NCBI GenBank assembly: GCA_903908495.1
Contig: CAIVSK010000191.1
Coordinates: 1 to 64,000, forward strand
Direction: 5' to 3'
Source: Akkermansiaceae bacterium
GTDB lineage: Bacteria > Verrucomicrobiota > Verrucomicrobiia > Verrucomicrobiales > Akkermansiaceae
DNA length: 64,000 nucleotides
Shown piece after piece: positions 1-64,000 of the stretch. Under the pieces are notes generated by a model. The model was given only the letters and a program-made list of their open reading frames with translations. It was not told where the DNA came from and ran no database searches. The position numbers and the translations under genes were made by a program. Positions within the stretch are counted from its first letter, which is position 1, and each line of letters begins with the position of its first letter.

Positions 1-2
1 CG

Positions 3-326
3 CCTCCTAAAGCTGCTGCAACCTCCCTTGGAACCCAAGAAACTTCCGGCACCCGCCGTGTAGCCACCACCACGAAATCAAAAAACGGCTGGAAGCCGTA
101 TGAAATAAGGGAAAATGCAGCATTCAAGCCAAGAATGCCCGCCATGAGAGACTCACGGTTGTCTGGGCAAATCGCCCGGCTCACCTGCACCGTTGGCATG
201 ACTGTCACGGCTGCGGTGGTTGCTGTTTCCAAGCTCGCAATGCGCCCCCGCCGCTTGGCGTCCAACGGCTGCCAGCGTATCAGCAGGCCGCTTTTAGACC
301 ATTGGATTGGAGGTGATGCACGGTAG
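3..326 (+). other. Open frame running in from the left edge (about 107 codons), unidentified; may be a partial CDS tail or non-coding
   Basis: Frame 3 is open from base 3 to a stop at 326 (...KSKNGWKPYEIRENAAFKPRMPAMRDSRLSGQ...). No family recognised. Confidence 0.2.
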
Positions 327-479
327 CCCGCACCCAGCCCTAAGTACGTTCGCTCCGGCACAGGCGCAAGGCATCGCGCGTACGGATCCCGGAACGAAAG
401 CCCCGTGGCACAGTGCCACAAATTCCGAAACCGCTGGCCCGCGCGTCGTGGCTGGCAAATGGAAAGCGAGGAAAATCCG

Positions 480-941
480 ATGCTTGCGAAATCACTCAAG
501 AACTATCTCGACGAACGAAATATCAAATACGTGACCCTGACTCATTCGCCTGCCTATACGGCTCAGGAAGTGGCCCATTCGGCGCACATCCCTGGCGGTC
601 GGCTGGCGAAAACCGTGATGGTTATCATCGACGGCGCATTGGCAATGGCCGTGCTGCCGGCGAACCGGCGGGTACAAATTCAGGACCTGCAAGAATTGAC
701 CGGATGCGTCAACGTCCGGCTGGCGCATGAGGGGGAATTCAAAAACGTCTTCCCCGACTGCGAGACCGGGGCGATGCCGCCGTTCGGCAATCTCTACCAG
801 ATGCCCGTCTTCTGCTCGCCCGAACTCACCGCGGGTGCCGATATCGTCTTCAACGCCGGCTCCCACACCGAGCTCATTCGGATGGCTTGGCATGACTACC
901 AATCGCTGGTCCAACCACAGGTGGCTCAATTCGCCATGTGA
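480..941 (+). CDS. YbaK/aminoacyl-tRNA deacylase-associated domain protein
   Basis: MLAKSLKNYLDERNIKYVTLTHSPAYTAQEVAHSAHIPGGRLAKTVMVIIDG... typical of the YbaK/ProX fold. ATG at 480 inside ORF 405..941. Confidence 0.85.
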   Translation: MLAKSLKNYLDERNIKYVTLTHSPAYTAQEVAHSAHIPGGRLAKTVMVIIDGALAMAVLPANRRVQIQDLQELTGCVNVRLAHEGEFKNVFPDCETGAMPPFGNLYQMPVFCSPELTAGADIVFNAGSHTELIRMAWHDYQSLVQPQVAQFAM

Positions 942-994
942 GGCTCGGTGCGACTCGTGCATGATTGTGCCAAGTTCATCCGTACTCGTTCGGC

Positions 995-2146
995 ATGCCG
1001 ATAAAATCCCAGCTGATTCTTAGTGCCGCGCTGTTGCTGGCTGGGCCGTTGTGCGCGGCCGACGTTCCCAATCCCCTTGCCGACGCGAACGGCAAAGTGG
1101 TCACGACCCCGGACGCGTGGAAGACAAACGTCCGGGGGCAGACGCTGCAATTTTTCCGCGAGCAGGTTTACGGCGTGAGGCCGGTGGGAAAGCCTGCCGG
1201 GTACCAGGCGAAAGTGCTGCGCGAGGACCCGCTGGCGCTGGGGGGGCTCGCCACGCTCAAGGAAATCGAAATCACCTTCACCGGCCCTAACGGCTCGGGC
1301 AAGATCCATCCGGTCCTGCTCATTCCCAACTCCGCGAAGGTACCGGTACCGACGTTCCTGCTGTTTGGCTTCGTCAAACCAGACCCGCTGGCGGAAGCCA
1401 ACGTCCGCGGCGGCTGGCCGGTCAAGGAGATCCTTGCCCGTGGCTATGCGACGGTGGCCTTCGAAGTTTCCGAAGTGGACCCGGACCGCGCGGATGGCTT
1501 TGGCGACGGAATCCGCGCAATCTTCGGCAAGCAACCCGCCGCCGCGGACGCCTGGGGCGCTCTCTCCGCCTGGGGGTGGGGCGCGAGCCGCATCATGGAC
1601 TATTTGACAACCGACCCGGCGGTCGATGCGCAGCGCGTCGCGGTCATCGGCCACTCACGCTGCGGCAAGGCCGCGCTGTGGTGCGCCGCGGAGGACGAGC
1701 GCTTCAGCTACGTCATTTCCAACAACTCCGGTTGCAGTGGCGCGGCAATGGCCCGCAGCAAGCAGGGCGAGCGGGTTGCCAACATTACCAGCCATTTCCC
1801 GTACTGGTTCTGCCAGAACTATCAGCAATACAGCAACCACGAGGACCGCCTGCCAATTGACCAGCACCAGTTGCTCGGGCTCATCGCGCCACGTCTGCTT
1901 TACGTCGCCAGCGCCACCCAGGACGACTGGGCGGATGGCAAGAGCGAGTTTGAATCCTGCGTCCGCGCGGGTCCGGTGTTTGCCTTGTTTGGCAAGACCG
2001 GACTGGAGTCCACCACCCTGCCGCCGCCCGACAAGGCCCTGCTGGACGGAGGCATCGGCTATCACATGCGCACCGGCAAGCACGATCTGGCGGTCAGCGA
2101 CTGGCAACATTACATGGACTTTGGGGATAAACATTGGAAGCGCTGA
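995..2146 (+). CDS. Secreted CE15-type glucuronoyl esterase / acetylxylan esterase-like alpha/beta hydrolase
   Basis: Signal peptide (MPIKSQLILSAALLLAGPLCAA), GHSRCGK nucleophile elbow, C-terminal GKHDLAVSDWQHYMDF. Confidence 0.85.
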   Translation: MPIKSQLILSAALLLAGPLCAADVPNPLADANGKVVTTPDAWKTNVRGQTLQFFREQVYGVRPVGKPAGYQAKVLREDPLALGGLATLKEIEITFTGPNGSGKIHPVLLIPNSAKVPVPTFLLFGFVKPDPLAEANVRGGWPVKEILARGYATVAFEVSEVDPDRADGFGDGIRAIFGKQPAAADAWGALSAWGWGASRIMDYLTTDPAVDAQRVAVIGHSRCGKAALWCAAEDERFSYVISNNSGCSGAAMARSKQGERVANITSHFPYWFCQNYQQYSNHEDRLPIDQHQLLGLIAPRLLYVASATQDDWADGKSEFESCVRAGPVFALFGKTGLESTTLPPPDKALLDGGIGYHMRTGKHDLAVSDWQHYMDFGDKHWKR

Positions 2147-2269
2147 CGCCCCGCATTTTGCAACCGGCCCAAGTTGCCCGTTGCACGCTGCGGCATCGGC
2201 GTCTATCATCCCGGGCGGCGGCGCAGGTCGAACCACGGCCTGCAAGCCCACAGCCGTATCCCACATCCC

Positions 2270-3085
2270 ATGCTTCAAATTCCGTTAGAAGACACCTTCG
2301 CCGACGTCGTCGGCAAGGCCATGCGCGGCCTGCAACTCAACGACCTGCAGGTCGCCGCCCACGCAGGTGTGACGGCAGCCGCCGTGGCCAGCCTGCGCGG
2401 CGGGCGCTACGATGATGCCACCGCGCGGGCAGTGGCACCGGCGCTTCGCCTCGGTGCCGAGGCGCTCGCGGCACTCGGCCACGACTCATGGCGACCGCAG
2501 CCGGTCGCGATTGCCGGGCTGGCCAGTTTCAATACGCCGTATAGCGACATGACCGTCAATAGCTACCTTGCATTCGATCGCAGCAGCGGTGAGGCCGTCG
2601 CCTTTGACACCGGTGCTGACTGCCGCGGAATGTTGGATTTCCTGACCCAGGAAAAGCTCACGCTCAAGCTCATCCTGCTGACCCACACCCACACCGATCA
2701 CATTTTCGACCTCGCCCGCCTGCAGCAAGGCAGCGCTGCGCCGGCCTACGCCGGTGAACGCGAGCCGCTAGCGGCTGCCGAACCGTTCGCGGCGGGGCGG
2801 GAGTTTCAGTGCGGCTCCTTGCGCATTGCCACCCGCCTGACCTGGGGCCATTCGCGCGGCGGCATCACCTACGTTATCGCCGGCTTGGAACGACCGGTGG
2901 CCATCGTCGGCGACGCCGTATTTGCCAGTTCGATGGGCGGCGGTGCCGTGTCCTATGCCGATGCCCTGCGCAGCAATCGCGAGCAAATCCTCACCCTGCC
3001 CGCAGCAACCGTGCTGTGCCCCGGCCACGGCCCTCTCACCAGCGTCGGCGAGGAGCAGGTCCACAACCCGTTTTTCGCCGCCTAA
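2270..3085 (+). CDS. Metallo-beta-lactamase fold hydrolase with an N-terminal HTH-like region
   Basis: THTHTDH metal motif, later GDAVF and CPGHGP. N-terminal about 70 aa (LNDLQVAAHAGVTAAAVASLRGGRYDDATARAVAPAL) resembles an XRE-type HTH. Confidence 0.75.
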   Translation: MLQIPLEDTFADVVGKAMRGLQLNDLQVAAHAGVTAAAVASLRGGRYDDATARAVAPALRLGAEALAALGHDSWRPQPVAIAGLASFNTPYSDMTVNSYLAFDRSSGEAVAFDTGADCRGMLDFLTQEKLTLKLILLTHTHTDHIFDLARLQQGSAAPAYAGEREPLAAAEPFAAGREFQCGSLRIATRLTWGHSRGGITYVIAGLERPVAIVGDAVFASSMGGGAVSYADALRSNREQILTLPAATVLCPGHGPLTSVGEEQVHNPFFAA

Positions 3086-3109
3086 CACCCATCACCAACA
3101 GCTTACCTC

Positions 3110-3991
3110 ATGTCACAAATCATCGGCTTTGTCGGCGTCGGCCGCATGGGTGCCAACATGGCCCGGCGACTGCACGATTGCGGGTACCGCATCGCGGCCA
3201 TCCATGACATCAACCACGCTGCTGCCGAGGCCCTGGCGCAAGAACTCGGCAGCACCGCCTGCCCCACGCTGGCCGGGGTCACCGCCGCCGCGGACCTCAT
3301 CTTCACCGTGGTCACCGACGACGCGGCCATGCACGGGATTTTCGCCGACAGCGGCGACAGCTTGCTCAGCGTTGCGCGGGGCCGCACCTTCATTAATTGC
3401 GCCACCCTTGCGCCAGCCACCCACCTTGCCATCGAGGCCGCCGCCACTGCGGTGGGTGCCCATACGCTGGAGGGCTGCATGGCCAGCAGCATCACACAGG
3501 CCCGGGAAGGTTCGCTCTATCTGATGGTGGCGGGCCGGCCAGAGGTCTTCGAACGGGTGCAACCCGTGCTCGCGAAACTCAGCAGCCACATGCGCTATGT
3601 CGGGCCCACCGGCGAGGCGGCCAAAGTCAAGGCGCTGGTCAACATGGTGATGAACATCAACACTGCCGGGCTGGCCGAAGGCCTTGGCCTCGCCACCGCC
3701 CTCGGCCTCGATCTAACCCTGGTGCGGGAGGTTTTCGCGCAAACCGGCGCCGCCTCGCGGGTGCTGGTGACCGACGGCGAGGACATGCAAACCCGCGACC
3801 ACGCGTGCTTCTTCAGTGCCGCCCACGCCGCCAAGGACAGCGGCATCGCCCTCCAACTCGCCGCCGATCTCGGCCTCAATCTGCCGCTCGCCACCGCCAC
3901 CCGCGCCCAATTCGAGCGCATGGTCGGTGCCGGTCTCGGCGAGCTCGACAAATCCGGCATCGCGGAACTCACCTTCCCGGGCCGCGGTTAG
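3110..3991 (+). CDS. NAD(P)-dependent oxidoreductase, 3-hydroxyisobutyrate dehydrogenase family
   Basis: N-terminal Rossmann motif IGFVGVGRMGANMARRL; GPTGEAAKVKALVNMVMNINTAGLAEG typical of the family. Confidence 0.9.
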   Translation: MSQIIGFVGVGRMGANMARRLHDCGYRIAAIHDINHAAAEALAQELGSTACPTLAGVTAAADLIFTVVTDDAAMHGIFADSGDSLLSVARGRTFINCATLAPATHLAIEAAATAVGAHTLEGCMASSITQAREGSLYLMVAGRPEVFERVQPVLAKLSSHMRYVGPTGEAAKVKALVNMVMNINTAGLAEGLGLATALGLDLTLVREVFAQTGAASRVLVTDGEDMQTRDHACFFSAAHAAKDSGIALQLAADLGLNLPLATATRAQFERMVGAGLGELDKSGIAELTFPGRG

Positions 3992-4081
3992 ACCCGCCCG
4001 GACTGCAAGCCCTCCGTGGCTCCGCCGCCCCGAATCTAACAATATTGGACATTCCCGCCTACTTCACCGTAATTGCCGACC

Positions 4082-4612
4082 ATGGAAAGCACCACCTCGG
4101 CTAGCGCCCCTCTAACCAGCAAGAAGCACCATTTCCGCTTCCACGCGAAGCACGCGCATCTCACCCCGGTGTTCGGCAACGATTGGTTTGCGCTCAAGGC
4201 GGAAGGATTCGCACGGTTTTTCGGCACCCCGGTGTTTTTGGTGGCGCAGACGGTCATCGTCGGCGTGTGGATCGCTCTCAACGCGGTGGGCATATTCCAT
4301 TTCGATGTCTATCCATTCATCCTGCTCAACTTGGCATTCAGCTTGCAGGCGGCCTACGCGGCACCGCTGATTTTGCTGGCGCAGACGCGGCAGGCCGATC
4401 GCGACAAGGCCCACGCCGACGCCGATGCGCAACACCGGGAGGCCCTGGCGCGGGCCAGCGACCAGCGCCAGTCCCTTGCTGCCGCGCAAACCGCCACGCT
4501 GCTGGAGCTGATGCAGCAAAACACCGATCTGACCGAGGTCACCCGCGCCCTGAGCGAGCGCATCGAATCGCTCACCGAAGAAGTTCACCGCCGGATGACC
4601 GCCAAAGATTGA
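4082..4612 (+). CDS. DUF1003 family membrane protein
   Basis: FFGTPVFLVAQTVIVGVWIALNAV...DVYPFILLNLAFSLQAAYAAPLILLAQTRQADRDK is the DUF1003 signature. First ATG at 4082 (4073 is TTG). Confidence 0.85.
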   Translation: MESTTSASAPLTSKKHHFRFHAKHAHLTPVFGNDWFALKAEGFARFFGTPVFLVAQTVIVGVWIALNAVGIFHFDVYPFILLNLAFSLQAAYAAPLILLAQTRQADRDKAHADADAQHREALARASDQRQSLAAAQTATLLELMQQNTDLTEVTRALSERIESLTEEVHRRMTAKD

Positions 4613-4658
4613 GGCCAAAAAGGCAAGCTCCACAGGCGGAATCACGACGCCCGGGGCA

Positions 4659-6026
4659 TCACGCATCCCGGATCACCAGCGGCTCAAATCTGGGAGCCAA
4701 CAGGTGATTGATCACAAAGGCCACCAAATAGGCGCAGGCACAAATGCCGAACAAGGTGGCATAGCCGGCGGTTTCATTGCCGAGCTTGGCAAAACGATCC
4801 AACAGGGAGCCCACAAACACCTGGAAGATCATCCCGCCAACCGCCCCGGCCATGCCGCCGATGCCGATGAGCGTGGCCACCGCCCGCTTGGGAAACATGT
4901 CGGAAACCGTGGTGTAAATGGTCGCCGACCAGGCCTGGTGCGCGGAACCGGCCAAGCCGATGAGCAAGACTGCCTGCCAGTCGCCGACCCTGGAAACCAG
5001 GATGATGGGCACCACCAGCAGTGCGAAGCACAGCATGCCAGTCTTGCGCGAGCGCGACACGCTCCACCCCTTGTTGATCAGGAACCCGGTGAGCCAGCCA
5101 CCGCCAATGCTCAGCACTGTGATGATCACATAAATGGTAACGAGGTGAACCCAACTGTTCTTGATGTCCAGACCGCGGGTTTTCTTGAAAAAGTCCGGCA
5201 GCCAGCTCAGGAAAAACCACCACACCGGATCGGTTAGAAACTTGCTGGTGATGAACGACCACGCTTGCCTGTGGCCCAGCACGCGCTGCCACGACATCGG
5301 CATGCCCGGCGCCTCCGGCGGATCGCTGCGGATGTGCGCCAACTCAGCGGCATTCACCTCGGGCCGCTGCTCCGGGCTATCATACTTCGGCCCCCACAAT
5401 AGCAGCCACAGGAACCCCGCAATCCCGGCAAACACAAAGGCCCACTGCCAACCTAGCAAATAAGCCAGCGGCGGCACCAGGGCGGGCGCGAAGATGGCAC
5501 CGGCATTGGTGCCGGCATTGAACAGGCTGGTTGCCAGCGCCCGCTCGCGCCGTGGAAACCACTGGGTCACCGCCTTGATCGCCGCCGGAAAATTACCGCC
5601 CTCGAACAGCCCGAGCAACACCCGCGCCAGCAAAAAGGCGGCAAATGCGGCGGGCACCAGCAGTGGCGTTTTGGGGTTTGCCAGCCACGATAATGCCGAT
5701 GGCACGGCCAAGGTCCGGCCGACGAGGAAAATGATCGGCGCGTGCAGGATGGCGGCCACACTCCAGCCGATGATCGAAATCTGGTAACCGCGTTTCACTC
5801 CCGCACGGTCGACAAAACTGCCGAACCACAGCAGGCCGATGGCATAGGCGCCTTGGAACGCGGAGTTCACCCAGCCGTATTGGGTATTGGTCCAGCCGAT
5901 GCTCACATCCAGCATCGGCTTGAGCAGTGAGAGAATCTGCCGGTCGATGTAGTTGACGGTGGTCGCGAAGAACACCAGAGCAAGGATGACCCAACGATAG
6001 CGGCTTGCAATTTGAGGGACGGGCAT
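4659..6026 (-). CDS. MFS transporter, anion:cation symporter (hexuronate-type) family
   Basis: RYRWVILALVFFATTVNYIDRQILSLLKPML... with 12-TM pattern and RVLLGLFEGGNFPAAIKAVTQWFPRRERALATSLFNAGTNAGA. Confidence 0.88.
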   Translation of the reverse strand: MPVPQIASRYRWVILALVFFATTVNYIDRQILSLLKPMLDVSIGWTNTQYGWVNSAFQGAYAIGLLWFGSFVDRAGVKRGYQISIIGWSVAAILHAPIIFLVGRTLAVPSALSWLANPKTPLLVPAAFAAFLLARVLLGLFEGGNFPAAIKAVTQWFPRRERALATSLFNAGTNAGAIFAPALVPPLAYLLGWQWAFVFAGIAGFLWLLLWGPKYDSPEQRPEVNAAELAHIRSDPPEAPGMPMSWQRVLGHRQAWSFITSKFLTDPVWWFFLSWLPDFFKKTRGLDIKNSWVHLVTIYVIITVLSIGGGWLTGFLINKGWSVSRSRKTGMLCFALLVVPIILVSRVGDWQAVLLIGLAGSAHQAWSATIYTTVSDMFPKRAVATLIGIGGMAGAVGGMIFQVFVGSLLDRFAKLGNETAGYATLFGICACAYLVAFVINHLLAPRFEPLVIRDA

Positions 6027-6147
6027 GGGCACCGAGGTTGGGCGAGGCGCGAACCAAACACAAGCAGATTGCCGGAACGGGTTGATAAGACGCGCAGGTC
6101 CGATTCTGAGCCTTGATTTCGGCGGAAGATGCTGCAAGGTCTGCGCG

Positions 6148-8343
6148 TTGAGCAACCCCACCCCACCTGATGCCGGCACCCATCGCCCCCGGCCACATGC
6201 CCGCTTCTGGCCGGTATTGACCGGCGTGGCGGCGTTTTTCGCCTACCAATATGGCACGGCGCTGTGGCGTTTGGCGTACCAATCGCAGGGGATGGAGAAT
6301 AAGTTTTCCGCGCTGGCGCGGGACAAGTATGTGGGGTTTCTCATTGCGCAAAATCTGCAGATGATCCTGGCCTACGTCATCTTGGCGGTGGTCGGGGCAT
6401 TTTTACTGCAACCGATGGTGGCGTGGTGGACCGGGCGCTCGAAATACAGCAGTGCATGGGTGATTGCCTTGCGCGGATTGGCGCTGGCGGCCTTCGTCCA
6501 AGGCTACTGCACGCTGCGCCTCGTCGATACCCGGCCGTATTTCCTCAACGACGCGAGTTTTGGCAACTGGTTCTACCGCTGCCTCGACGTCATCCCGCTG
6601 GCGGCCAAGCCCGGGGCGTTTTTCGTGCTGTTCACCGTGTTGCCGATTGTGGCGCTGAGCGCGGCCCTGCTGTGGCAAGTCCATCGGCGCGGCCGCCGCG
6701 GCTGGCTGGCTGCCGCCGCGGTGTTGGTGGCTATCGGCGTGGGCGAGGGCTGGGCGATGCAACCGCACACCCGCCCGATGCCCGCCATGGGCCAGGGCAA
6801 ACCGCTGAACATTTTGATTCTGGGTTCGGATTCCCTGCGCGGGGACAAACTCGGCTGCGCCGGCTACCGACCGGCGCGGAGCGAGGGCGCGGCAGCCGCC
6901 GGGGTTTCGCCGATGATTGACGCGCTGGCGGCGCGTTCGCTGCGCTTTGAGCGATGCTACACGCCGATTGCCTCGACCATGGAATCGGGCATTTCACTGA
7001 TGTCATCGCAATACCCGCAGACCCACGGGGTGCGCCAGATGTACCCGGATCGCAAAACCGTCGATGCCACGATGCAGCGGGTGGTGCCGATGGCCAAACT
7101 GCTCGGCGATCACGGCTACGACACGGCCGCCATCGGCGACTGGTGTGCCGGCTATTACCACGTGGCACCGCTGGGTTTTGAGGATATTTCGGTATCCACC
7201 TTCGACAATTTCAAGATCTACATGAGCCAGGCGGTGGTGATGGCGCATTTTGTGGTGCCGCTGTACTTTGACAACGCGCTGGGCTACCGGCTGTTTCCGC
7301 AGATTGAGTCGTTCGCCCAGTTTGTCACCCCGGAGGTGGTCACCGCGCGGGTGGAAGCGCGCCTGGCCAAGGCGGCCAAGGCGCAGCAGCCGTTTTTCTG
7401 GCACGTGTTTTTTTCCTGCAACCACCTGCCCTACCGCAGCCACGAGCCGTACTGCAGTCTCTTCAGTGACCCCGCCTATCAGGGACGCAACAAAAACGGA
7501 GTCGATTTCGATATCGATTCGTTCATCGGCGGAACCGACCTGGAAAGCAAATGGAAGGCCCTGCCCGCTCCGGAAGTGGCGCAAATCCGCTCGCTCTACG
7601 ACGGCTGCACCCGGCAGTTCGACGATTGCGTGGGACGGGTGCTGGAGGCCCTCAAGCGCAACGGCCTGGAGGACAACACGATTGTCATCGTCACCGCCGA
7701 TCACGGCGACGACCTCTACGAACCGGGCGTGACCCTCGGCCATGGGCTCACCTTCAATGGCGGTGGCCAGGCGAATCATGTGCCCATGATCATGCATTTC
7801 CCCGGCCTGGCACCGCGGGTGATTCCCGAGACCGTGCGCATGCTCGACATCATGCCGACCCTGGCCGATTGGGTTGGCGTGGAAAAACCCGCCGCGTGGG
7901 AAGGCCAAAGCTTCGCCGGCTGGCTGAAAGGCAACGAGACACCGGTGGTGCGGCCGTTTTATGGCGAGACCGGATTCCCGTTCATCCAGTTCAAGGTGAC
8001 CGGAATCGAGCGCCCGCACTTGCCACCGATGGACGAACTCACCGGCATCGACCCCGCCTACAACTATCAATTTGTGCTCAAGGAGCAGTACCGCGAGCGC
8101 CTGGTGCAGGCCAAACAACGCTGCCTGCGCACCCACGATTGGAAACTCGTGTGCACCCCCACCGCCCAGGGAACCCGCCATTTCGGCTTGTTTTACCTAC
8201 CGGCCGACGCCCACGGCGAGCACGACCTCGCCAGCGCTCGCCCCGAAGTACTCGCCCCGCTGCGGAGCGCGCTGGAGCGCTGGATGGATGAGCACCACGA
8301 ATCAACCATCGCCGCCATCTTTCCCGACGGCGAGCCTCAATAG
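6148..8343 (+). CDS. Membrane-anchored sulfatase/alkaline-phosphatase superfamily enzyme (start uncertain; TTG at 6148 assumed)
   Basis: Several N-terminal TM segments, then LNILILGSDSLRGDKLGCAGY...STMESGISLMSSQYPQTHG...TIVIVTADHGDDLYEPG. CxPSR absent. Confidence 0.75.
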   Translation: MSNPTPPDAGTHRPRPHARFWPVLTGVAAFFAYQYGTALWRLAYQSQGMENKFSALARDKYVGFLIAQNLQMILAYVILAVVGAFLLQPMVAWWTGRSKYSSAWVIALRGLALAAFVQGYCTLRLVDTRPYFLNDASFGNWFYRCLDVIPLAAKPGAFFVLFTVLPIVALSAALLWQVHRRGRRGWLAAAAVLVAIGVGEGWAMQPHTRPMPAMGQGKPLNILILGSDSLRGDKLGCAGYRPARSEGAAAAGVSPMIDALAARSLRFERCYTPIASTMESGISLMSSQYPQTHGVRQMYPDRKTVDATMQRVVPMAKLLGDHGYDTAAIGDWCAGYYHVAPLGFEDISVSTFDNFKIYMSQAVVMAHFVVPLYFDNALGYRLFPQIESFAQFVTPEVVTARVEARLAKAAKAQQPFFWHVFFSCNHLPYRSHEPYCSLFSDPAYQGRNKNGVDFDIDSFIGGTDLESKWKALPAPEVAQIRSLYDGCTRQFDDCVGRVLEALKRNGLEDNTIVIVTADHGDDLYEPGVTLGHGLTFNGGGQANHVPMIMHFPGLAPRVIPETVRMLDIMPTLADWVGVEKPAAWEGQSFAGWLKGNETPVVRPFYGETGFPFIQFKVTGIERPHLPPMDELTGIDPAYNYQFVLKEQYRERLVQAKQRCLRTHDWKLVCTPTAQGTRHFGLFYLPADAHGEHDLASARPEVLAPLRSALERWMDEHHESTIAAIFPDGEPQ

Positions 8344-8405
8344 AGGCGCAAGACTGCAAGACGCTAGACGCAAGAGAAGAGCAGATGAAGCAGTGCAGCG
8401 CCTCT
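8342..8405. repeat. Intergenic inverted repeat with G/A-rich interior
   Basis: agaggcgc (8342-8349) and its exact reverse complement gcgcctct (8398-8405). Confidence 0.4.
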
Positions 8406-8495
8406 CTTCTTGTCTTAAACGCAGAGGATTGGCCGATTCCCGCTTGAATTCGGCCCGGTATCAGCCATCCTCCGCCCCCACCCGTTCCTCATTTC

Positions 8496-9296
8496 ATGAA
8501 ATTCCACCTTCCGCTCTTGGCCGCCACTCTTGTTTCAGTCGTTACCGCGGCAGACACTCCCAAGATTTTCGCAGGTCTGTTCACCAAGGACACCCCGGTG
8601 GCCGCGCAAGTGGGCATCGTGCTGCCTCCCCCGGAGATCGACAAGTACGTGGCCAAGGTCGAGGCGGCGGCCCGCCTCGACACGAAATGGTTCAAAGAAT
8701 ACTCCGCCCAAGCGAAACCCGGAGTACCCCTGCCATTTCACGAAAAACTCGGCCTCACCAAGGAGGAATACGACGAGTATATCAAGCTGTGGGCCAAGCG
8801 CGAGTTCAAGTCCGTCGAGGACGTCAATCTGTTGCTGCGCGAAACCCTCGGCGGTGCCTGGATCATCGCCGCCACCGGCTCCGCCAGCAATCTCTCCAAC
8901 CTCCGCTACGACGAAAAGTCGGATGTCTTCCGCTCGCCCAACGGTGAACTCAAACGCATCGAAAACATCAAGGCCGATGCCGACAGTATCCTCGGTGCCT
9001 GGAGCGGCAGCGAATGGCGCTTCGAAGAGGAAACGTCGCTCGGCAAAACCAAGGAAAATATCGCCATCGGAAGCTTCGAAGGCAACAAGTACGGCCTGGT
9101 GGTCTATCGCTTCCAAGAGGTCTCCAGCGAAGGCACCCGCATCGTCGACAAAAGCATCGCCGTCCGCTTCGAACTCGGCAAAGCCGGACACTTGAAAGTG
9201 GCCGCCGCCGAGCAACCAGGCAAGACCAAGCCCGCCGCCGCGCCGGCAGCCACGCCGGCGACCAAACCGGCGACCAAGACCACTCCCAAACACTAA
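8496..9296 (+). CDS. Hypothetical secreted protein
   Basis: Signal peptide MKFHLPLLAATLVSVVTA, acidic mature part, Ala/Pro/Thr-rich tail. No family recognised. Confidence 0.6.
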   Translation: MKFHLPLLAATLVSVVTAADTPKIFAGLFTKDTPVAAQVGIVLPPPEIDKYVAKVEAAARLDTKWFKEYSAQAKPGVPLPFHEKLGLTKEEYDEYIKLWAKREFKSVEDVNLLLRETLGGAWIIAATGSASNLSNLRYDEKSDVFRSPNGELKRIENIKADADSILGAWSGSEWRFEEETSLGKTKENIAIGSFEGNKYGLVVYRFQEVSSEGTRIVDKSIAVRFELGKAGHLKVAAAEQPGKTKPAAAPAATPATKPATKTTPKH

Positions 9297-9308
9297 AACC
9301 CCGCAGCC

Positions 9309-10775
9309 ATGGACGAGGCAGTCCCATCAGGCGCTAACCGCCGCCGGGGCTGGATACGCTGGATACGCTGGCTGGCACTGCTCTGTGCGCTGCCACCACT
9401 CGGCTTCGCACTGAGCAATCTGTGGCTTGCCACCCCGCGCGGCTGCCGCTGGCTTGCCGCAAAAGTCCACCAGCGCTGCGGCGGCCTGGAAACGCGCGTC
9501 GGCAGCGCCTCGTGGTCACCCTGGAACGGACTCACACTGCGCAATATTGTCATCTCGCAGCCCCCCGACCTGAGTACCGCCATTGCCGAACCCTTGATCC
9601 GAATCGACTCGCTGCGCATCATCCCTGTGTGGCGCTCCTGCCTGCGCGGCCACTTCGTCGTGCGCAGCTCGGAACTCGACTCGCCCCAATTCGTCGTGGC
9701 CGTCCAGATGCTCCCGCACTTGGCCCAGCCACCGGCAGTACTGGCCCCCATCCCACCAGCCATTCCTCCCATCGCAGCGCTGCAAGCGCCCCCACAAGAC
9801 CCACTTCTAGGTCCGTCCCTAGGTCCGTCCCAAGGTCCGTCCCAAGGTCCGTCCCAAGCGCTCGCCCCCGGTCCTACCACTCCGAGTTCTCCCGCCCCGC
9901 AACCAGCTGAAGCACCCCGCCCGCAGGCGACACCCGTCGCGCCGGCGGCCCTCGTTTCAATACCAACCGGTTGGATTCGTTTACGACACGCCTCGTTCCG
10001 GCTGATATCGATTGGCACTGCGGTGCCGCTGGTGGAAATCTCCGATTTAACCAGCGATCTGCCGGTGTCCGGGGATGCGGCGGATTCAAGGCTGCAGCTG
10101 GCGAGTCTCAAGGTACAGGGGACCGCCTGGCTCAGCGATTTCCACGCCCCGCTGGCGTGGCAGGCACCGGTGCTCTCGCTCAATCCGGTGGACGTCAGCC
10201 TGCTGGGCATGCATTGCCAGTTTGCCGGCAAGCTGGCCTTGATCAATGGCCTGCCGCTGCAGCTTGAAATGCAATTGCCCGCCCAATCCCCCGCCCCGCT
10301 CGCCTTACCCGGCGGCGGCGAGGCCAGCGCCGGGCAACTCGCGGCCAGCGGCCGCTTCCGGGGGCTGCTGATGGCACCGGGCTCCTGGCAGGGCGACGGG
10401 CTTGCCGAGAGCACAGTCATTTCCATCAAAACCGGCGAGCACCACGCCAGCTTCGACCGCGGCATTTGTGGCATCGCCCTGCGCGGCGGTGTGCTCTCCT
10501 GTGTGGATGCCCGCTTGATCGGCGACGATCTATCGCTGCTGGGGAATGCCACCGTGTTTGCCGATGGCCGTGCCGCCGGGGTGGTCCGCCTCGTTGCCCC
10601 GGCCGAAGCCACCCTCAGTATCGTCAAGCGCATTTTCCCAAACAACACGGAGCCCCCCGCGTTCACTCCACTGACGACCTCGCAACGGGTCGCCTGCGAC
10701 CTCGAAGTGTTCGGCAACGTCAACGACCTCCAAGTCCGCCTCGGCCAAAACGGCCCCGTCGTGCCCCTGCCATGA
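9309..10775 (+). CDS. Hypothetical inner-membrane/periplasmic protein, possibly AsmA/TamB-like
   Basis: Single N-terminal TM, long beta-rich sequence and a low-complexity GPSQ linker. Family assignment tentative. Confidence 0.5.
   Translation: MDEAVPSGANRRRGWIRWIRWLALLCALPPLGFALSNLWLATPRGCRWLAAKVHQRCGGLETRVGSASWSPWNGLTLRNIVISQPPDLSTAIAEPLIRIDSLRIIPVWRSCLRGHFVVRSSELDSPQFVVAVQMLPHLAQPPAVLAPIPPAIPPIAALQAPPQDPLLGPSLGPSQGPSQGPSQALAPGPTTPSSPAPQPAEAPRPQATPVAPAALVSIPTGWIRLRHASFRLISIGTAVPLVEISDLTSDLPVSGDAADSRLQLASLKVQGTAWLSDFHAPLAWQAPVLSLNPVDVSLLGMHCQFAGKLALINGLPLQLEMQLPAQSPAPLALPGGGEASAGQLAASGRFRGLLMAPGSWQGDGLAESTVISIKTGEHHASFDRGICGIALRGGVLSCVDARLIGDDLSLLGNATVFADGRAAGVVRLVAPAEATLSIVKRIFPNNTEPPAFTPLTTSQRVACDLEVFGNVNDLQVRLGQNGPVVPLP
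9807..9858 (+). repeat. In-frame 12-bp tandem repeat (about 4.3 units) encoding LGPS/QGPS
   Basis: ctaggtccgtcc x2 then caaggtccgtcc x2 then caag. Confidence 0.9.
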
Positions 10776-10807
10776 AGAAGACACAAGACTGCAAGAACAG
10801 TGACGTT

Positions 10808-11041
10808 ATGCTAGATAGGATAACGGGCACCACGGATTGCACGGATTGCACGGATTGCACGGATTGCACGGATTGCACGGATTGCACGGATAAAGAAAGA
10901 GTTATGAATTTTTTTGAATTCACCATTTGGATGAGTCAGAGACTTGATAGATCAGCGCCATCTCATCAGTGTAAGCCTCTTCAATCCGTGCAATCGGTGG
11001 TTAAAAAACGTCTCTGCAACCCTTGCCAATTTCCTTTTTAG
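10808..11041. repeat. Dispersed intergenic repeat family A, copy 1 (9-bp unit expanded to six copies)
   Basis: Six perfect cacggattg units plus a partial unit at 10831-10890, then ataaagaaagagttatgaattt...gatagatca...cctcttcaatccgtg...aaaaaacg. Homologous to 49434-49686 and 59595-59875. Confidence 0.85.
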
Positions 11042-11105
11042 CACGGCTTGTCTGTTTCTAGCGTCCCCCCCCCCCTGATAACTCCTAACCAATAACTGAT
11101 CCCCC

Positions 11106-11684
11106 ATGCGCATCATAGCCGGCATCGCCGGGCGGCTCGCCATCAAAGTTCCCTCCGCAGTGGCCCGCCCCACCACTGATTTCGTCCGCCAGGCGGTTTT
11201 CTCGATTCTGAGCGAACGGGTGGAAAGCGCCCGCGTCCTGGACCTCTTCGCCGGGTCCGGCGCACTCGGACTCGAGGCCCTCAGCCGGGGTGCCAGCACC
11301 TGCGTGTTCGTCGATGAACACCGCCAGGCCGCCCAGGTCATCACCGAGAATCTGGCAAAATCACGCCTCAGCGGCGGCCGCGTGCTGCGCGCGGAGGTCA
11401 GCGCCTTCCTGCGGCGCGACGCCGCAACCTATGACCTGATTTTCGCCGATCCACCCTACGTGAAGCGCCCCGGCGATCCCGATGCGATCGGCGCGCTGCT
11501 GGGCGGCGAACTGCTGCGGCCCCGTCTCGCGGCGGATGGCTGGTTCATCGCGGAGGTGGGAAGCCACCAGCCGAGCCCGGCGGGCGCCGGGTGGTCGTTG
11601 GTGGAGCGGCGCGAATACGGCAGCTCTGCCATCCTGCTTTACGCGCCGCTCGATCCGGCGCAACCTGTGGCGCGATGCGATTGA
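11106..11684 (+). CDS. rsmD: 16S rRNA (guanine(966)-N(2))-methyltransferase RsmD
   Basis: MRIIAGIAGRL...RPTTDFVRQAVFSIL...VLDLFAGSGALGLEALSRGA...FADPPYV. Confidence 0.92.
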   Translation: MRIIAGIAGRLAIKVPSAVARPTTDFVRQAVFSILSERVESARVLDLFAGSGALGLEALSRGASTCVFVDEHRQAAQVITENLAKSRLSGGRVLRAEVSAFLRRDAATYDLIFADPPYVKRPGDPDAIGALLGGELLRPRLAADGWFIAEVGSHQPSPAGAGWSLVERREYGSSAILLYAPLDPAQPVARCD

Positions 11685-12997
11685 TTTTCGGGCTTGCGAT
11701 CTACCGGCTGTTGTTGCCGCTGCTATTTGTGGCGGCGTTTCCCGGATGGCTGGTCAAAATGCTGCGGCGCGGCGGCTTAGGCACCCGTTTGGGCGAGCGG
11801 GCGGCCATCTATGCCGGCGCCCTCAAGAACGAACCCCGCGGTGCCGTCCATCTCCACGCCGTGAGCGTCGGCGAAGCCATGCTCGCCCTCAAGCTCATCC
11901 ACGAATGGCGCAACAGCGCCCCGGACCTACGCTTCGTGCTGGCCACCGGCACCGCCACCGGTCATGCCGTGGCCACCTCCGCTGAGCTCCCCGGCGTGCG
12001 CGTCACCTATGCCCCGCTGGATTTCCCCGGCATGGTCCGCCGCTACCTCAGGCATTTTGAGCCATCGCAAATCGTCCTCATCGAAGGCGAGGCTTGGCCC
12101 AACCTGCTGCTTGCCTGCCGCCGCCGCAAAATCCCGGTCAGTTTGGTCAATGCCCGCCTCTCGCCGCGCTCTACCGGCCGCTACCTGCGCTTCGCCGCCT
12201 GGGTCCGCCCGGTGTTCGGCTTGCTCGATGCCATCGCCATTCAGAACCCCGGGGACGCCGCCATCTGGCAACAACTCGGCATCGCCGCAGACAAAATCCA
12301 CACCACAGGCAGCCTGAAAATCGATCCGAGCAGTGGCCAACCGCCGACCCGTCGGCCCGAGTTTCAGGCGCTGCTCGCCAGTTTGACCGGCCCCGGCGCA
12401 GCCCGCCCGATCATTCTCGCGGCCAGCACCCATGCCGGCGAAGAAGTCTGGATCGCCTCCGCCATACGCGACGCCGTGCCCGACGCCGTCATTCTCATCG
12501 CCCCCCGCCACGCCGAGCGCCGCGCCCAAGTCAAAGCCGAGCTCGAACGGAGCGGCTTCCAAGTCGTGCTCCGCTCCACCCTGCCAGAGGCGCACGAGCG
12601 GCCCGCTCGTGTTTCTTCAGCCATCACCGCTCCCTCCCCCGCCATCTGCCTCGTCATTGATACCACCGGTGAACTGCGCGATTGGACCGCACACGCCGAC
12701 GTGGTGATCATCGGCAAGAGTTTTCTCGCCACCGGCGGCCAAAACCCCTGCGAAGCCATCCTCGCCGCCAAACCCGTCGTCTGCGGCCCCCATATGGAAA
12801 ATTTCGAGCCGCTCGCCTCCAACCTCCTCGCCGCTCACGCCACCTTCCCCGCCAACGACCCCGCCAGCCTGGGCATCGCCATCCGTCGCGCCCTCGACCC
12901 GCACGCAGCCCTCGCCGCCACCTCCCGCGCCACCGCCCTGCTCACGCAGCACTGCGGTGCCACCCGCCGGATCGTGGCGCTCTTGACCCGATCCTGA
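11675..12997 (+). CDS. waaA: 3-deoxy-D-manno-octulosonic acid transferase
   Basis: HAVSVGEAMLALKLIHEW...LIEGEAWPNLLLACRRRKIPVSLVNARLSPRS...GKSFLATGGQNPCEAILAAKPVVCGPHMENF. Overlaps rsmD by 10 nt. Confidence 0.92.
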   Translation: MRLIFGLAIYRLLLPLLFVAAFPGWLVKMLRRGGLGTRLGERAAIYAGALKNEPRGAVHLHAVSVGEAMLALKLIHEWRNSAPDLRFVLATGTATGHAVATSAELPGVRVTYAPLDFPGMVRRYLRHFEPSQIVLIEGEAWPNLLLACRRRKIPVSLVNARLSPRSTGRYLRFAAWVRPVFGLLDAIAIQNPGDAAIWQQLGIAADKIHTTGSLKIDPSSGQPPTRRPEFQALLASLTGPGAARPIILAASTHAGEEVWIASAIRDAVPDAVILIAPRHAERRAQVKAELERSGFQVVLRSTLPEAHERPARVSSAITAPSPAICLVIDTTGELRDWTAHADVVIIGKSFLATGGQNPCEAILAAKPVVCGPHMENFEPLASNLLAAHATFPANDPASLGIAIRRALDPHAALAATSRATALLTQHCGATRRIVALLTRS

Positions 12998-13097
12998 CCC
13001 CGATCCAACCGCTGGGTCCAGCGTGATGGGTTTTGCCGCGAGGCGGTGTTTCCTGCTTTACTTCAACCGGGTTTTGCTTCATCCCTTGGCTACGCCC

Positions 13098-14282
13098 ATG
13101 CTCCAGATCAATCCAAATCTCAGCGACCTTGTCTCCGATGCCGCAATCGGACTGCACCAGCGCCTAAATGCGAGCGCCACCGTCACGGCCGCCGCGCCGG
13201 GACGGGTCAATCTCATCGGTGAACACATCGATTACTGCGATGGCTTTGTGATGCCCTTTGCCATCGACCGCTACATCGTCATCGCCGGCTGCGCCAATGG
13301 CACCTCCCAAGCCCGCATCGCCGACCACAGCTTCGCCGAACTCGCCGAGTTCGATGTGACCGAAACCCAACAAATCGGCAGCCCCAAATGGAGCAACTAC
13401 CTGCGCGGCGTCATTCGCGGCTTCCAAGACCGCGGCCACCATATTCCCGGCTTTGACGCGTTCATCGTTTCCTCGATCCCCGGCGGCGCCGGCCTGTCGT
13501 CCTCCGCAGCGCTCGAATGCGCCATGGCCACTTTTCTCGAAGGGCTGCTCGACACGGTGTTAGACACGCGCGAAAAGGCGCTGCTGTGCCAAAAGGCCGA
13601 GCATGATTTCGCGCTGGTTCCCTGCGGCATCATGGACCAGTTCGCTTCGGCCTTCGGCAAACCCAACCGGCTCATTTTGATCGACTGCCAATCCGGCGAA
13701 CCCGAGTTGGTGCCGTTTGAAAACCCGGACCTCACCGTGTTGATCGCCAACACCATGGTCCACCACGAACTATCTGATGGGGGTTACGCCGCCCGCCGCA
13801 AACACACCGAAGACGGCCTCGCCATCCTCGGCAAGGCGTCGTGGCGCGATGTCAGCGAAGCCGATGTCAGCGCCGCCTGGACCCAACTCGGCGATCCAGT
13901 CAACCGCCGGTCGCGCCACGTCGTCGGCGAGATCGCCCGCACCATCGCCGCCGCCAAAGCCCTTGCGCGCAACGACTTTGAGGCCCTCGGCCCGCTGATG
14001 GCCGCCAGCCACGATTCCCTGCGCGACGATTTTGAAGTTTCCTGCACCGAGCTGGACATCATGGTGGAAATCGCCCGCAAGATCGGTCGCGCCGGCGGCG
14101 TGATCGGGGCCCGCATGACCGGCGGCGGTTTCGGCGGCTCCACCGTCACGCTCTGCGAATCGCACCTGGCGGTGGAAATCGCCGCAACCATGGCCGCCGA
14201 ATACACCAAGACCACCGGCATCGCCCCGCAGATTTTCGCGTCGCGACCGGCCCAGGGCGCGCATCTGGTGGCATCGGCCTGA
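13098..14282 (+). CDS. galK: Galactokinase
   Basis: APGRVNLIGEHIDYCDGFVMPFAI; GGAGLSSSAALE; GARMTGGGFGGSTVTL. Confidence 0.92.
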   Translation: MLQINPNLSDLVSDAAIGLHQRLNASATVTAAAPGRVNLIGEHIDYCDGFVMPFAIDRYIVIAGCANGTSQARIADHSFAELAEFDVTETQQIGSPKWSNYLRGVIRGFQDRGHHIPGFDAFIVSSIPGGAGLSSSAALECAMATFLEGLLDTVLDTREKALLCQKAEHDFALVPCGIMDQFASAFGKPNRLILIDCQSGEPELVPFENPDLTVLIANTMVHHELSDGGYAARRKHTEDGLAILGKASWRDVSEADVSAAWTQLGDPVNRRSRHVVGEIARTIAAAKALARNDFEALGPLMAASHDSLRDDFEVSCTELDIMVEIARKIGRAGGVIGARMTGGGFGGSTVTLCESHLAVEIAATMAAEYTKTTGIAPQIFASRPAQGAHLVASA

Positions 14283-14294
14283 AGATTGCGGCGC

Positions 14295-16172
14295 CTACTG
14301 CAGATAGGTCTTGGGCCGATAGAGCATGGCGAAAGGCACGAAGATGACGGCGGTGCCGAGCATCAGCCACATGAAAAAGCGGAAGTAGGCCGCGCCGTGG
14401 AGTTTGGTCTGACCTCCGGAAAAGGCGTGCCTACTGAAGGTGATGCCGGTGGCGGGAGGGGGCGCGGCGAGGGCGACACCTATTTCGTTAGACCGGCGTT
14501 CCAACCACGGGGCCTTCGGGTGCAACCCGTCCAGCCACGAGGTTTCGGCCGCTGGTGCCGGATGCTCGAGCTCAACGGTCAGGCCAATGTCCCATTGGGT
14601 GTTAGGGGTCTTGTCGGGTCCGTCGCTGATGAGCCGGAAATGACTCGCATTGAGAATCTCATAGCGGATCGGGTTGCCCCACGGGTCGGTGCCAAGCGTG
14701 CCGGACAGATCGGACTCCGGTGGCAATTTGCCGTCATGCTCGCAAATGGCGGCCTCGATCGGCGCGGCGGCGGCATCGAAGGCGGCCTGCCCCGGAATCG
14801 TCAACTCGGGACTCGCATCCTTCCGGTACTCCATCACGAAGTCATCTGCGGTGCCGACCTTGCCATCGAATCCGGGCAGGGTGAGCAAGTGCGGGACCTT
14901 GCGCGAGGCCGCCGGCAGCTCGGCGTTGGCGTTGGCGGCTTGTTGGGCTGCGGCGCTGGGGATTTGGATGAGGCGGTTGGTGGTGGAGGTGAACATGTTG
15001 CCCATGAACGTGGAGAACAGGAAAATGGACATGATCACCGATTTCATGTTCTTGGGTGCCTGGGTGTAGGCAAACTCCAGGCCCACGATGGAGACCATGA
15101 TTTCAGCGGCGGTGATGATGATGAACGCAAGAATTTGCCAGCCAATGGATGGAGTGCTGCCGGCATCGATCCATGACTGGACCAACGCGGTGAGGGCGTA
15201 GGAGAGCGTCACCAGAAACAACCCGATGCCGATCTTGCGCAGCGGCGTCACCTGGAAGAAACGCTTCATGAACGGATAGACGACGAACGTGAACAGCGGG
15301 ATGAAAACCAGAATGAGGATCGGATTGATCGCCTGGATCTGGCTTTCGAGCCAGGTGATGCCGAGGAACTTGCAATTCATCTGGCCGGCTTGAAACACCC
15401 ACGACGAACCGGTTTGGTCATAGAGCGACCAGAACACCGCAAAAAACAAAAACAGCGGGATCAATTTAGCCAGAGCGATGAGTCCCTCGCGCGACGCCAA
15501 CTCGGCGAAAAACTTGCTGCCACCCGGCGGAATGTGCGCAAACTTGTGGCGGCCCATCCAAAACAACAGGGTGGCGATGGCCATCAACACGCCCGGCACC
15601 CCGAAGGCCCAGTGCGGGCCATACCAATCCAGCAACCACGGCGTCAGCAGGGTGGAAAAGAACGAACCGAGGTTGATCGAAAAGTAAAACCAGTTGTACA
15701 CCCGCGTCAGCAAGTGATGGTTGGCGGGGCCGAATTGGTCGCCCACGTTGGAGGAAACGCAGGGCTTGATCCCACCCGAACCGATGCAGATGAGCAACAA
15801 CCCGGCAAACAACCAGTAGGACGAATGCCCGCGCGTGCCCATCAACGCCAGCGCCGCGTGGCCGCCGCAATACACCAGACTGAGAAACAGGATCGTGCGG
15901 TACTTGCCCAGGAAAATATCACTGAGCAAGGCCCCTAACAGCGGAGTGAAATACACCCATGCGGCGAACGCGTGAAAGTGCTCGATGGCCTCGGTTTCCG
16001 CCATCGGCGTGCCGCCCGCCCCATCCATCAGATAGAGATACTTCGCCATGAACACCACCAGAATGGTGCGCATGCCGTAAAATGAGAAGCGCTCGGCGGC
16101 TTCGTTGCCGATGATCCACGGGATGCCAGGTGGCATGTGCTCGGTATCGAGGGCGGTGGTGCGACGGGACAT
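14295..16172 (-). CDS. POT/PTR family peptide MFS transporter
   Basis: IPWIIGNEAAERFSFYGMRTILVVFMAKYLYL; GSGGIKPCVSSNVGDQF; NWFYFSINLGSFFSTLLTPWLL. Confidence 0.9.
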   Translation of the reverse strand: MSRRTTALDTEHMPPGIPWIIGNEAAERFSFYGMRTILVVFMAKYLYLMDGAGGTPMAETEAIEHFHAFAAWVYFTPLLGALLSDIFLGKYRTILFLSLVYCGGHAALALMGTRGHSSYWLFAGLLLICIGSGGIKPCVSSNVGDQFGPANHHLLTRVYNWFYFSINLGSFFSTLLTPWLLDWYGPHWAFGVPGVLMAIATLLFWMGRHKFAHIPPGGSKFFAELASREGLIALAKLIPLFLFFAVFWSLYDQTGSSWVFQAGQMNCKFLGITWLESQIQAINPILILVFIPLFTFVVYPFMKRFFQVTPLRKIGIGLFLVTLSYALTALVQSWIDAGSTPSIGWQILAFIIITAAEIMVSIVGLEFAYTQAPKNMKSVIMSIFLFSTFMGNMFTSTTNRLIQIPSAAAQQAANANAELPAASRKVPHLLTLPGFDGKVGTADDFVMEYRKDASPELTIPGQAAFDAAAAPIEAAICEHDGKLPPESDLSGTLGTDPWGNPIRYEILNASHFRLISDGPDKTPNTQWDIGLTVELEHPAPAAETSWLDGLHPKAPWLERRSNEIGVALAAPPPATGITFSRHAFSGGQTKLHGAAYFRFFMWLMLGTAVIFVPFAMLYRPKTYLQ

Positions 16173-16488
16173 GGGGGGGGGAAATGATGGGAGATGGCGG
16201 ATAGAAACCGGCGGAGCGGCACGGATGCTGACTGAATGCGCGGGAATATCAACCGCGATTTGGTCGAATTGGCGGCTGCCGACGACAGCCGGAACCGCCG
16301 CGTCGCTCCGCACTTTGGCCCGGCAATTTTCCTCCTGAATCACTAGCAGATTTTCCGCAATGGCGCAGTGGACGCCGAGTGGCGCACAGCGGAATGGGTG
16401 AAGGATGAATGCCCACCTGACCCTGCGTTGCTTTGCGGCGAAATTTCGGCTTATGCCTTGCCACACCCGGTCACGCCGGGGTCAGGTG

Positions 16489-17325
16489 CTACAGAGCTCG
16501 CACCCGCTCCACCGGCAATCCGGACACTGCGGCAATCTGCTCAGGGGAGAGCAGCCCGGCCCGTTTCAAAGCCGCCGCCACCTCTAGTTTACCCTCCAGT
16601 TTACCCTCCAGCAGCCCCTTATTAAACGACCCGTCCACCAGTGTGACTTCGCAGCGGATGCTGTCCCAGTAGCGGTCGTAGGCATCCAGCTCGGCGCGGG
16701 TGAAACCGCTTTCCGCCACGCATTCCAGCGCCTCGCGGGTTTCCGGAGTTTCCAACAACTCCGGCGCAGCGGCCGGCGCATCACCCCCGATTTCGGTCAG
16801 AAACCGCAGCCACAACTTGCGCATCCGGTCACTGGCGATAGCTTCCGGCTTGAACTTCGGCAGCTCCACAAAGACGAATTCAAGGCCTTCAATCCGGCGA
16901 TGGGTTTGTTCCAGTTCTACGATCGAGTAGTGATGGTAATACTCCAAACTATCCCGCTCGAAGACCTGGTTGACCAGATTGAGCGAGAACACCGGTTGCA
17001 ATTCTGCGTAACCGGCAGCCCGGTCGGCCTACCGGACGTAGGCTTTGGCGGCATTGAAGAGCACCCGACTCTTGAACCCGGTGGTCCAGAACATCTGCAT
17101 TTCCACGATGAACTGCCTGCCCGTCCGGTCCGCGCAGCGCACATCAACCACCGAATGCTTCAGTTCCGGCAAATCCGGCACCAACTCCACAGGCAGGTAT
17201 TCGAGTGACTCGATCGGGGCAGCGAGTGGCAGCAGCGCATTAAGAAAGCATTTGAGCAGCCGCGGCCGACTGAAAACCTTCTTGAACACCATGTCGTTCT
17301 TGGGATCGAGGTAACGTCTGCACAC
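16489..17325 (-). pseudogene. Rpn family recombination-promoting nuclease / PD-(D/E)XK transposase-like, interrupted by an in-frame TAG
   Basis: DPKNDMVFKKVFS...VDVRCADRTGRQFIVEMQMF...SRVLFNAAKAYVR-TAG-ADRAAGYAELQPVFSLNLVNQVF; same frame on both sides of the stop (minus strand, 17029-17031). Confidence 0.85.
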
Positions 17326-17356
17326 AGGATCGCGGGTGAAACGGGGAAGTCAAGCT

Positions 17357-18358
17357 CTACCAGCGGATGGCGGCGGCGGCCCAAGTCAGGCCGGCACCAA
17401 AGACGACCAGCACGATATTGTCGCCGCGCTTGAAGGCACCGCTGCGACTTGCTTCGTCGAGGGCGATGGCGATGGCGGCAGCGGAGGTGTTGCCATACTT
17501 GTGGAGGTTGACGAAGACGCGTTCGTTCGGCACGGCGAGGCGGTCGGCAATGGCGTCGATGATGCGCAGGTTCGCCTGATGAGGGATGACACAGGCAATC
17601 GAGTCGGCGGTCAGGCCGGCGCGCTCGATGACTTTTTCAGCGGCCTCCTTCATGCGGTTGACGGCATGCTTGAAGACTTCCCTGCCGAGCATATTGAGCG
17701 TGAAGAGATGATCATTGACGTTGGCGGCGGTGATCGGACAAGCGGTGCCGCCGCCCGGAATTTTGAGCAGATGGGTGAGATTGCCGTCGGTGCCCATTTC
17801 GGTGGCGAGGATGGCTCCCTCATCCGCTGCGGCGACCCGCAACACGGCGGCCCCCGCGCCGTCGCCAAACAACACGCAGGTGGAGCGGTCCTCCCAATTG
17901 GTCACTGAAGAAAGTTTCTCAGCACCGATGATCAGGGCATTCTTGAAGGCACCTGAGGAAATCAGGCGTTTGGCGATCTTCATCGCGTAGAGGAAACCGG
18001 AGCAGGCCGCTGAAATATCGAAGGCCACCGCCCGGCTGGCACCCAGATTCTGCTGAATGTAACAAGCAGTGGCGGGCGTGGGCGTGTCCGGCGTGATGGT
18101 GGCCACGATGATGAGCTCGAGCTCATCTGCTGTTAGTCCGGCATTTTCCATGGCGCGGCGGGCGGCGTGGGTGGCCATGTGGGAGGTTGTCTCATCGGCC
18201 CCGGCGATGCGGCGCTCGCGAATGCCGGTGCGGGTAAGGATCCACTCTTCACTGGTATCCACGCGCAGCGCCAACTCAGCGTTGGTGAGAATTTTCTCGG
18301 GCAAGTAGCTGCCGGTGCCTGCGATGCAGACGGGGAAGGCTGTCGTCAATTCAATCAT
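17357..18358 (-). CDS. fabH: Beta-ketoacyl-ACP synthase III
   Basis: GTGSYLPEKILTNAEL...SEEWILTRTGIRERRIA...ACSGFLYAM...IPHQANLRIIDAIADRL...GNTSAA. Confidence 0.93.
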   Translation of the reverse strand: MIELTTAFPVCIAGTGSYLPEKILTNAELALRVDTSEEWILTRTGIRERRIAGADETTSHMATHAARRAMENAGLTADELELIIVATITPDTPTPATACYIQQNLGASRAVAFDISAACSGFLYAMKIAKRLISSGAFKNALIIGAEKLSSVTNWEDRSTCVLFGDGAGAAVLRVAAADEGAILATEMGTDGNLTHLLKIPGGGTACPITAANVNDHLFTLNMLGREVFKHAVNRMKEAAEKVIERAGLTADSIACVIPHQANLRIIDAIADRLAVPNERVFVNLHKYGNTSAAAIAIALDEASRSGAFKRGDNIVLVVFGAGLTWAAAAIRW

Positions 18359-18424
18359 GCGGCGGAAGACTGAAACGCCCGTGCCGCACTCACAAGCGCG
18401 AAGTTACTTAACAGCCGCTAAATT

Positions 18425-19453
18425 TCACAATCCGCTTACCGGGACGTGATGAATGGCAGCGAGGGCTTCCTCGATGCGGGGGTTGACGCGATGGGCGACG
18501 GTCTCGATACCGACGCGGATGGCGTTGCGCACGGCCAAAGCGGAAGATGAGCCATGGGCGATGATGACCACGCCATTGACGCCGAGCAAGGGACTGCCGC
18601 CGTAGGTTTCGTAGCTGCTCTTTTCCTTGAGTGCGGTGAATGCCCCCTTGGCGATCAATGCCCCGAGCATCCGCAGCGGGCTGGCGGTGATCTCCGCCTT
18701 GAGCCATTTGGAGACGGCTTTGGCAGTGGATTCCACGGTTTTGAGCATGACGTTGCCGGTGAAGCCATCGCACAGGACGACATCGAGCTCGGTCTCAAAC
18801 AAATCGTGTCCCTCGACGTTGCCAATAAAATGGATACCGGGGGTTTGCTTGAGGAGCTTGAAGGTTTCCTTGGTGAAAGTGGTGCCTTTTTCGTCTTCCT
18901 CGCCGTTGGACATGAGGCCCACACGAGGGCTTTTAACCCCCAGCACATGGCGGGCAAAGGCGGTACCCATCACCGCGTAGGCGACCAGATGCTCCGGCTT
19001 GGCCTCGGGATTGGCTCCGGCATCGAGGATGCTGCACAGGCCGTGCTCGTTGGGAATGGCCGTGGCGATGCCCGCCCGGTCCACTCCTTTGAGCGTGCGC
19101 AGCCTGAGGGTGGCAGCCGCCACCACCGCACCGGTATTACCGGCGGAAACGAAGGCGTCGGCGTGGCCGTCGCGGACCAATTCCATCCCGACGTTGATGG
19201 AGGAGAGTTTTTTGCGGCGCACGGTCTTGGCACCGGGCTCTGACATGCCGATCACCTCGGGGGCATGCACGATGCTGACCCGCGGATCTCTGAGTTCCAA
19301 GCCCTGGCGGGCGCACTCGTCGCGCAGCACCGCTTCATCACCCACCAAAAACAGATGCTTCAGTTTGGGATAAAGGCGCAATGCTTCGAGAGCCCCTCCG
19401 ATATTGATCGAAGGGGCGTGGTCCCCGCCCATGGCGTCCAAGACTAGTTTCAT
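18425..19453 (-). CDS. plsX: Phosphate acyltransferase PlsX
   Basis: MKLVLDAMGGDHAPSINIGGALEAL...ALVSAGNTGAVVAAA-type motif (AFVSAGNTGAVVAAATL)...YGGSPLLGVNGVVIIAHGSS. Confidence 0.93.
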   Translation of the reverse strand: MKLVLDAMGGDHAPSINIGGALEALRLYPKLKHLFLVGDEAVLRDECARQGLELRDPRVSIVHAPEVIGMSEPGAKTVRRKKLSSINVGMELVRDGHADAFVSAGNTGAVVAAATLRLRTLKGVDRAGIATAIPNEHGLCSILDAGANPEAKPEHLVAYAVMGTAFARHVLGVKSPRVGLMSNGEEDEKGTTFTKETFKLLKQTPGIHFIGNVEGHDLFETELDVVLCDGFTGNVMLKTVESTAKAVSKWLKAEITASPLRMLGALIAKGAFTALKEKSSYETYGGSPLLGVNGVVIIAHGSSSALAVRNAIRVGIETVAHRVNPRIEEALAAIHHVPVSGL

Positions 19454-19550
19454 AGGGATATGGAAATGCAGCGGCGGATTTCACACCACGGGTGTCCCAT
19501 GCGCCGGGTGGGCCCGGCGGGAAACATGCGGTGTGTCACCCGCAGGCGCT

Positions 19551-19733
19551 TCAAAGGGCTTCCACGTCCAGCACTTGGCGGTCGCGGTAATAGCCACAAG
19601 ACGGACAAGCGATGTGCGATGGCACACGGCTTCCGCACTCGGGGCAGCTCTTGAAGATCGGTGCACGCCAACGGGTTGCGCCGCGGCGCATTTTCTGACG
19701 GCTTTTGGATTGGCGGCGCTTTGGAACGGCCAT
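19551..19733 (-). CDS. rpmF: 50S ribosomal protein L32
   Basis: MAVPKRRQSKSRQKMRRGATRW...CPECGSRVPSHIACPSCGYYRDRQVL. Confidence 0.95.
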   Translation of the reverse strand: MAVPKRRQSKSRQKMRRGATRWRAPIFKSCPECGSRVPSHIACPSCGYYRDRQVLDVEAL

Positions 19734-19749
19734 AGTATTTTCGTATTGT

Positions 19750-20253
19750 TTAGGGTTGGTCCTTAAGGTCCTTGAGAGTGTCGAGAGCCGACCAACGGTC
19801 GTCGCCCTCGGCGCGGGGGGGGGTCTCTTGCCCGCTTTCCGCGGATTTGTCCACTGCTAAATATCGGGAATCGATTTCACAGCCTTGAGCAAGGTCGCCA
19901 TTCTCGCATTTCGGGTCGACCGGAAAGTGGATCAAAACCTCTTCACGTATGGCTTCCGAGGCATCCAAGTCGCCTTCATTACCGATTTCCAAAGAAATTG
20001 CAGCCCGCTCGACCCGGATCGTTTGAATGAACGGATGGACGCTGCGCACGCAGGTGAATTCGAAGGGTGCGCACAGCCAGCCGGTCAGCAGCAATTCCGA
20101 GCCAAAACGCTGGACCCACAAATCGTACTCCAGCGGCCCGGTGGGCTGCGCATCCCCCGCCGGCAGGTCGAACACCTCCGGAGCCAATTCGCCGACAAAG
20201 CTCTTGCCGTCTTCGGGCAAGCACGCCAAGTCGATTATCAAGCGCTTCTTCAT
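19750..20253 (-). CDS. DUF177 (YceD-type) protein
   Basis: Immediately upstream of rpmF; sequence ...GWLCAPFEFTCVRSVHPFIQTI...IREEVLIHFPVDPKCEN fits the DUF177 pattern. Confidence 0.8.
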   Translation of the reverse strand: MKKRLIIDLACLPEDGKSFVGELAPEVFDLPAGDAQPTGPLEYDLWVQRFGSELLLTGWLCAPFEFTCVRSVHPFIQTIRVERAAISLEIGNEGDLDASEAIREEVLIHFPVDPKCENGDLAQGCEIDSRYLAVDKSAESGQETPPRAEGDDRWSALDTLKDLKDQP

Positions 20254-20369
20254 GGGCTGAGGCTAGCCCGCCTGCCCGCGCCCGGCAAGCGGCAATTCGA
20301 GGTGGAATTTTCCCAATGGCTCATTTCCCACTCGCCAAGCGCCGTGCTGCGGATAGGTTGTCGTCCGCC

Positions 20370-21428
20370 ATGCCTATCGACGTTTCATTGCTCAGCCGAA
20401 TTTGTGAAGCCCCCGGAGCGCCGGGAAGCGAAAAGGAAATCCGCGCCCTGGTCGTTGCCGAGCTCAAGGGGCTCGCCGACGAGGTGAGGATCGACAATCT
20501 CGGCAGCGTCGTCGCCTTGAAAAAAGGCCGTTCGTCGGCCAAGAAAACCATGGCCGCCGCGCACATGGACGAGATTGGCTTCATCGTCACCCACGTGGAT
20601 GACAAGGGGTTTGTGCGCTTCAATCCGGTGGGCGGCTTTGATCCCAAGACCCTCACCGCCCAGCGGGTCATTCTGCACGGTCGCAAGAACATCTTCGGCG
20701 TCATGGGCTCCAAGCCGGTGCACATCATGTCGCAGGAGGAGAAAAACAAGGTACCGCAGATCAAGGATTACTTCATTGATGTGGGCATGTCCAAGAAGGA
20801 GGTCGACAAGGTCGTGGAGGTTGGGGATTTCGTCACCCGCCACTCGCCGCTGATGGAGTTGGGCGATTGCGTCAACGTCAAATCGCTGGACAACCGTGCG
20901 TCAGTGTTTGTGTTGCTGGAAACCCTGCGCGAATTGAAACGCTCCAAACGCAAACCCGCCTACGATTTTCACGCCGTCTTCACGGTGCAGGAGGAGGTCG
21001 GTCTGCGCGGTGCCCAAGCCTCGGCACTGCAAATCCAGCCGGATTTTTCGTTCGGTCTGGACACCACCATCGCCTACGACGTGCCGGGCTCAACTCCGCA
21101 GGAACGCTGCACCGGCCTCGGCGACGGTGCCGCCATCAAGCTGATGGATTCGTCGGTCATCTGCGATTTCCGCATGATTGAATTCATGAAGGCGGCCGCC
21201 AAACGCCACAAAATCAAGTGGCAGGCGGAAATTCTGGCCGCCGGCGGCACCGATACCGCCAGCCTCCAGCGCATGGTCGCGGGCGGCTCGATCGCCGGCG
21301 CGGTGTCCATTCCCACCCGCCACATCCATCAGAGCATCGAGTCGTGTCACAAACAGGACGTCGCCGCCTGCATCCTGCTGCTGGCCGCCTGTGTTTGCGA
21401 GCTCGACCAGCACGATTGGAGTTTCTAG
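20370..21428 (+). CDS. M42 family metallopeptidase (glutamyl aminopeptidase/endoglucanase-type)
   Basis: AAHMDEIGFIVTHVDDKGFVRFNPVGG; KSLDNRASVFVLLETL; FTVQEEVGLRGAQ; GGTDTASLQ; IPTRHIHQSIE. Confidence 0.92.
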   Translation: MPIDVSLLSRICEAPGAPGSEKEIRALVVAELKGLADEVRIDNLGSVVALKKGRSSAKKTMAAAHMDEIGFIVTHVDDKGFVRFNPVGGFDPKTLTAQRVILHGRKNIFGVMGSKPVHIMSQEEKNKVPQIKDYFIDVGMSKKEVDKVVEVGDFVTRHSPLMELGDCVNVKSLDNRASVFVLLETLRELKRSKRKPAYDFHAVFTVQEEVGLRGAQASALQIQPDFSFGLDTTIAYDVPGSTPQERCTGLGDGAAIKLMDSSVICDFRMIEFMKAAAKRHKIKWQAEILAAGGTDTASLQRMVAGGSIAGAVSIPTRHIHQSIESCHKQDVAACILLLAACVCELDQHDWSF

Positions 21429-21507
21429 TCTGGCAGCAAGCCAAAGCGGTGTCGCGCTGCGCTAGCCACCGCAGTCCACGCCTGCGCCGGCCCTGCGCAG
21501 CGAAGGC

Positions 21508-22764
21508 TTATCCAAGCAAACTCTCAGGCCGCCGCTCCAACACACACCGCCGCAGAGCATCGAGTGCGGCCTGGCTCACGCCTTGCTTGAAATCCGCCCG
21601 GTTGCGGGGCTGGAACACGCTGAATGCGCGGGTGGCTCGATCACGCTGCGCCACGGCGATCCAGGCGGTTCCGACGGGTTTATCCGGGCTGCCACCGGCT
21701 GGGCCGGCGATACCGGTGACTGCCACGGCAAAATCCGCGCCACTGACGGCCAGCGCGCCCTCGGCCATTTGGCGCACAACCGCTTCGCTCACCGCGCCGT
21801 GGGCTGCCAACGCCTCCGGCGCCACGCCTAACAACCCGCATTTCGCCGCGTTGGCGTAGGTGACGAAGCCGTGGGTGAACACGGCACTGGCCCCGGCCAC
21901 GTCGGTGATGCGGTTGGCGATGAGGCCGCCGGTGCAACTTTCTGCGGTTGCCAGGGTCCAGCGGCGCTCGGTGAGCAAGCGCACCACGGTTTGTTCCAGC
22001 GAGCTGCCATCGTCGCTGACGAGCAGCGGGCCAAAGCGTTCCACGGCGAGCGCGCGGGCTTGGTGGAGGGCGGCGGCGCTGCCGATGAGGCGCAGATCGA
22101 CCTCGCCGATGCGGGCGCAATAGCCGAATTCGAGGTTGGGAATGGCGGCGAGACGGGCATCCAGCGTTTGGTGGAAATCACTTTCGCCGATGCCGGTGAA
22201 TTTCAGTTCGATCAAGTCCGGCGGTGTCGCCACTCCGCTCAGTGCCTGCAAGCGCGGTGCCACCTCACCCTTGAACATCGGGTAAAGTTCGCGCGGCGGG
22301 CCGGGCAGCAGGAAAATCGCGGCCTGCGCCGGGCCCGCCAATTGCGGCGGAACATACACCCCGGGGGCCGTACCGTTGGCATTGGGCAAGACCACCGCGC
22401 CGCGCGGAATGAGCACCTGTTTTAAATTGTCACTGGCCATCGGCCGCCCGCGCAGCGCGAAAAACGCCTCCAACGAGACCAGCGCCGCCGCGTCCTGCAG
22501 CAATTCGAGACCGAGCACCTCCGCCGTGATTTCGCGGGTCAGATCATCACTGGTCGGCCCCAGACCACCGGAAACGATGATCACATCCGCCCGCCCAAGC
22601 GCTGAGAGCAGCTCATCGCGGATGGCCACCCCGTCGGGCACGCAGGTCTGGCGCGCCACCCGCAACCCGAGTTTGAACAATTCAGCCCCCAGCCAGGCCC
22701 CGTGCGTGTTGAGCGTCTGACCTAACAACAATTCAGTGCCGGTATTGATGATTTCGATGCGCAT
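21508..22764 (-). CDS. cinA: CinA family protein (competence/damage-inducible; NMN amidase C-terminal domain)
   Basis: MRIEIINTGTELLLGQTLNTHGAWLG...VSGGLGPTSDDLTRE...ATAESCTGGLIANRITDVAGAS...VAVTGIAGPAGGSPDKPVGT. Confidence 0.93.
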   Translation of the reverse strand: MRIEIINTGTELLLGQTLNTHGAWLGAELFKLGLRVARQTCVPDGVAIRDELLSALGRADVIIVSGGLGPTSDDLTREITAEVLGLELLQDAAALVSLEAFFALRGRPMASDNLKQVLIPRGAVVLPNANGTAPGVYVPPQLAGPAQAAIFLLPGPPRELYPMFKGEVAPRLQALSGVATPPDLIELKFTGIGESDFHQTLDARLAAIPNLEFGYCARIGEVDLRLIGSAAALHQARALAVERFGPLLVSDDGSSLEQTVVRLLTERRWTLATAESCTGGLIANRITDVAGASAVFTHGFVTYANAAKCGLLGVAPEALAAHGAVSEAVVRQMAEGALAVSGADFAVAVTGIAGPAGGSPDKPVGTAWIAVAQRDRATRAFSVFQPRNRADFKQGVSQAALDALRRCVLERRPESLLG

Positions 22765-22851
22765 GCCCCTAGCGACATGGTTGCAAGGAAAAATTGCAAG
22801 CGGCAATATTTCACTGGACATCCGGGGTGGGCTCCGGTGAGTCTCCGCTGA

Positions 22852-23886
22852 ATGAAAATGACCTCGCACCTCTGCCGCGCCAGCTTGCTGGCGCTCGTGA
22901 CCCTCACCACCGCTTTCGCCGACCGTGAAGGCTGGACCGCCGACTTCGATGCCGCCAAAAAACAGGCCGCCGCGGAAAAAAAGGATCTGTTGCTCGACTT
23001 CACCGGCTCCGACTGGTGCGGCTGGTGCATCAAGCTCGACAAGGAAGTCTTCCAGCAAGACGCCTTCAAGGCGGGCGTCAAGGACAAGCTGGTCCTCGTC
23101 GAAGTGGATTTCCCAAAAGACAAGTCCAAGCTCAGCGATGCCACCCAGGCCCAGAACGACAAGCTGAAAGATGAATTCAAAATCAAGGGCTACCCCACCC
23201 TCTTCCTCTGCGACGCCAGCGCCAAGCCCTACGCCCAAATCGGCTACGAGCCCGACGGCCCCGAGAAGTACGTGACCCACTTGAATGCACTCATGGAAGT
23301 GCGTGCCAAGCGTGACGCCGCCTTTAGCGCCGCCGACAAGGCCAAAAAACCGCTCGACAAGGCCAAAAACCTCATCGCCGGTCTCAAAACCTTGGATGGC
23401 GAAATTGTCGAAGCCTACTACTCCGACGTCGTCGCCAAGATTGGCGAACTCGACAAGGACGATAGCACCGGTTTCGTGAAGGAGCAAAAGGCCGCCATCG
23501 CCAAGAAGGAAGAAGCGGCTGCCGCCCAGAAAGCCGAGCAAGAGGCCGCCGCCCCCGCCATGAAGGCACTGCAGGAATTCATGCAGTCCAAGGTGATGCC
23601 GCTGATGCAAGCCAAGGACTTTGACAAGGCATACAGCGAGGCGCAGGACTACCTCAAAGCCAATCCCACCCTGCCGGAAGATATCAAGATTGACCTGACC
23701 CTCAACATCGGCCTGCCCCGCTTTATCGAAAAAGCCGACGTGGAAGGCGCCAACAAGTTCCTCGATGAAGTCGTCGCGGCACACCCCAACCACCCGGTCG
23801 CCAAGCAGACCGCCCAAATCAAACAGCAAATCAAGGCGACCATCGAAAAGGCGAAAGCCCAACCGGCCGCCCCCAAGCCTGAGTAA
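22852..23886 (+). CDS. Secreted thioredoxin-family protein
   Basis: Signal peptide, LLLDFTGSDWCGWCIKLDKEVF active site, GYPTLFLCD, long helical C-terminal extension. Confidence 0.88.
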   Translation: MKMTSHLCRASLLALVTLTTAFADREGWTADFDAAKKQAAAEKKDLLLDFTGSDWCGWCIKLDKEVFQQDAFKAGVKDKLVLVEVDFPKDKSKLSDATQAQNDKLKDEFKIKGYPTLFLCDASAKPYAQIGYEPDGPEKYVTHLNALMEVRAKRDAAFSAADKAKKPLDKAKNLIAGLKTLDGEIVEAYYSDVVAKIGELDKDDSTGFVKEQKAAIAKKEEAAAAQKAEQEAAAPAMKALQEFMQSKVMPLMQAKDFDKAYSEAQDYLKANPTLPEDIKIDLTLNIGLPRFIEKADVEGANKFLDEVVAAHPNHPVAKQTAQIKQQIKATIEKAKAQPAAPKPE

Positions 23887-23952
23887 GTACGGCCGCCACA
23901 ACGCCGCGCGCTGCAACCAGCGCAGCGGCCCGGCGGGCACTCCGCCACTCTG

Positions 23953-23979
23953 CGCCCCGGTTCGCCCCGGGGCGTTTTT
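23953..23979 (+). terminator. Rho-independent terminator of the thioredoxin-family gene
   Basis: cgccccgg-ttcgcc-ccggggcg-ttttt: perfect 8-bp stem, 6-nt loop, T5. Confidence 0.85.
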
Positions 23980-24103
23980 GCGTGCACGGTCCCCAAGAAA
24001 TGTCCTTGCCAGCCGACAGGCCGGGAACTACCAGTTTCCCCGCAATCCAGCCCTTGGGCCTCTATCAAATCAGAGGAAAACCAACCCCTGGGGATTTCAC
24101 GCC

Positions 24104-27100
24104 ATGAGCCGACCCATCTGTCCGATTTCTCCTCCAGAATCCCTTCGACCCAGGTTCACTTCCCCCCATTGGGCAGACATGGCGCAGCACCGCAGCGCCA
24201 GCCCACCGCCCATGCCACGTGCCGGCAGCCCGTTGCGCGGATGGGTCGCGGCTTGCCTGGCCCTGGTCTTCCTGCTCCATGGCCGTGCCTGGGCGCTGGA
24301 TGCCGCCGTCATCATCAATGAGATCGCTTATCACCCGCTCGCCGGCGATAGCGAGTGGATCGAGCTGCACAGCCTCTCCGGCGTGGACATCGATCTATCC
24401 GGCTGGCGGCTGGCCGATGCGGTGGATTACACGTTTGCCGAGGGCACTAAAATCCCCGGCCACGGCTTTCTGATCATCGCGGCAACACCGGCCGCGCCGT
24501 CGCTCGCGGGCCTCAACGCGCTGGGCCCATGGACGGGCGCACTCAACAATGCGGGCGAAACCCTCACCCTGGTCAACCGCGACGGACGCACCATGGACGC
24601 CCTCACCTACAGCAATAGCGGCGATTGGCCGGCCGGCGCGGACGGCTCCGGCGCGACCCTCGCGCGGCGCAACAGCGAGTCCGCCAGCCCGGATGTTTCA
24701 AGCTGGGCCGCCAGCGCGGACATCGGCGGCACTCCAGGCCGCAACAACTTCGCAGTGAGTGGCCAGGCACCGACGATAACGATGCCCTCGGACCTCGATG
24801 CGAGCTGGAGCTATTTCGTCGGCACGCCACCCGCAGGTTGGGAGCAGCCGGGCTTTGACGACAGCACGTGGGCGTCCGGACAGTCGTTGTTTTCCGCCGG
24901 CACGCCGGTGCTGGCAGGCGGCAGCGACGGGCTGGCCGGTTACTGGCCGCTCGATGCGATTACCGGCGGCACCACCGCGAACCTCGCGCCGGGCGGCGTG
25001 GCGGCAACCCTTTCAGGCAGCCCGACGATCGTGAGCGACGTGACCCGCGGCAACGTGATCCGATTCAACGGCAGCGGCCAGCGGGTCAACGCGGGCAGCG
25101 CGATCATTCCGGTGATGACCCTCGACAACGATTTCAGCTGGTCGTTCTGGGCGAGCTCGGCAGAAGGCACGAGCACCAATATCATCATTGGCAACCGCTA
25201 CTCGACCACTGCGGGGGCGGACTGGAGTCCACGCGAGTTCATCAAGTTCACCCCCGACCGGTTTGAGTTTCATCACAATGCCGCCGCCGACGACCTCAAC
25301 TACGCCGATCTGACGGCAACCGGCGGGTGGATCCATCACTCGGTGGTCAAGAACGGCAGCACGCTGAGCTACTACCGCAATGGGGCGCTGACCGGCACGC
25401 ACACCATGGTCACTCCCGTTTTCAACCATCCGCAGTCGCTTTACTTCGGCGGCGAACTGACGGACGAATTCTGGAAAGGCAAACTCGACGACGTGGCGAT
25501 CTGGACGAAAGCGCTCAGCGGCCCGCAGGTCGCCAATCTATACACCAAAGCCGCCACGCCGCTGACCGTTTCCAGCGTTGGCACCCAGCGCACGCCGCTC
25601 GCCAGTGCAACGACCTATGGCTTCCGCCGCGCGTTCACCTTCACCGGCACGCCGTCGCGGACGAGCCTTACATTGAAAATGCTCGTCGAAGACGGTTGCA
25701 CCGTTTGGCTCAACGGCACCCAGGTGTACACGCAGAACGATCCGGCGAGCGCCGGCACGGGAACCGCTGATATATCGGCGGACATCCCGCTGCCGAACTC
25801 CGCAGTGCTTCACGGCAACAACGTCATCGCGGTGCGCGTCAGCACCTTCGCCGGCGATCCGGACATGGTCTTCGGCGCGCAGCTCACGCTCAGCGAAACA
25901 TTCCCCTCCCCCGCAGATCAAGCGCCCGGCCTCGTCTTCAACGAAATCAGCCCGGCCGGCACCGGCTTCCAACTCGAACTGGCCAACCCGTCCGCCACCA
26001 CCATCCCGCTGGCCGGCTACTCGATCCGCAGCTCGACCGGTGCCAGCTATACGTTCACCACCGGCACACTGGGCACCGGCGGGTATCTGGTGCTCAGCGC
26101 GGCGCAACTCGGCTTCACCCCGGCTAACAACGACAGGTTGTTCTTGTTCAAGGCCGGCGGCACCGAATTACTGGACTCTCGCCAGGTCAGCAAAAAACTC
26201 CGCGGACTCTCGGCCCAATTCCCCGGCCGCTGGCTCTACCCCAGTGCCGCGACCTTTGGCACGGCAAACGCGTTCACGTTCAACTCCGCCATTGTCATCA
26301 ACGAAATCATGTATGCGCAGCGCCCGCTGACCCAGTCACCTTTCGCGAGCGACCCCGAACAGTGGATCGAACTCTACAACCGCAGCGCAGCGCCGGTGCC
26401 GCTCACCGGATGGAGCTTCTCCGACGGCATCACTTTCGACTTCGCCACCGGCACCACCATTCCCGCGGGCGGCTACCTCGTCGTCTCCAACAACTCTGCC
26501 GCGCTCAAAGTCAAGTGGCCCTCGGTCGCGGCCACCATCACCGGGAATTTTTCCGGCTCGATCAAACACAGCGGCGAACACTTGCAACTCAGTGATGCCA
26601 ACGGCAACCCCGTCAATGAGATGACCTTCCGCAACGACTCGCCATGGCCGGTTGCGGCCAACGGCGGCGGCTCGTCCATCGAACTGCGCGACCCCCGCGC
26701 CGACAACAATCGCCCCGAAGCCTGGGCCGCTAGCAACGAGGCGGCTCGCGGCTCATGGCGGAATTTTTCGTTCACCGCACAGGCCTCTCCGGGCGAGGGC
26801 AGTGATCCGACGCAGTGGAACGAATTCATCTTCGGCCTGTTGGGCGCGGGTTCGGTGATGATCGACGACGTCAGCGTGACGCAGGCTGCCACCCAGCTCA
26901 TTCAAAACGGGTCGTTCGGCAGCGGCGCGGCCGCCTGGCGCTTCCTCGGCACGCACAGCCGCGCCAACGTCATCACCGATCCCTTCGGCAGCGGCCAGGT
27001 GCTGCGCCTCGATGCCACCGACGCCTGCGAACACATGCATAACCACTGCGAAACAACCCTGATTTCCGGCGGGACCGAACATGCGATCAACCCTGCCCTG

Positions 27101-29851
27101 ACCTATACCGTCAGCTTCCGCGCCCGCTGGGTCAGCGGCTCCAACCAGCTTAATTCGAGGCTCTATTTCGACCGCATCGCCCACACCAGCCTGCTGTCCG
27201 TGGCGGCCGGCGGCGGCACCCCGGGTGCCCCCAACACCGCACTCATCACCAACCTCGGGCCGACCTTCACCGGCCTGACCCACACGCCTGCCGTGCCCGC
27301 CGCGGGCCAACCCGCTACCGTCAGCGTGACCGCCAGCGATCCCGACGGCCTCGGCGCGGTCACCCTGTTCTATGCAGTCAATGGAGCCGCCTTCACCAGC
27401 CTGACCATGACCGCGCAGGGCGGCGGGAATTTCTCCGCCAACATCCCCGCCCAAGCCGCGGGGGCCAAGGTGCAATTCTATGTGCAAGCCGCCGATGCCC
27501 TCGGTGCCCTGGGTTTCGCGCCGCCGCTCGGCGCCGCTTCGCGTGCCATCATCCCGTGGGACGACGGCCAGGCGCGGCTCACCCTCAACGGCGTCAACCC
27601 TAACAACATCCGCATCGTCTTGAATAACGCCGATGTAACCACCCTGCACACGCCCACCAATGTGATGAGCAACGACCGCTTGCCCTGCACCGTCATTTGG
27701 AACGAGCGCGACGTGTTTTACGACTGCGGCACCCATCTCCACGGCAGCGAACGCGGACGCGACCAACCCACGCGCATCAGCTATAATCTGCGTTTCCCCG
27801 CCAACAACCTGCTCATGGGCGCGGTCGACTCCCTGGTCATCGACCGCAGCGGCGCCGGCAATCAATCGTCCGAAAAGGAAATCCTCATCAAGCGCGCCAT
27901 CACCCACGCCGGCGGCCTGCCGGGCAGCGAAGACGACATCTGCCGCGTCATCGCTCCCCAGACCGCTCAAACCGGCCCGGCCATCCTCGGCCGCCAGCGC
28001 ATCGTCACCGGAGAATACCTCGACAGTGCCTACGCCAGCGGCAGCAACGGCGAGCTTTTCAAATATGAACTCATCTACTATCCGCTGACAACGGTGGACG
28101 GCAACCGCCAAAGCCTCAAACTGCCCGAGCCCGATGACGTCAGGGGCGTCAACGTCACCAGCCTCGGCACTGACAAGGAGGCGTATCGCTGGCACTGGCT
28201 CATATCTAACAACGAAGACAAGGACGACTACAGCAACCTCATGCCCTTCCTCACCGCGTATGGCCGCGGCAACGACGCGCAATATTTCTCTGACACCGGC
28301 GCGATGATGGATGTGAGCGAATGGCTGCGGGCTTTCGCGATCGAGACGCTCTTCGGCATCGGCGACAACTATGGCACCGGCTCGCAGCACAATTTCTACC
28401 TCTACCACCGGCCGGCGGACGGTCACTGGATTTTTCTCCCCTACGACATGGACTTCACGTTCAACAACGGCTCGACGTCGTCGATGTTCCCGAGCGGTGA
28501 CCTGCAGAAACTCACCGGCACCGCCGCCAACCTGCGCAGCTATTGGGCCCATGTCCGCGACCTCTGTCAGACGAGTTTTTCCAGCGCCTACCTCACCCCG
28601 TGGGCACAGCACTACAATAACTTCGTCAGCGAAGACCTCACCCAATTCATGAGCTATATCGACACCCGCCGCGCCTACGCGCTAGCCCAGCTCGGTGCCG
28701 CCATGCCAACCGTGCCATTCGCGATCACCACGCCTAACGGCACCGCCCCGGTACCCACCGTCACCATCGCGGGCACCGCCTGGGTCGACGTCGCGCAATT
28801 GCGCCTCGCCGGTTCGAGCCTGCCGCTGGCCGTGACCTGGACCAGCCCGAGCACCTGGCAATCCAACATCACCATCGCACCGGGCACCAATGTCATCACC
28901 ATCAACGCCTACGACTCCCTCGGTGCCCTCATCACGGCACCCAACAGCGCGAGCGTCACCATCACCGGTACCGGATCCATCGTGCCCGCCGACGCGACCA
29001 ATCTGGTCATCTCCGAGATCATGTATCACCCGGGCCCGCCTAGCGCCGCGGAAATCGCCGCGGGTTTCACCGATGCCGAGGCATTCGAGTATCTCGAACT
29101 GCAAAACATCAGCCCCACCAACACCCTCTCGCTCGCCAACTGCGCCTTCACCGCCGGCATTGCCATGACACTGCCGACCACCACCCTCGCCCCCGGTACA
29201 CGCGCCCTCATCGTGGGCAACACCACCGCTTTCACCCATCGCTACGGCACCGGCCCGATCATCCTCGGCACGTCCTATCAGCCGGGGAACCTTCTATCTA
29301 ACAGCGGCGACCACCTCACCCTGCTCGCCGCCGACGGCATCGCCATCCGCGACTTCAGCTACGACGACCACGCGCCGTGGCCCGCCCCGGCGGACGGCGG
29401 CGGCTTCAGTCTGGTGCTCATCAATCCCGCCGCCAATCCCGACCACGCCGACCCGGCGAGTTGGCGGGCGAGCACCGCCCTCAATGGCAACCCCGGCACC
29501 AGCGACGCAACCACTTTCTCCGGCAACCCGCTCGGCGACGACAACGGCGACGGCATCGTCAACCTCCTGCAATACGCGCTGGCAGGCACCACCCCGATCA
29601 CCCTCCCGCGCGGCGGCAGCGACGGCAGTTTCCTCACCCTAACGTTCCGCCGAAACCTCGCCGCCGATGACACCAGCGTGACGGTGCAACGCAGCACCGA
29701 CCTAACGACATGGACCAGCGGCAGCGACGTCGCCTACGTCAGCGAAACGCATAACTCCGACGGCACCTCGACCTATATCTGGCGTTCTGCCTACCCACTC
29801 GCCAACGCCCAGCACCATGAGTACCTGCGCCTGCAGGTGACCAAGCCGTAG
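24104..29851 (+). CDS. Very large secreted protein with lamin-tail domains (LTD), LamG-like region and CotH-kinase-like domain
   Basis: Repeated INEIxY...WIELHS/WIELYN LTD motifs, YWPLDAITGGTT LamG-like segment, CotH-like region with FLPYDMDFTFNNG. ATG at 24104. Confidence 0.85.
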   Translation: MSRPICPISPPESLRPRFTSPHWADMAQHRSASPPPMPRAGSPLRGWVAACLALVFLLHGRAWALDAAVIINEIAYHPLAGDSEWIELHSLSGVDIDLSGWRLADAVDYTFAEGTKIPGHGFLIIAATPAAPSLAGLNALGPWTGALNNAGETLTLVNRDGRTMDALTYSNSGDWPAGADGSGATLARRNSESASPDVSSWAASADIGGTPGRNNFAVSGQAPTITMPSDLDASWSYFVGTPPAGWEQPGFDDSTWASGQSLFSAGTPVLAGGSDGLAGYWPLDAITGGTTANLAPGGVAATLSGSPTIVSDVTRGNVIRFNGSGQRVNAGSAIIPVMTLDNDFSWSFWASSAEGTSTNIIIGNRYSTTAGADWSPREFIKFTPDRFEFHHNAAADDLNYADLTATGGWIHHSVVKNGSTLSYYRNGALTGTHTMVTPVFNHPQSLYFGGELTDEFWKGKLDDVAIWTKALSGPQVANLYTKAATPLTVSSVGTQRTPLASATTYGFRRAFTFTGTPSRTSLTLKMLVEDGCTVWLNGTQVYTQNDPASAGTGTADISADIPLPNSAVLHGNNVIAVRVSTFAGDPDMVFGAQLTLSETFPSPADQAPGLVFNEISPAGTGFQLELANPSATTIPLAGYSIRSSTGASYTFTTGTLGTGGYLVLSAAQLGFTPANNDRLFLFKAGGTELLDSRQVSKKLRGLSAQFPGRWLYPSAATFGTANAFTFNSAIVINEIMYAQRPLTQSPFASDPEQWIELYNRSAAPVPLTGWSFSDGITFDFATGTTIPAGGYLVVSNNSAALKVKWPSVAATITGNFSGSIKHSGEHLQLSDANGNPVNEMTFRNDSPWPVAANGGGSSIELRDPRADNNRPEAWAASNEAARGSWRNFSFTAQASPGEGSDPTQWNEFIFGLLGAGSVMIDDVSVTQAATQLIQNGSFGSGAAAWRFLGTHSRANVITDPFGSGQVLRLDATDACEHMHNHCETTLISGGTEHAINPALTYTVSFRARWVSGSNQLNSRLYFDRIAHTSLLSVAAGGGTPGAPNTALITNLGPTFTGLTHTPAVPAAGQPATVSVTASDPDGLGAVTLFYAVNGAAFTSLTMTAQGGGNFSANIPAQAAGAKVQFYVQAADALGALGFAPPLGAASRAIIPWDDGQARLTLNGVNPNNIRIVLNNADVTTLHTPTNVMSNDRLPCTVIWNERDVFYDCGTHLHGSERGRDQPTRISYNLRFPANNLLMGAVDSLVIDRSGAGNQSSEKEILIKRAITHAGGLPGSEDDICRVIAPQTAQTGPAILGRQRIVTGEYLDSAYASGSNGELFKYELIYYPLTTVDGNRQSLKLPEPDDVRGVNVTSLGTDKEAYRWHWLISNNEDKDDYSNLMPFLTAYGRGNDAQYFSDTGAMMDVSEWLRAFAIETLFGIGDNYGTGSQHNFYLYHRPADGHWIFLPYDMDFTFNNGSTSSMFPSGDLQKLTGTAANLRSYWAHVRDLCQTSFSSAYLTPWAQHYNNFVSEDLTQFMSYIDTRRAYALAQLGAAMPTVPFAITTPNGTAPVPTVTIAGTAWVDVAQLRLAGSSLPLAVTWTSPSTWQSNITIAPGTNVITINAYDSLGALITAPNSASVTITGTGSIVPADATNLVISEIMYHPGPPSAAEIAAGFTDAEAFEYLELQNISPTNTLSLANCAFTAGIAMTLPTTTLAPGTRALIVGNTTAFTHRYGTGPIILGTSYQPGNLLSNSGDHLTLLAADGIAIRDFSYDDHAPWPAPADGGGFSLVLINPAANPDHADPASWRASTALNGNPGTSDATTFSGNPLGDDNGDGIVNLLQYALAGTTPITLPRGGSDGSFLTLTFRRNLAADDTSVTVQRSTDLTTWTSGSDVAYVSETHNSDGTSTYIWRSAYPLANAQHHEYLRLQVTKP

Positions 29852-29875
29852 CAGAGATATGGGCTGCTTCCATAA

Positions 29876-30247
29876 TCACCACGTTTGGACCGCGGATTCA
29901 ATGGAAACGGCCAAGGTGGCGCGAAGCCAACCGAACTTTTCCTTCATGAAATCAAAATCAGGGCCGGACGTCACGAAGCTCGCCTTTCCCTTGATCAGGA
30001 AACCGGCACCCATTCCATGCAGGCCCTCAACCTTACTGCTCCCCAATGTGATCAAAACATTCGGATCGTGAGCAATGTTGGCCTCCGTCTTGTGCATATA
30101 ACCGGCGGGAATAAACAGCCGCCCATCTTGCGACAATTTAAGGTAGCTATTCCAAGTGTTGACCATGTGGGGACCATCAGGCCCCAGGCTGGCGATGGCA
30201 ACAACGCCGTCCTTCTGCATGACTTTCTGTAACGTGTCTGGGATCAT
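29876..30247 (-). CDS. Pyridoxamine 5'-phosphate oxidase family (FMN-binding split barrel) protein
   Basis: IPDTLQKVMQKDGVVAIASLGPDGPHMVNTWNSYLKLS...GRLFIPAGYMHKTEANI. Confidence 0.8.
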   Translation of the reverse strand: MIPDTLQKVMQKDGVVAIASLGPDGPHMVNTWNSYLKLSQDGRLFIPAGYMHKTEANIAHDPNVLITLGSSKVEGLHGMGAGFLIKGKASFVTSGPDFDFMKEKFGWLRATLAVSIESAVQTW

Positions 30248-30369
30248 CGTGTATTCCAATTCTGTTAGTGGTTTGAATGTGGCCAGCAGCAACGTGTCGG
30301 GCCTGCCAACCGGCTGGCTGTAGTGTATGTTTCATCGTGGACATTCACAACAGTTGGGTGGGGCGTTGC

Positions 30370-32565
30370 TCAAAATGCCTGTACCTTCAGCCGTCCCAAG
30401 CGGCTCACATAGGGCGTGAGGGTACCGGTATCGCCCCAGGTTTCGATGACGGTGCCATCGGTTTGGGGTTCGCTGCTGAGGAGCGCGCCGGGGGTCCACT
30501 GGCTCATGTCGGTGGAAAATTCCGCCGTTACGCTCACTGCGGTGGCCCGCGCGGAACTGCGGCGGGCGCTAAGCGTGAGGCGTGGCATGCCTCCGCCGGC
30601 GGGCCATGGCAGCAGCGCAAAGGTCGGCCGCGGGGCATCTGCTGCCAGCATGGGATCGCTGCCTAATGCATATTCCAGACTGTTGGCCACGCCGTCGCCA
30701 TCGGTATCGGCGAGGGGTTGGCGAAGGCTGGCGATGAGGACGGGGTCGGTGATGGCGGCGGCGGCGATGGTGTATTCGGTGGACTGGCCGAAGTGCAGTG
30801 CCGGCCGGAGCGGACGGGCATCGATGCAGCGGCCCTTCGATCCGGCCAGCCAGAGCGCATAAACTTCGGCGGCAGAAATCGCCCGGTTGTTGTAAACCTC
30901 CAGTTCATCCAAGCGTCCGTAAAAGTCCGGACCGATGCGCAACGGCGCGACCGTATCCAGATTGGCTGCGCCGACGGTGGTCACCGGCCCTCCGGCCACG
31001 GCTCCATCCAGGTAGAATATCGCTCTATTGTCATAGTAACGCTCCACGGTGACGGAGACGAGGTGCCACGCGCCGTCCATGGGGACCACCGCGGCGGGAG
31101 ACGTGTATGTCGTCAGCGCCCCTGCCCCCATGGCCAGATAGAGTTGGCCCCTGACATGGCCGAATTTCCAGCCGGTGCTGCCGGCTCCGTCGGTGTGGTC
31201 AAGGATCACCTGGTTCGAGAAATAGATGCGGTCGTCCAAGGGCGTGCGCAGCATCCAACAGTTGACGCTGAAGGCTCCGTTGCCTGGATTCACTCCGGCA
31301 GGGCCGGCGACCTGGTACTCGCCGGTGCCGCCCCCCGCGAAGGCCCGGCCCTGATAGACATGGCCGGGAACAACCGCAGGGCTGCCTGACAATGCTGAAT
31401 TGCCGGAGTCCACCAGGTTTTGGCAGATGGCACCACCGTAGGCATCGGAACCGGGTTCATCGAAAGGAATCAGCAGTGACGGATATAGACCAGGCAACAG
31501 TTGCGCGCACGGGCCGTCCGGTCTCACACCAAGGCCTAGCGTGATGCTCGACTGCCCCAGGTTCGCCGGGACGGTGATGACGGATCCTCCCGCGAGGGCG
31601 GACCAGCTCAAGGGGGTGCCCTCCACCGTGGCGACGATATCAGCGGTGGTCATGCCCTGCGGCAGCGGCGGCAACACGCCGACGAAACTACCACTGTCAT
31701 TGGTGACGAAGCGGGCCGTCCATGGCGACTGAGTGCCACCAGCGAGGGAAAAGATGATGGGAGCACGGGCCAGCGGCGTCAAATTGTCCGGATTCCACGC
31801 GCTGCCTGCGGGGAGGCTGCCGCTGGCCATGGCGAGGTGCCCGCTGATGGTGCCACCGCTTGCCACAACCTCGAAGCCCTCCACCTGCGGGTTGGGGAAC
31901 CCGCTCAAGTCCTTCATGATGGCGATGTCGCCCGGTTGACCGCCGCCGAGGAATTCACCGGACGCCACCACCGAATAGCCAGCCGCGGCATCGACCTTGA
32001 GCGAGTCCGTGCCGTCGCCTAAATCAGCGATGACCCGCCTCGGGATGTATCCGCAGCACGTGAAAGTATCGATCCTGTAATCCTGTGATGAGTTTTTCCC
32101 GGCCGCCACGACGGTGATGTGCAATTGATTGCCCAGCCGGGCAATTTCCACGTCGTCATCGCCGGCCGTGCCGATGACCGTGACGGCCTCCGGGGTCACC
32201 GTGACGGTGACGGTTTCCGGGTATTCGCACTGGCAGTTGATGAAGCCGGAGAGGCTGCGGGTATTGGTCCCCTTGGTGGCGACGATTTCGCACTCGTAGG
32301 TTCCGAGATCGCGGGACAGGCAGCGCAGAATCTTGTAGGTGGCAGCGGTGGCACCGGCGATGGGTTGGATGCCGAGCTTCCACTGGTAGGTGAACGTGGT
32401 GCCGGTGGGTGCCCCGGTGACGGCGGCGCTGAGGGTCACCTCGTCGAGCGGGTGGGCCATGGCGGGGCTTTGCTGGATGGTGACCACCGGGTTGCCCGGA
32501 GTCTGCGCATGAAGCCCGGCGCTGCTGGCAATGGCAAGCAGGAGGGCGAGGGTTTTCGTATTCAT
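30370..32565 (-). CDS. Secreted LamG (concanavalin A-like) domain protein with Ig-like N-terminal region
   Basis: Signal peptide MNTKTLALLLAIASSAGLHAQ; FTYQWKLGIQPI Ig-like; VNCWMLRT...GRLDELEVYNNRAISAAEVYALW LamG end; DTDGDGVANSLEYALGSDP linker. Confidence 0.82.
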   Translation of the reverse strand: MNTKTLALLLAIASSAGLHAQTPGNPVVTIQQSPAMAHPLDEVTLSAAVTGAPTGTTFTYQWKLGIQPIAGATAATYKILRCLSRDLGTYECEIVATKGTNTRSLSGFINCQCEYPETVTVTVTPEAVTVIGTAGDDDVEIARLGNQLHITVVAAGKNSSQDYRIDTFTCCGYIPRRVIADLGDGTDSLKVDAAAGYSVVASGEFLGGGQPGDIAIMKDLSGFPNPQVEGFEVVASGGTISGHLAMASGSLPAGSAWNPDNLTPLARAPIIFSLAGGTQSPWTARFVTNDSGSFVGVLPPLPQGMTTADIVATVEGTPLSWSALAGGSVITVPANLGQSSITLGLGVRPDGPCAQLLPGLYPSLLIPFDEPGSDAYGGAICQNLVDSGNSALSGSPAVVPGHVYQGRAFAGGGTGEYQVAGPAGVNPGNGAFSVNCWMLRTPLDDRIYFSNQVILDHTDGAGSTGWKFGHVRGQLYLAMGAGALTTYTSPAAVVPMDGAWHLVSVTVERYYDNRAIFYLDGAVAGGPVTTVGAANLDTVAPLRIGPDFYGRLDELEVYNNRAISAAEVYALWLAGSKGRCIDARPLRPALHFGQSTEYTIAAAAITDPVLIASLRQPLADTDGDGVANSLEYALGSDPMLAADAPRPTFALLPWPAGGGMPRLTLSARRSSARATAVSVTAEFSTDMSQWTPGALLSSEPQTDGTVIETWGDTGTLTPYVSRLGRLKVQAF

Positions 32566-32897
32566 GGGTGGGTTGGCGGCTTGTGGTTTATCCGTGGCAA
32601 GAGCTGCTCCAGCAGGCACCACGGGGCCTTGCTGGCGGAAAAGGCGGGTTGAGGCGTGAATCATTAAACAACCCAAAAAGCGAGACTCCCCCATGACCGC
32701 CGGACTGTCAAGGAATTCAGGGTCATTATTTCTCTAAAGGAGATCCTACGTTCTGGCCGACCTGCGGGGGTCAGGCAATTTCGACGATTGCAAGACCTCC
32801 GGACAGCTCCACAGAAGACATTTTGATTGGTGGATTGACATCGCGGGCCGGGAAAGCGAGCGTCGGGTGGCCCTGAGCCACCTATCCGAACCATCCC

Positions 32898-33677
32898 ATG
32901 TATATTCCCAGCTTGCTTTCCCGCGTGAAGTCGAAATGCCCGGTAGTGGCCGGTGCCATCCTTTTAATGGCGGCCCTGTGCGCTGTGGGTGAGCCGATCG
33001 CGTTGCCTGCCAACGTGAATTTCGACATTCTGCCGCCGCCACCGGCGGACAACTCGCCGGCGGGACTCGCGGACCTGAGCGTGGTGCTGTACGTGCAGGC
33101 GCAACGCACGCCGGAGCAGGTCAAGCTGGCGAAGGAAATGACGAGTCCCTCGGTATTTGCGATGGGGCGGGAGGTGTTTGGCGAGTGGTTCAGCCGGGAA
33201 AACCTGCCGAAAACCGCCGAGATCCTGAGCCAAACCAGCAAAGCGGCGGATCCGGTGCTCGCCGCGGCGAAGAAGAAATGGCAACGCCCGCGGCCATTCA
33301 TGCGGTCGAGCGAAGTTGCGCCGGTGGTGGGCAAACCAGGCGACTCGGGGTCCTATCCGAGCGGTCACAGTTTTGGCATCGCGGTGCCGGAATTTGTGCT
33401 CAGCGCGGCGTTTCCACAACATGCCGCTGACTGTGACCGGATGATCCACCGGGTGATGTGGGGACGCATCGTTGGCGGCGTGCATTTCCCGTCCGACACC
33501 GAAGCCGGCCGCCTGCTGGCCAAGGAGGTGGTGGCGGGAATGTTAGAAACGGCGGCAATGAAAGAGGCCATTGAGACCATGCGTAACGAGGCGGCACCGT
33601 TTCTTGCCAAGGAGGCGGCTACCGCCGGCAAAGCGAGTTCAGCCCCGCAACCGGAGCCAAGCTCCAGTCACAACTAG
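32898..33677 (+). CDS. PAP2-family acid phosphatase (class A nonspecific-like)
   Basis: KKKWQRPRPF, SYPSGHSFG and WGRIVGGVHFPSDTEAG PAP2 motifs. Confidence 0.9.
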   Translation: MYIPSLLSRVKSKCPVVAGAILLMAALCAVGEPIALPANVNFDILPPPPADNSPAGLADLSVVLYVQAQRTPEQVKLAKEMTSPSVFAMGREVFGEWFSRENLPKTAEILSQTSKAADPVLAAAKKKWQRPRPFMRSSEVAPVVGKPGDSGSYPSGHSFGIAVPEFVLSAAFPQHAADCDRMIHRVMWGRIVGGVHFPSDTEAGRLLAKEVVAGMLETAAMKEAIETMRNEAAPFLAKEAATAGKASSAPQPEPSSSHN

Positions 33678-33719
33678 ACCGTCCGCTAAATTGCCTAACT
33701 GCCCCGTGACACCCGCCCC

Positions 33720-35108
33720 ATGAAACTCCGCAACGCATCCACCCGTCCGCGCCTCATCCTCCGCCTCCTGCCGCTGCTTGCCATAGCCGCCCCCATCCAC
33801 GCGGCACCCGCCCAAATCACCTTTGGCCTCGGCCAGGATAGCGGGTTTGCCACAAAGACCACCCCCGCGCCGGCCACCAATGACGCCGCAGCCAACGCCA
33901 CTTTCAAGGTCATCGCCGGCACCCCGGATCCTAACAGCGCGCCGCTCGCCGCACTGCACGACGGGAAAATCCCCCGCAGCGAAGACGAACCCGGATCCAA
34001 CTTTTTCTTCAACGGCGGCGGCCGGGTGCTGGTGGATCTTGGCAAGCCCACCGACGTTGCCAGCATCGCAACCTATTCCTGGCACCCCGGGGCGCGCGCC
34101 GCGCAAAATTACGCGGTCTACGCCGCGGATGAGGCAGCCAAAAATTTCAACCCGCAGCCCGGTGCCGGAGTGCAACCGGCCGAGGTGGGATGGCAGTTGC
34201 TTGCCAAAGTGGACACCAGCGGCAACAAACCGGGACAACACGCAGTGTGCATCACTCCCGGCAGCGGCAAGTCATTCGGCAAGTTTCAACGGGTCCTGTT
34301 CGACATTCAAACCAACCCCAAGGCGCAGGGATTCAGCGACACCTTTTTCAGCGAAATCGACATCGTGGATGCCAACGGCCCGACCCTGGAGCGCGTCAAG
34401 ATCCCGAAGCGAATCACCGCCGTGTTCACTTCCAAGGACAAGAACTTCCACTACACCCTTGATGTTTCAGAAGCGCCCGATCTGCAAGAGTGGTGCGGCA
34501 AAAACCTCATCCCGGTGCTCGAAGACTGGTACCCCAAGATCATCGGCCTCATCCCGGTGACCGGCGTGACGCCATCCCATGAAATCACCTTCACCCTCAA
34601 GGACATGACCCTTCTTCCCGGGCACATGGACGGCGTGCCCGCCTATGCCAGCGGCAATTCCGTGGTGTTCAATGCCAAGTTCATGCGCGACCAACAAACC
34701 GGCGAGGCCATCGGCGCCGGCATCCATGAAATCGTCCACGTCGTCCAGTTCGGCAGCGGCCAGGGCAAACGCAACCGCCCCCGCAGCGGTGGCCAGCCAC
34801 CGACCTGGGTCACCGAGGGAGTGGCCGATTATATCCGCTGGTTCCTATACGAACCGCAAAGCAAGGGTGCCGAAATCACCACCCGCAACGTCGGCCGCGC
34901 CAAATATGATGACAGCTACCGCACGACCGCCAATTTCTTCGACTGGGTCATCAAGAATCACGAAAAAGACCTGATGCGGAAATTGAACATCGCCACCCAT
35001 GACGGATACACCGAGCAACTGTGGAAAGACTGGACCGGTAAGACATTGCAGGAACTCGGCGCGGATTGGAAAAAGGCCAACATGGAACGCCTCGGAGTGA
35101 AAGGGTGA
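33720..35108 (+). CDS. Basic secretory protein (BSP) family, putative secreted metallopeptidase
   Basis: [12 protein letters not shown]...[19 protein letters not shown] is the BSP core; N-terminal discoidin-like region and signal peptide. Confidence 0.82.
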
Positions 35109-35220
35109 CCGGGCTGCTCAGCCCCATGGCAACAGCGTGACTCGGCGCGTCTGCGGCAACTGCGCTTTGTCGGGCAACTGCGCTTTGACAAGTGAGCGCG
35201 GACCGGTTCTACTCGTGGTC

Positions 35221-36582
35221 ATGCGCACTCTCATCAAGCATGTCCTGCAACGCGAAGAACCCTGCGACGAGCTCCAGGTGGCCGGTTGGATCCGCACCCG
35301 CCGCGATTCCAAGGCATTCTCGTTCATCGAACTCAACGACGGCACCTGCCTCGGCAACCTCCAAATCGTCGCCGATGCCGCCATTCCCGGCTACGACGCA
35401 ATCACCAAAATGAGCACCGGGGCCTCGGTGGAGGTCAGCGGCAAGCTCGTCCCCTCGCCCGCCGCCGGCCAGCGCTGGGAAATGCAGGCGGCATCGCTCA
35501 AGCTGCTAGGCGAGGCACCCGAGGACTATCCGCTGCAAAAGAAAGGCCACAGCACCGAGTTTCTGCGCTCCATCGCCCATTTGCGGCCCCGCACCAACCT
35601 TTACGGCGCGGTGTTCCGGATGCGCAGCCGCCTGGCCTACGCAGTGCACCGCTTCTTCCAGGAGCGCGATTTCATCTGCGTCCACACCCCCATCATCACC
35701 GCCAGTGATTGCGAGGGCGCCGGCGAGATGTTCCGGGTGACCACCCTGCCCGACGATAAGATCGCGCACGACGCCGAGGACTTCTTCGGCAAGCGCGCCT
35801 ACCTAACAGTAAGCGGCCAGCTCGAAGGCGAGACCTTCGCCTGCGCCCTGTCTAACATCTACACCTTCGGCCCGACCTTCCGCGCTGAAAACTCCAACAC
35901 CTCGCGCCATGCCGCGGAGTTCTGGATGGTCGAGCCGGAGGTGGCCTTCTGCGATCTGGCCGGCGATATGGACCTGGCCGAGGCGCTGGTCAAATACCTG
36001 GTAAAAGAGGCGCTCGACAACAACGGGGGCGATCTGGCGATTTTCGAGAAATTCGTCGACAAGGGGCTGCGCGAGCGGCTCGAGTTTGTGGCGAGCCGGC
36101 CGTTTGAGCGGATCAGCTACACTGAAGCCGTGAAATTGTTGGAGGCCAGCGGCAAGACCTTCGACTATCCGGTGGCATACGGCCTCAACCTGCAAAGCGA
36201 ACACGAGCGCTGGCTCACCGAGGAACATTGCAAGAAGCCCGTCACCGTCTTCAACTACCCGAAGGAAATCAAACCCTTCTACATGCGCCTCAACGATGAC
36301 GACACCACCGTCACCGCCATGGACGTGCTGGTGCCCGGCATCGGCGAAATCGTCGGCGGCAGCCAACGCGAGGAGCGCCTGGATGTCTTGTTAGCCAACT
36401 TCGCCAAGCACGGCCTCAACGCCGAGGCCTACGGCTGGTACGCGGACCTGCGTAAATACGGCAGCGTGCCGCACGCGGGTTTTGGCATGGGCTTTGAGCG
36501 CATGCTCATGTTCGTCACCGGCATGGCCAACATCCGCGACGTCATCCCGTTCGCGCGGACGCCGGGGAACTGCGAGTTCTAA
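35221..36582 (+). CDS. asnS: Asparagine--tRNA ligase
   Basis: [31 protein letters not shown]...[28 protein letters not shown]...[34 protein letters not shown]. Confidence 0.95.
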
Positions 36583-36614
36583 CGATAAGTGCAGGGACAG
36601 CGCATGCATGGAGT

Positions 36615-36642
36615 GCGGTGGCAAGCGCCAGCGCGACACCGC
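36615..36642. repeat. Stem-loop between convergent asnS and uvrC; possible dispersed repeat or bidirectional terminator
   Basis: gcggtg (36615-36620) and caccgc (36637-36642) around gcaagcgccagcgcga. Confidence 0.5.
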
Positions 36643-36657
36643 TGTGGCTCGCCGCCG

Positions 36658-38208
36658 CTACATTCGCCGCAGAAACTCCAGAATAACGGCGGCGGATTTC
36701 TCCGAAATGTTAGGCACGGCGGCGATGTCCGCCACGCTGGCGAGTTTGAGGCGGGCGACGCTGCCGAATTTTTGCAACAACACCTGCTTGCGCTTGGGCG
36801 ACATGCCGGGGCACTCGTCGAGCAGGCTTTCGTGCATGCGGCGGCGGTAGAGCAGTTCGTTGTAGCCGTTGGCGAAGCGGTGGGCCTCGTCGCGGATGCG
36901 CTGGAGCAATTTGAGGGCCCCACGATCGTGCGGGATGCGCAGCGACTCGCTGCGGCCGGGAATGAACACCTCCTCGTGCTGTTTGGCCAGGCCGATGACC
37001 GGCAGCGCGTGCAGCCCGAGGGCGCGGAGCTCCCTAACAGCCATGCCGAGCTGGCCCTTGCCACCGTCCACGATGACCAGATCGGGCAGCACGATGCGCG
37101 CCCGGCCCTCGCGCGCCAATCGGCGCTGCGCCTCGGTCACATCCTCCTGGGTGAGGCCGGCATCCGGGTCGGCCGCGGAGTTTTCCAGCAGAATGCGCGA
37201 AAACCGGCGGCGGATCACCTCGGCCATGGAAGCGAAGTCGTCCTGCCCCGCCACGGTGCGGATGCGATAGCGGCGGTAGTTTTGATTATCGGGGCGGCCA
37301 TCGGTGAAACGCACCATGGAGGCGACGATGTGGTTGGAGGAAACATTGGAAATGTCGAAACATTCCATCACCCGGGGCGGACCGGCGAGCTGCAGCAATT
37401 CACCGAGCTCGGCCAAGTCGGCGGCGGGCTGGACGGTGCTCGGCAGGCTACGGCCGCGAAACTGGCGGGTCGGGCTGAGGGTTTTCTCGAGGTTGCTGAG
37501 GATATCGCGGAGGGTGGCGGCGCGCTCGAAGTCGAGTAGCCCGGCCGCCTCCTGCATGTCGCGGCGAAGTTCGTCAAACAACTCGCGCCGGCCCTTGCCT
37601 TCCAAAATCCGGCAGGCCTCGTCGATTTTGGCGGCGTAGGCCGCGCCATCGATGCGCCCGATGCACGGCGCGGAGCAATTGCGGATGATGTCCGCGTTGC
37701 AATGGCGGTAATCGGCCTCGCCGGGCTGCAGCGGGCGGCAGGCGCGGAATCCGTACTTGCGATTGAGCCAGGACAGCGTTTCGCGCAGGGCGCTGGAATG
37801 TGCAAACGGGCCGAAATAGCGCGAACCGTCGTCCTTCTTCATCCGCGTGAGCGCAAACCGCGGCCACGGGTCGGCGAGGCGGATTTTCACCAGCAAGAAC
37901 CGCTTGTCGTCGCGCAACGCCAGGTTGTAGCGCGGCCGGTAATCCTTGATGAGCTTGCCTTCCAATAGCAGGGATTCCTCCTCGTTGCGAACCACGTGGA
38001 TCTCAAAATCACAAATCGAGTCGATCAGCGCCCGCGTCTTGAGGTCCGCCCGCGTCTTGCCCGAGGCCATGAAGTACGACGCGAGGCGCCGCCGCAAATC
38101 CAGCGCCTTGCCCACGTAGATGATCGTGCCGAGAACGTCGCGCATCAGGTACACCCCGGGTTGGTGGGGCACCTCACGAAGCTTGGCTTTGAGATCGACA
38201 GAGGACAT
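36658..38208 (-). CDS. uvrC: Excinuclease ABC subunit C
   Basis: PHQPGVYLMRDVLGTIIYVGKALDLRRRLASYF (GIY-YIG); ECFDISN; LVIVDGGKGQLGMA; C-terminal HhH. Confidence 0.95.
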   Translation of the reverse strand: MSSVDLKAKLREVPHQPGVYLMRDVLGTIIYVGKALDLRRRLASYFMASGKTRADLKTRALIDSICDFEIHVVRNEEESLLLEGKLIKDYRPRYNLALRDDKRFLLVKIRLADPWPRFALTRMKKDDGSRYFGPFAHSSALRETLSWLNRKYGFRACRPLQPGEADYRHCNADIIRNCSAPCIGRIDGAAYAAKIDEACRILEGKGRRELFDELRRDMQEAAGLLDFERAATLRDILSNLEKTLSPTRQFRGRSLPSTVQPAADLAELGELLQLAGPPRVMECFDISNVSSNHIVASMVRFTDGRPDNQNYRRYRIRTVAGQDDFASMAEVIRRRFSRILLENSAADPDAGLTQEDVTEAQRRLAREGRARIVLPDLVIVDGGKGQLGMAVRELRALGLHALPVIGLAKQHEEVFIPGRSESLRIPHDRGALKLLQRIRDEAHRFANGYNELLYRRRMHESLLDECPGMSPKRKQVLLQKFGSVARLKLASVADIAAVPNISEKSAAVILEFLRRM

Positions 38209-38298
38209 GGCTGGGGGCGCACCCACCTTAATGAACAGGCTGCCGCTGGAAATGAAAACCGCAAAAATCCGCGTCTTTCGCTCGGCCAGCCTTGTGGC

Positions 38299-38315
38299 GG
38301 CGCTCTGTGAGCGCC
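38299..38315. repeat. Small perfect hairpin upstream of exbB-like gene
   Basis: ggcgctc-tgt-gagcgcc, 7-bp perfect stem. Confidence 0.5.
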
Positions 38316-38432
38316 GATGCCGTGGAGGTTCGCCATGGCAGGTTGCGATGGGCTGCGCGACTTATTGCGCCTCGGGGGCAGCCGAGGCTTGCGTTGGGAC
38401 GGCAGTGCGCTAGGCTCTGCGGACCAAACCTC

Positions 38433-39272
38433 ATGAATTGCCGCCTATTGACTGCCGCGGGGATGTACGTCTCCGTGCTATCCGCATCCGCCGCCGCGCC
38501 CGTCGCCGCCGCAGCCCCCCCCCACCAAGCGAAAAATTTCCTCGAAGTGGTGGTGGCCGGCGGGATCATGGTCTATCCGCTGGCCCTGCTCTCGGTGGTC
38601 GGCGTGGTGCTGATCCTGATCTATCTCCTAACCATCCGGCGCAACGCCATCGTCAGCGACCATTTCATGCACACTGCCGAGGCGATGATCCGCAAGCGCG
38701 ACTACCTGGGCCTCATCGCCTTCAGCCAGCGGCGCAACGAGTGCATCGCCCGCATCACCCAGAAAACCCTCACCTTCATTTCAACCAACCCGGGCAATTC
38801 GTTCGAAAACGTCCGCGAAGTGGCCCAAACCGAGGGCTCCCGCCAGGCCGGCATGCTCACCTCGCGCATCGCCTATCTGGCCGACATCGGCTCCATCGCC
38901 CCGATGGTCGGCCTGCTCGGCACCGTGTTGGGCATGATCGAGGCGTTCATTGAGATGTCCGGCGGCGACGTCCAGGGCGTGCGCCAAATGGGCCTCGCCG
39001 AGGGCGTCTCCAAAGCCTTGATCGCCACCGCCGGCGGCTTGGGCATCAGCATCCTCGCCCTCACGTTCTACTCGATTTTCCGCGGCCGGGTCCAAAAGTA
39101 CATTTCCGAGCTGGAAGCCGCCGCCACCCACCTCATCGCCCTGCTCAACGCCCAATTCGAACGCCAACCGGTGGCATCTTACACAGCTCCGGCCCAACGG
39201 GCCCGCGAGCATTACTCGGTGCCCGCCGCGTCCCCGCTCATCGGCGACCGTCCGGACTTGCACGGGATCTAA
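38433..39272 (+). CDS. MotA/TolQ/ExbB proton channel family protein
   Basis: VVVAGGIMVYPLALLSVVGVVLI...IAPMVGLLGTVLGMIEAF...GVSKALIATAGGLGISILALTFYSIF. Confidence 0.92.
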   Translation: MNCRLLTAAGMYVSVLSASAAAPVAAAAPPHQAKNFLEVVVAGGIMVYPLALLSVVGVVLILIYLLTIRRNAIVSDHFMHTAEAMIRKRDYLGLIAFSQRRNECIARITQKTLTFISTNPGNSFENVREVAQTEGSRQAGMLTSRIAYLADIGSIAPMVGLLGTVLGMIEAFIEMSGGDVQGVRQMGLAEGVSKALIATAGGLGISILALTFYSIFRGRVQKYISELEAAATHLIALLNAQFERQPVASYTAPAQRAREHYSVPAASPLIGDRPDLHGI

Positions 39273-39284
39273 CTCCTTCAGCGG

Positions 39285-39704
39285 ATGCAATTCTCCAGTC
39301 GCCAGCCCCCGCCCATCGCCATGCAATTGGCGCCGATGATCGACATTTTGCTGTTGCTGCTGAGCTTTTTCATCATCACCCGGCAGCTCACCCGTTCTGA
39401 AACCGAGCTATCGGTGTCGGTGCCCACCGCTGAGGAAGGCACCCAGAAAAACCGCTCGCGCGGCGAAATCATCATCAACATCCTCGCCGACGGCTCGGTC
39501 AAGGTCGAAGGCAGCAACGTCAACTTGGGCCAATTGCGCGAAAAACTCACCGCCGTGGCCAAACTCTGGAAAAACCAACCGGTGCGCATCCGCGGCGACG
39601 GCAATGTCAACTACCAGCGCATCGTGGAGGTGATCGACACCTGCCAGAAGAGCGGCATTTGGAACATCTCCTTCGCCACCCAGCTCCCCACACCCGCCAA
39701 GTAA
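39285..39704 (+). CDS. ExbD/TolR family biopolymer transport protein
   Basis: MQLAPMIDILLLLLSFFIITRQ...VRIRGDGNVNYQRIVEVIDTCQKSGIWNISFAT. Confidence 0.92.
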   Translation: MQFSSRQPPPIAMQLAPMIDILLLLLSFFIITRQLTRSETELSVSVPTAEEGTQKNRSRGEIIINILADGSVKVEGSNVNLGQLREKLTAVAKLWKNQPVRIRGDGNVNYQRIVEVIDTCQKSGIWNISFATQLPTPAK

Positions 39705-39745
39705 TCCGGGCCACCTGCCACTCCAGGTCACTTTTCCCAACAGCC

Positions 39746-42121
39746 ATGTACCGCATCCTCGCCCTTCTCGTTGTCGCCTGCGGCTCGCTGTGTGCCCAAG
39801 CCCCGCGGGCCGAACCGGTGGCCGATCCGGGCCTGCGTCCGGACGCGGCCAACGACATGTTTGCCCGCGGCAAAAACCTCTACGACGCCGCCCAAAGCAG
39901 CAGCGCCCCGGAAAACCGCCAGGCCGGCTTCGAGCGCGCCGCGGTGATTTTCACCGGCTACCTCAGTGAGTTCCCCAACCATCCCAATGCCGAGATGGCG
40001 TGGTGGTACCTCGGCAACAGCTACTATCAGGGCGGCCAGATCGACGAGGGCAAGCGCTGTTTCCACACCCTGCTCAACCGCTACATCAAGGGCAAATGGG
40101 TCGCCGCCGCCGCCTACACCCTCGCCGCCGATCACTATAACAAAACCGAGTACAACCTGGCCGCCCCGCTTTTTGAGCTGTTCGCCAAAAACGCCGCCAA
40201 ACCCGAGGACCGCCCGCGCGGCAACTACTTCGCCGGCACCTGCTACCGCCTGCTCGGCCAGGATCACGATGCCATCCGCGCGTTTCAACAGGTCCTCGAC
40301 GATCCCGCCGGTGTGTTGTTCGCCCCCCAGGCCAAGCTCGCCCTTGGCCACCTCACCGTCAAAGCCGGCAAACTCCCCGAGGGCCTCGCCCTCTACGAAC
40401 AACTCATCGCCTCACCCTGCCAAATCAAACTGCGTGGCGAAGCCGCCCTCCACGCCGCCCTCACCGCCACCAAGCTCGGGCAACCCGAGCTCGCCACCAA
40501 ATACCTCAACATCATCATGACCACCCCGGGCATGGAGGCCTTCCGCCTCGATGCGCAAACCGCCCTGATGGCGGGATTTTTCGCCAACAAGGACTACGCC
40601 AAAGTCATCGAGAGCTTCCGCAATACCACGCTCAAGGCAGAGGGCGAAAAGGAAGCCACCCGCCTTATGATCGTCGCCCGTTCCTTCCTGCGCCTCAAAA
40701 AACCCAACGACGCTCTCACCTACTTCCGCGAGGTCGAACACCTCGTCGAACCCCAGCATGACCTCGCCTTCCAGGCGTCCTACTACCGCCTGCTCTGCTT
40801 CTTCGAAATCGAAGGCCGCCACCTGCCCGATCAGGTCGACGCTTTCCTCGAACTCTATCGCAAGGCCCGCCCCGAGGACCCGCGCATCCACACCGCCTTG
40901 CTGATGAAAGCAGAAACCCTCTTCTCCAGCAAGGACCTCCCCGCCGCCGCCAAACTCTACAACCAGATCAATGCCGCGCGCATCAGTGAGAAAAACCGCC
41001 CGGGCCTGCTCTATCAGCGCGGCTGGTGCCTGGCCGACGCGGGCGACCCGCAAGGGGCCATCCGCTCGCTCAGCGATTTCATCAGCAAGTACCCAAGCGA
41101 CCCGCGCACACCCTCGGCCATCGCCAAGCGGGCCAGCGCCTATGCCGCCAGCGCGGAACCGGCCAAGGCCATCAAAGACTTCGACCGCCTCACCGCCCCC
41201 GGCACGCCCGCCGACCTCTGCTCCTTCGCCTGGCTGGAAAGTGCCCGCATGCGCCGCACCGAAGCCAACCTGCCGGATATGATCGCCCGCTACAAGGGCT
41301 TGCTCGACAACGTCAAGGACCTCAGCCCCAAACTCGCCGCCGAAGCCAACTACTGGATCGGCCAGGGACTCACTAAAACCAACGCCTCCAAGGACGCCAT
41401 TCCCTATCTGGACAAAGCCCGCAGCCTGCGCCCGGACACCTATGCCAAGCACGCCGGACTGCTGCTGACCCTCGGCTACTTCGCCGCCCAGGACTCGCTG
41501 CATCTTGCCACCGAGATCGATCTGGCCATCAAAGACAAATACGACTCCGACATTCCCGAGCAAGTCCTGCAATGGGCCGGCATGCAGGCATACAACGCCG
41601 ATGACTTCGCCGCCGCCGCCCGCTTCCTCAACCTCGTCGCCAATCCCCAGGAACCCCGCGAAACCCCCAAGGAAGTCTGGCGCTACCTCGCCAAGGCCCG
41701 CCTCGAAACCGGCGATGCCACCGCCGCCCTCAGCGCGTCCACCAACGTCCTCAGCGTCGAGGACAACCCGGGCTGGAAGGCCGACGGCCTGCTCGACCGC
41801 GGCCGCGCACTGCTCGCCCTCAAGCGCCCCGGCGACGCCCGCACCGCCACCGATGAGGCCCTCGCCCTGCGCCCCCAAGGCCGCACCAATGCCGGCCTGC
41901 GCATCCTCTCGGGCGACCTCAAACTGCTCGCCAACGACCCCACCGGCGCTGCCGCCGAGTACACCATCGTCGTCGAGTTCCATGACGACAAGGACCTCAA
42001 GCCGCTGGCGCTCTTCAAGCTCGTCGCCATCCTCGACAAACAAAAGGACGCCGCCGGCGCGGAAAAATACCGCCGCCAGCTCCTAACCGAGTTTCCCAAC
42101 TGGAAGGCGCCCAAGTCCTGA
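39746..42121 (+). CDS. Secreted TPR-repeat protein (ExbBD-associated)
   Basis: Signal peptide MYRILALLVVACGSLCAQ, then repeated TPR-like helices (NAEMAWWYLGNSYYQGGQIDEGKRCFHTLL...). Confidence 0.85.
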   Translation: MYRILALLVVACGSLCAQAPRAEPVADPGLRPDAANDMFARGKNLYDAAQSSSAPENRQAGFERAAVIFTGYLSEFPNHPNAEMAWWYLGNSYYQGGQIDEGKRCFHTLLNRYIKGKWVAAAAYTLAADHYNKTEYNLAAPLFELFAKNAAKPEDRPRGNYFAGTCYRLLGQDHDAIRAFQQVLDDPAGVLFAPQAKLALGHLTVKAGKLPEGLALYEQLIASPCQIKLRGEAALHAALTATKLGQPELATKYLNIIMTTPGMEAFRLDAQTALMAGFFANKDYAKVIESFRNTTLKAEGEKEATRLMIVARSFLRLKKPNDALTYFREVEHLVEPQHDLAFQASYYRLLCFFEIEGRHLPDQVDAFLELYRKARPEDPRIHTALLMKAETLFSSKDLPAAAKLYNQINAARISEKNRPGLLYQRGWCLADAGDPQGAIRSLSDFISKYPSDPRTPSAIAKRASAYAASAEPAKAIKDFDRLTAPGTPADLCSFAWLESARMRRTEANLPDMIARYKGLLDNVKDLSPKLAAEANYWIGQGLTKTNASKDAIPYLDKARSLRPDTYAKHAGLLLTLGYFAAQDSLHLATEIDLAIKDKYDSDIPEQVLQWAGMQAYNADDFAAAARFLNLVANPQEPRETPKEVWRYLAKARLETGDATAALSASTNVLSVEDNPGWKADGLLDRGRALLALKRPGDARTATDEALALRPQGRTNAGLRILSGDLKLLANDPTGAAAEYTIVVEFHDDKDLKPLALFKLVAILDKQKDAAGAEKYRRQLLTEFPNWKAPKS

Positions 42122-42177
42122 GTAGACGGGCTGCCATTGGTCCGTGCGAATCCCAGGAGCCGGCCAACAAGGAGGGG

Positions 42178-42298
42178 CGATCCGCCGAATCGCCCTGGAC
42201 CATGAGGGGCAATGGCAAGCATATACCCGCCACTCACTGGCTCACCATGGGCAACGGCGGACCAGTCCGCCGCTCCGGGGGGACAAGGGTGTCCCCCC
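42178..42298. repeat. Hairpin repeat family B, copy 1, plus an adjacent perfect hairpin; overlaps the 3' end of the PEP-CTERM gene
   Basis: ccgaatcgccctggaccatgaggggcaatgg...actcactggctcaccatgg.caacggcgga..agtccgccgctcc aligns with the reverse complement of 58627-58735; ggggggaca-aggg-tgtcccccc at 42277-42298. Confidence 0.8.
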
Positions 42299-45200
42299 TC
42301 CGCCGCCGCAACAGGCCGGCACCCAGCAACAATCCGGCCAGGGCCGTGGTGGGCTCGGGCAGGGTGGTGTAAAGCAGGTTCGTGCCCGAAATCGTGAACC
42401 GGCCACGGCTGTTGACCGGGTAGCTGCCGGTGTCCACACTGGCGAAGGCACCGCTGAAGCCGTCTCCAAAGATGGCCGACATCGCCCAGGTGTGAGTGGT
42501 ATACGGAGCGCTCCAGAATGCGTCACTCATTGTAACACCCGCGCCGAAAACGATCTTGAAGACGGTGCTGCCGGTATCAACGCTGACCTCGCCTCCACCG
42601 CCCACCATGTCAAAGCCGGTGGACACCGAGTTTGCGCTCAAGTCCCATTCAAAGATTGAGCCAGAGGCAAAATGGAGGCTGCTGGCGAAATTCAGCGTGC
42701 CAACCGCACCCATCTCTCCCGGCGCAAGCGTGCCGCCCGCGTTGATCGTGGTGGCCCCCCCCACCGTGCCGGTGCCCGCAAGGTTGCCGGAGACCGAGAC
42801 GGCGCCGCTCGCCAAACGCTCGTCGCCGTCAATCACCAGAGTGCCGCCATTGACGGTGGTTTTTCCGCGGTAGGTATTGGCACTACTCAGTGTCAGCGTG
42901 CCGGCACCATCCTTGGTCAGCGCACCAGTCTTGAGGGGGCCCACAGCCAGCGCGTTGTTCAGAGTGACCTGATTGCCGTTGGTGTTGAAGGTGGCCGTCA
43001 CACCGTCTTCAATCATCACGCTGCGGGCGACGCCGGCACCACTGCCGGTGGTGATGTCCTGCGTGTTACCCGCATCCCAGCGCAGGGTGGCATTGCCGGT
43101 GATGTCCAACACCCCGCCGCCGATCGCGCCATTGACAAAGCCCAGGGTGCCGCCGGAGACCGTCGTGCCTCCGCTATAGCCGCCAAATGTGAGATAGCTG
43201 TTGGTTTGGGGATCACTGTTGTGAGAATTGGTTAGATCCCAGGTGCCGGCACCCGACTTCACAAGGCTGCTGTGACTGCCATTGCCGTCGTTATACTCCT
43301 GCAAGTTGATGGCGAACGTGTTGTTATCGCTGTTGGTGCCGGTGAGAGTGAGAGCGCGGCTGCCGGGATTTGCCCACGGGTCGACATTGGTCGTGCTGTG
43401 GGTAAAGTTCATACTCGCCCCCGCGCCGCCTGATGCATCAAGGGTCCCTCCATTGAGCCCGACGCGAAGGTTGCGGTCCGTGCTCTGCGCGGTGGCACCG
43501 GTGTATTGGAGGGTGCCGCCCTCAAGATAGATGCCGACCAGAGTGACGGCCTCGCCGCCCAGTGCGCGATTGCCGAGACTTCCGGCCACGCCGTAATTGC
43601 TCAACGTCGCTACATTGACCGTGCCTGCGTCTATGGTCGTCACCCCGGCATAGGTGTTGGCACCATTGAGGAAAACGGTTCCGCCGCCCGCTTTCGTCAA
43701 GTTTGATAGGCTGGTGTTGTCGGCGATGACCGAATTGATGGTCAGGTTCTTCACGGAATAATTGTAAAGCATCAACTCACCACCCGCCGCGTTGGCAGTG
43801 AGTGTGCCGTTTCTGGTGCCACTGCCGATGGTTAGGGCGCTGGCCCCGGAGGCGTTGAGGATGCCTCCCGTCCGCAAGGTCTGATCAGCGGGATCAATGG
43901 TGACGCCGCCCAGGGGCAAATTATTGCCAGTGGCGGAATTGGTCAGCGTGTTGATCGCCGTGGTGCCCGCGACCAAGGTGATGGCTGCGGCGGTGCCACT
44001 GCCCTCGCTGATTTGGACATTATTCGCAGCGGCATTGACGATGCCCTTGGTGCCGGAACTGAGGCGCGTGACCGTCTGGCCGTAGGTGGTGAGGGCCGCG
44101 ACAGACGCGTTTGAGCCGGCGGTGTAGGTGGCCCAGTTCGTTTCACCGACCGTGGCCCAGCTGCCGATGATGCCGTTCACCAACGCCGGAGCCGTCGCCA
44201 GCCGCAGGTTGTTGTCGTTGCTGGTGGCTGTGGGATTACCCGTGCCTCCGCCAAAGTTCACGACCCCACCCGCGCCCGCCACTCTGCCCAATGCTGCAAA
44301 CTTCAGGACGGACGACCCTCCGGAGCCAGAGGCATCCGTGCTGACGCTCGAGGCACCAAAATTGATGGCAAGCGCGCCCGCGCTTTCCGCGTAGCTGCTG
44401 CTGTCAGCAGCATGGACAAAGGCAAACGTGCCGCCATTCATGGTCACACCCGCGGTGCCTATGCGCCCAGTACCGTTAGACAGGCTGTTATCCAGCTTCA
44501 GCGTCCCGCCGCCGCCGATTGTAACCCCCGAGGACCCGCCGATCGCACCGCTGGTACCCGTCAAGGTAAGTGTGCCCCCGCTGACCGTCGTCACGCCGGT
44601 GTAGCTGCTCGCGCCGGTCAGTGTCAGTGTGCCCGCCCCGGCCTTGGTCAGACCGAAACCACCGCCGAGCTGGTTGCTGGCAGTTAGATTTTGACCGGCA
44701 TCGGTCACGGTCCATGTCTGATTGGCACCGAGTTCGATCGGGCTGCTGATCGTGTGGTTTCCCGATCCGCTCGCCACCGTAACTCCCGTGGCGGATGAAG
44801 TGGGCTTGATCGTCAATGTGTTGCTGCCGCCGATGCCGACCCCCGCCGTCGCATTGCTACCAAACGTCAACGTCTTGATTGTCATGTCTTCGCCCAGCGT
44901 CGTGCTGGCCGAATTCGCTGCGCTGGCATTGAAGATCACGTCAGTGGCGGCCCCGACTTTGCCGCCGGCATTGGCACCGTTGCTACTGGTGGCAAAGTTG
45001 CTGATGTTTGAATTGCCACCGCTGAACGAATCCCACAACCCGTCGTTGCTGCCTTTCCAGTAGGCGGTGGTGGGCGCAGCATTGGCCGTTTCGGTGAGAT
45101 CCAGATTATTGCCGGAAACCTGCAGCGCCAGCGTGCAGCCACTGAAATTCCCGCTGGTGGCATCCAGCAGCAGGCCGCTCAGCGCCCCGCCGGCGGCGGC

Positions 45201-46157
45201 TGTCGACGAGCTGATGAGTGTCTGGGTCGTCCCCGAAAGATGCCCGAGTCCTGTTAGCCGCAGCAGCCCCCCGCCCGCCCCAATACCGAGCCGCGCGTTC
45301 GTGCCCAGAACGATGCAGTCGGCACTCGCCCCGACATCAAAACTCAGAATGCTGCTATTGCCCGCGGTCCCGCCGATCCCGAGAACTGTCGTCGCGCTCG
45401 TCTTATTGCCGAAGCTGAGGCTGCCAATGGCCGCGTCGCTCAGGTCAAGCGCCCCACGGTCCGCGTCGGACCTGCCACTCGCCAGGGTCACCATACCCAG
45501 GCTGGTTGTGCCGATAGAGCCGGTGCCACCCAGGCTCGCGCCGCCGCCCACGCCGATCGCGGTGCCGCCAAGCGAGCCGTTGATCACCAACCTGCCGGCG
45601 CTCACGGTGGTGGCACCGCTGTAACTGCTAGCTCCGCTTAGGGTCAAAGTGCCAATCCCCGCCTTGACCAGGTTCGCGCTTCCCCCTGAAAGCGCGACAC
45701 CAATGGACACCGGCACGCCTGCGGTTGATATCCTGGTGGTATTGGCTGTGCTTGAGCTGGAACCACCGAGCACCAGCCCATTCGCCCCCGTGGTCAAGAT
45801 GCTCCAACCCTCCCCGCTTGAACTGGTGAAAGTGATGTCCCCCACCGTGACGTCCTGACGCCTAACGTCCACGGCACCGCCGGCACCTCCAACGAAAATG
45901 GCATTGCTGCCTGAAACCCAAGCATTGTTCTCACCGCCCCCATTGTTCCAGAGCTTGTCGCTGTTGCTAGTACTCCAGTGCTGGCCGCTCGATCCGCTCC
46001 ACGTCTCATCGCCGGCATGCAGGCCCGGACACAACACTGCTAACAAGCTCAACCCTCCTGCCCCGAATTTCCAAACCCTTGGTCCTAACGGCGGCCTGCC
46101 AGCACAGAGGACCACTCGGAAGCATGCACCGAACAATTCACGGGACAATTTAAACAT
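42234..46157 (-). CDS. Autotransporter-associated beta-strand repeat protein with C-terminal PEP-CTERM signal
   Basis: Repeated GAGTLTLSGASSYSGATTVSAGRLVINGSLGG-type units; C-terminus LPEPTTALAGLLLGAGLLRRRRGDTLVPPERRTGPPLPMVSQ. Confidence 0.9.
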   Translation of the reverse strand: MFKLSRELFGACFRVVLCAGRPPLGPRVWKFGAGGLSLLAVLCPGLHAGDETWSGSSGQHWSTSNSDKLWNNGGGENNAWVSGSNAIFVGGAGGAVDVRRQDVTVGDITFTSSSGEGWSILTTGANGLVLGGSSSSTANTTRISTAGVPVSIGVALSGGSANLVKAGIGTLTLSGASSYSGATTVSAGRLVINGSLGGTAIGVGGGASLGGTGSIGTTSLGMVTLASGRSDADRGALDLSDAAIGSLSFGNKTSATTVLGIGGTAGNSSILSFDVGASADCIVLGTNARLGIGAGGGLLRLTGLGHLSGTTQTLISSSTAAAGGALSGLLLDATSGNFSGCTLALQVSGNNLDLTETANAAPTTAYWKGSNDGLWDSFSGGNSNISNFATSSNGANAGGKVGAATDVIFNASAANSASTTLGEDMTIKTLTFGSNATAGVGIGGSNTLTIKPTSSATGVTVASGSGNHTISSPIELGANQTWTVTDAGQNLTASNQLGGGFGLTKAGAGTLTLTGASSYTGVTTVSGGTLTLTGTSGAIGGSSGVTIGGGGTLKLDNSLSNGTGRIGTAGVTMNGGTFAFVHAADSSSYAESAGALAINFGASSVSTDASGSGGSSVLKFAALGRVAGAGGVVNFGGGTGNPTATSNDNNLRLATAPALVNGIIGSWATVGETNWATYTAGSNASVAALTTYGQTVTRLSSGTKGIVNAAANNVQISEGSGTAAAITLVAGTTAINTLTNSATGNNLPLGGVTIDPADQTLRTGGILNASGASALTIGSGTRNGTLTANAAGGELMLYNYSVKNLTINSVIADNTSLSNLTKAGGGTVFLNGANTYAGVTTIDAGTVNVATLSNYGVAGSLGNRALGGEAVTLVGIYLEGGTLQYTGATAQSTDRNLRVGLNGGTLDASGGAGASMNFTHSTTNVDPWANPGSRALTLTGTNSDNNTFAINLQEYNDGNGSHSSLVKSGAGTWDLTNSHNSDPQTNSYLTFGGYSGGTTVSGGTLGFVNGAIGGGVLDITGNATLRWDAGNTQDITTGSGAGVARSVMIEDGVTATFNTNGNQVTLNNALAVGPLKTGALTKDGAGTLTLSSANTYRGKTTVNGGTLVIDGDERLASGAVSVSGNLAGTGTVGGATTINAGGTLAPGEMGAVGTLNFASSLHFASGSIFEWDLSANSVSTGFDMVGGGGEVSVDTGSTVFKIVFGAGVTMSDAFWSAPYTTHTWAMSAIFGDGFSGAFASVDTGSYPVNSRGRFTISGTNLLYTTLPEPTTALAGLLLGAGLLRRRRGDTLVPPERRTGPPLPMVSQ

Positions 46158-46270
46158 GGCATTGAAAAACTAACGAACTAACGAATCTCCGAACCGACTT
46201 CATGGAAAACTCCTGACTTTGGCCCCATTTCCATGGGTGGAACAAGAAGCCAATGGTTGGACTTAGGTCG

Positions 46271-46299
46271 TAGATTCTTCTACTCTGGTAGAAATTCTA
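46271..46299. promoter_or_regulatory. Near-perfect inverted repeat upstream of the PEP-CTERM gene, candidate operator
   Basis: tagattcTTCTAC-tctg-GTAGAAattcta; about 115-140 bp upstream of the minus-strand start at 46157. Confidence 0.55.
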
Positions 46300-46818
46300 T
46301 CAGCACGCACGGACATCGCTTCTAGCCGCTACTTCATGCAAATCTATCAGCAATTCCCACTAGGCACACCAACCTCTATCCGGTTTCAGTGACCCCAGAG
46401 CCTCGCAATCCGGGCCCCTGAATGAGCCGCCTCGAATCACGGAAAAGCCGCAAGCACCGCTATTATTGCCTATTTCGCGAACAACTGAAAACACCTCTTG
46501 CCGTCCACCGTGCCTCTCACCCCAGGGAATCCTCCTTGCGGCAATCCACCGCCCCCCACTCGCTGCCTGCAGATGGGGCTGCCACCCGCCCGCCGGCCCC
46601 TGCGACGGGCCGGGGCGTGGATTGGTCGATCTAACATCATCCAGCCGGCAGTATCACTCCACCTGCCGGTTCATTCCATTATCGCGCAAGCCGCTTCCTC
46701 CGCGCCAAAGCCACCAGCCACCGTTATCAGAAATTCAGCCAGCCCCATCGACGTCCACCTCCTCCTCCTCCTCCTCCCGGCCCTCCCGCCCCGCAAGCCA
46801 TTTCCCTACCACCCCTCC

Positions 46819-48348
46819 ATGAACCTCAGCCCCCACCTTCATGGCCACGCAATCCATTGCAAGGCCCCAGCCAGCATCACACCACCACGCGGCCTGTCGC
46901 GCTGGATCACCGGTATGCTGGTGGCGGCGCAGATCAGCACGACTCTCGCCGCCACAACCCCGCCGGGCGCGTACGATTTCGGCGACACGCCGATTCGTTA
47001 TCTGGAGAACGCCCGGCTGAAACTCGGAATCAACCTGCAGGCAGGCGGGGCGGTGACTTACCTCGAGGACAAGCAACTCAACAGCGGCAACATGATCAAC
47101 AGCAGCGATTGGGGACGGCAGATCCAACTTTCCTACTACAGCGGGCCAGCCCCTTTCATAGGCCCTAACGGCGAGAAACCGGCACCCGAGTGGGCCGGAC
47201 TCGGCTGGAACCCGATCCAGGCCGGCAGCGTGGGACGGATCGCGTCGAAAACCATCGGCTTCGAGCAGGCCTCTGACTTTCTGCGGGTGCGATGCATTCC
47301 CATGCAATGGCCCCATGCCAACTTGCCGGCGGAGTGCGTGTTTGAGGTGATCTATCGGCTAGCTGGCACCCATGCCATCCTGATGGAGGCTCGCATCATC
47401 AACCAGCGGGCCGACCACACCCAATACCCGGCCCGCCATCAGGAAATGCCCGCGCTTTACACCAATGGTCCGTGGTACCGACTCGTCACTGCCGGCGGGG
47501 ACCCACCGTTCACCACCGCGCGCATCACCACCATCGTCGATAAAGACGACACCAAGGGCTGGCCGTGGGAAACGTTCCACGCCCCGGAACATTGGGCCGC
47601 GCTGGTCAATGCGGCTGGCACCGGCGTGGGACTGTTCCAACCGGACACCTGCGCGATGACCGGCGGCTTCTCCGGGGGCGACGCGCTCAAAGGCAAGGGC
47701 GGCCCCACCGACGGCCAAACCGGCTACTTGTCTCCCATCGCCAAACGCATCATCGACCACAACATCGACTGGACCTACCGCACACATATCATCGTCGGTA
47801 GCTTGGACGAGATCCGCGACTATGCCCGCCAACAACCGCGCCAGCCCTTGTCCTGGACGTTCCGCTCAGATCGCTTAGGCTGGAGCTACGACGACGCCAC
47901 GGACGCCGGATGGCCCATCCGCGACGGCCTGAAGCTGACCTATCAAAAATCCCCCGGTGGGGCGATGGCGTCCGACATCATCTACTGGAAGGCGGAGGAT
48001 GCACCCGTGCTGGAGATTGAGGCCTCCTTCCAGTTCGGCGAACCGGAACAAGAGCGGCAGGCGGAGGTGATCATCCAGCCCTGCGGAGCGGCGGACCAAA
48101 CCAGCTTCCCGGCGTGGCAACTGCAGGATCCCAAGTGGAAAGCAGCAGCAGCACAGAAGCGCCTGGACTTCCCCCCTGCTCCCGCCATCAACATCCCTTT
48201 GAGCGTGCGGGGCGACGGCAAAATGCATACCTATTCCTTGAAACTGAATGAGATCCCTAACTATCATGGCGGCATGAAACAACTCCGACTGCGCTTCCCG
48301 CCCACCGCCGGAACCGCCGAAGTCCGCCGCATCTCACTGATCCGCTGA
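46819..48348 (+). CDS. Secreted hypothetical protein of the glycan cluster
   Basis: Long ORF with N-terminal hydrophobic segment (RWITGMLVAAQISTTLAA), beta-rich sequence, Trp-rich motifs. Specific family not recognised. Confidence 0.6.
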   Translation: MNLSPHLHGHAIHCKAPASITPPRGLSRWITGMLVAAQISTTLAATTPPGAYDFGDTPIRYLENARLKLGINLQAGGAVTYLEDKQLNSGNMINSSDWGRQIQLSYYSGPAPFIGPNGEKPAPEWAGLGWNPIQAGSVGRIASKTIGFEQASDFLRVRCIPMQWPHANLPAECVFEVIYRLAGTHAILMEARIINQRADHTQYPARHQEMPALYTNGPWYRLVTAGGDPPFTTARITTIVDKDDTKGWPWETFHAPEHWAALVNAAGTGVGLFQPDTCAMTGGFSGGDALKGKGGPTDGQTGYLSPIAKRIIDHNIDWTYRTHIIVGSLDEIRDYARQQPRQPLSWTFRSDRLGWSYDDATDAGWPIRDGLKLTYQKSPGGAMASDIIYWKAEDAPVLEIEASFQFGEPEQERQAEVIIQPCGAADQTSFPAWQLQDPKWKAAAAQKRLDFPPAPAINIPLSVRGDGKMHTYSLKLNEIPNYHGGMKQLRLRFPPTAGTAEVRRISLIR

Positions 48349-48390
48349 AATCATGGGCTCACCACTACGTGAGCTGTAACCACCCAACTT

Positions 48391-49377
48391 ATGAAAATCC
48401 ATCCCATCGCTCTCGCGATCCTGTTCAACGTCAGCCTTGCCAGCATTGGCCAATCCCAAACGGCCGAGGTGCCGGCGGATCGCCAGACTCCAACCGTACC
48501 TGCCACAACCTCCGTTGGAAGGGTTGACCTCCTGGCCGGAAAGCGGGTCATGATCCTCGGCGACAGCATCACTCAGGACGGCACTTATGTGAGTTATCTC
48601 GAATATTTTCTGGCAAAATGCCATCCGGGCAAATCATTCGACATCATCAACGTCGGTCTCGCCAGCGAAACCGCCTCGGGCCTATCCGAAGCCGGTCATG
48701 CCGGCGGGGCCTTTCCCCGCCCCTGTGTTCACGAACGACTCCAGCGGGCCCTCGATGCGGTCAAGCCGCAGATGGTCGTCGCCTGCTATGGCATGAACGA
48801 CGGGATCTATCAGCCCTACAGCGAGGCGAACATGACAGCCTTTCAGGACGGCATCACCAAGCTTGCCGATGGCTGCCGGGCCGCTGGCTCGCGGGTGATC
48901 CTGGTCACACCGCCGGTGTTTGAGGGTGGTGCCTACGACGAGGTGCTAAGCAAATTCTCCGAGTGGGAGGTGGCTCATCCGCCCAAGGGTGTCATCGCGG
49001 TTGCCGATCTGCATACCGCAATGGGCAAGGCACGCGCCCAACGGCGGAGGGAGGCCCCCGAGTTCCGCCTCACCAACGACAATGTCCATCCCGGTGAACT
49101 CGGCCACGTTGTGATGGCACAATCGATCCTGCAAGGCCTCGGCATTCCCATGCCACAGGGCACAGCGGAAGAGCTTCTAACATCTGCACATGGCGACCCG
49201 CTGTTCAGCCTTGTCTGCAAACATCGCAGCACCCGCTCCAACGGTTGGCTCAACCACATCGGTTACACCCGTGAACGCAGAGTCGCCCCCAAGACCGGCG
49301 ACATCGATGCCGTGGAAACCGCCGCCAAACAAATCCAGGCCAAAATCGATGAGATGACCCGGACGCGTGAGAAGTGA
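48391..49377 (+). CDS. SGNH/GDSL hydrolase (secreted esterase)
   Basis: VMILGDSITQDGTYVSYLEYFL; YGMNDGIY; TNDNVHPGELGH. Confidence 0.9.
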   Translation: MKIHPIALAILFNVSLASIGQSQTAEVPADRQTPTVPATTSVGRVDLLAGKRVMILGDSITQDGTYVSYLEYFLAKCHPGKSFDIINVGLASETASGLSEAGHAGGAFPRPCVHERLQRALDAVKPQMVVACYGMNDGIYQPYSEANMTAFQDGITKLADGCRAAGSRVILVTPPVFEGGAYDEVLSKFSEWEVAHPPKGVIAVADLHTAMGKARAQRRREAPEFRLTNDNVHPGELGHVVMAQSILQGLGIPMPQGTAEELLTSAHGDPLFSLVCKHRSTRSNGWLNHIGYTRERRVAPKTGDIDAVETAAKQIQAKIDEMTRTREK

Positions 49378-49433
49378 GACGTGCGCGGTCTTCACCAAAG
49401 CCCCGTGCAACGACAAACTTCCGTGGCCGATTG

Positions 49434-49686
49434 CCATGAACCTAGAAAGCAAAATTGGAGCCACGGATTTCACGGAATACACGGATAAAGAAAGAGTTAT
49501 GGATTTTATGGCATTCACCTCTTGGGGTAGCCTGAGATTTGATAGATCAAGCTCCTCTTTTCCGTGTAATCCTCTTCAATCCGTTAAATTTGCCTGAATA
49601 TTTGAAATGCAGTCAGTCAGGCTATCTCGCTGCGCTCGGTTGTGGTAAGAAACGCCGCTGCAACCCATTCCATTTTCCATTTTAGG
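49434..49686. repeat. Dispersed intergenic repeat family A, copy 2
   Basis: ccacggatttcacggaatacacggataaagaaagagttatgga...tttgatagatcaa...tccgtgtaatcctcttcaatccgttaaatttgcctgaatatttgaaatgcagtcagtcaggctatctcgctgcgctcggttgtggtaag. Confidence 0.88.
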
Positions 49687-49868
49687 ATAATGCGGCGGCG
49701 CAAACGAGAGGATATTGTCCATTTCGCGCAATCCAATGGCGATATTGCGAATGCCCGCAATCGCGGCTTGCCGCAACGCGTAGTTTCAGCCCATCTGGTT
49801 CCTGACCTCTGCTGCATCGCCCATTGCCCCTTGGATAGCCCGCCGATCAATCCGCCCCCGTCCCAACC

Positions 49869-52424
49869 ATGACCCGCCTCCTTCTGCCACTCCTTTTCCT
49901 GCCCGCCTGCCTCGCCGCCGCGGGCGAGGCCCCGGTCCTCGACCACCAGAAGCTGCTGCAAGCCCAGACGTTCTGGGACAATCGTGACTTCAGCTGGTTC
50001 GACAAAAACATCCCGTTCCTCGACTCGCCCGACGCGGACCTCAACACCACCTACTACTACCGCTGGGAACTTGTCACCAAACAACTCACCTACGGCTCGC
50101 AAGACACCGGCTATCTGTGGACCGAATTCATCAACCGGCCGTTCTGGTCCGGCGCCTACGGCGGCATCTCCTGCCCGTCGGGCCACCAGTTCTATGAGGC
50201 GCGCTGGCTGCGCAATCCCCGCTACAGCCGCGACTACGCCCGCTATTGGTTCCGCACCCCCGGTGCCCAACCGCGAAATTACTCGGCGTGGATGGCGGAT
50301 TCCGCCTGGGCGACCTATCTCGTCCATCCCAACAAGGAATATATCGCCGACCTGCTGCCCGATCTGATCAAGAACTACGAGGGATGGGCCAAAAAGAGCT
50401 GGGTGCCCGAGGCCGGATTGTTCTGGCAAGTCGGCCACGACGACGGCATGGAATTCAACATCGCCAGCCGCCAGACCAAAGACATCCTGCGCGGCGCACC
50501 AAGCTACCGCCCGAGTTTTAATTCCTACATGTGGGCCGACGCGATGGCCATTTCGCACATTGCAGCACTAACCGGCGACACCCGGACAGCCAGTGATTAC
50601 AAGACCCGGGCGGACGCGCTCAAGCAGCAACTCCAGACCAAGCTGTGGGATGCGAAGCGCGAGTTCTTCTTCCCAATGTTCCGCGACGACGAGGAAGACA
50701 AGGACGGCAACAAAATCCACAAAAACACCCTTGTCTATCAATCCGGCAAATACGCCGGTTGCGGTGCCGGCCGCGAGGAGGCGAGCTATGTGCCATGGAG
50801 TTTCAACCTGCCCGACCCCGGCTTCGAAGCCGCGTGGAAGTTCCTGATGGACCCGTACTATTTCTTCGCGGACTTCGGCCCGACCACCACCGAGCGCAAC
50901 GACCCGCTGTTCCTGCTCTCGCCGGGTTGCTGCTGGTGGAGCGGCCAGTCCTGGCCATTCGCCACCACCCAAACACTCAAGGGCCTCGCCAACCTGTTGC
51001 AAAACTACAGCCAGAACCACATCACCCGCGCCGATTACTACAAACTCCTGCGCGTCTATGCACTCTCTCAACGCAAGAATGGCAAGCCCTACATCGCCGA
51101 AGCACTCAACCCGCTCACCGGCTCCTGGGACGGCCACGACATGTATAACCGCAGCGAACACTACTTCCATTCCGGCTTCGTGGATCTGGTCATCACCGGT
51201 CTCGCCGGCCTCAAGGTGGAAGACAGCAACACTCTAACCATCGATCCGCTTGCCCCGGCCGAGTGGGCCTACTTCGCGATGGACAACATCTCGTATCGTG
51301 GCCACCTCGTCGCCATCGTCTGGGACAAGACCGGTCAACGCTACGGCAAGGGCAGCGGCCTGCAGGTGTTCATCGACGGCAAGCCGGCCGGAGCCTCCCC
51401 CACCCTGGCCAAACTCTCCGTCAAGCTGCCTCCAGCCGTGGATGAACCGGTGGACCAGGCCGTCCGCGTCAATCACGCGGTCAACAATGATGGCAATTGT
51501 TTCCCCCGCCTCAGCGCCTCTCACGTCGGCCCAAAATCCTCCCTCGCCTTCCTCCAGGATGGCAACACCGCCTGGTACCACCTCGATCCACCGATGCGTT
51601 GGACCTGTGCCGAGTCACCTAACGAAACCGACTGGCTCATCCTCGAACTCGGGACTCCGCGCTCGGTCGACGAGGTGAAACTCTATCTCCTAGATGACGG
51701 CCCGGACCAACCGATCGCCGCTCCCGCCGAATATCGCTTGGAATTCGCCAATGCCGACGGCCCGTGGCAACCGGTTCCGGGCCAGACGCGCACGCCGGAG
51801 GCCCCAACCGGCCACATGCCTAACATCATCCGTTTTCCCGAGCTCAAACTGGAAAAACTGCGGGTCATGTTCAAGAACGCGAGCGGCAAAAAGTCCGGCA
51901 TGACCGAAATCGAGGCATGGGGCAGGGACGTCCGGCCGTATATCCCGGCCCGCCCGCCGGCAGGCAACATCGCCTTCAACGCGAATCCAAAAGTTGGCTA
52001 TCCAAAGGCCAGCGCCTCCTTTTCCGACCACTTCGGCGGCGTTGCGGAAAGCGCGATTGACGGCAAAATCAGCTATCGCACAAACCCGGTGAACCGCTGG
52101 ACCAGTTATGGCTCGCCGAATGCCAGCGACTGGCTGGAAGTGGATTTCGGTGCCCAGAAACAAGTCGCCCGCGTGTTGATACATATTTTCTCGGACGGCG
52201 GCGGAGTCCAGGCGCCCAAGAGTTATGTGGTCGAAGGCTGGAGCGGCAGCGAATGGAAGACCATCCCCAAACAGACCTCCGACCCGCAAAAACCCACGGG
52301 CGGCATGATCAATACCGTGACGTTCCCAGCCGTCTCCCTCAGCAAAATCCGCGTGGTCTTCACCCACATCGGCCAGGGCGACTCGCGCAGCGGCGTCACC
52401 GAACTCGAAGTCTGGGAAAAATAG
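49869..52424 (+). CDS. Secreted six-hairpin (MGH1-like) glycoside hydrolase with two C-terminal discoidin (F5/8C)-like domains
   Basis: AWMADSAWATYLVHPNKEYIADLLPDLIKNYEGW...SYMWADAMAISHIAALTGD...SFNLPDPGFEAAWKFLMD; two regions ending FKNASGKKSGMTEIEAWG and FTHIGQGDSRSGVTELEVWEK. Confidence 0.82.
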   Translation: MTRLLLPLLFLPACLAAAGEAPVLDHQKLLQAQTFWDNRDFSWFDKNIPFLDSPDADLNTTYYYRWELVTKQLTYGSQDTGYLWTEFINRPFWSGAYGGISCPSGHQFYEARWLRNPRYSRDYARYWFRTPGAQPRNYSAWMADSAWATYLVHPNKEYIADLLPDLIKNYEGWAKKSWVPEAGLFWQVGHDDGMEFNIASRQTKDILRGAPSYRPSFNSYMWADAMAISHIAALTGDTRTASDYKTRADALKQQLQTKLWDAKREFFFPMFRDDEEDKDGNKIHKNTLVYQSGKYAGCGAGREEASYVPWSFNLPDPGFEAAWKFLMDPYYFFADFGPTTTERNDPLFLLSPGCCWWSGQSWPFATTQTLKGLANLLQNYSQNHITRADYYKLLRVYALSQRKNGKPYIAEALNPLTGSWDGHDMYNRSEHYFHSGFVDLVITGLAGLKVEDSNTLTIDPLAPAEWAYFAMDNISYRGHLVAIVWDKTGQRYGKGSGLQVFIDGKPAGASPTLAKLSVKLPPAVDEPVDQAVRVNHAVNNDGNCFPRLSASHVGPKSSLAFLQDGNTAWYHLDPPMRWTCAESPNETDWLILELGTPRSVDEVKLYLLDDGPDQPIAAPAEYRLEFANADGPWQPVPGQTRTPEAPTGHMPNIIRFPELKLEKLRVMFKNASGKKSGMTEIEAWGRDVRPYIPARPPAGNIAFNANPKVGYPKASASFSDHFGGVAESAIDGKISYRTNPVNRWTSYGSPNASDWLEVDFGAQKQVARVLIHIFSDGGGVQAPKSYVVEGWSGSEWKTIPKQTSDPQKPTGGMINTVTFPAVSLSKIRVVFTHIGQGDSRSGVTELEVWEK

Positions 52425-52426
52425 TC

Positions 52427-54100
52427 ATGAAGGTAGCGGCACTATTATTGGCACTGCCGGCCGCGCTGCACGCCGGGGATTTCTCGTTCGACAATCCGAC
52501 GGGACCACAATTCACCAGCGCGCAGAAGCAGGCACAGCGCGAGGCGGGCACCCGCGTCATGCCACGGGTGCTCGCAGCCTTTGACAGTGCCAGCGAGGCT
52601 GTCCGCATCCCGGCCGGGGACTATCGCTTCGGCATGGAAGGCTGGGGGAGCGACGGCGTGAGATTTCCCCTCCAATTCACCGGCCTCCAGCGCGACGATA
52701 CCCATCCGTTCACCATCGACGCCAGCGGCGCGACATTCTGGTTCGACCTCCCAGACGACCAGGCGCCGACTTGTCATTTCGGCGTCGGCTTCAAAGAGTG
52801 CCGCAACATCATCTTCAAAGGCGCGACGATCGACCGCGCCACCCGCGGCCATGTCGAAGGGAGCATCACCCGGTTTGACTTCGCGTCCAACCGGATCGAA
52901 CTGAAACTCTCGCCCGGCATCACCGTGCCGACCACTTTCAACGACAAACTCGATCAGCGAGTCATTCCGTTCAAGGCCGACGGCAGCTTTTGCGCGCCGC
53001 TTTATGCTCTCCAATCCGGCGGCACCCATCTCAAATATCAGCAGATCTCGGCCGCCTCCGCCGATGACCATTGCTGGGTGACGATGCATGACTCAAGCTT
53101 GCTAGAAACCATCCGCACCAACGGATTGCTCCGTGTCGGCGACGGACTGTCCTGCGTCTACACCGTCACCTCAGCGCTAGAACTCGTCCGCTCGAGCAAA
53201 CTGACAATGGACGACATCCATGTGTATGCTGCGAAGGCGTGGGGCGCAGAGCACGATGGTGATGGTGCGCACGTCTGGAAGAATTGTTACTTTGGACCGC
53301 GTCCAGGCACCAGCCAGTGGCAGGGTGGCGAAGGATTCATGTTCAACGCCACCCGCCATGGCACGACGCTGGACAATGTTACCATCTGCCACACCACTGA
53401 CGATACCGCCAATTTCCACGGTTACTGGTCGCCGGTGATAGCTATCTCCAACGCCAATCGCGTGACTTTCGGCAACAACGAAGAAACCCGCCGCGCCTTG
53501 CCGCACGGCATCGCAGTCGGCGACGCTGTGATCTTTCTCGCCCGCGAATCCGGTGCCGAGCTGGGCCGCGCGAAACTCACAGCCATCGACGGCGACACGG
53601 TGACGCTGGACCAGCCTGCCGCTGCATTTGCCAAAGCCATCGCCGAATGGCCCGACCACGAGTGTGGCGGTTGGCTCATCGAGAATTGTGACTGGCACGA
53701 CAACTACCAGCGCCTTCTCATTCAATCCGGCCCCGGCACGCTGCGCAACTGCCGCTTCACCCGCTTCGGCAGCGCGATTGAATTGAACAGCGTCATGCCC
53801 TACGTCGAAGGCGGCGTGCCGCGCGACATCCGCATCGAGAACAACGTCTTCACCGACCTCAACCCGCAGTCCGGCGCTGCCGCAATCACCGTCTATGCCC
53901 ACGCCTTCCAGCCCGGCCAGGCCCCACTCCTGCACAACATCACCATCACCGGCAACACCTTCAGCCACCCTAACAACACCGTGCTCGCCCTCAGCAACAT
54001 TGACGGCGGCCTCATCAGCAACAATCATTTCCCGGCCACTCCGAACCCGATCCAATTGACCCGCTGCACCAACGTCACGCTGCTCGAACCCAAGAAATAA
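52427..54100 (+). CDS. Secreted right-handed beta-helix (pectate-lyase-like) protein
   Basis: Signal peptide MKVAALLLALPAALHA; IIFKGATIDRAT...LLIQSGPGTLRNCRFTRFGSAIELN...IRIENNVFTDLN...ITITGNTFSHPNNTVLALSNIDGGLISNNHF. Confidence 0.82.
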   Translation: MKVAALLLALPAALHAGDFSFDNPTGPQFTSAQKQAQREAGTRVMPRVLAAFDSASEAVRIPAGDYRFGMEGWGSDGVRFPLQFTGLQRDDTHPFTIDASGATFWFDLPDDQAPTCHFGVGFKECRNIIFKGATIDRATRGHVEGSITRFDFASNRIELKLSPGITVPTTFNDKLDQRVIPFKADGSFCAPLYALQSGGTHLKYQQISAASADDHCWVTMHDSSLLETIRTNGLLRVGDGLSCVYTVTSALELVRSSKLTMDDIHVYAAKAWGAEHDGDGAHVWKNCYFGPRPGTSQWQGGEGFMFNATRHGTTLDNVTICHTTDDTANFHGYWSPVIAISNANRVTFGNNEETRRALPHGIAVGDAVIFLARESGAELGRAKLTAIDGDTVTLDQPAAAFAKAIAEWPDHECGGWLIENCDWHDNYQRLLIQSGPGTLRNCRFTRFGSAIELNSVMPYVEGGVPRDIRIENNVFTDLNPQSGAAAITVYAHAFQPGQAPLLHNITITGNTFSHPNNTVLALSNIDGGLISNNHFPATPNPIQLTRCTNVTLLEPKK

Positions 54101-54109
54101 CTCCTCCCT

Positions 54110-56428
54110 ATGAAACACCCGTCCCACCCCATCATCTATCCGCTCTCCGTGCTCGGCTGCCTGTCCATCAACGCGGCAAGCGCGGCGGAGGTTCAGCCCA
54201 AGGCCGACCTCAAGGTATGGCCGTTCAGCCTAAACGACGTCAAACTGCTCGACGGCCCCTTCAAGCATGCAGAGGCAATGAACGAGCAATACCTGGTGAG
54301 CCTGGAGCCCGAGCGACTGCTCCACACATTCCGCTTGACCGCAGGCATCCCCACGTCCGCCAAGCCCTATGGCGGGTGGGAGGCACCTAACTGCGAGTTG
54401 CGCGGTCACGCGGTGGGACACTACCTGTCCGGCTGCGCGCTGGCGTTCCAGAGCAGTGGCAACGAGAAACTCAAGCAACAGTCCGCACAGGTTGTCGCCG
54501 GCATGGCCGAGTGCCAGGCCAAGTTCCCCAGCGGCTATCTCAGCGCCTATCCGGAGGAACTCATTGACCGGGTGGTGGCGTGCAAGGGAGTATGGGCCCC
54601 TTGGTACACATTGCATAAGATCTATGCAGGCCTGCTCGACCAATACCAACTCTGCGGCAACAAGCAGGCGCTGGAGGTCCTCGAAAAGGCCATCGGCTGG
54701 GTGGAGTCCCGCATGAGCACTCTCACCGACCCGCAGATGCAGGCGATGCTCAATTGCGAGCACGGCGGCATGAATGAAATCCTGGCCAACCTCTATGGCG
54801 CCACCGGCAATCGGAAATACCTTCAACTGGCCATCCGTTTCAATCATCACGCGGTGCTGGATCCGGCTATCAATGGCGAGGACAAGCTCACCGGACTGCA
54901 CGCCAACACCCAGTTTCCAAAATTCATCGGCATGGCCATTGAATACGAATACACGGCCGACCCGCCCTATCGCAAGGGCTGCGAGTTTTTCTGGAACGTC
55001 GTGACCAAGGAGCGCTCCTACGTCATCGGCGGCAACAGCGACGGCGAGGGATTCTCACCCAAGGAACATCTCTCGCAACATATCGGCCCCAGCCCGACGG
55101 AGACTTGCAACACCTATAACATGCTCAAACTCACCCGCCACCTCCTCGAGTGGGAGCCCAAGGCCGAGTATGCCGACTTCTATGAGCGGGCCCTCTATAA
55201 CCACATCCTGCCCCAGCAAAACCCTGATAATGGCATGGTGCTCTATTACATGCCGCTGCGCCCCGGCTCCGAGCGACCCAGCCGCTTCGGCACTCCGGAT
55301 AACTCATTCTGGTGCTGTACCGGCACCGGCATGGAAAGCCAGTCGAAATATGGCGACTCGGTCTATTTCCACAGCGAGCGCGACCTGTATGTCAATCTGT
55401 TCATGGCTACCGAGCTCACCTGGAAGGACAAGGGCATCAAGCTGCTGCAAACCACCCGCTATCCTGATGAGCAATCAACCGCATTGAAAATCACCGCGGA
55501 CAAGCCCGTCGCCATGGCCATTCACCTGCGCTACCCAGCCTGGGCCACCGCCGGCGTCACGCTCAAGCTCAACGGTGCAAAGCAGGACGTTACCGCCCAA
55601 CCAGGGAGTTACATCACCATCGACCGCACCTGGACCACCGGTGACACGCTCGAACTGGCCATGCCCTTCAGCCTGCGCTTCGAAGCCTTCCGCGACGACG
55701 CTAACAAGGCCGCCGTCATGTATGGTCCGCTGGTGCTGTGCGCACGCACCACCAAGGACAACCCCGTCTCGGTCATCCGCGGTGACAAGAACCAGGTCCT
55801 GGCCGGAATCAAACCTGTGGCCGGCAGACCTAACACATTCACCGCGCCGGCGGGGGTGTTCCGCACTTCGCTTGAAACAGCGCAAGGTGACACGACCTTT
55901 GTGCCGTTCTACAAGCAATACCAGGAGCCTTACACCGTGTACTGGGACATTTACGATGACACCCGATGGGCCGCGAAGGAAGCCGAGATGAAGGCTGCTC
56001 AGGAGCTCCAGCGCGCTCTGGATGCCAGGCGTGTGGATGGGTTGGAGTTTTTCGACCAGGCCGAACGCGATCACAACTTCCAAAGTGAGAAATCCATCGC
56101 CGGAGATCACAACGGCCGCCGCTGGCGCCACTGTGACCCGGGCGGCTGGTTCCAGTATGACCTCAAGGTGCTCGCCGGACAAGCGCAGGTTCTAACATGC
56201 AAGTACTGGGGTTCCGATGGCGGCCGCACGTTTGACATTATCGTCGATGGCCGAAAAATCGCCACCGAAGTGCTCAAAGGCGAGAAGCCCGACGCATTCT
56301 TCGACAGGGAGTACCCGATTCCGGCCGACCTGCTCACGGGCAAAGCCAAGGTCACCGTCAAGTTCCAACCGGTGGGCAACAGCCAGGCCGGCGGCGTCTT
56401 CGGTTGCTATATCATGAAATCAAAGTAG
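54110..56428 (+). CDS. GH127 family beta-L-arabinofuranosidase-like protein (DUF1680) with C-terminal domain
   Basis: GGWEAPNCELRGHAVGHYLSGCALAF; VWAPWYTLHKIYAGLLDQY; ETCNTYNMLKLTRHL; FWCCTGTGMESQSKYGDSVYF. Confidence 0.92.
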   Translation: MKHPSHPIIYPLSVLGCLSINAASAAEVQPKADLKVWPFSLNDVKLLDGPFKHAEAMNEQYLVSLEPERLLHTFRLTAGIPTSAKPYGGWEAPNCELRGHAVGHYLSGCALAFQSSGNEKLKQQSAQVVAGMAECQAKFPSGYLSAYPEELIDRVVACKGVWAPWYTLHKIYAGLLDQYQLCGNKQALEVLEKAIGWVESRMSTLTDPQMQAMLNCEHGGMNEILANLYGATGNRKYLQLAIRFNHHAVLDPAINGEDKLTGLHANTQFPKFIGMAIEYEYTADPPYRKGCEFFWNVVTKERSYVIGGNSDGEGFSPKEHLSQHIGPSPTETCNTYNMLKLTRHLLEWEPKAEYADFYERALYNHILPQQNPDNGMVLYYMPLRPGSERPSRFGTPDNSFWCCTGTGMESQSKYGDSVYFHSERDLYVNLFMATELTWKDKGIKLLQTTRYPDEQSTALKITADKPVAMAIHLRYPAWATAGVTLKLNGAKQDVTAQPGSYITIDRTWTTGDTLELAMPFSLRFEAFRDDANKAAVMYGPLVLCARTTKDNPVSVIRGDKNQVLAGIKPVAGRPNTFTAPAGVFRTSLETAQGDTTFVPFYKQYQEPYTVYWDIYDDTRWAAKEAEMKAAQELQRALDARRVDGLEFFDQAERDHNFQSEKSIAGDHNGRRWRHCDPGGWFQYDLKVLAGQAQVLTCKYWGSDGGRTFDIIVDGRKIATEVLKGEKPDAFFDREYPIPADLLTGKAKVTVKFQPVGNSQAGGVFGCYIMKSK

Positions 56429-56459
56429 AAACCGACGGTAAGGCACACATCCCAACTTA

Positions 56460-56594
56460 ATGATAGCAGATCTGAAAATCGGGTTTGCGTGGATCTTGAC
56501 CCTCGGCCTGATGGTGCCATTGCAGGCCGAGGAAATCAGCAGCGCAATGAAAGGCGGCGATATCACCGCCAAGGGTGCCCCGACCCTGGCCTGA
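56460..56594 (+). other. 44-aa ORF beginning with a signal-peptide-like sequence; possible truncated secreted-protein gene
   Basis: MIADLKIGFAWILTLGLMVPLQAEEISSAMKGGDITAKGAPTLA*, 31 nt after GH127; not in the supplied ORF list because it is short. Confidence 0.4.
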
Positions 56595-56690
56595 AGTTGT
56601 CGGGTAGGCAACAGGCCAGATCGCTCAGCCCGGACTCATTATTTTCACACGGGGACCAGAGCCCCCGCTCCGGAGGTCACGCCGTCCCGC

Positions 56691-57959
56691 TCAACCATCG
56701 AGTTTCCAAGGTGCGCGCATCGGCTGATGGTTCAGCGCGTTAGCCGCGGGATCGTCAAACTTAAGGGTCTTGGAGTCGAACTTGAGACTCTTGTTGAGGT
56801 GGTGGGCGGTGATGCCCAAGTTCACCAAGGTGGACGACCAGAAGCCATTGTGCTCGTTGATGGCAAACTTTTTGCGAGTGCGCACCGCCTCGTGGAAATC
56901 GGTGAGCTGGGGCTCGGGGTCCGCCAGGGCGTCGAGTTTCTGGCGCAGGTCAGGAATGTTAGATTCCAACCCCTTGCTGATCCATCCCTTCGGGCCCACG
57001 ATGTATTTGGCGTCCTTGTCCTTGTTCTCACCGTCGAGGATGATCTTGCAGCCATCGGCATAGGTGTGCTCGATGCGGCGCCAGGTGCCGACGGCCTCTG
57101 AGTCTTGGGGATCGGCGTCGATTTCCACCGAGATGGGTGCCTGGTCGTCCTTGTTGAGAAGGTATTGGACGGGGTCGAGATAATGTTGGCCCATGTCGCC
57201 GAGGCCGCCGCCATCATAATCCCAGTAGCCGCGGAAGGAACCATGGATGCGATGGTGGTTGTAGGGCTTCATGGGGGCCGGGCCGAGCCAGAGATCGTAG
57301 TCCAATTCCGGCGGGACCGGCTCGGGCTTGAGGCCGATTTTGCCAGCCCAGGCATCCAGTTTCCAATCGAAGCCGGTGACGCCGGAGACGGTGACTTTCA
57401 AAGGCCATCCCAACAAATCATGGATCACCGCCTTTTTGAGCATTTTCACGGGTATCCGCAGGTCATAGAAACTTTCCTTGAAGCGGAACCAGGTGTTGAG
57501 GCGGAAGATGCGATTATGTTGTTCCACCGCGCGCACCATGGCCACGCCTTCGCCGATATTGCGGCACATCGGTTTTTCGCACCAAATGTCCTTGCCGGCT
57601 TTGGCGGCCGCGATTGCCATCAGCGCGTGCCAATGGGGCGGGGTGGCGATGTGGATGATATCGATGTCGTCGCGGGCGATGAGTTCGCGGAAATCATGAT
57701 AGCCCTTCACGCCGTTGGCCTCGCCGCCGGCGTTGCTCATGCGTTCGGCGAGGTGCTTGCTATCCACGTCGCAGAGGGCGAGCAACTTGCCGGGCATGGT
57801 CAGGTGCGAGGCGCTGATGCCACCGCAACCGATGATGCCGCGGGTAAGGACTTGCGAGGGCGGGGTTTGGCCGTTGAGGCCCAGCACGCGGCTGGGCACG
57901 ATTTGCACCGTCGCCATGGCGGCGAGGGCTTTGAGGGTTTGGCGACGGGTGATCATCAT
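56691..57959 (-). CDS. Gfo/Idh/MocA family oxidoreductase with Tat-like signal
   Basis: MMITRRQTLKALAAMATVQIVPSRVLG; IGCGGISASHL; HIATPPHWHALMAIAAAKAGKDIWCEKPMCRNIGEG; DMGQHYLDPVQYLL. Confidence 0.92.
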   Translation of the reverse strand: MMITRRQTLKALAAMATVQIVPSRVLGLNGQTPPSQVLTRGIIGCGGISASHLTMPGKLLALCDVDSKHLAERMSNAGGEANGVKGYHDFRELIARDDIDIIHIATPPHWHALMAIAAAKAGKDIWCEKPMCRNIGEGVAMVRAVEQHNRIFRLNTWFRFKESFYDLRIPVKMLKKAVIHDLLGWPLKVTVSGVTGFDWKLDAWAGKIGLKPEPVPPELDYDLWLGPAPMKPYNHHRIHGSFRGYWDYDGGGLGDMGQHYLDPVQYLLNKDDQAPISVEIDADPQDSEAVGTWRRIEHTYADGCKIILDGENKDKDAKYIVGPKGWISKGLESNIPDLRQKLDALADPEPQLTDFHEAVRTRKKFAINEHNGFWSSTLVNLGITAHHLNKSLKFDSKTLKFDDPAANALNHQPMRAPWKLDG

Positions 57960-58078
57960 GAGATTGGTTGGCAGGCTACGGGGCACATCCGCGCAACCTT
58001 TCACAGGCAATCCACGCTGCGCTTTGTCTGATTTTCAGGAGGTCTCTCCAGGCCGGGCTTGGCTGGCCGCGCGCTCGC

Positions 58079-58519
58079 TCAGGCGTCGGCCTTGCGGGTG
58101 AAGCTCACGTCCAGCACGTGACTGTCGTGCTTGTCGGTGTCGTGCATCTTGCCGGACCACACGATGAGACCGCGCGAGGTGGTTTTCTTGAGCGTGATGA
58201 TGGCGCTTTGGACGTCGGCGGCGTATTCGGTCAACACCAACTCGCCGTGACCCGTGTTCTTGCCCTTGAGCTTGAAGATGACGCCGGAATTGTCGGGATG
58301 ATAGTAGTGTCCCACCACGTTGCCATCCGGCTGCCAGGTCAGGACAAACACGGCACTGTGGACGCCCACGCTGCCGACGTAGGTTTGAGCGGTGCCAATC
58401 GGCGTGATTGACGCATCGTCAGTCGGGGGCAGCGGCGGGGCCGGCGGTTTGACCGGTGGGGCGCACGCGACCAGTCCCATCGGCAGCAACAGCAAAACAG
58501 CAAGGAGTTTGTTCTTCAT
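58079..58519 (-). CDS. Hypothetical lipoprotein
   Basis: MKNKLLAVLLLLPMGLVACAPP lipobox, short beta-rich domain. Confidence 0.65.
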   Translation of the reverse strand: MKNKLLAVLLLLPMGLVACAPPVKPPAPPLPPTDDASITPIGTAQTYVGSVGVHSAVFVLTWQPDGNVVGHYYHPDNSGVIFKLKGKNTGHGELVLTEYAADVQSAIITLKKTTSRGLIVWSGKMHDTDKHDSHVLDVSFTRKADA

Positions 58520-58626
58520 AAAATCGGGCAACTGGGGGTATGTCGTTGCGGGCGGATCTTGAGCAGACGTCTCCACCTTGCCAAGCGCGAAATGCAGCAC
58601 GACAAGGGGCGTGACAGACGGCTTCA

Positions 58627-58735
58627 AAGGAGCGGCGGACTCCGATCCGCCGTGGACCATGAGGAGCCAATGAGTGGAGGCCGGCCGCTACCCATTGGCC
58701 TCTCATGGTCGAGGGCGATTCGGAGATCGACCCTC
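58627..58735. repeat. Hairpin repeat family B, copy 2 (opposite orientation to the 42.2-kb copy)
   Basis: gaccatgaggagccaatg (58655-58672) versus cattggcctctcatggtc (58693-58710) with an extended imperfect outer stem. Confidence 0.85.
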
Positions 58736-58838
58736 CTTCAATTTCTTGCCAGGCGCCGGTTTGCCGCTCGACATGACGGATACCTTGCACTAACAAGGAA
58801 GCCATCGCCGCCGACTAGCAAGCGTCGGATTCTCCGCC

Positions 58839-59573
58839 ATGAAACTCAGCCCCTGGCTCATCCCCGCCCTCGTGTTTGCCATCGCGGGCGGCTGGCTGGG
58901 CTGGCAATCCCACGCTCTAACCACCGTGGAAGCCGCCAGTGACAGCCTGCGCGAGCGGATCGCCGCAGCCCGCGCCAGCGAACCGGAGGCGGATGGATTG
59001 CCGCTGCGGGCGGCATCCACCGCCAAGCACACCAAGACCAGGGAGCCGTTCGACTGGAAGTCCCTCGCCGCGCTGTGTGCATCCATGCGCAATGACGGCG
59101 ACGGCGGCGACCTGCGGGCCATGGTGCATTTCCAGCAACGCTTGCTAGAGATGAGCGCGGAGGACCTCGCCGCCGCGGAGGATGAATTCGCCGCGCTTGA
59201 CCTGGCTGGCGACGCCCGCGCCGATTTGGAGCGCACTCTGGTGGAGGAATTGATCAAGAAGGATTGCGAGTTGGCCCTGAGGCACTTTGCAGGACGCCTG
59301 CGGGACGCGGATCGGACACTCCACTGGCGTCTGGCCAAGGGCTTGGGCGATTGGGCAAAAAAGTCACCGGTCGCGGCGGCCGCTTGGTTCGACCAACAGG
59401 CGGCCGCCGGCCAACTCGACGGCAAGGCGCTCGATGGAAGTGACCAATTCCGCAGCCACTATGAAGGTGCCTTGATCGGCGCGCTGCAAGTTGCGGACCC
59501 TGATGCCGCGGTCCGCCGCTTGAGTGCGCTGCCCGACGAGCAGCGCGCCGAGGCACTGCGCTTTGCCAAATGA
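58839..59573 (+). CDS. Hypothetical single-TM secreted protein, probably related to the product of 59874..61196
   Basis: MKLSPWLIPALVFAIAGGWLGWQSHAL...WRLAKGLGDWAKKSPVAAAAWFDQQAAAG...GALIGALQVADPDAAVRRL. Confidence 0.6.
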   Translation: MKLSPWLIPALVFAIAGGWLGWQSHALTTVEAASDSLRERIAAARASEPEADGLPLRAASTAKHTKTREPFDWKSLAALCASMRNDGDGGDLRAMVHFQQRLLEMSAEDLAAAEDEFAALDLAGDARADLERTLVEELIKKDCELALRHFAGRLRDADRTLHWRLAKGLGDWAKKSPVAAAAWFDQQAAAGQLDGKALDGSDQFRSHYEGALIGALQVADPDAAVRRLSALPDEQRAEALRFAK

Positions 59574-59594
59574 GTCGCCCACCCGCCCCCCGCG

Positions 59595-59875
59595 CCATGA
59601 ACCTAAATAGGAAAATAGAAACCACGGACTTCGGCGTGAGCTCAGTCGAACGATTTCACGGAATGCACGGATGAAGAACGAGTTATGAATTTGCTGACAT
59701 TCACCAATTGGGCGAGCCTGTGACTTGATAGATCAGAACCATCTTATCCGTGAAATCCTCTTCAATCCGTGAAATTTGCCTGAATATTTGAAAAGCAGTC
59801 AGTCAGGCTATCTCGCTGCGCTCGGTTGTGGTAAAAAAACGCCACCCCTACCGTTCCCATTTTCCCATTTTGGAT
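59595..59875. repeat. Dispersed intergenic repeat family A, copy 3, with an internal 25-nt insert
   Basis: ccacgga[cttcggcgtgagctcagtcgaacga]tttcacggaatgcacggatgaagaacgagttatgaat...tccgtgaaatcctcttcaatccgtgaaatttgcctgaatatttgaaaagcagtcagtcaggctatctcgctgcgctcggttgtggtaa. Confidence 0.88.
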
Positions 59876-61196
59876 GAAACTTCCCATCGCCATTGCCACC
59901 CTCATCCTGGCCATCGCCGCCGGCCTCGACTGGCAGCTTAGGCTACAACTCGCTGCCGCCAGCAACACCCACAGCACCCTCGTCGCTGCGGCCGCCCAAC
60001 TCGGCATCGCCACCGGTCCAACCGCTCCCCCGCGCCCCATCCGCCACAGCAAGCGCGAACGTGACAAGCGCGACACCGCCGCCAAGCTTTATGCCACCGA
60101 GCTCATCGCCTTCGTCAAGGAAATGGATGCGATCAAGCAAAACGGCGACGGCAGGTCCGACGAAGCCACCAAGAAGCGCGCCATGGACTTGCTAGATCGC
60201 ATGACCTCGCTGGATCCCTCCCAACTCAAAATTCTCATCGCCGCCATGCGGGCGGACAAGGACGTCCAAAACTCGACCCGCGAAGAACTCATCAGCCTTG
60301 CCATCAGCTCTTTGGCTGGCGAGCACCCGCAGGCCGCGCTCGCCCTGCTCACCGAGGCGTCAGGCGTTTCAAATCCCGCCGGAAATGGCAGGCGACTCGT
60401 TGCCGCGGCGCTCGGCCGCTGGGCGCAGGACGATCCGTCCGCAGCCCTCCAATGGCTGCGTAACAACACCGACAAATTTCCCGATCTCATCACCGATGAA
60501 GCCAAATCCAGCCTGCTTGCCGGTGCCGCCGCCCGGGACCCCAGGCTCGCCTTCAAGCTCATCGCCGAACTGGGATTCCGCGAGACCGAACATGTCGTCC
60601 CCAACATTGTGGCCGCCGCCAAGACCCCGGAGGCCCGCACCGCCACCCTCGCCGCATTGCGCGACTACTCAGCCACCCTCGCCGAGGAGCCCGTTAAAGA
60701 CAAGACATCAGCCATAGGCATCTTGGTGCTGGCGCGTGGCGCCGCGGGCGACGGCTTCCAAGCCGCCACCGACTGGCTCGCCACCGCCAAGCTCAGCCCG
60801 CAAGAACTGGCGAATTTCAGCCGCGGCCTCGACGGCTCGATCAAACCCGCCGACACCAGCCGCTGGATCGAGTGGGCCGGCACCACGCTGCCTGCCGAGA
60901 GCTCCGAGCAGGTCGTCCGCATGCTCGTGAGCCGCTGGACCCAGAGCGACTACCAAGCAGCCGGCAAGTGGCTCGCCACCACGCCCGAGAGCCCTGCCAA
61001 GACCAGCGCCATCCAACAGTACGCCGAAACAGTGTCGCGCTACGAGCCGGAAACCGCCGCCCAATGGGCCCTGACCCTGCCACCCGGCGCTGCGCGCGAC
61101 GCCACCCTCGAACAGATCTATCACAACTGGCCCAGGTCCGATCCTGCCGCCAGCGAGGCCGCCGCGGCTTTTGGCAAGTTGCATGACCTCCCGTGA
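59874..61196 (+). CDS. Hypothetical alpha-helical repeat protein with N-terminal TM
   Basis: Repeats of the type AAAxWLATTP...YEPETAAQWALTLPPGAARDATLEQIYHNWPRSDPAASEAAA. Confidence 0.65.
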   Translation: MKLPIAIATLILAIAAGLDWQLRLQLAAASNTHSTLVAAAAQLGIATGPTAPPRPIRHSKRERDKRDTAAKLYATELIAFVKEMDAIKQNGDGRSDEATKKRAMDLLDRMTSLDPSQLKILIAAMRADKDVQNSTREELISLAISSLAGEHPQAALALLTEASGVSNPAGNGRRLVAAALGRWAQDDPSAALQWLRNNTDKFPDLITDEAKSSLLAGAAARDPRLAFKLIAELGFRETEHVVPNIVAAAKTPEARTATLAALRDYSATLAEEPVKDKTSAIGILVLARGAAGDGFQAATDWLATAKLSPQELANFSRGLDGSIKPADTSRWIEWAGTTLPAESSEQVVRMLVSRWTQSDYQAAGKWLATTPESPAKTSAIQQYAETVSRYEPETAAQWALTLPPGAARDATLEQIYHNWPRSDPAASEAAAAFGKLHDLP

Positions 61197-61376
61197 CATC
61201 GGACCCGGGCAGGATGCTCGGTCCACGGGGAGCACCGGCATCCTGCCGGCGGCCTCTTCCCGTCTCGTTTCCGTATCGCCTAAGTCAGCGGTATTGTGCG
61301 AGTCGCCGCCGAGCCTGCTGCGCGATTCCGCCACTTCGGGGTTTTCCCGCGCCGCATGTTGCGCTAGCCTGCCGCC

Positions 61377-62222
61377 ATGACAGTGGTAACGCAAGCGGAC
61401 GAGTTGACGGCAGCCTTGGCGGAACATGGCCGGCCACGGGTGTTGGTGCCCACCATGGGCGCGCTGCATGACGGGCACCTGGCCCTGATCCGCCGTGCCA
61501 AGGACCTGGCCGGAACCAACGGCACGGTGGTGGTTTCCATTTTCGTCAATCCCATCCAATTTGACCGACCGGCGGACCTGGCGGGCTATCCGCGTCCGCT
61601 GGCGGCGGATCTGGCAGCCTGCGAGGCGGCGGGAGTGGCGCTGGTGTTTGTGCCGGAGGCCGGCGCGATGTATTTTCCGGACCGCTCGGTGACGGTCACC
61701 GAGTCGCAGCTCTCACGGACCCTCTGCGGCGCTTCACGGCCGGGGCATTTCGACGGCGTGTGCACGGTGGTATTGAAGTTGTTCCTGCTCTGCGGTTGCG
61801 AAATGGCGGTGTTCGGGGAAAAGGATTTCCAACAATTGGCGGTGATCCGCCGCATGGTCCGCGACCTCAACGTGCCGGTAACCCTCATCGCCCAGCCCAC
61901 CGTGCGGGAGGCCGACGGCCTCGCCATGTCGTCCCGCAACGTGCGATTGAGCGCTGCCCAGCGGGCGGACGCCCCCCGCCTGCGACAGGCCTTGCTGGCG
62001 GCACAGGCAGGCTTCCAGGCCGGTACCCACACGCCGGCGGAGCTGCTCGCCACGGCCCGTCAAGCCATCGAGGCCTCGGCGCTGGCACGCATCGACTACC
62101 TATCGCTGGTCGACGCAGATTCGTTAGAAACCGTGCCGCACGTCGTACGCCCGGCGGTATTGGCCGCGGCGGTGTTTTACGGTGAGGTGCGCCTCATCGA
62201 TCACGTGGGCATCGCGCCGTGA
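61377..62222 (+). CDS. panC: Pantoate--beta-alanine ligase (pantothenate synthetase)
   Basis: VLVPTMGALHDGHLALIRRAK; VSIFVNPIQF; GHFDGVCTVVLKLF; FGEKDFQQLAVIRRMV; GLAMSSRNVRLS. Confidence 0.95.
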   Translation: MTVVTQADELTAALAEHGRPRVLVPTMGALHDGHLALIRRAKDLAGTNGTVVVSIFVNPIQFDRPADLAGYPRPLAADLAACEAAGVALVFVPEAGAMYFPDRSVTVTESQLSRTLCGASRPGHFDGVCTVVLKLFLLCGCEMAVFGEKDFQQLAVIRRMVRDLNVPVTLIAQPTVREADGLAMSSRNVRLSAAQRADAPRLRQALLAAQAGFQAGTHTPAELLATARQAIEASALARIDYLSLVDADSLETVPHVVRPAVLAAAVFYGEVRLIDHVGIAP

Positions 62223-62228
62223 CGGCCC

Positions 62229-62387
62229 TCATTTGGTGCCGGGTTCGGGCACCACTATCATGGGCGGGGGCACCGCCGGCTTGCCGCCGGTCTCCTTGAG
62301 GTGATCCTTAATCAGAAACCAAATCGCGACCGCCAGCAGGAGTGACAGCAGCTTGGCGATCCAATTTTTCGGCAGGGTCGTTTTCAT
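62229..62387 (-). CDS. 52-aa single-pass membrane protein resembling the N-terminal anchor of CdaR/YbbR
   Basis: MKTTLPKNWIAKLLSLLLAVAIWFLIKDHLKETGGKPAVPPPMIVVPEPGTK*; overlaps the 3' end of cdaA by 80 nt in another frame. Not in the supplied ORF list. Confidence 0.6.
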   Translation of the reverse strand: MKTTLPKNWIAKLLSLLLAVAIWFLIKDHLKETGGKPAVPPPMIVVPEPGTK

Positions 62388-63147
62388 GGGGGGCATTGCC
62401 AGTTAGAAAGATTTTGGCGAGGGTGTCGCGGAATTGTTTTTCGGTGAGGTTGCGTTCGATGCGGCCCTCCACGCAGATGGAAATGCCGCCGGTTTCCTCG
62501 CTGACGACGACGGTGACCGCGTCGGTTTCCTCGGCCAGGCCGATGGCGGCGCGGTGGCGCAAGCCGGTGGAGCGGTCGTGCATTTCGCGTTGGGTGACGG
62601 GAAACACACAGGCGGCTCCGGCGATGCGGTCGTCCGCCAGGATCATGCCGCCATCGTGCAGCGGGGTTTTCGGATGAAAAACCGTCAGCGCCAGTTCGGG
62701 CGAAAATTGGGCATCGAGAGGCACCCCGGTATCGAGGAATTTCTTGAGGCTGATCCCCCGCTCGATGGCAAACAGCGCGCCGATGCGCTTTTTAGACAAC
62801 ACGACCACCGCGTCGGCGAGGCGCTCGAGGAAGGCCAGGCGGCGTTTGCTCGAAAAGGGGAAAAAACTCTTGCTGCCCAGACGAGCCAAGGCGTCTCGCA
62901 ACTCGGGCTGGAAAATGACCACCAAAGCAAACGCCAGCAAGGCCGTGGCGCGGGTGACGAGCCAACTGATCACCTCGAATTTCGCCACTTGGGACACCAC
63001 GGTGAGCACCACGATGATAATGCCCAGGCCGACCAAGATCTGCGCCCCGCGGGTGGCGCGAAACGCCCGGTAAACCTGATAAATGCAGATCGCGAGAATC
63101 AGGATCTCGATCACATTGCGCCAGTTCTCTTCAATGAATTTCCACAT
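62308..63147 (-). CDS. cdaA: Diadenylate cyclase CdaA (DAC domain)
   Basis: N-terminal TMs, then IFQPELRDALARLG; TPLHDGGMIL (DGG); STGLRHRAAIGLAEETDA (RHR). Confidence 0.93.
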   Translation of the reverse strand: MWKFIEENWRNVIEILILAICIYQVYRAFRATRGAQILVGLGIIIVVLTVVSQVAKFEVISWLVTRATALLAFALVVIFQPELRDALARLGSKSFFPFSSKRRLAFLERLADAVVVLSKKRIGALFAIERGISLKKFLDTGVPLDAQFSPELALTVFHPKTPLHDGGMILADDRIAGAACVFPVTQREMHDRSTGLRHRAAIGLAEETDAVTVVVSEETGGISICVEGRIERNLTEKQFRDTLAKIFLTGNAPHENDPAEKLDRQAAVTPAGGRDLVSD

Positions 63148-63230
63148 CGCCGGTTACCCGCAAACCTAAACCGCCCCCGGCCATCTGTCACTTGCAAAGT
63201 CATCCGGCTCTGAATTGGCAAACGGACGGG

Positions 63231-63280
63231 CCTACCGGCCGCTGCATCCACCGGTAGGGTCGGACGGCCTCGGCCGACCC
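63231..63280. repeat. Two adjacent small hairpins upstream of cdaA
   Basis: cctaccgg (63231-63238)/ccggtagg (63251-63258) and gggtcgg (63257-63263)/ccgaccc (63274-63280). Confidence 0.7.
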
Positions 63281-63303
63281 ACTTATCCGCCCGCATGGGA
63301 GAG

Positions 63304-63408
63304 TGATTTTGAAGGTTGGATTTTAAATTTCGGATGAAAGAGAAGAGGGCTCCGGTGCTCTCCTGCGCAAGGCACTCTGCAATCCAAAATCAAACACCCA
63401 AAATTGCC
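63304..63408. repeat. AT-rich imperfect inverted repeat, candidate third dispersed-repeat type
   Basis: gattttgaaggttggattttaaattt ... gcaatccaaaatcaaacacccaaaattgcc in an otherwise GC-rich region. Confidence 0.4.
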
Positions 63409-63614
63409 TCTGGCCATGCCAGTTAGGGCTACGCCTGGCTTTTCCAAGCTCGCTAACGCTCGCACCGCGTTCAAAATCGACATTCGCAGGGAGATGGCGC
63501 TGCCCATGACCCAGCAATAGCACCTCGCCCTCAGGGGCAAAGTGAGCCAAGCGAGGCGGGCCGCCCGCTCCCCTCTTCAAGAACGCCCATCCGCGGCCAT
63601 GCCACGCCAGCGCG

Positions 63615-64000
63615 TCACGCGTAACTGCGGATGGACACGTGGACGTCCTCGAAATTCAAGGGCTCCTTGTGCAGCACGGGAGCGGCATCCGGGCCCTTGT
63701 ACTCCCAGGCGGAGACATGGGAGAAATTCGCGTCATCGCGCTTGGCCTCACCGGCCTGGGTGCTACCGGCGACGACCTCGGGGTCCTTGTCGAAGAACTG
63801 GTGTTCGAGGCGGAAATGGCCGCCGCAGGATTCCTCGCGGTCGCGGGCGTCGTAACACAGCACCTCGGCAAATTCGAGGAAGTCGGCGACGCGGCCGGCC
63901 TTTTCGAGTTCCATGTTGGCATTTTCGCCGCTGCCGGGGATGCGGACGTTTTTCCAAAACTCCTCGCGGATGGCGGGGATTTTTGCCAGCGCTTCGGTCA
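63615..64000 (-). CDS. sdhA: Succinate dehydrogenase/fumarate reductase flavoprotein subunit, C-terminal part (runs off right edge)
   Basis: [22 protein letters not shown]...[19 protein letters not shown]...[21 protein letters not shown]. Confidence 0.9.

Follow-up and report, generated by a model that had tools for sequence, protein, structure and literature searches.

A CdaR-like protein reduced to its membrane anchor, encoded behind cdaA in Akkermansiaceae and related lineages

Introduction

CdaR (YbbR) is the regulator of the diadenylate cyclase CdaA/DacA in Firmicutes, Borrelia, and Porphyromonas. In the stretch of Akkermansiaceae DNA analyzed here (64,000 nucleotides, hereafter the window), the place directly behind cdaA is taken by an open reading frame (ORF) of only 52 codons. 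The question that this locus raises is whether so short a frame is a gene and, if it is, whether it represents a CdaR and what it could do for CdaA. An earlier note, made from the letters of the window, had proposed a minimal, anchor-only regulator of c-di-AMP synthesis.

The function and mechanism of CdaR are stated as not known (PMC8573169, PMC10243994). In Firmicutes, CdaA, CdaR, and GlmM form a complex (PMC8573169), and CdaR is reported to bind CdaA through transmembrane domains, possibly the first helix of CdaA (PMC10243994, PMC8573169). The loss of CdaR raises c-di-AMP in S. aureus (PMC11520302) and in P. gingivalis (PMC9259658), and c-di-AMP was raised when B. subtilis CdaR and CdaA were co-expressed in E. 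coli (as cited in PMC8316131). CdaR has been reported as an activator or a repressor, depending on the species.

Results

The gene and its locus

Translation of the minus strand gave exactly MKTTLPKNWIAKLLSLLLAVAIWFLIKDHLKETGGKPAVPPPMIVVPEPGTK, with the ATG at 62387 and the stop codon at 62229, identical to the protein read there before. A second in-frame ATG lies upstream and would lengthen the protein by three residues (MPP). The ORF, referred to below as micro-CdaR, immediately follows cdaA in the same orientation, and 6 nt separate it from the convergent panC; the overlap with cdaA and the convergent neighbor had both been described, and both were recovered (Table 1).

Table 1. Features of the cdaA locus of the window, with positions on the forward strand and the evidence for each.
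Feature	Position	Strand	Evidence
micro-CdaR, 52-aa anchor-only CdaR-like protein	62229..62387	-	translation, conservation behind cdaA, purifying selection
conserved anchor motif N8-W9-x-x-K12-L-x-S15-L-x-L-A19-x-x-x-W23-x-x-I26	62310..62366	-	column conservation
predicted transmembrane helix, micro-CdaR residues 8-33	62289..62366	-	AlphaFold2 single-sequence model
proline-rich micro-CdaR tail, residues 28-52, predicted extracytoplasmic	62229..62306	-	wholly outside cdaA; pN/pS 0.54
cdaA, diadenylate cyclase, 279 aa	62308..63147	-	TIGR00159 231.2 bits (cut-off 188.8)
80 nt shared by the 3' end of cdaA and the 5' end of micro-CdaR	62308..62387	-	constraint on micro-CdaR frame
panC, convergent neighbor, outside the system	61377..62222	+	TIGR00018 279 bits

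The CdaA of the window contains both the DAC domain (Pfam PF02457, 124.7 bits) and the N-terminal transmembrane domain (CdaA_N, PF19293, 44.2 bits), and it is the only DAC-domain protein of the genome, in which PF02457 matched once. As in most CdaAs of the class, its DAC motif reads D-G-G in place of D-G-A. The 7TMR-HDED domain of PgpH-type c-di-AMP phosphodiesterases was not found in this genome. The glmM gene lies on another contig (C155) and is thus not the next gene after micro-CdaR; glmM was not found at the cdaA locus in the window's family (f1), unlike the arrangement in the Firmicute operon. At seven loci from several genera of that family (L035-L037, L053, L055, L056, L060), the expected place of glmM after micro-CdaR is occupied, on the same strand, by bioD (dethiobiotin synthetase, by sequence reading).

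The ORF had been called unannotated and free of YbbR domains, and this held. Micro-CdaR had zero matches in Pfam and NCBIfam and nothing significant in PHROGs and the PDB, and no YbbR domain (PF07949) was detected at E<=10 in the ORF or anywhere else in the window genome, which is 96% complete. A gene of this length that is covered by neither a Pfam nor an NCBIfam model may be overlooked in annotation. The anchor motif of micro-CdaR occurs only once in the window.

Conservation behind cdaA

A tblastn search with the 52 residues gave matches in 131/144 genomes of the order (E<=1), with the best non-self E values ranging from 1e-6 to 1e-14. In the genus, each of the 33 genomes whose locus could be read has an equivalent ORF behind cdaA. 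Conservation downstream of cdaA in relatives, which the earlier note had named as a point on which its reading could fail, was thus present in the genus, and it also extends beyond it: the anchor was found in 31/31 genomes of the rest of f1 (30 separate, 1 fused to CdaA), in 33/33 genomes of f4 (30 separate, 3 fused), and behind cdaA in 31/32 genomes of f2. An anchor-only ORF also follows cdaA in most of the order's remaining families and in approximately half of the families elsewhere in the class. Among 57 genomes from other orders of the class, drawn by cdaA or YbbR, 29 had an anchor-only ORF, 24 had a protein with one or two YbbR domains, and 4 had no detected anchor. Genomes drawn via matches to the ORF are biased towards carrying the anchor; relatives drawn by cdaA instead agreed (41 anchor-only, 1 fused, 4 none). 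The anchor-only state is lineage-wide and not a local oddity. This breadth and the occasional fusion to CdaA go beyond what had been noted before.

No anchor gene was detected behind cdaA, in the interval from -200 to +400 nt around the cdaA stop codon, in part of f3, in f34 and f41, and in single genomes of f2 and f31. Anchors in divergent loci were detected with one HMM built from 16 seeds, and proteins of at least 118 aa were taken as YbbR-bearing by length where Pfam was undecided. Since cdaA of some lineages has no detected anchor gene, the latter is not universally required. The CdaAs without an anchor gene behind them (L123, L152, L154, L172-L175) tend to have long branches in the CdaA tree and look as if they had been evolving faster once the partner was lost.

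Selection and the overlap

The ratio pN/pS was estimated from Nei-Gojobori substitution counts between disjoint pairs, with bootstrap intervals. Outside the overlap (residues 28-52), the ratio within the genus was 0.54 (0.46-0.64), compared with 1.16 and 1.50 in the shifted frames; the tail is under purifying selection and does not evolve neutrally, which was the other point on which the earlier reading could have failed. Within the overlap, cdaA is read in the +2 frame relative to micro-CdaR (-80 = 1 mod 3, so that cdaA codons begin two bases later). Here pN/pS was 0.30 (0.21-0.40) in the micro-CdaR frame and 2.12 (1.38-3.64) in the cdaA frame. Selection in the overlap therefore acts on the small protein, and the frame of the CdaA tail is passive. 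Other genera gave micro-CdaR ratios of 0.31 (f2 g2), 0.37 (f4 g8), 0.26 (f1 g18), and 0.50 (f1 g19), so that purifying selection is seen in five genera (pN/pS 0.26-0.54).

The overlap with cdaA is short or absent in f2, f4, and many other families, and in f2, f4, f7, and f12 nearly all of the homologous ORF is outside cdaA. Because of the short or absent overlaps, the long one in the window's genus is best read as a CdaA tail that was extended into a pre-existing gene. The presence of the ORF in 33/33 congeners, together with the low pN/pS outside the overlap, is far beyond chance. Micro-CdaR is a real, previously unannotated gene.

Relationship to CdaR

The earlier note had likened the N-terminus of the ORF to the anchor of CdaR, and profile comparison bore this out. 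HHalign aligned the anchor-only profile (30 columns) with the anchors of full-length CdaR proteins, taken from the same phylum and not from Firmicutes, at a probability of 98.0% (E 2e-13, score 45.5), and with those of the one-domain YbbR forms at 98.4%. In the controls, 22% was the highest value for CdaA transmembrane helices, and the scores of 60 column-shuffled profiles did not exceed 14.8. By this comparison, micro-CdaR and the full-length CdaRs of its phylum have homologous anchors.

The 163 anchor-only proteins (47 genera, 18 families) are 31-117 aa long, with a median of 57, and, unlike full-length CdaR (~310-350 aa), have no extracytoplasmic YbbR domain. The shortest, MLLSRNWLPKFICLVLAIIVWCAIKYIYTAR (31 aa; L228, G106), is essentially the helix alone. 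K12 was conserved in 94%, A19 in 92%, and W23 in 98% of the proteins; position 15 is S, C, or A, and position 16 is mostly L. Conservation is periodic (100-102 degrees) and follows a single face of the helix (p=0.003), and full-length CdaR conserves the same face (K12-S15-A19-W23, p=0.0004). AlphaFold2 run without an alignment predicted a helix at residues 8-33 and an unstructured tail, the block at residues 11-30 having a pLDDT of 86-90; the model is informative on the presence of one helix only. The proline-rich tail occupies the place of the lost YbbR domains. The best PDB match of CdaA was 9g69, a CdaA-DAC structure with GlmM and without CdaR, and one full-length CdaR used as the query found no CdaR-like chain in the PDB.

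Origin in the slot behind cdaA

In the phylum's other classes, cdaA is immediately followed by a full CdaR carrying several YbbR domains. The sister orders of the class have at this place a protein of 127-230 aa that contains one or two YbbR domains, and glmM comes after it; the arrangement cdaA-YbbR-glmM is found in f10, f11, and f16 among others. In f2, f7, f12, and other families, an anchor-only ORF lies between cdaA and glmM, and the same holds for part of f4 and for other orders. Across the phylum, the slot behind cdaA thus contains a full CdaR, a protein with one or two YbbR domains, an anchor only, or an anchor fused in frame to CdaA.

On a CdaA tree of 128 rows, built with a quick method, these states are strongly clustered (10 changes vs 50 when shuffled). 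Parsimony required three changes for the presence of YbbR, but a single YbbR-less clade was also compatible with the data (p-AU 0.48), which leaves one to three losses of the YbbR domains in the class. The same p-AU did not uphold the alternative that all YbbR losses were independent.

Taken together, homology, synteny, selection, and the phylogenetic series show that micro-CdaR is a stripped-down CdaR, i.e. its N-terminal membrane anchor retained after the loss of the extracytoplasmic YbbR domains. Judged by the YbbR domain, it falls outside the standard CdaR family; by descent and position it is a CdaR, as a variant. No report of an anchor-only CdaR was found in the open-access literature searched, a scope that leaves out most subscription papers.

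Natural fusions to CdaA

In L163, L223, and L224 (f4 g14) and in L159 (f1 g18), the anchor forms the C-terminus of CdaA in one open frame. The L159 fusion is separate from those of f4 g14 on the tree, so that at least two fusion events took place. The fusions match the topology, as the C-terminus of CdaA is cytoplasmic and the anchor is predicted to be N-in. By the Rosetta-stone argument, such natural fusions point to CdaA as the partner of the anchor.

A second DAC protein of ~480-540 aa was observed in f9, f18, f21, f25, f34, f36, and f37 (L155, L238-L245). It contains a transmembrane region, a DAC domain, a further transmembrane segment, and YbbR-like domains in a single chain, with Pfam YbbR scores of 28.6 bits on L155 and 14.3 bits on L242, and looks like a cis-fused CdaA-CdaR with a complete sensor. 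The f34 genomes with this protein lack an anchor gene behind their classical CdaA.

Discussion

Micro-CdaR resembles CdaR in that its gene immediately follows cdaA in the same orientation, glmM coming next in sister orders, and in its single N-terminal anchor, which has the motif N-W/F-x-x-K-x-x-[SA]-L-x-x-A-x-x-x-W/Y and profile homology to CdaR of the same phylum. Unlike CdaR, it overlaps cdaA in the window's genus. What stood of the proposal of a minimal c-di-AMP regulator is the anchor-only CdaR, on the grounds of homology, slot, and selection; that micro-CdaR regulates CdaA we infer, and the direction may be either activation or repression.

The partnership between micro-CdaR and CdaA is well supported by the comparisons above, and we consider it probable that micro-CdaR contributes a fourth transmembrane helix to the CdaA complex and sets cyclase activity. 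The protein would be inserted N-in/C-out, and the face K12-S15-L16-A19-W23-I26 would pack on the CdaA transmembrane bundle as the fourth helix. This packing is strongly suggested by the same face in full CdaR, the gene position, the natural fusions, and the reported binding of Firmicute CdaR to CdaA through transmembrane domains. The docked helix may set the association of the cytoplasmic DAC domains and thereby the rate of c-di-AMP synthesis. Without YbbR domains, micro-CdaR would lack the envelope sensing attributed to full CdaR; the short proline-rich tail may replace this sensing or merely mark the outer end of the helix.

It is also possible, though rather unlikely, that micro-CdaR is a subunit for the assembly or stability of CdaA (folding, insertion, or dimerization) and that regulation disappeared with the YbbR domains. 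The supposed sensor is indeed the part that was lost, and an occasional anchor-CdaA fusion suits a constitutive subunit. A purely structural helix could, however, have joined CdaA everywhere, yet in almost every genome the anchor has kept a gene of its own, and selection also acts on the tail of micro-CdaR. We find it doubtful that micro-CdaR acts on some other partner, such as GlmM, a peptidoglycan enzyme, or a transporter, and is merely co-transcribed with cdaA. Although the Firmicute CdaA-CdaR-GlmM complex (PMC8573169) makes a second partner possible, micro-CdaR stayed with cdaA in f1 when glmM left the locus, the natural fusions join the anchor to CdaA and to no other protein, and the conserved face is that of CdaR.

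The one to three losses of YbbR domains in the class could suggest that micro-CdaR is a decaying, non-functional stump of CdaR, but this is very improbable in view of the purifying selection in five genera, the near invariance of the lysine, alanine, and tryptophan over 47 genera, and the persistence of the protein across 18 families. Finally, the 80-nt overlap and the many spurious ORFs in the window would be expected if micro-CdaR were a spurious frame, produced by coding constraint on the 3' end of cdaA and a high G+C content. This explanation, to which we give almost no credence, is refuted by the constraint in the overlap, which lies on the small frame and not on cdaA, and by the homologues of f2, f4, f7, and f12 beyond the end of cdaA.

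As the proposed fourth helix of the CdaA complex, micro-CdaR can be compared with KdpF and AcrZ, which are small single-helix subunits of membrane proteins. The proposed mechanism is similar, a very short membrane peptide being docked on a larger membrane protein, whereas the ancestry of micro-CdaR, unlike that of KdpF and AcrZ, can be traced to a large regulator via domain loss. Some streptococci carry CdaA-CdaR fusion proteins (PMC10243994), in which, as in the fusions found here, the CdaR anchor is tethered in cis to CdaA; unlike the streptococcal proteins, L163, L223, L224, and L159 join the anchor alone, without YbbR, to the C-terminus of CdaA.

That whole lineages keep the anchor alone points to this segment as the working part of CdaR. 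We lean towards the view that CdaR has its functional core in the transmembrane anchor: a helix of ~30 residues would suffice for control of a diadenylate cyclase, and the YbbR domains would be additions that can be dispensed with. On balance, the class may well be a natural truncation series that demonstrates this core, from two to three YbbR domains through one to none, and on to fusion with CdaA or loss.

A natural CdaR without the supposed sensor domains separates the function of the anchor from that of the sensor, and micro-CdaR and CdaA make up a minimal two-protein system for structure determination and reconstitution. The c-di-AMP released by Akkermansia muciniphila has been reported to stimulate host immunity (PMC10243994), and a factor that sets c-di-AMP production in Akkermansia would be of practical interest.
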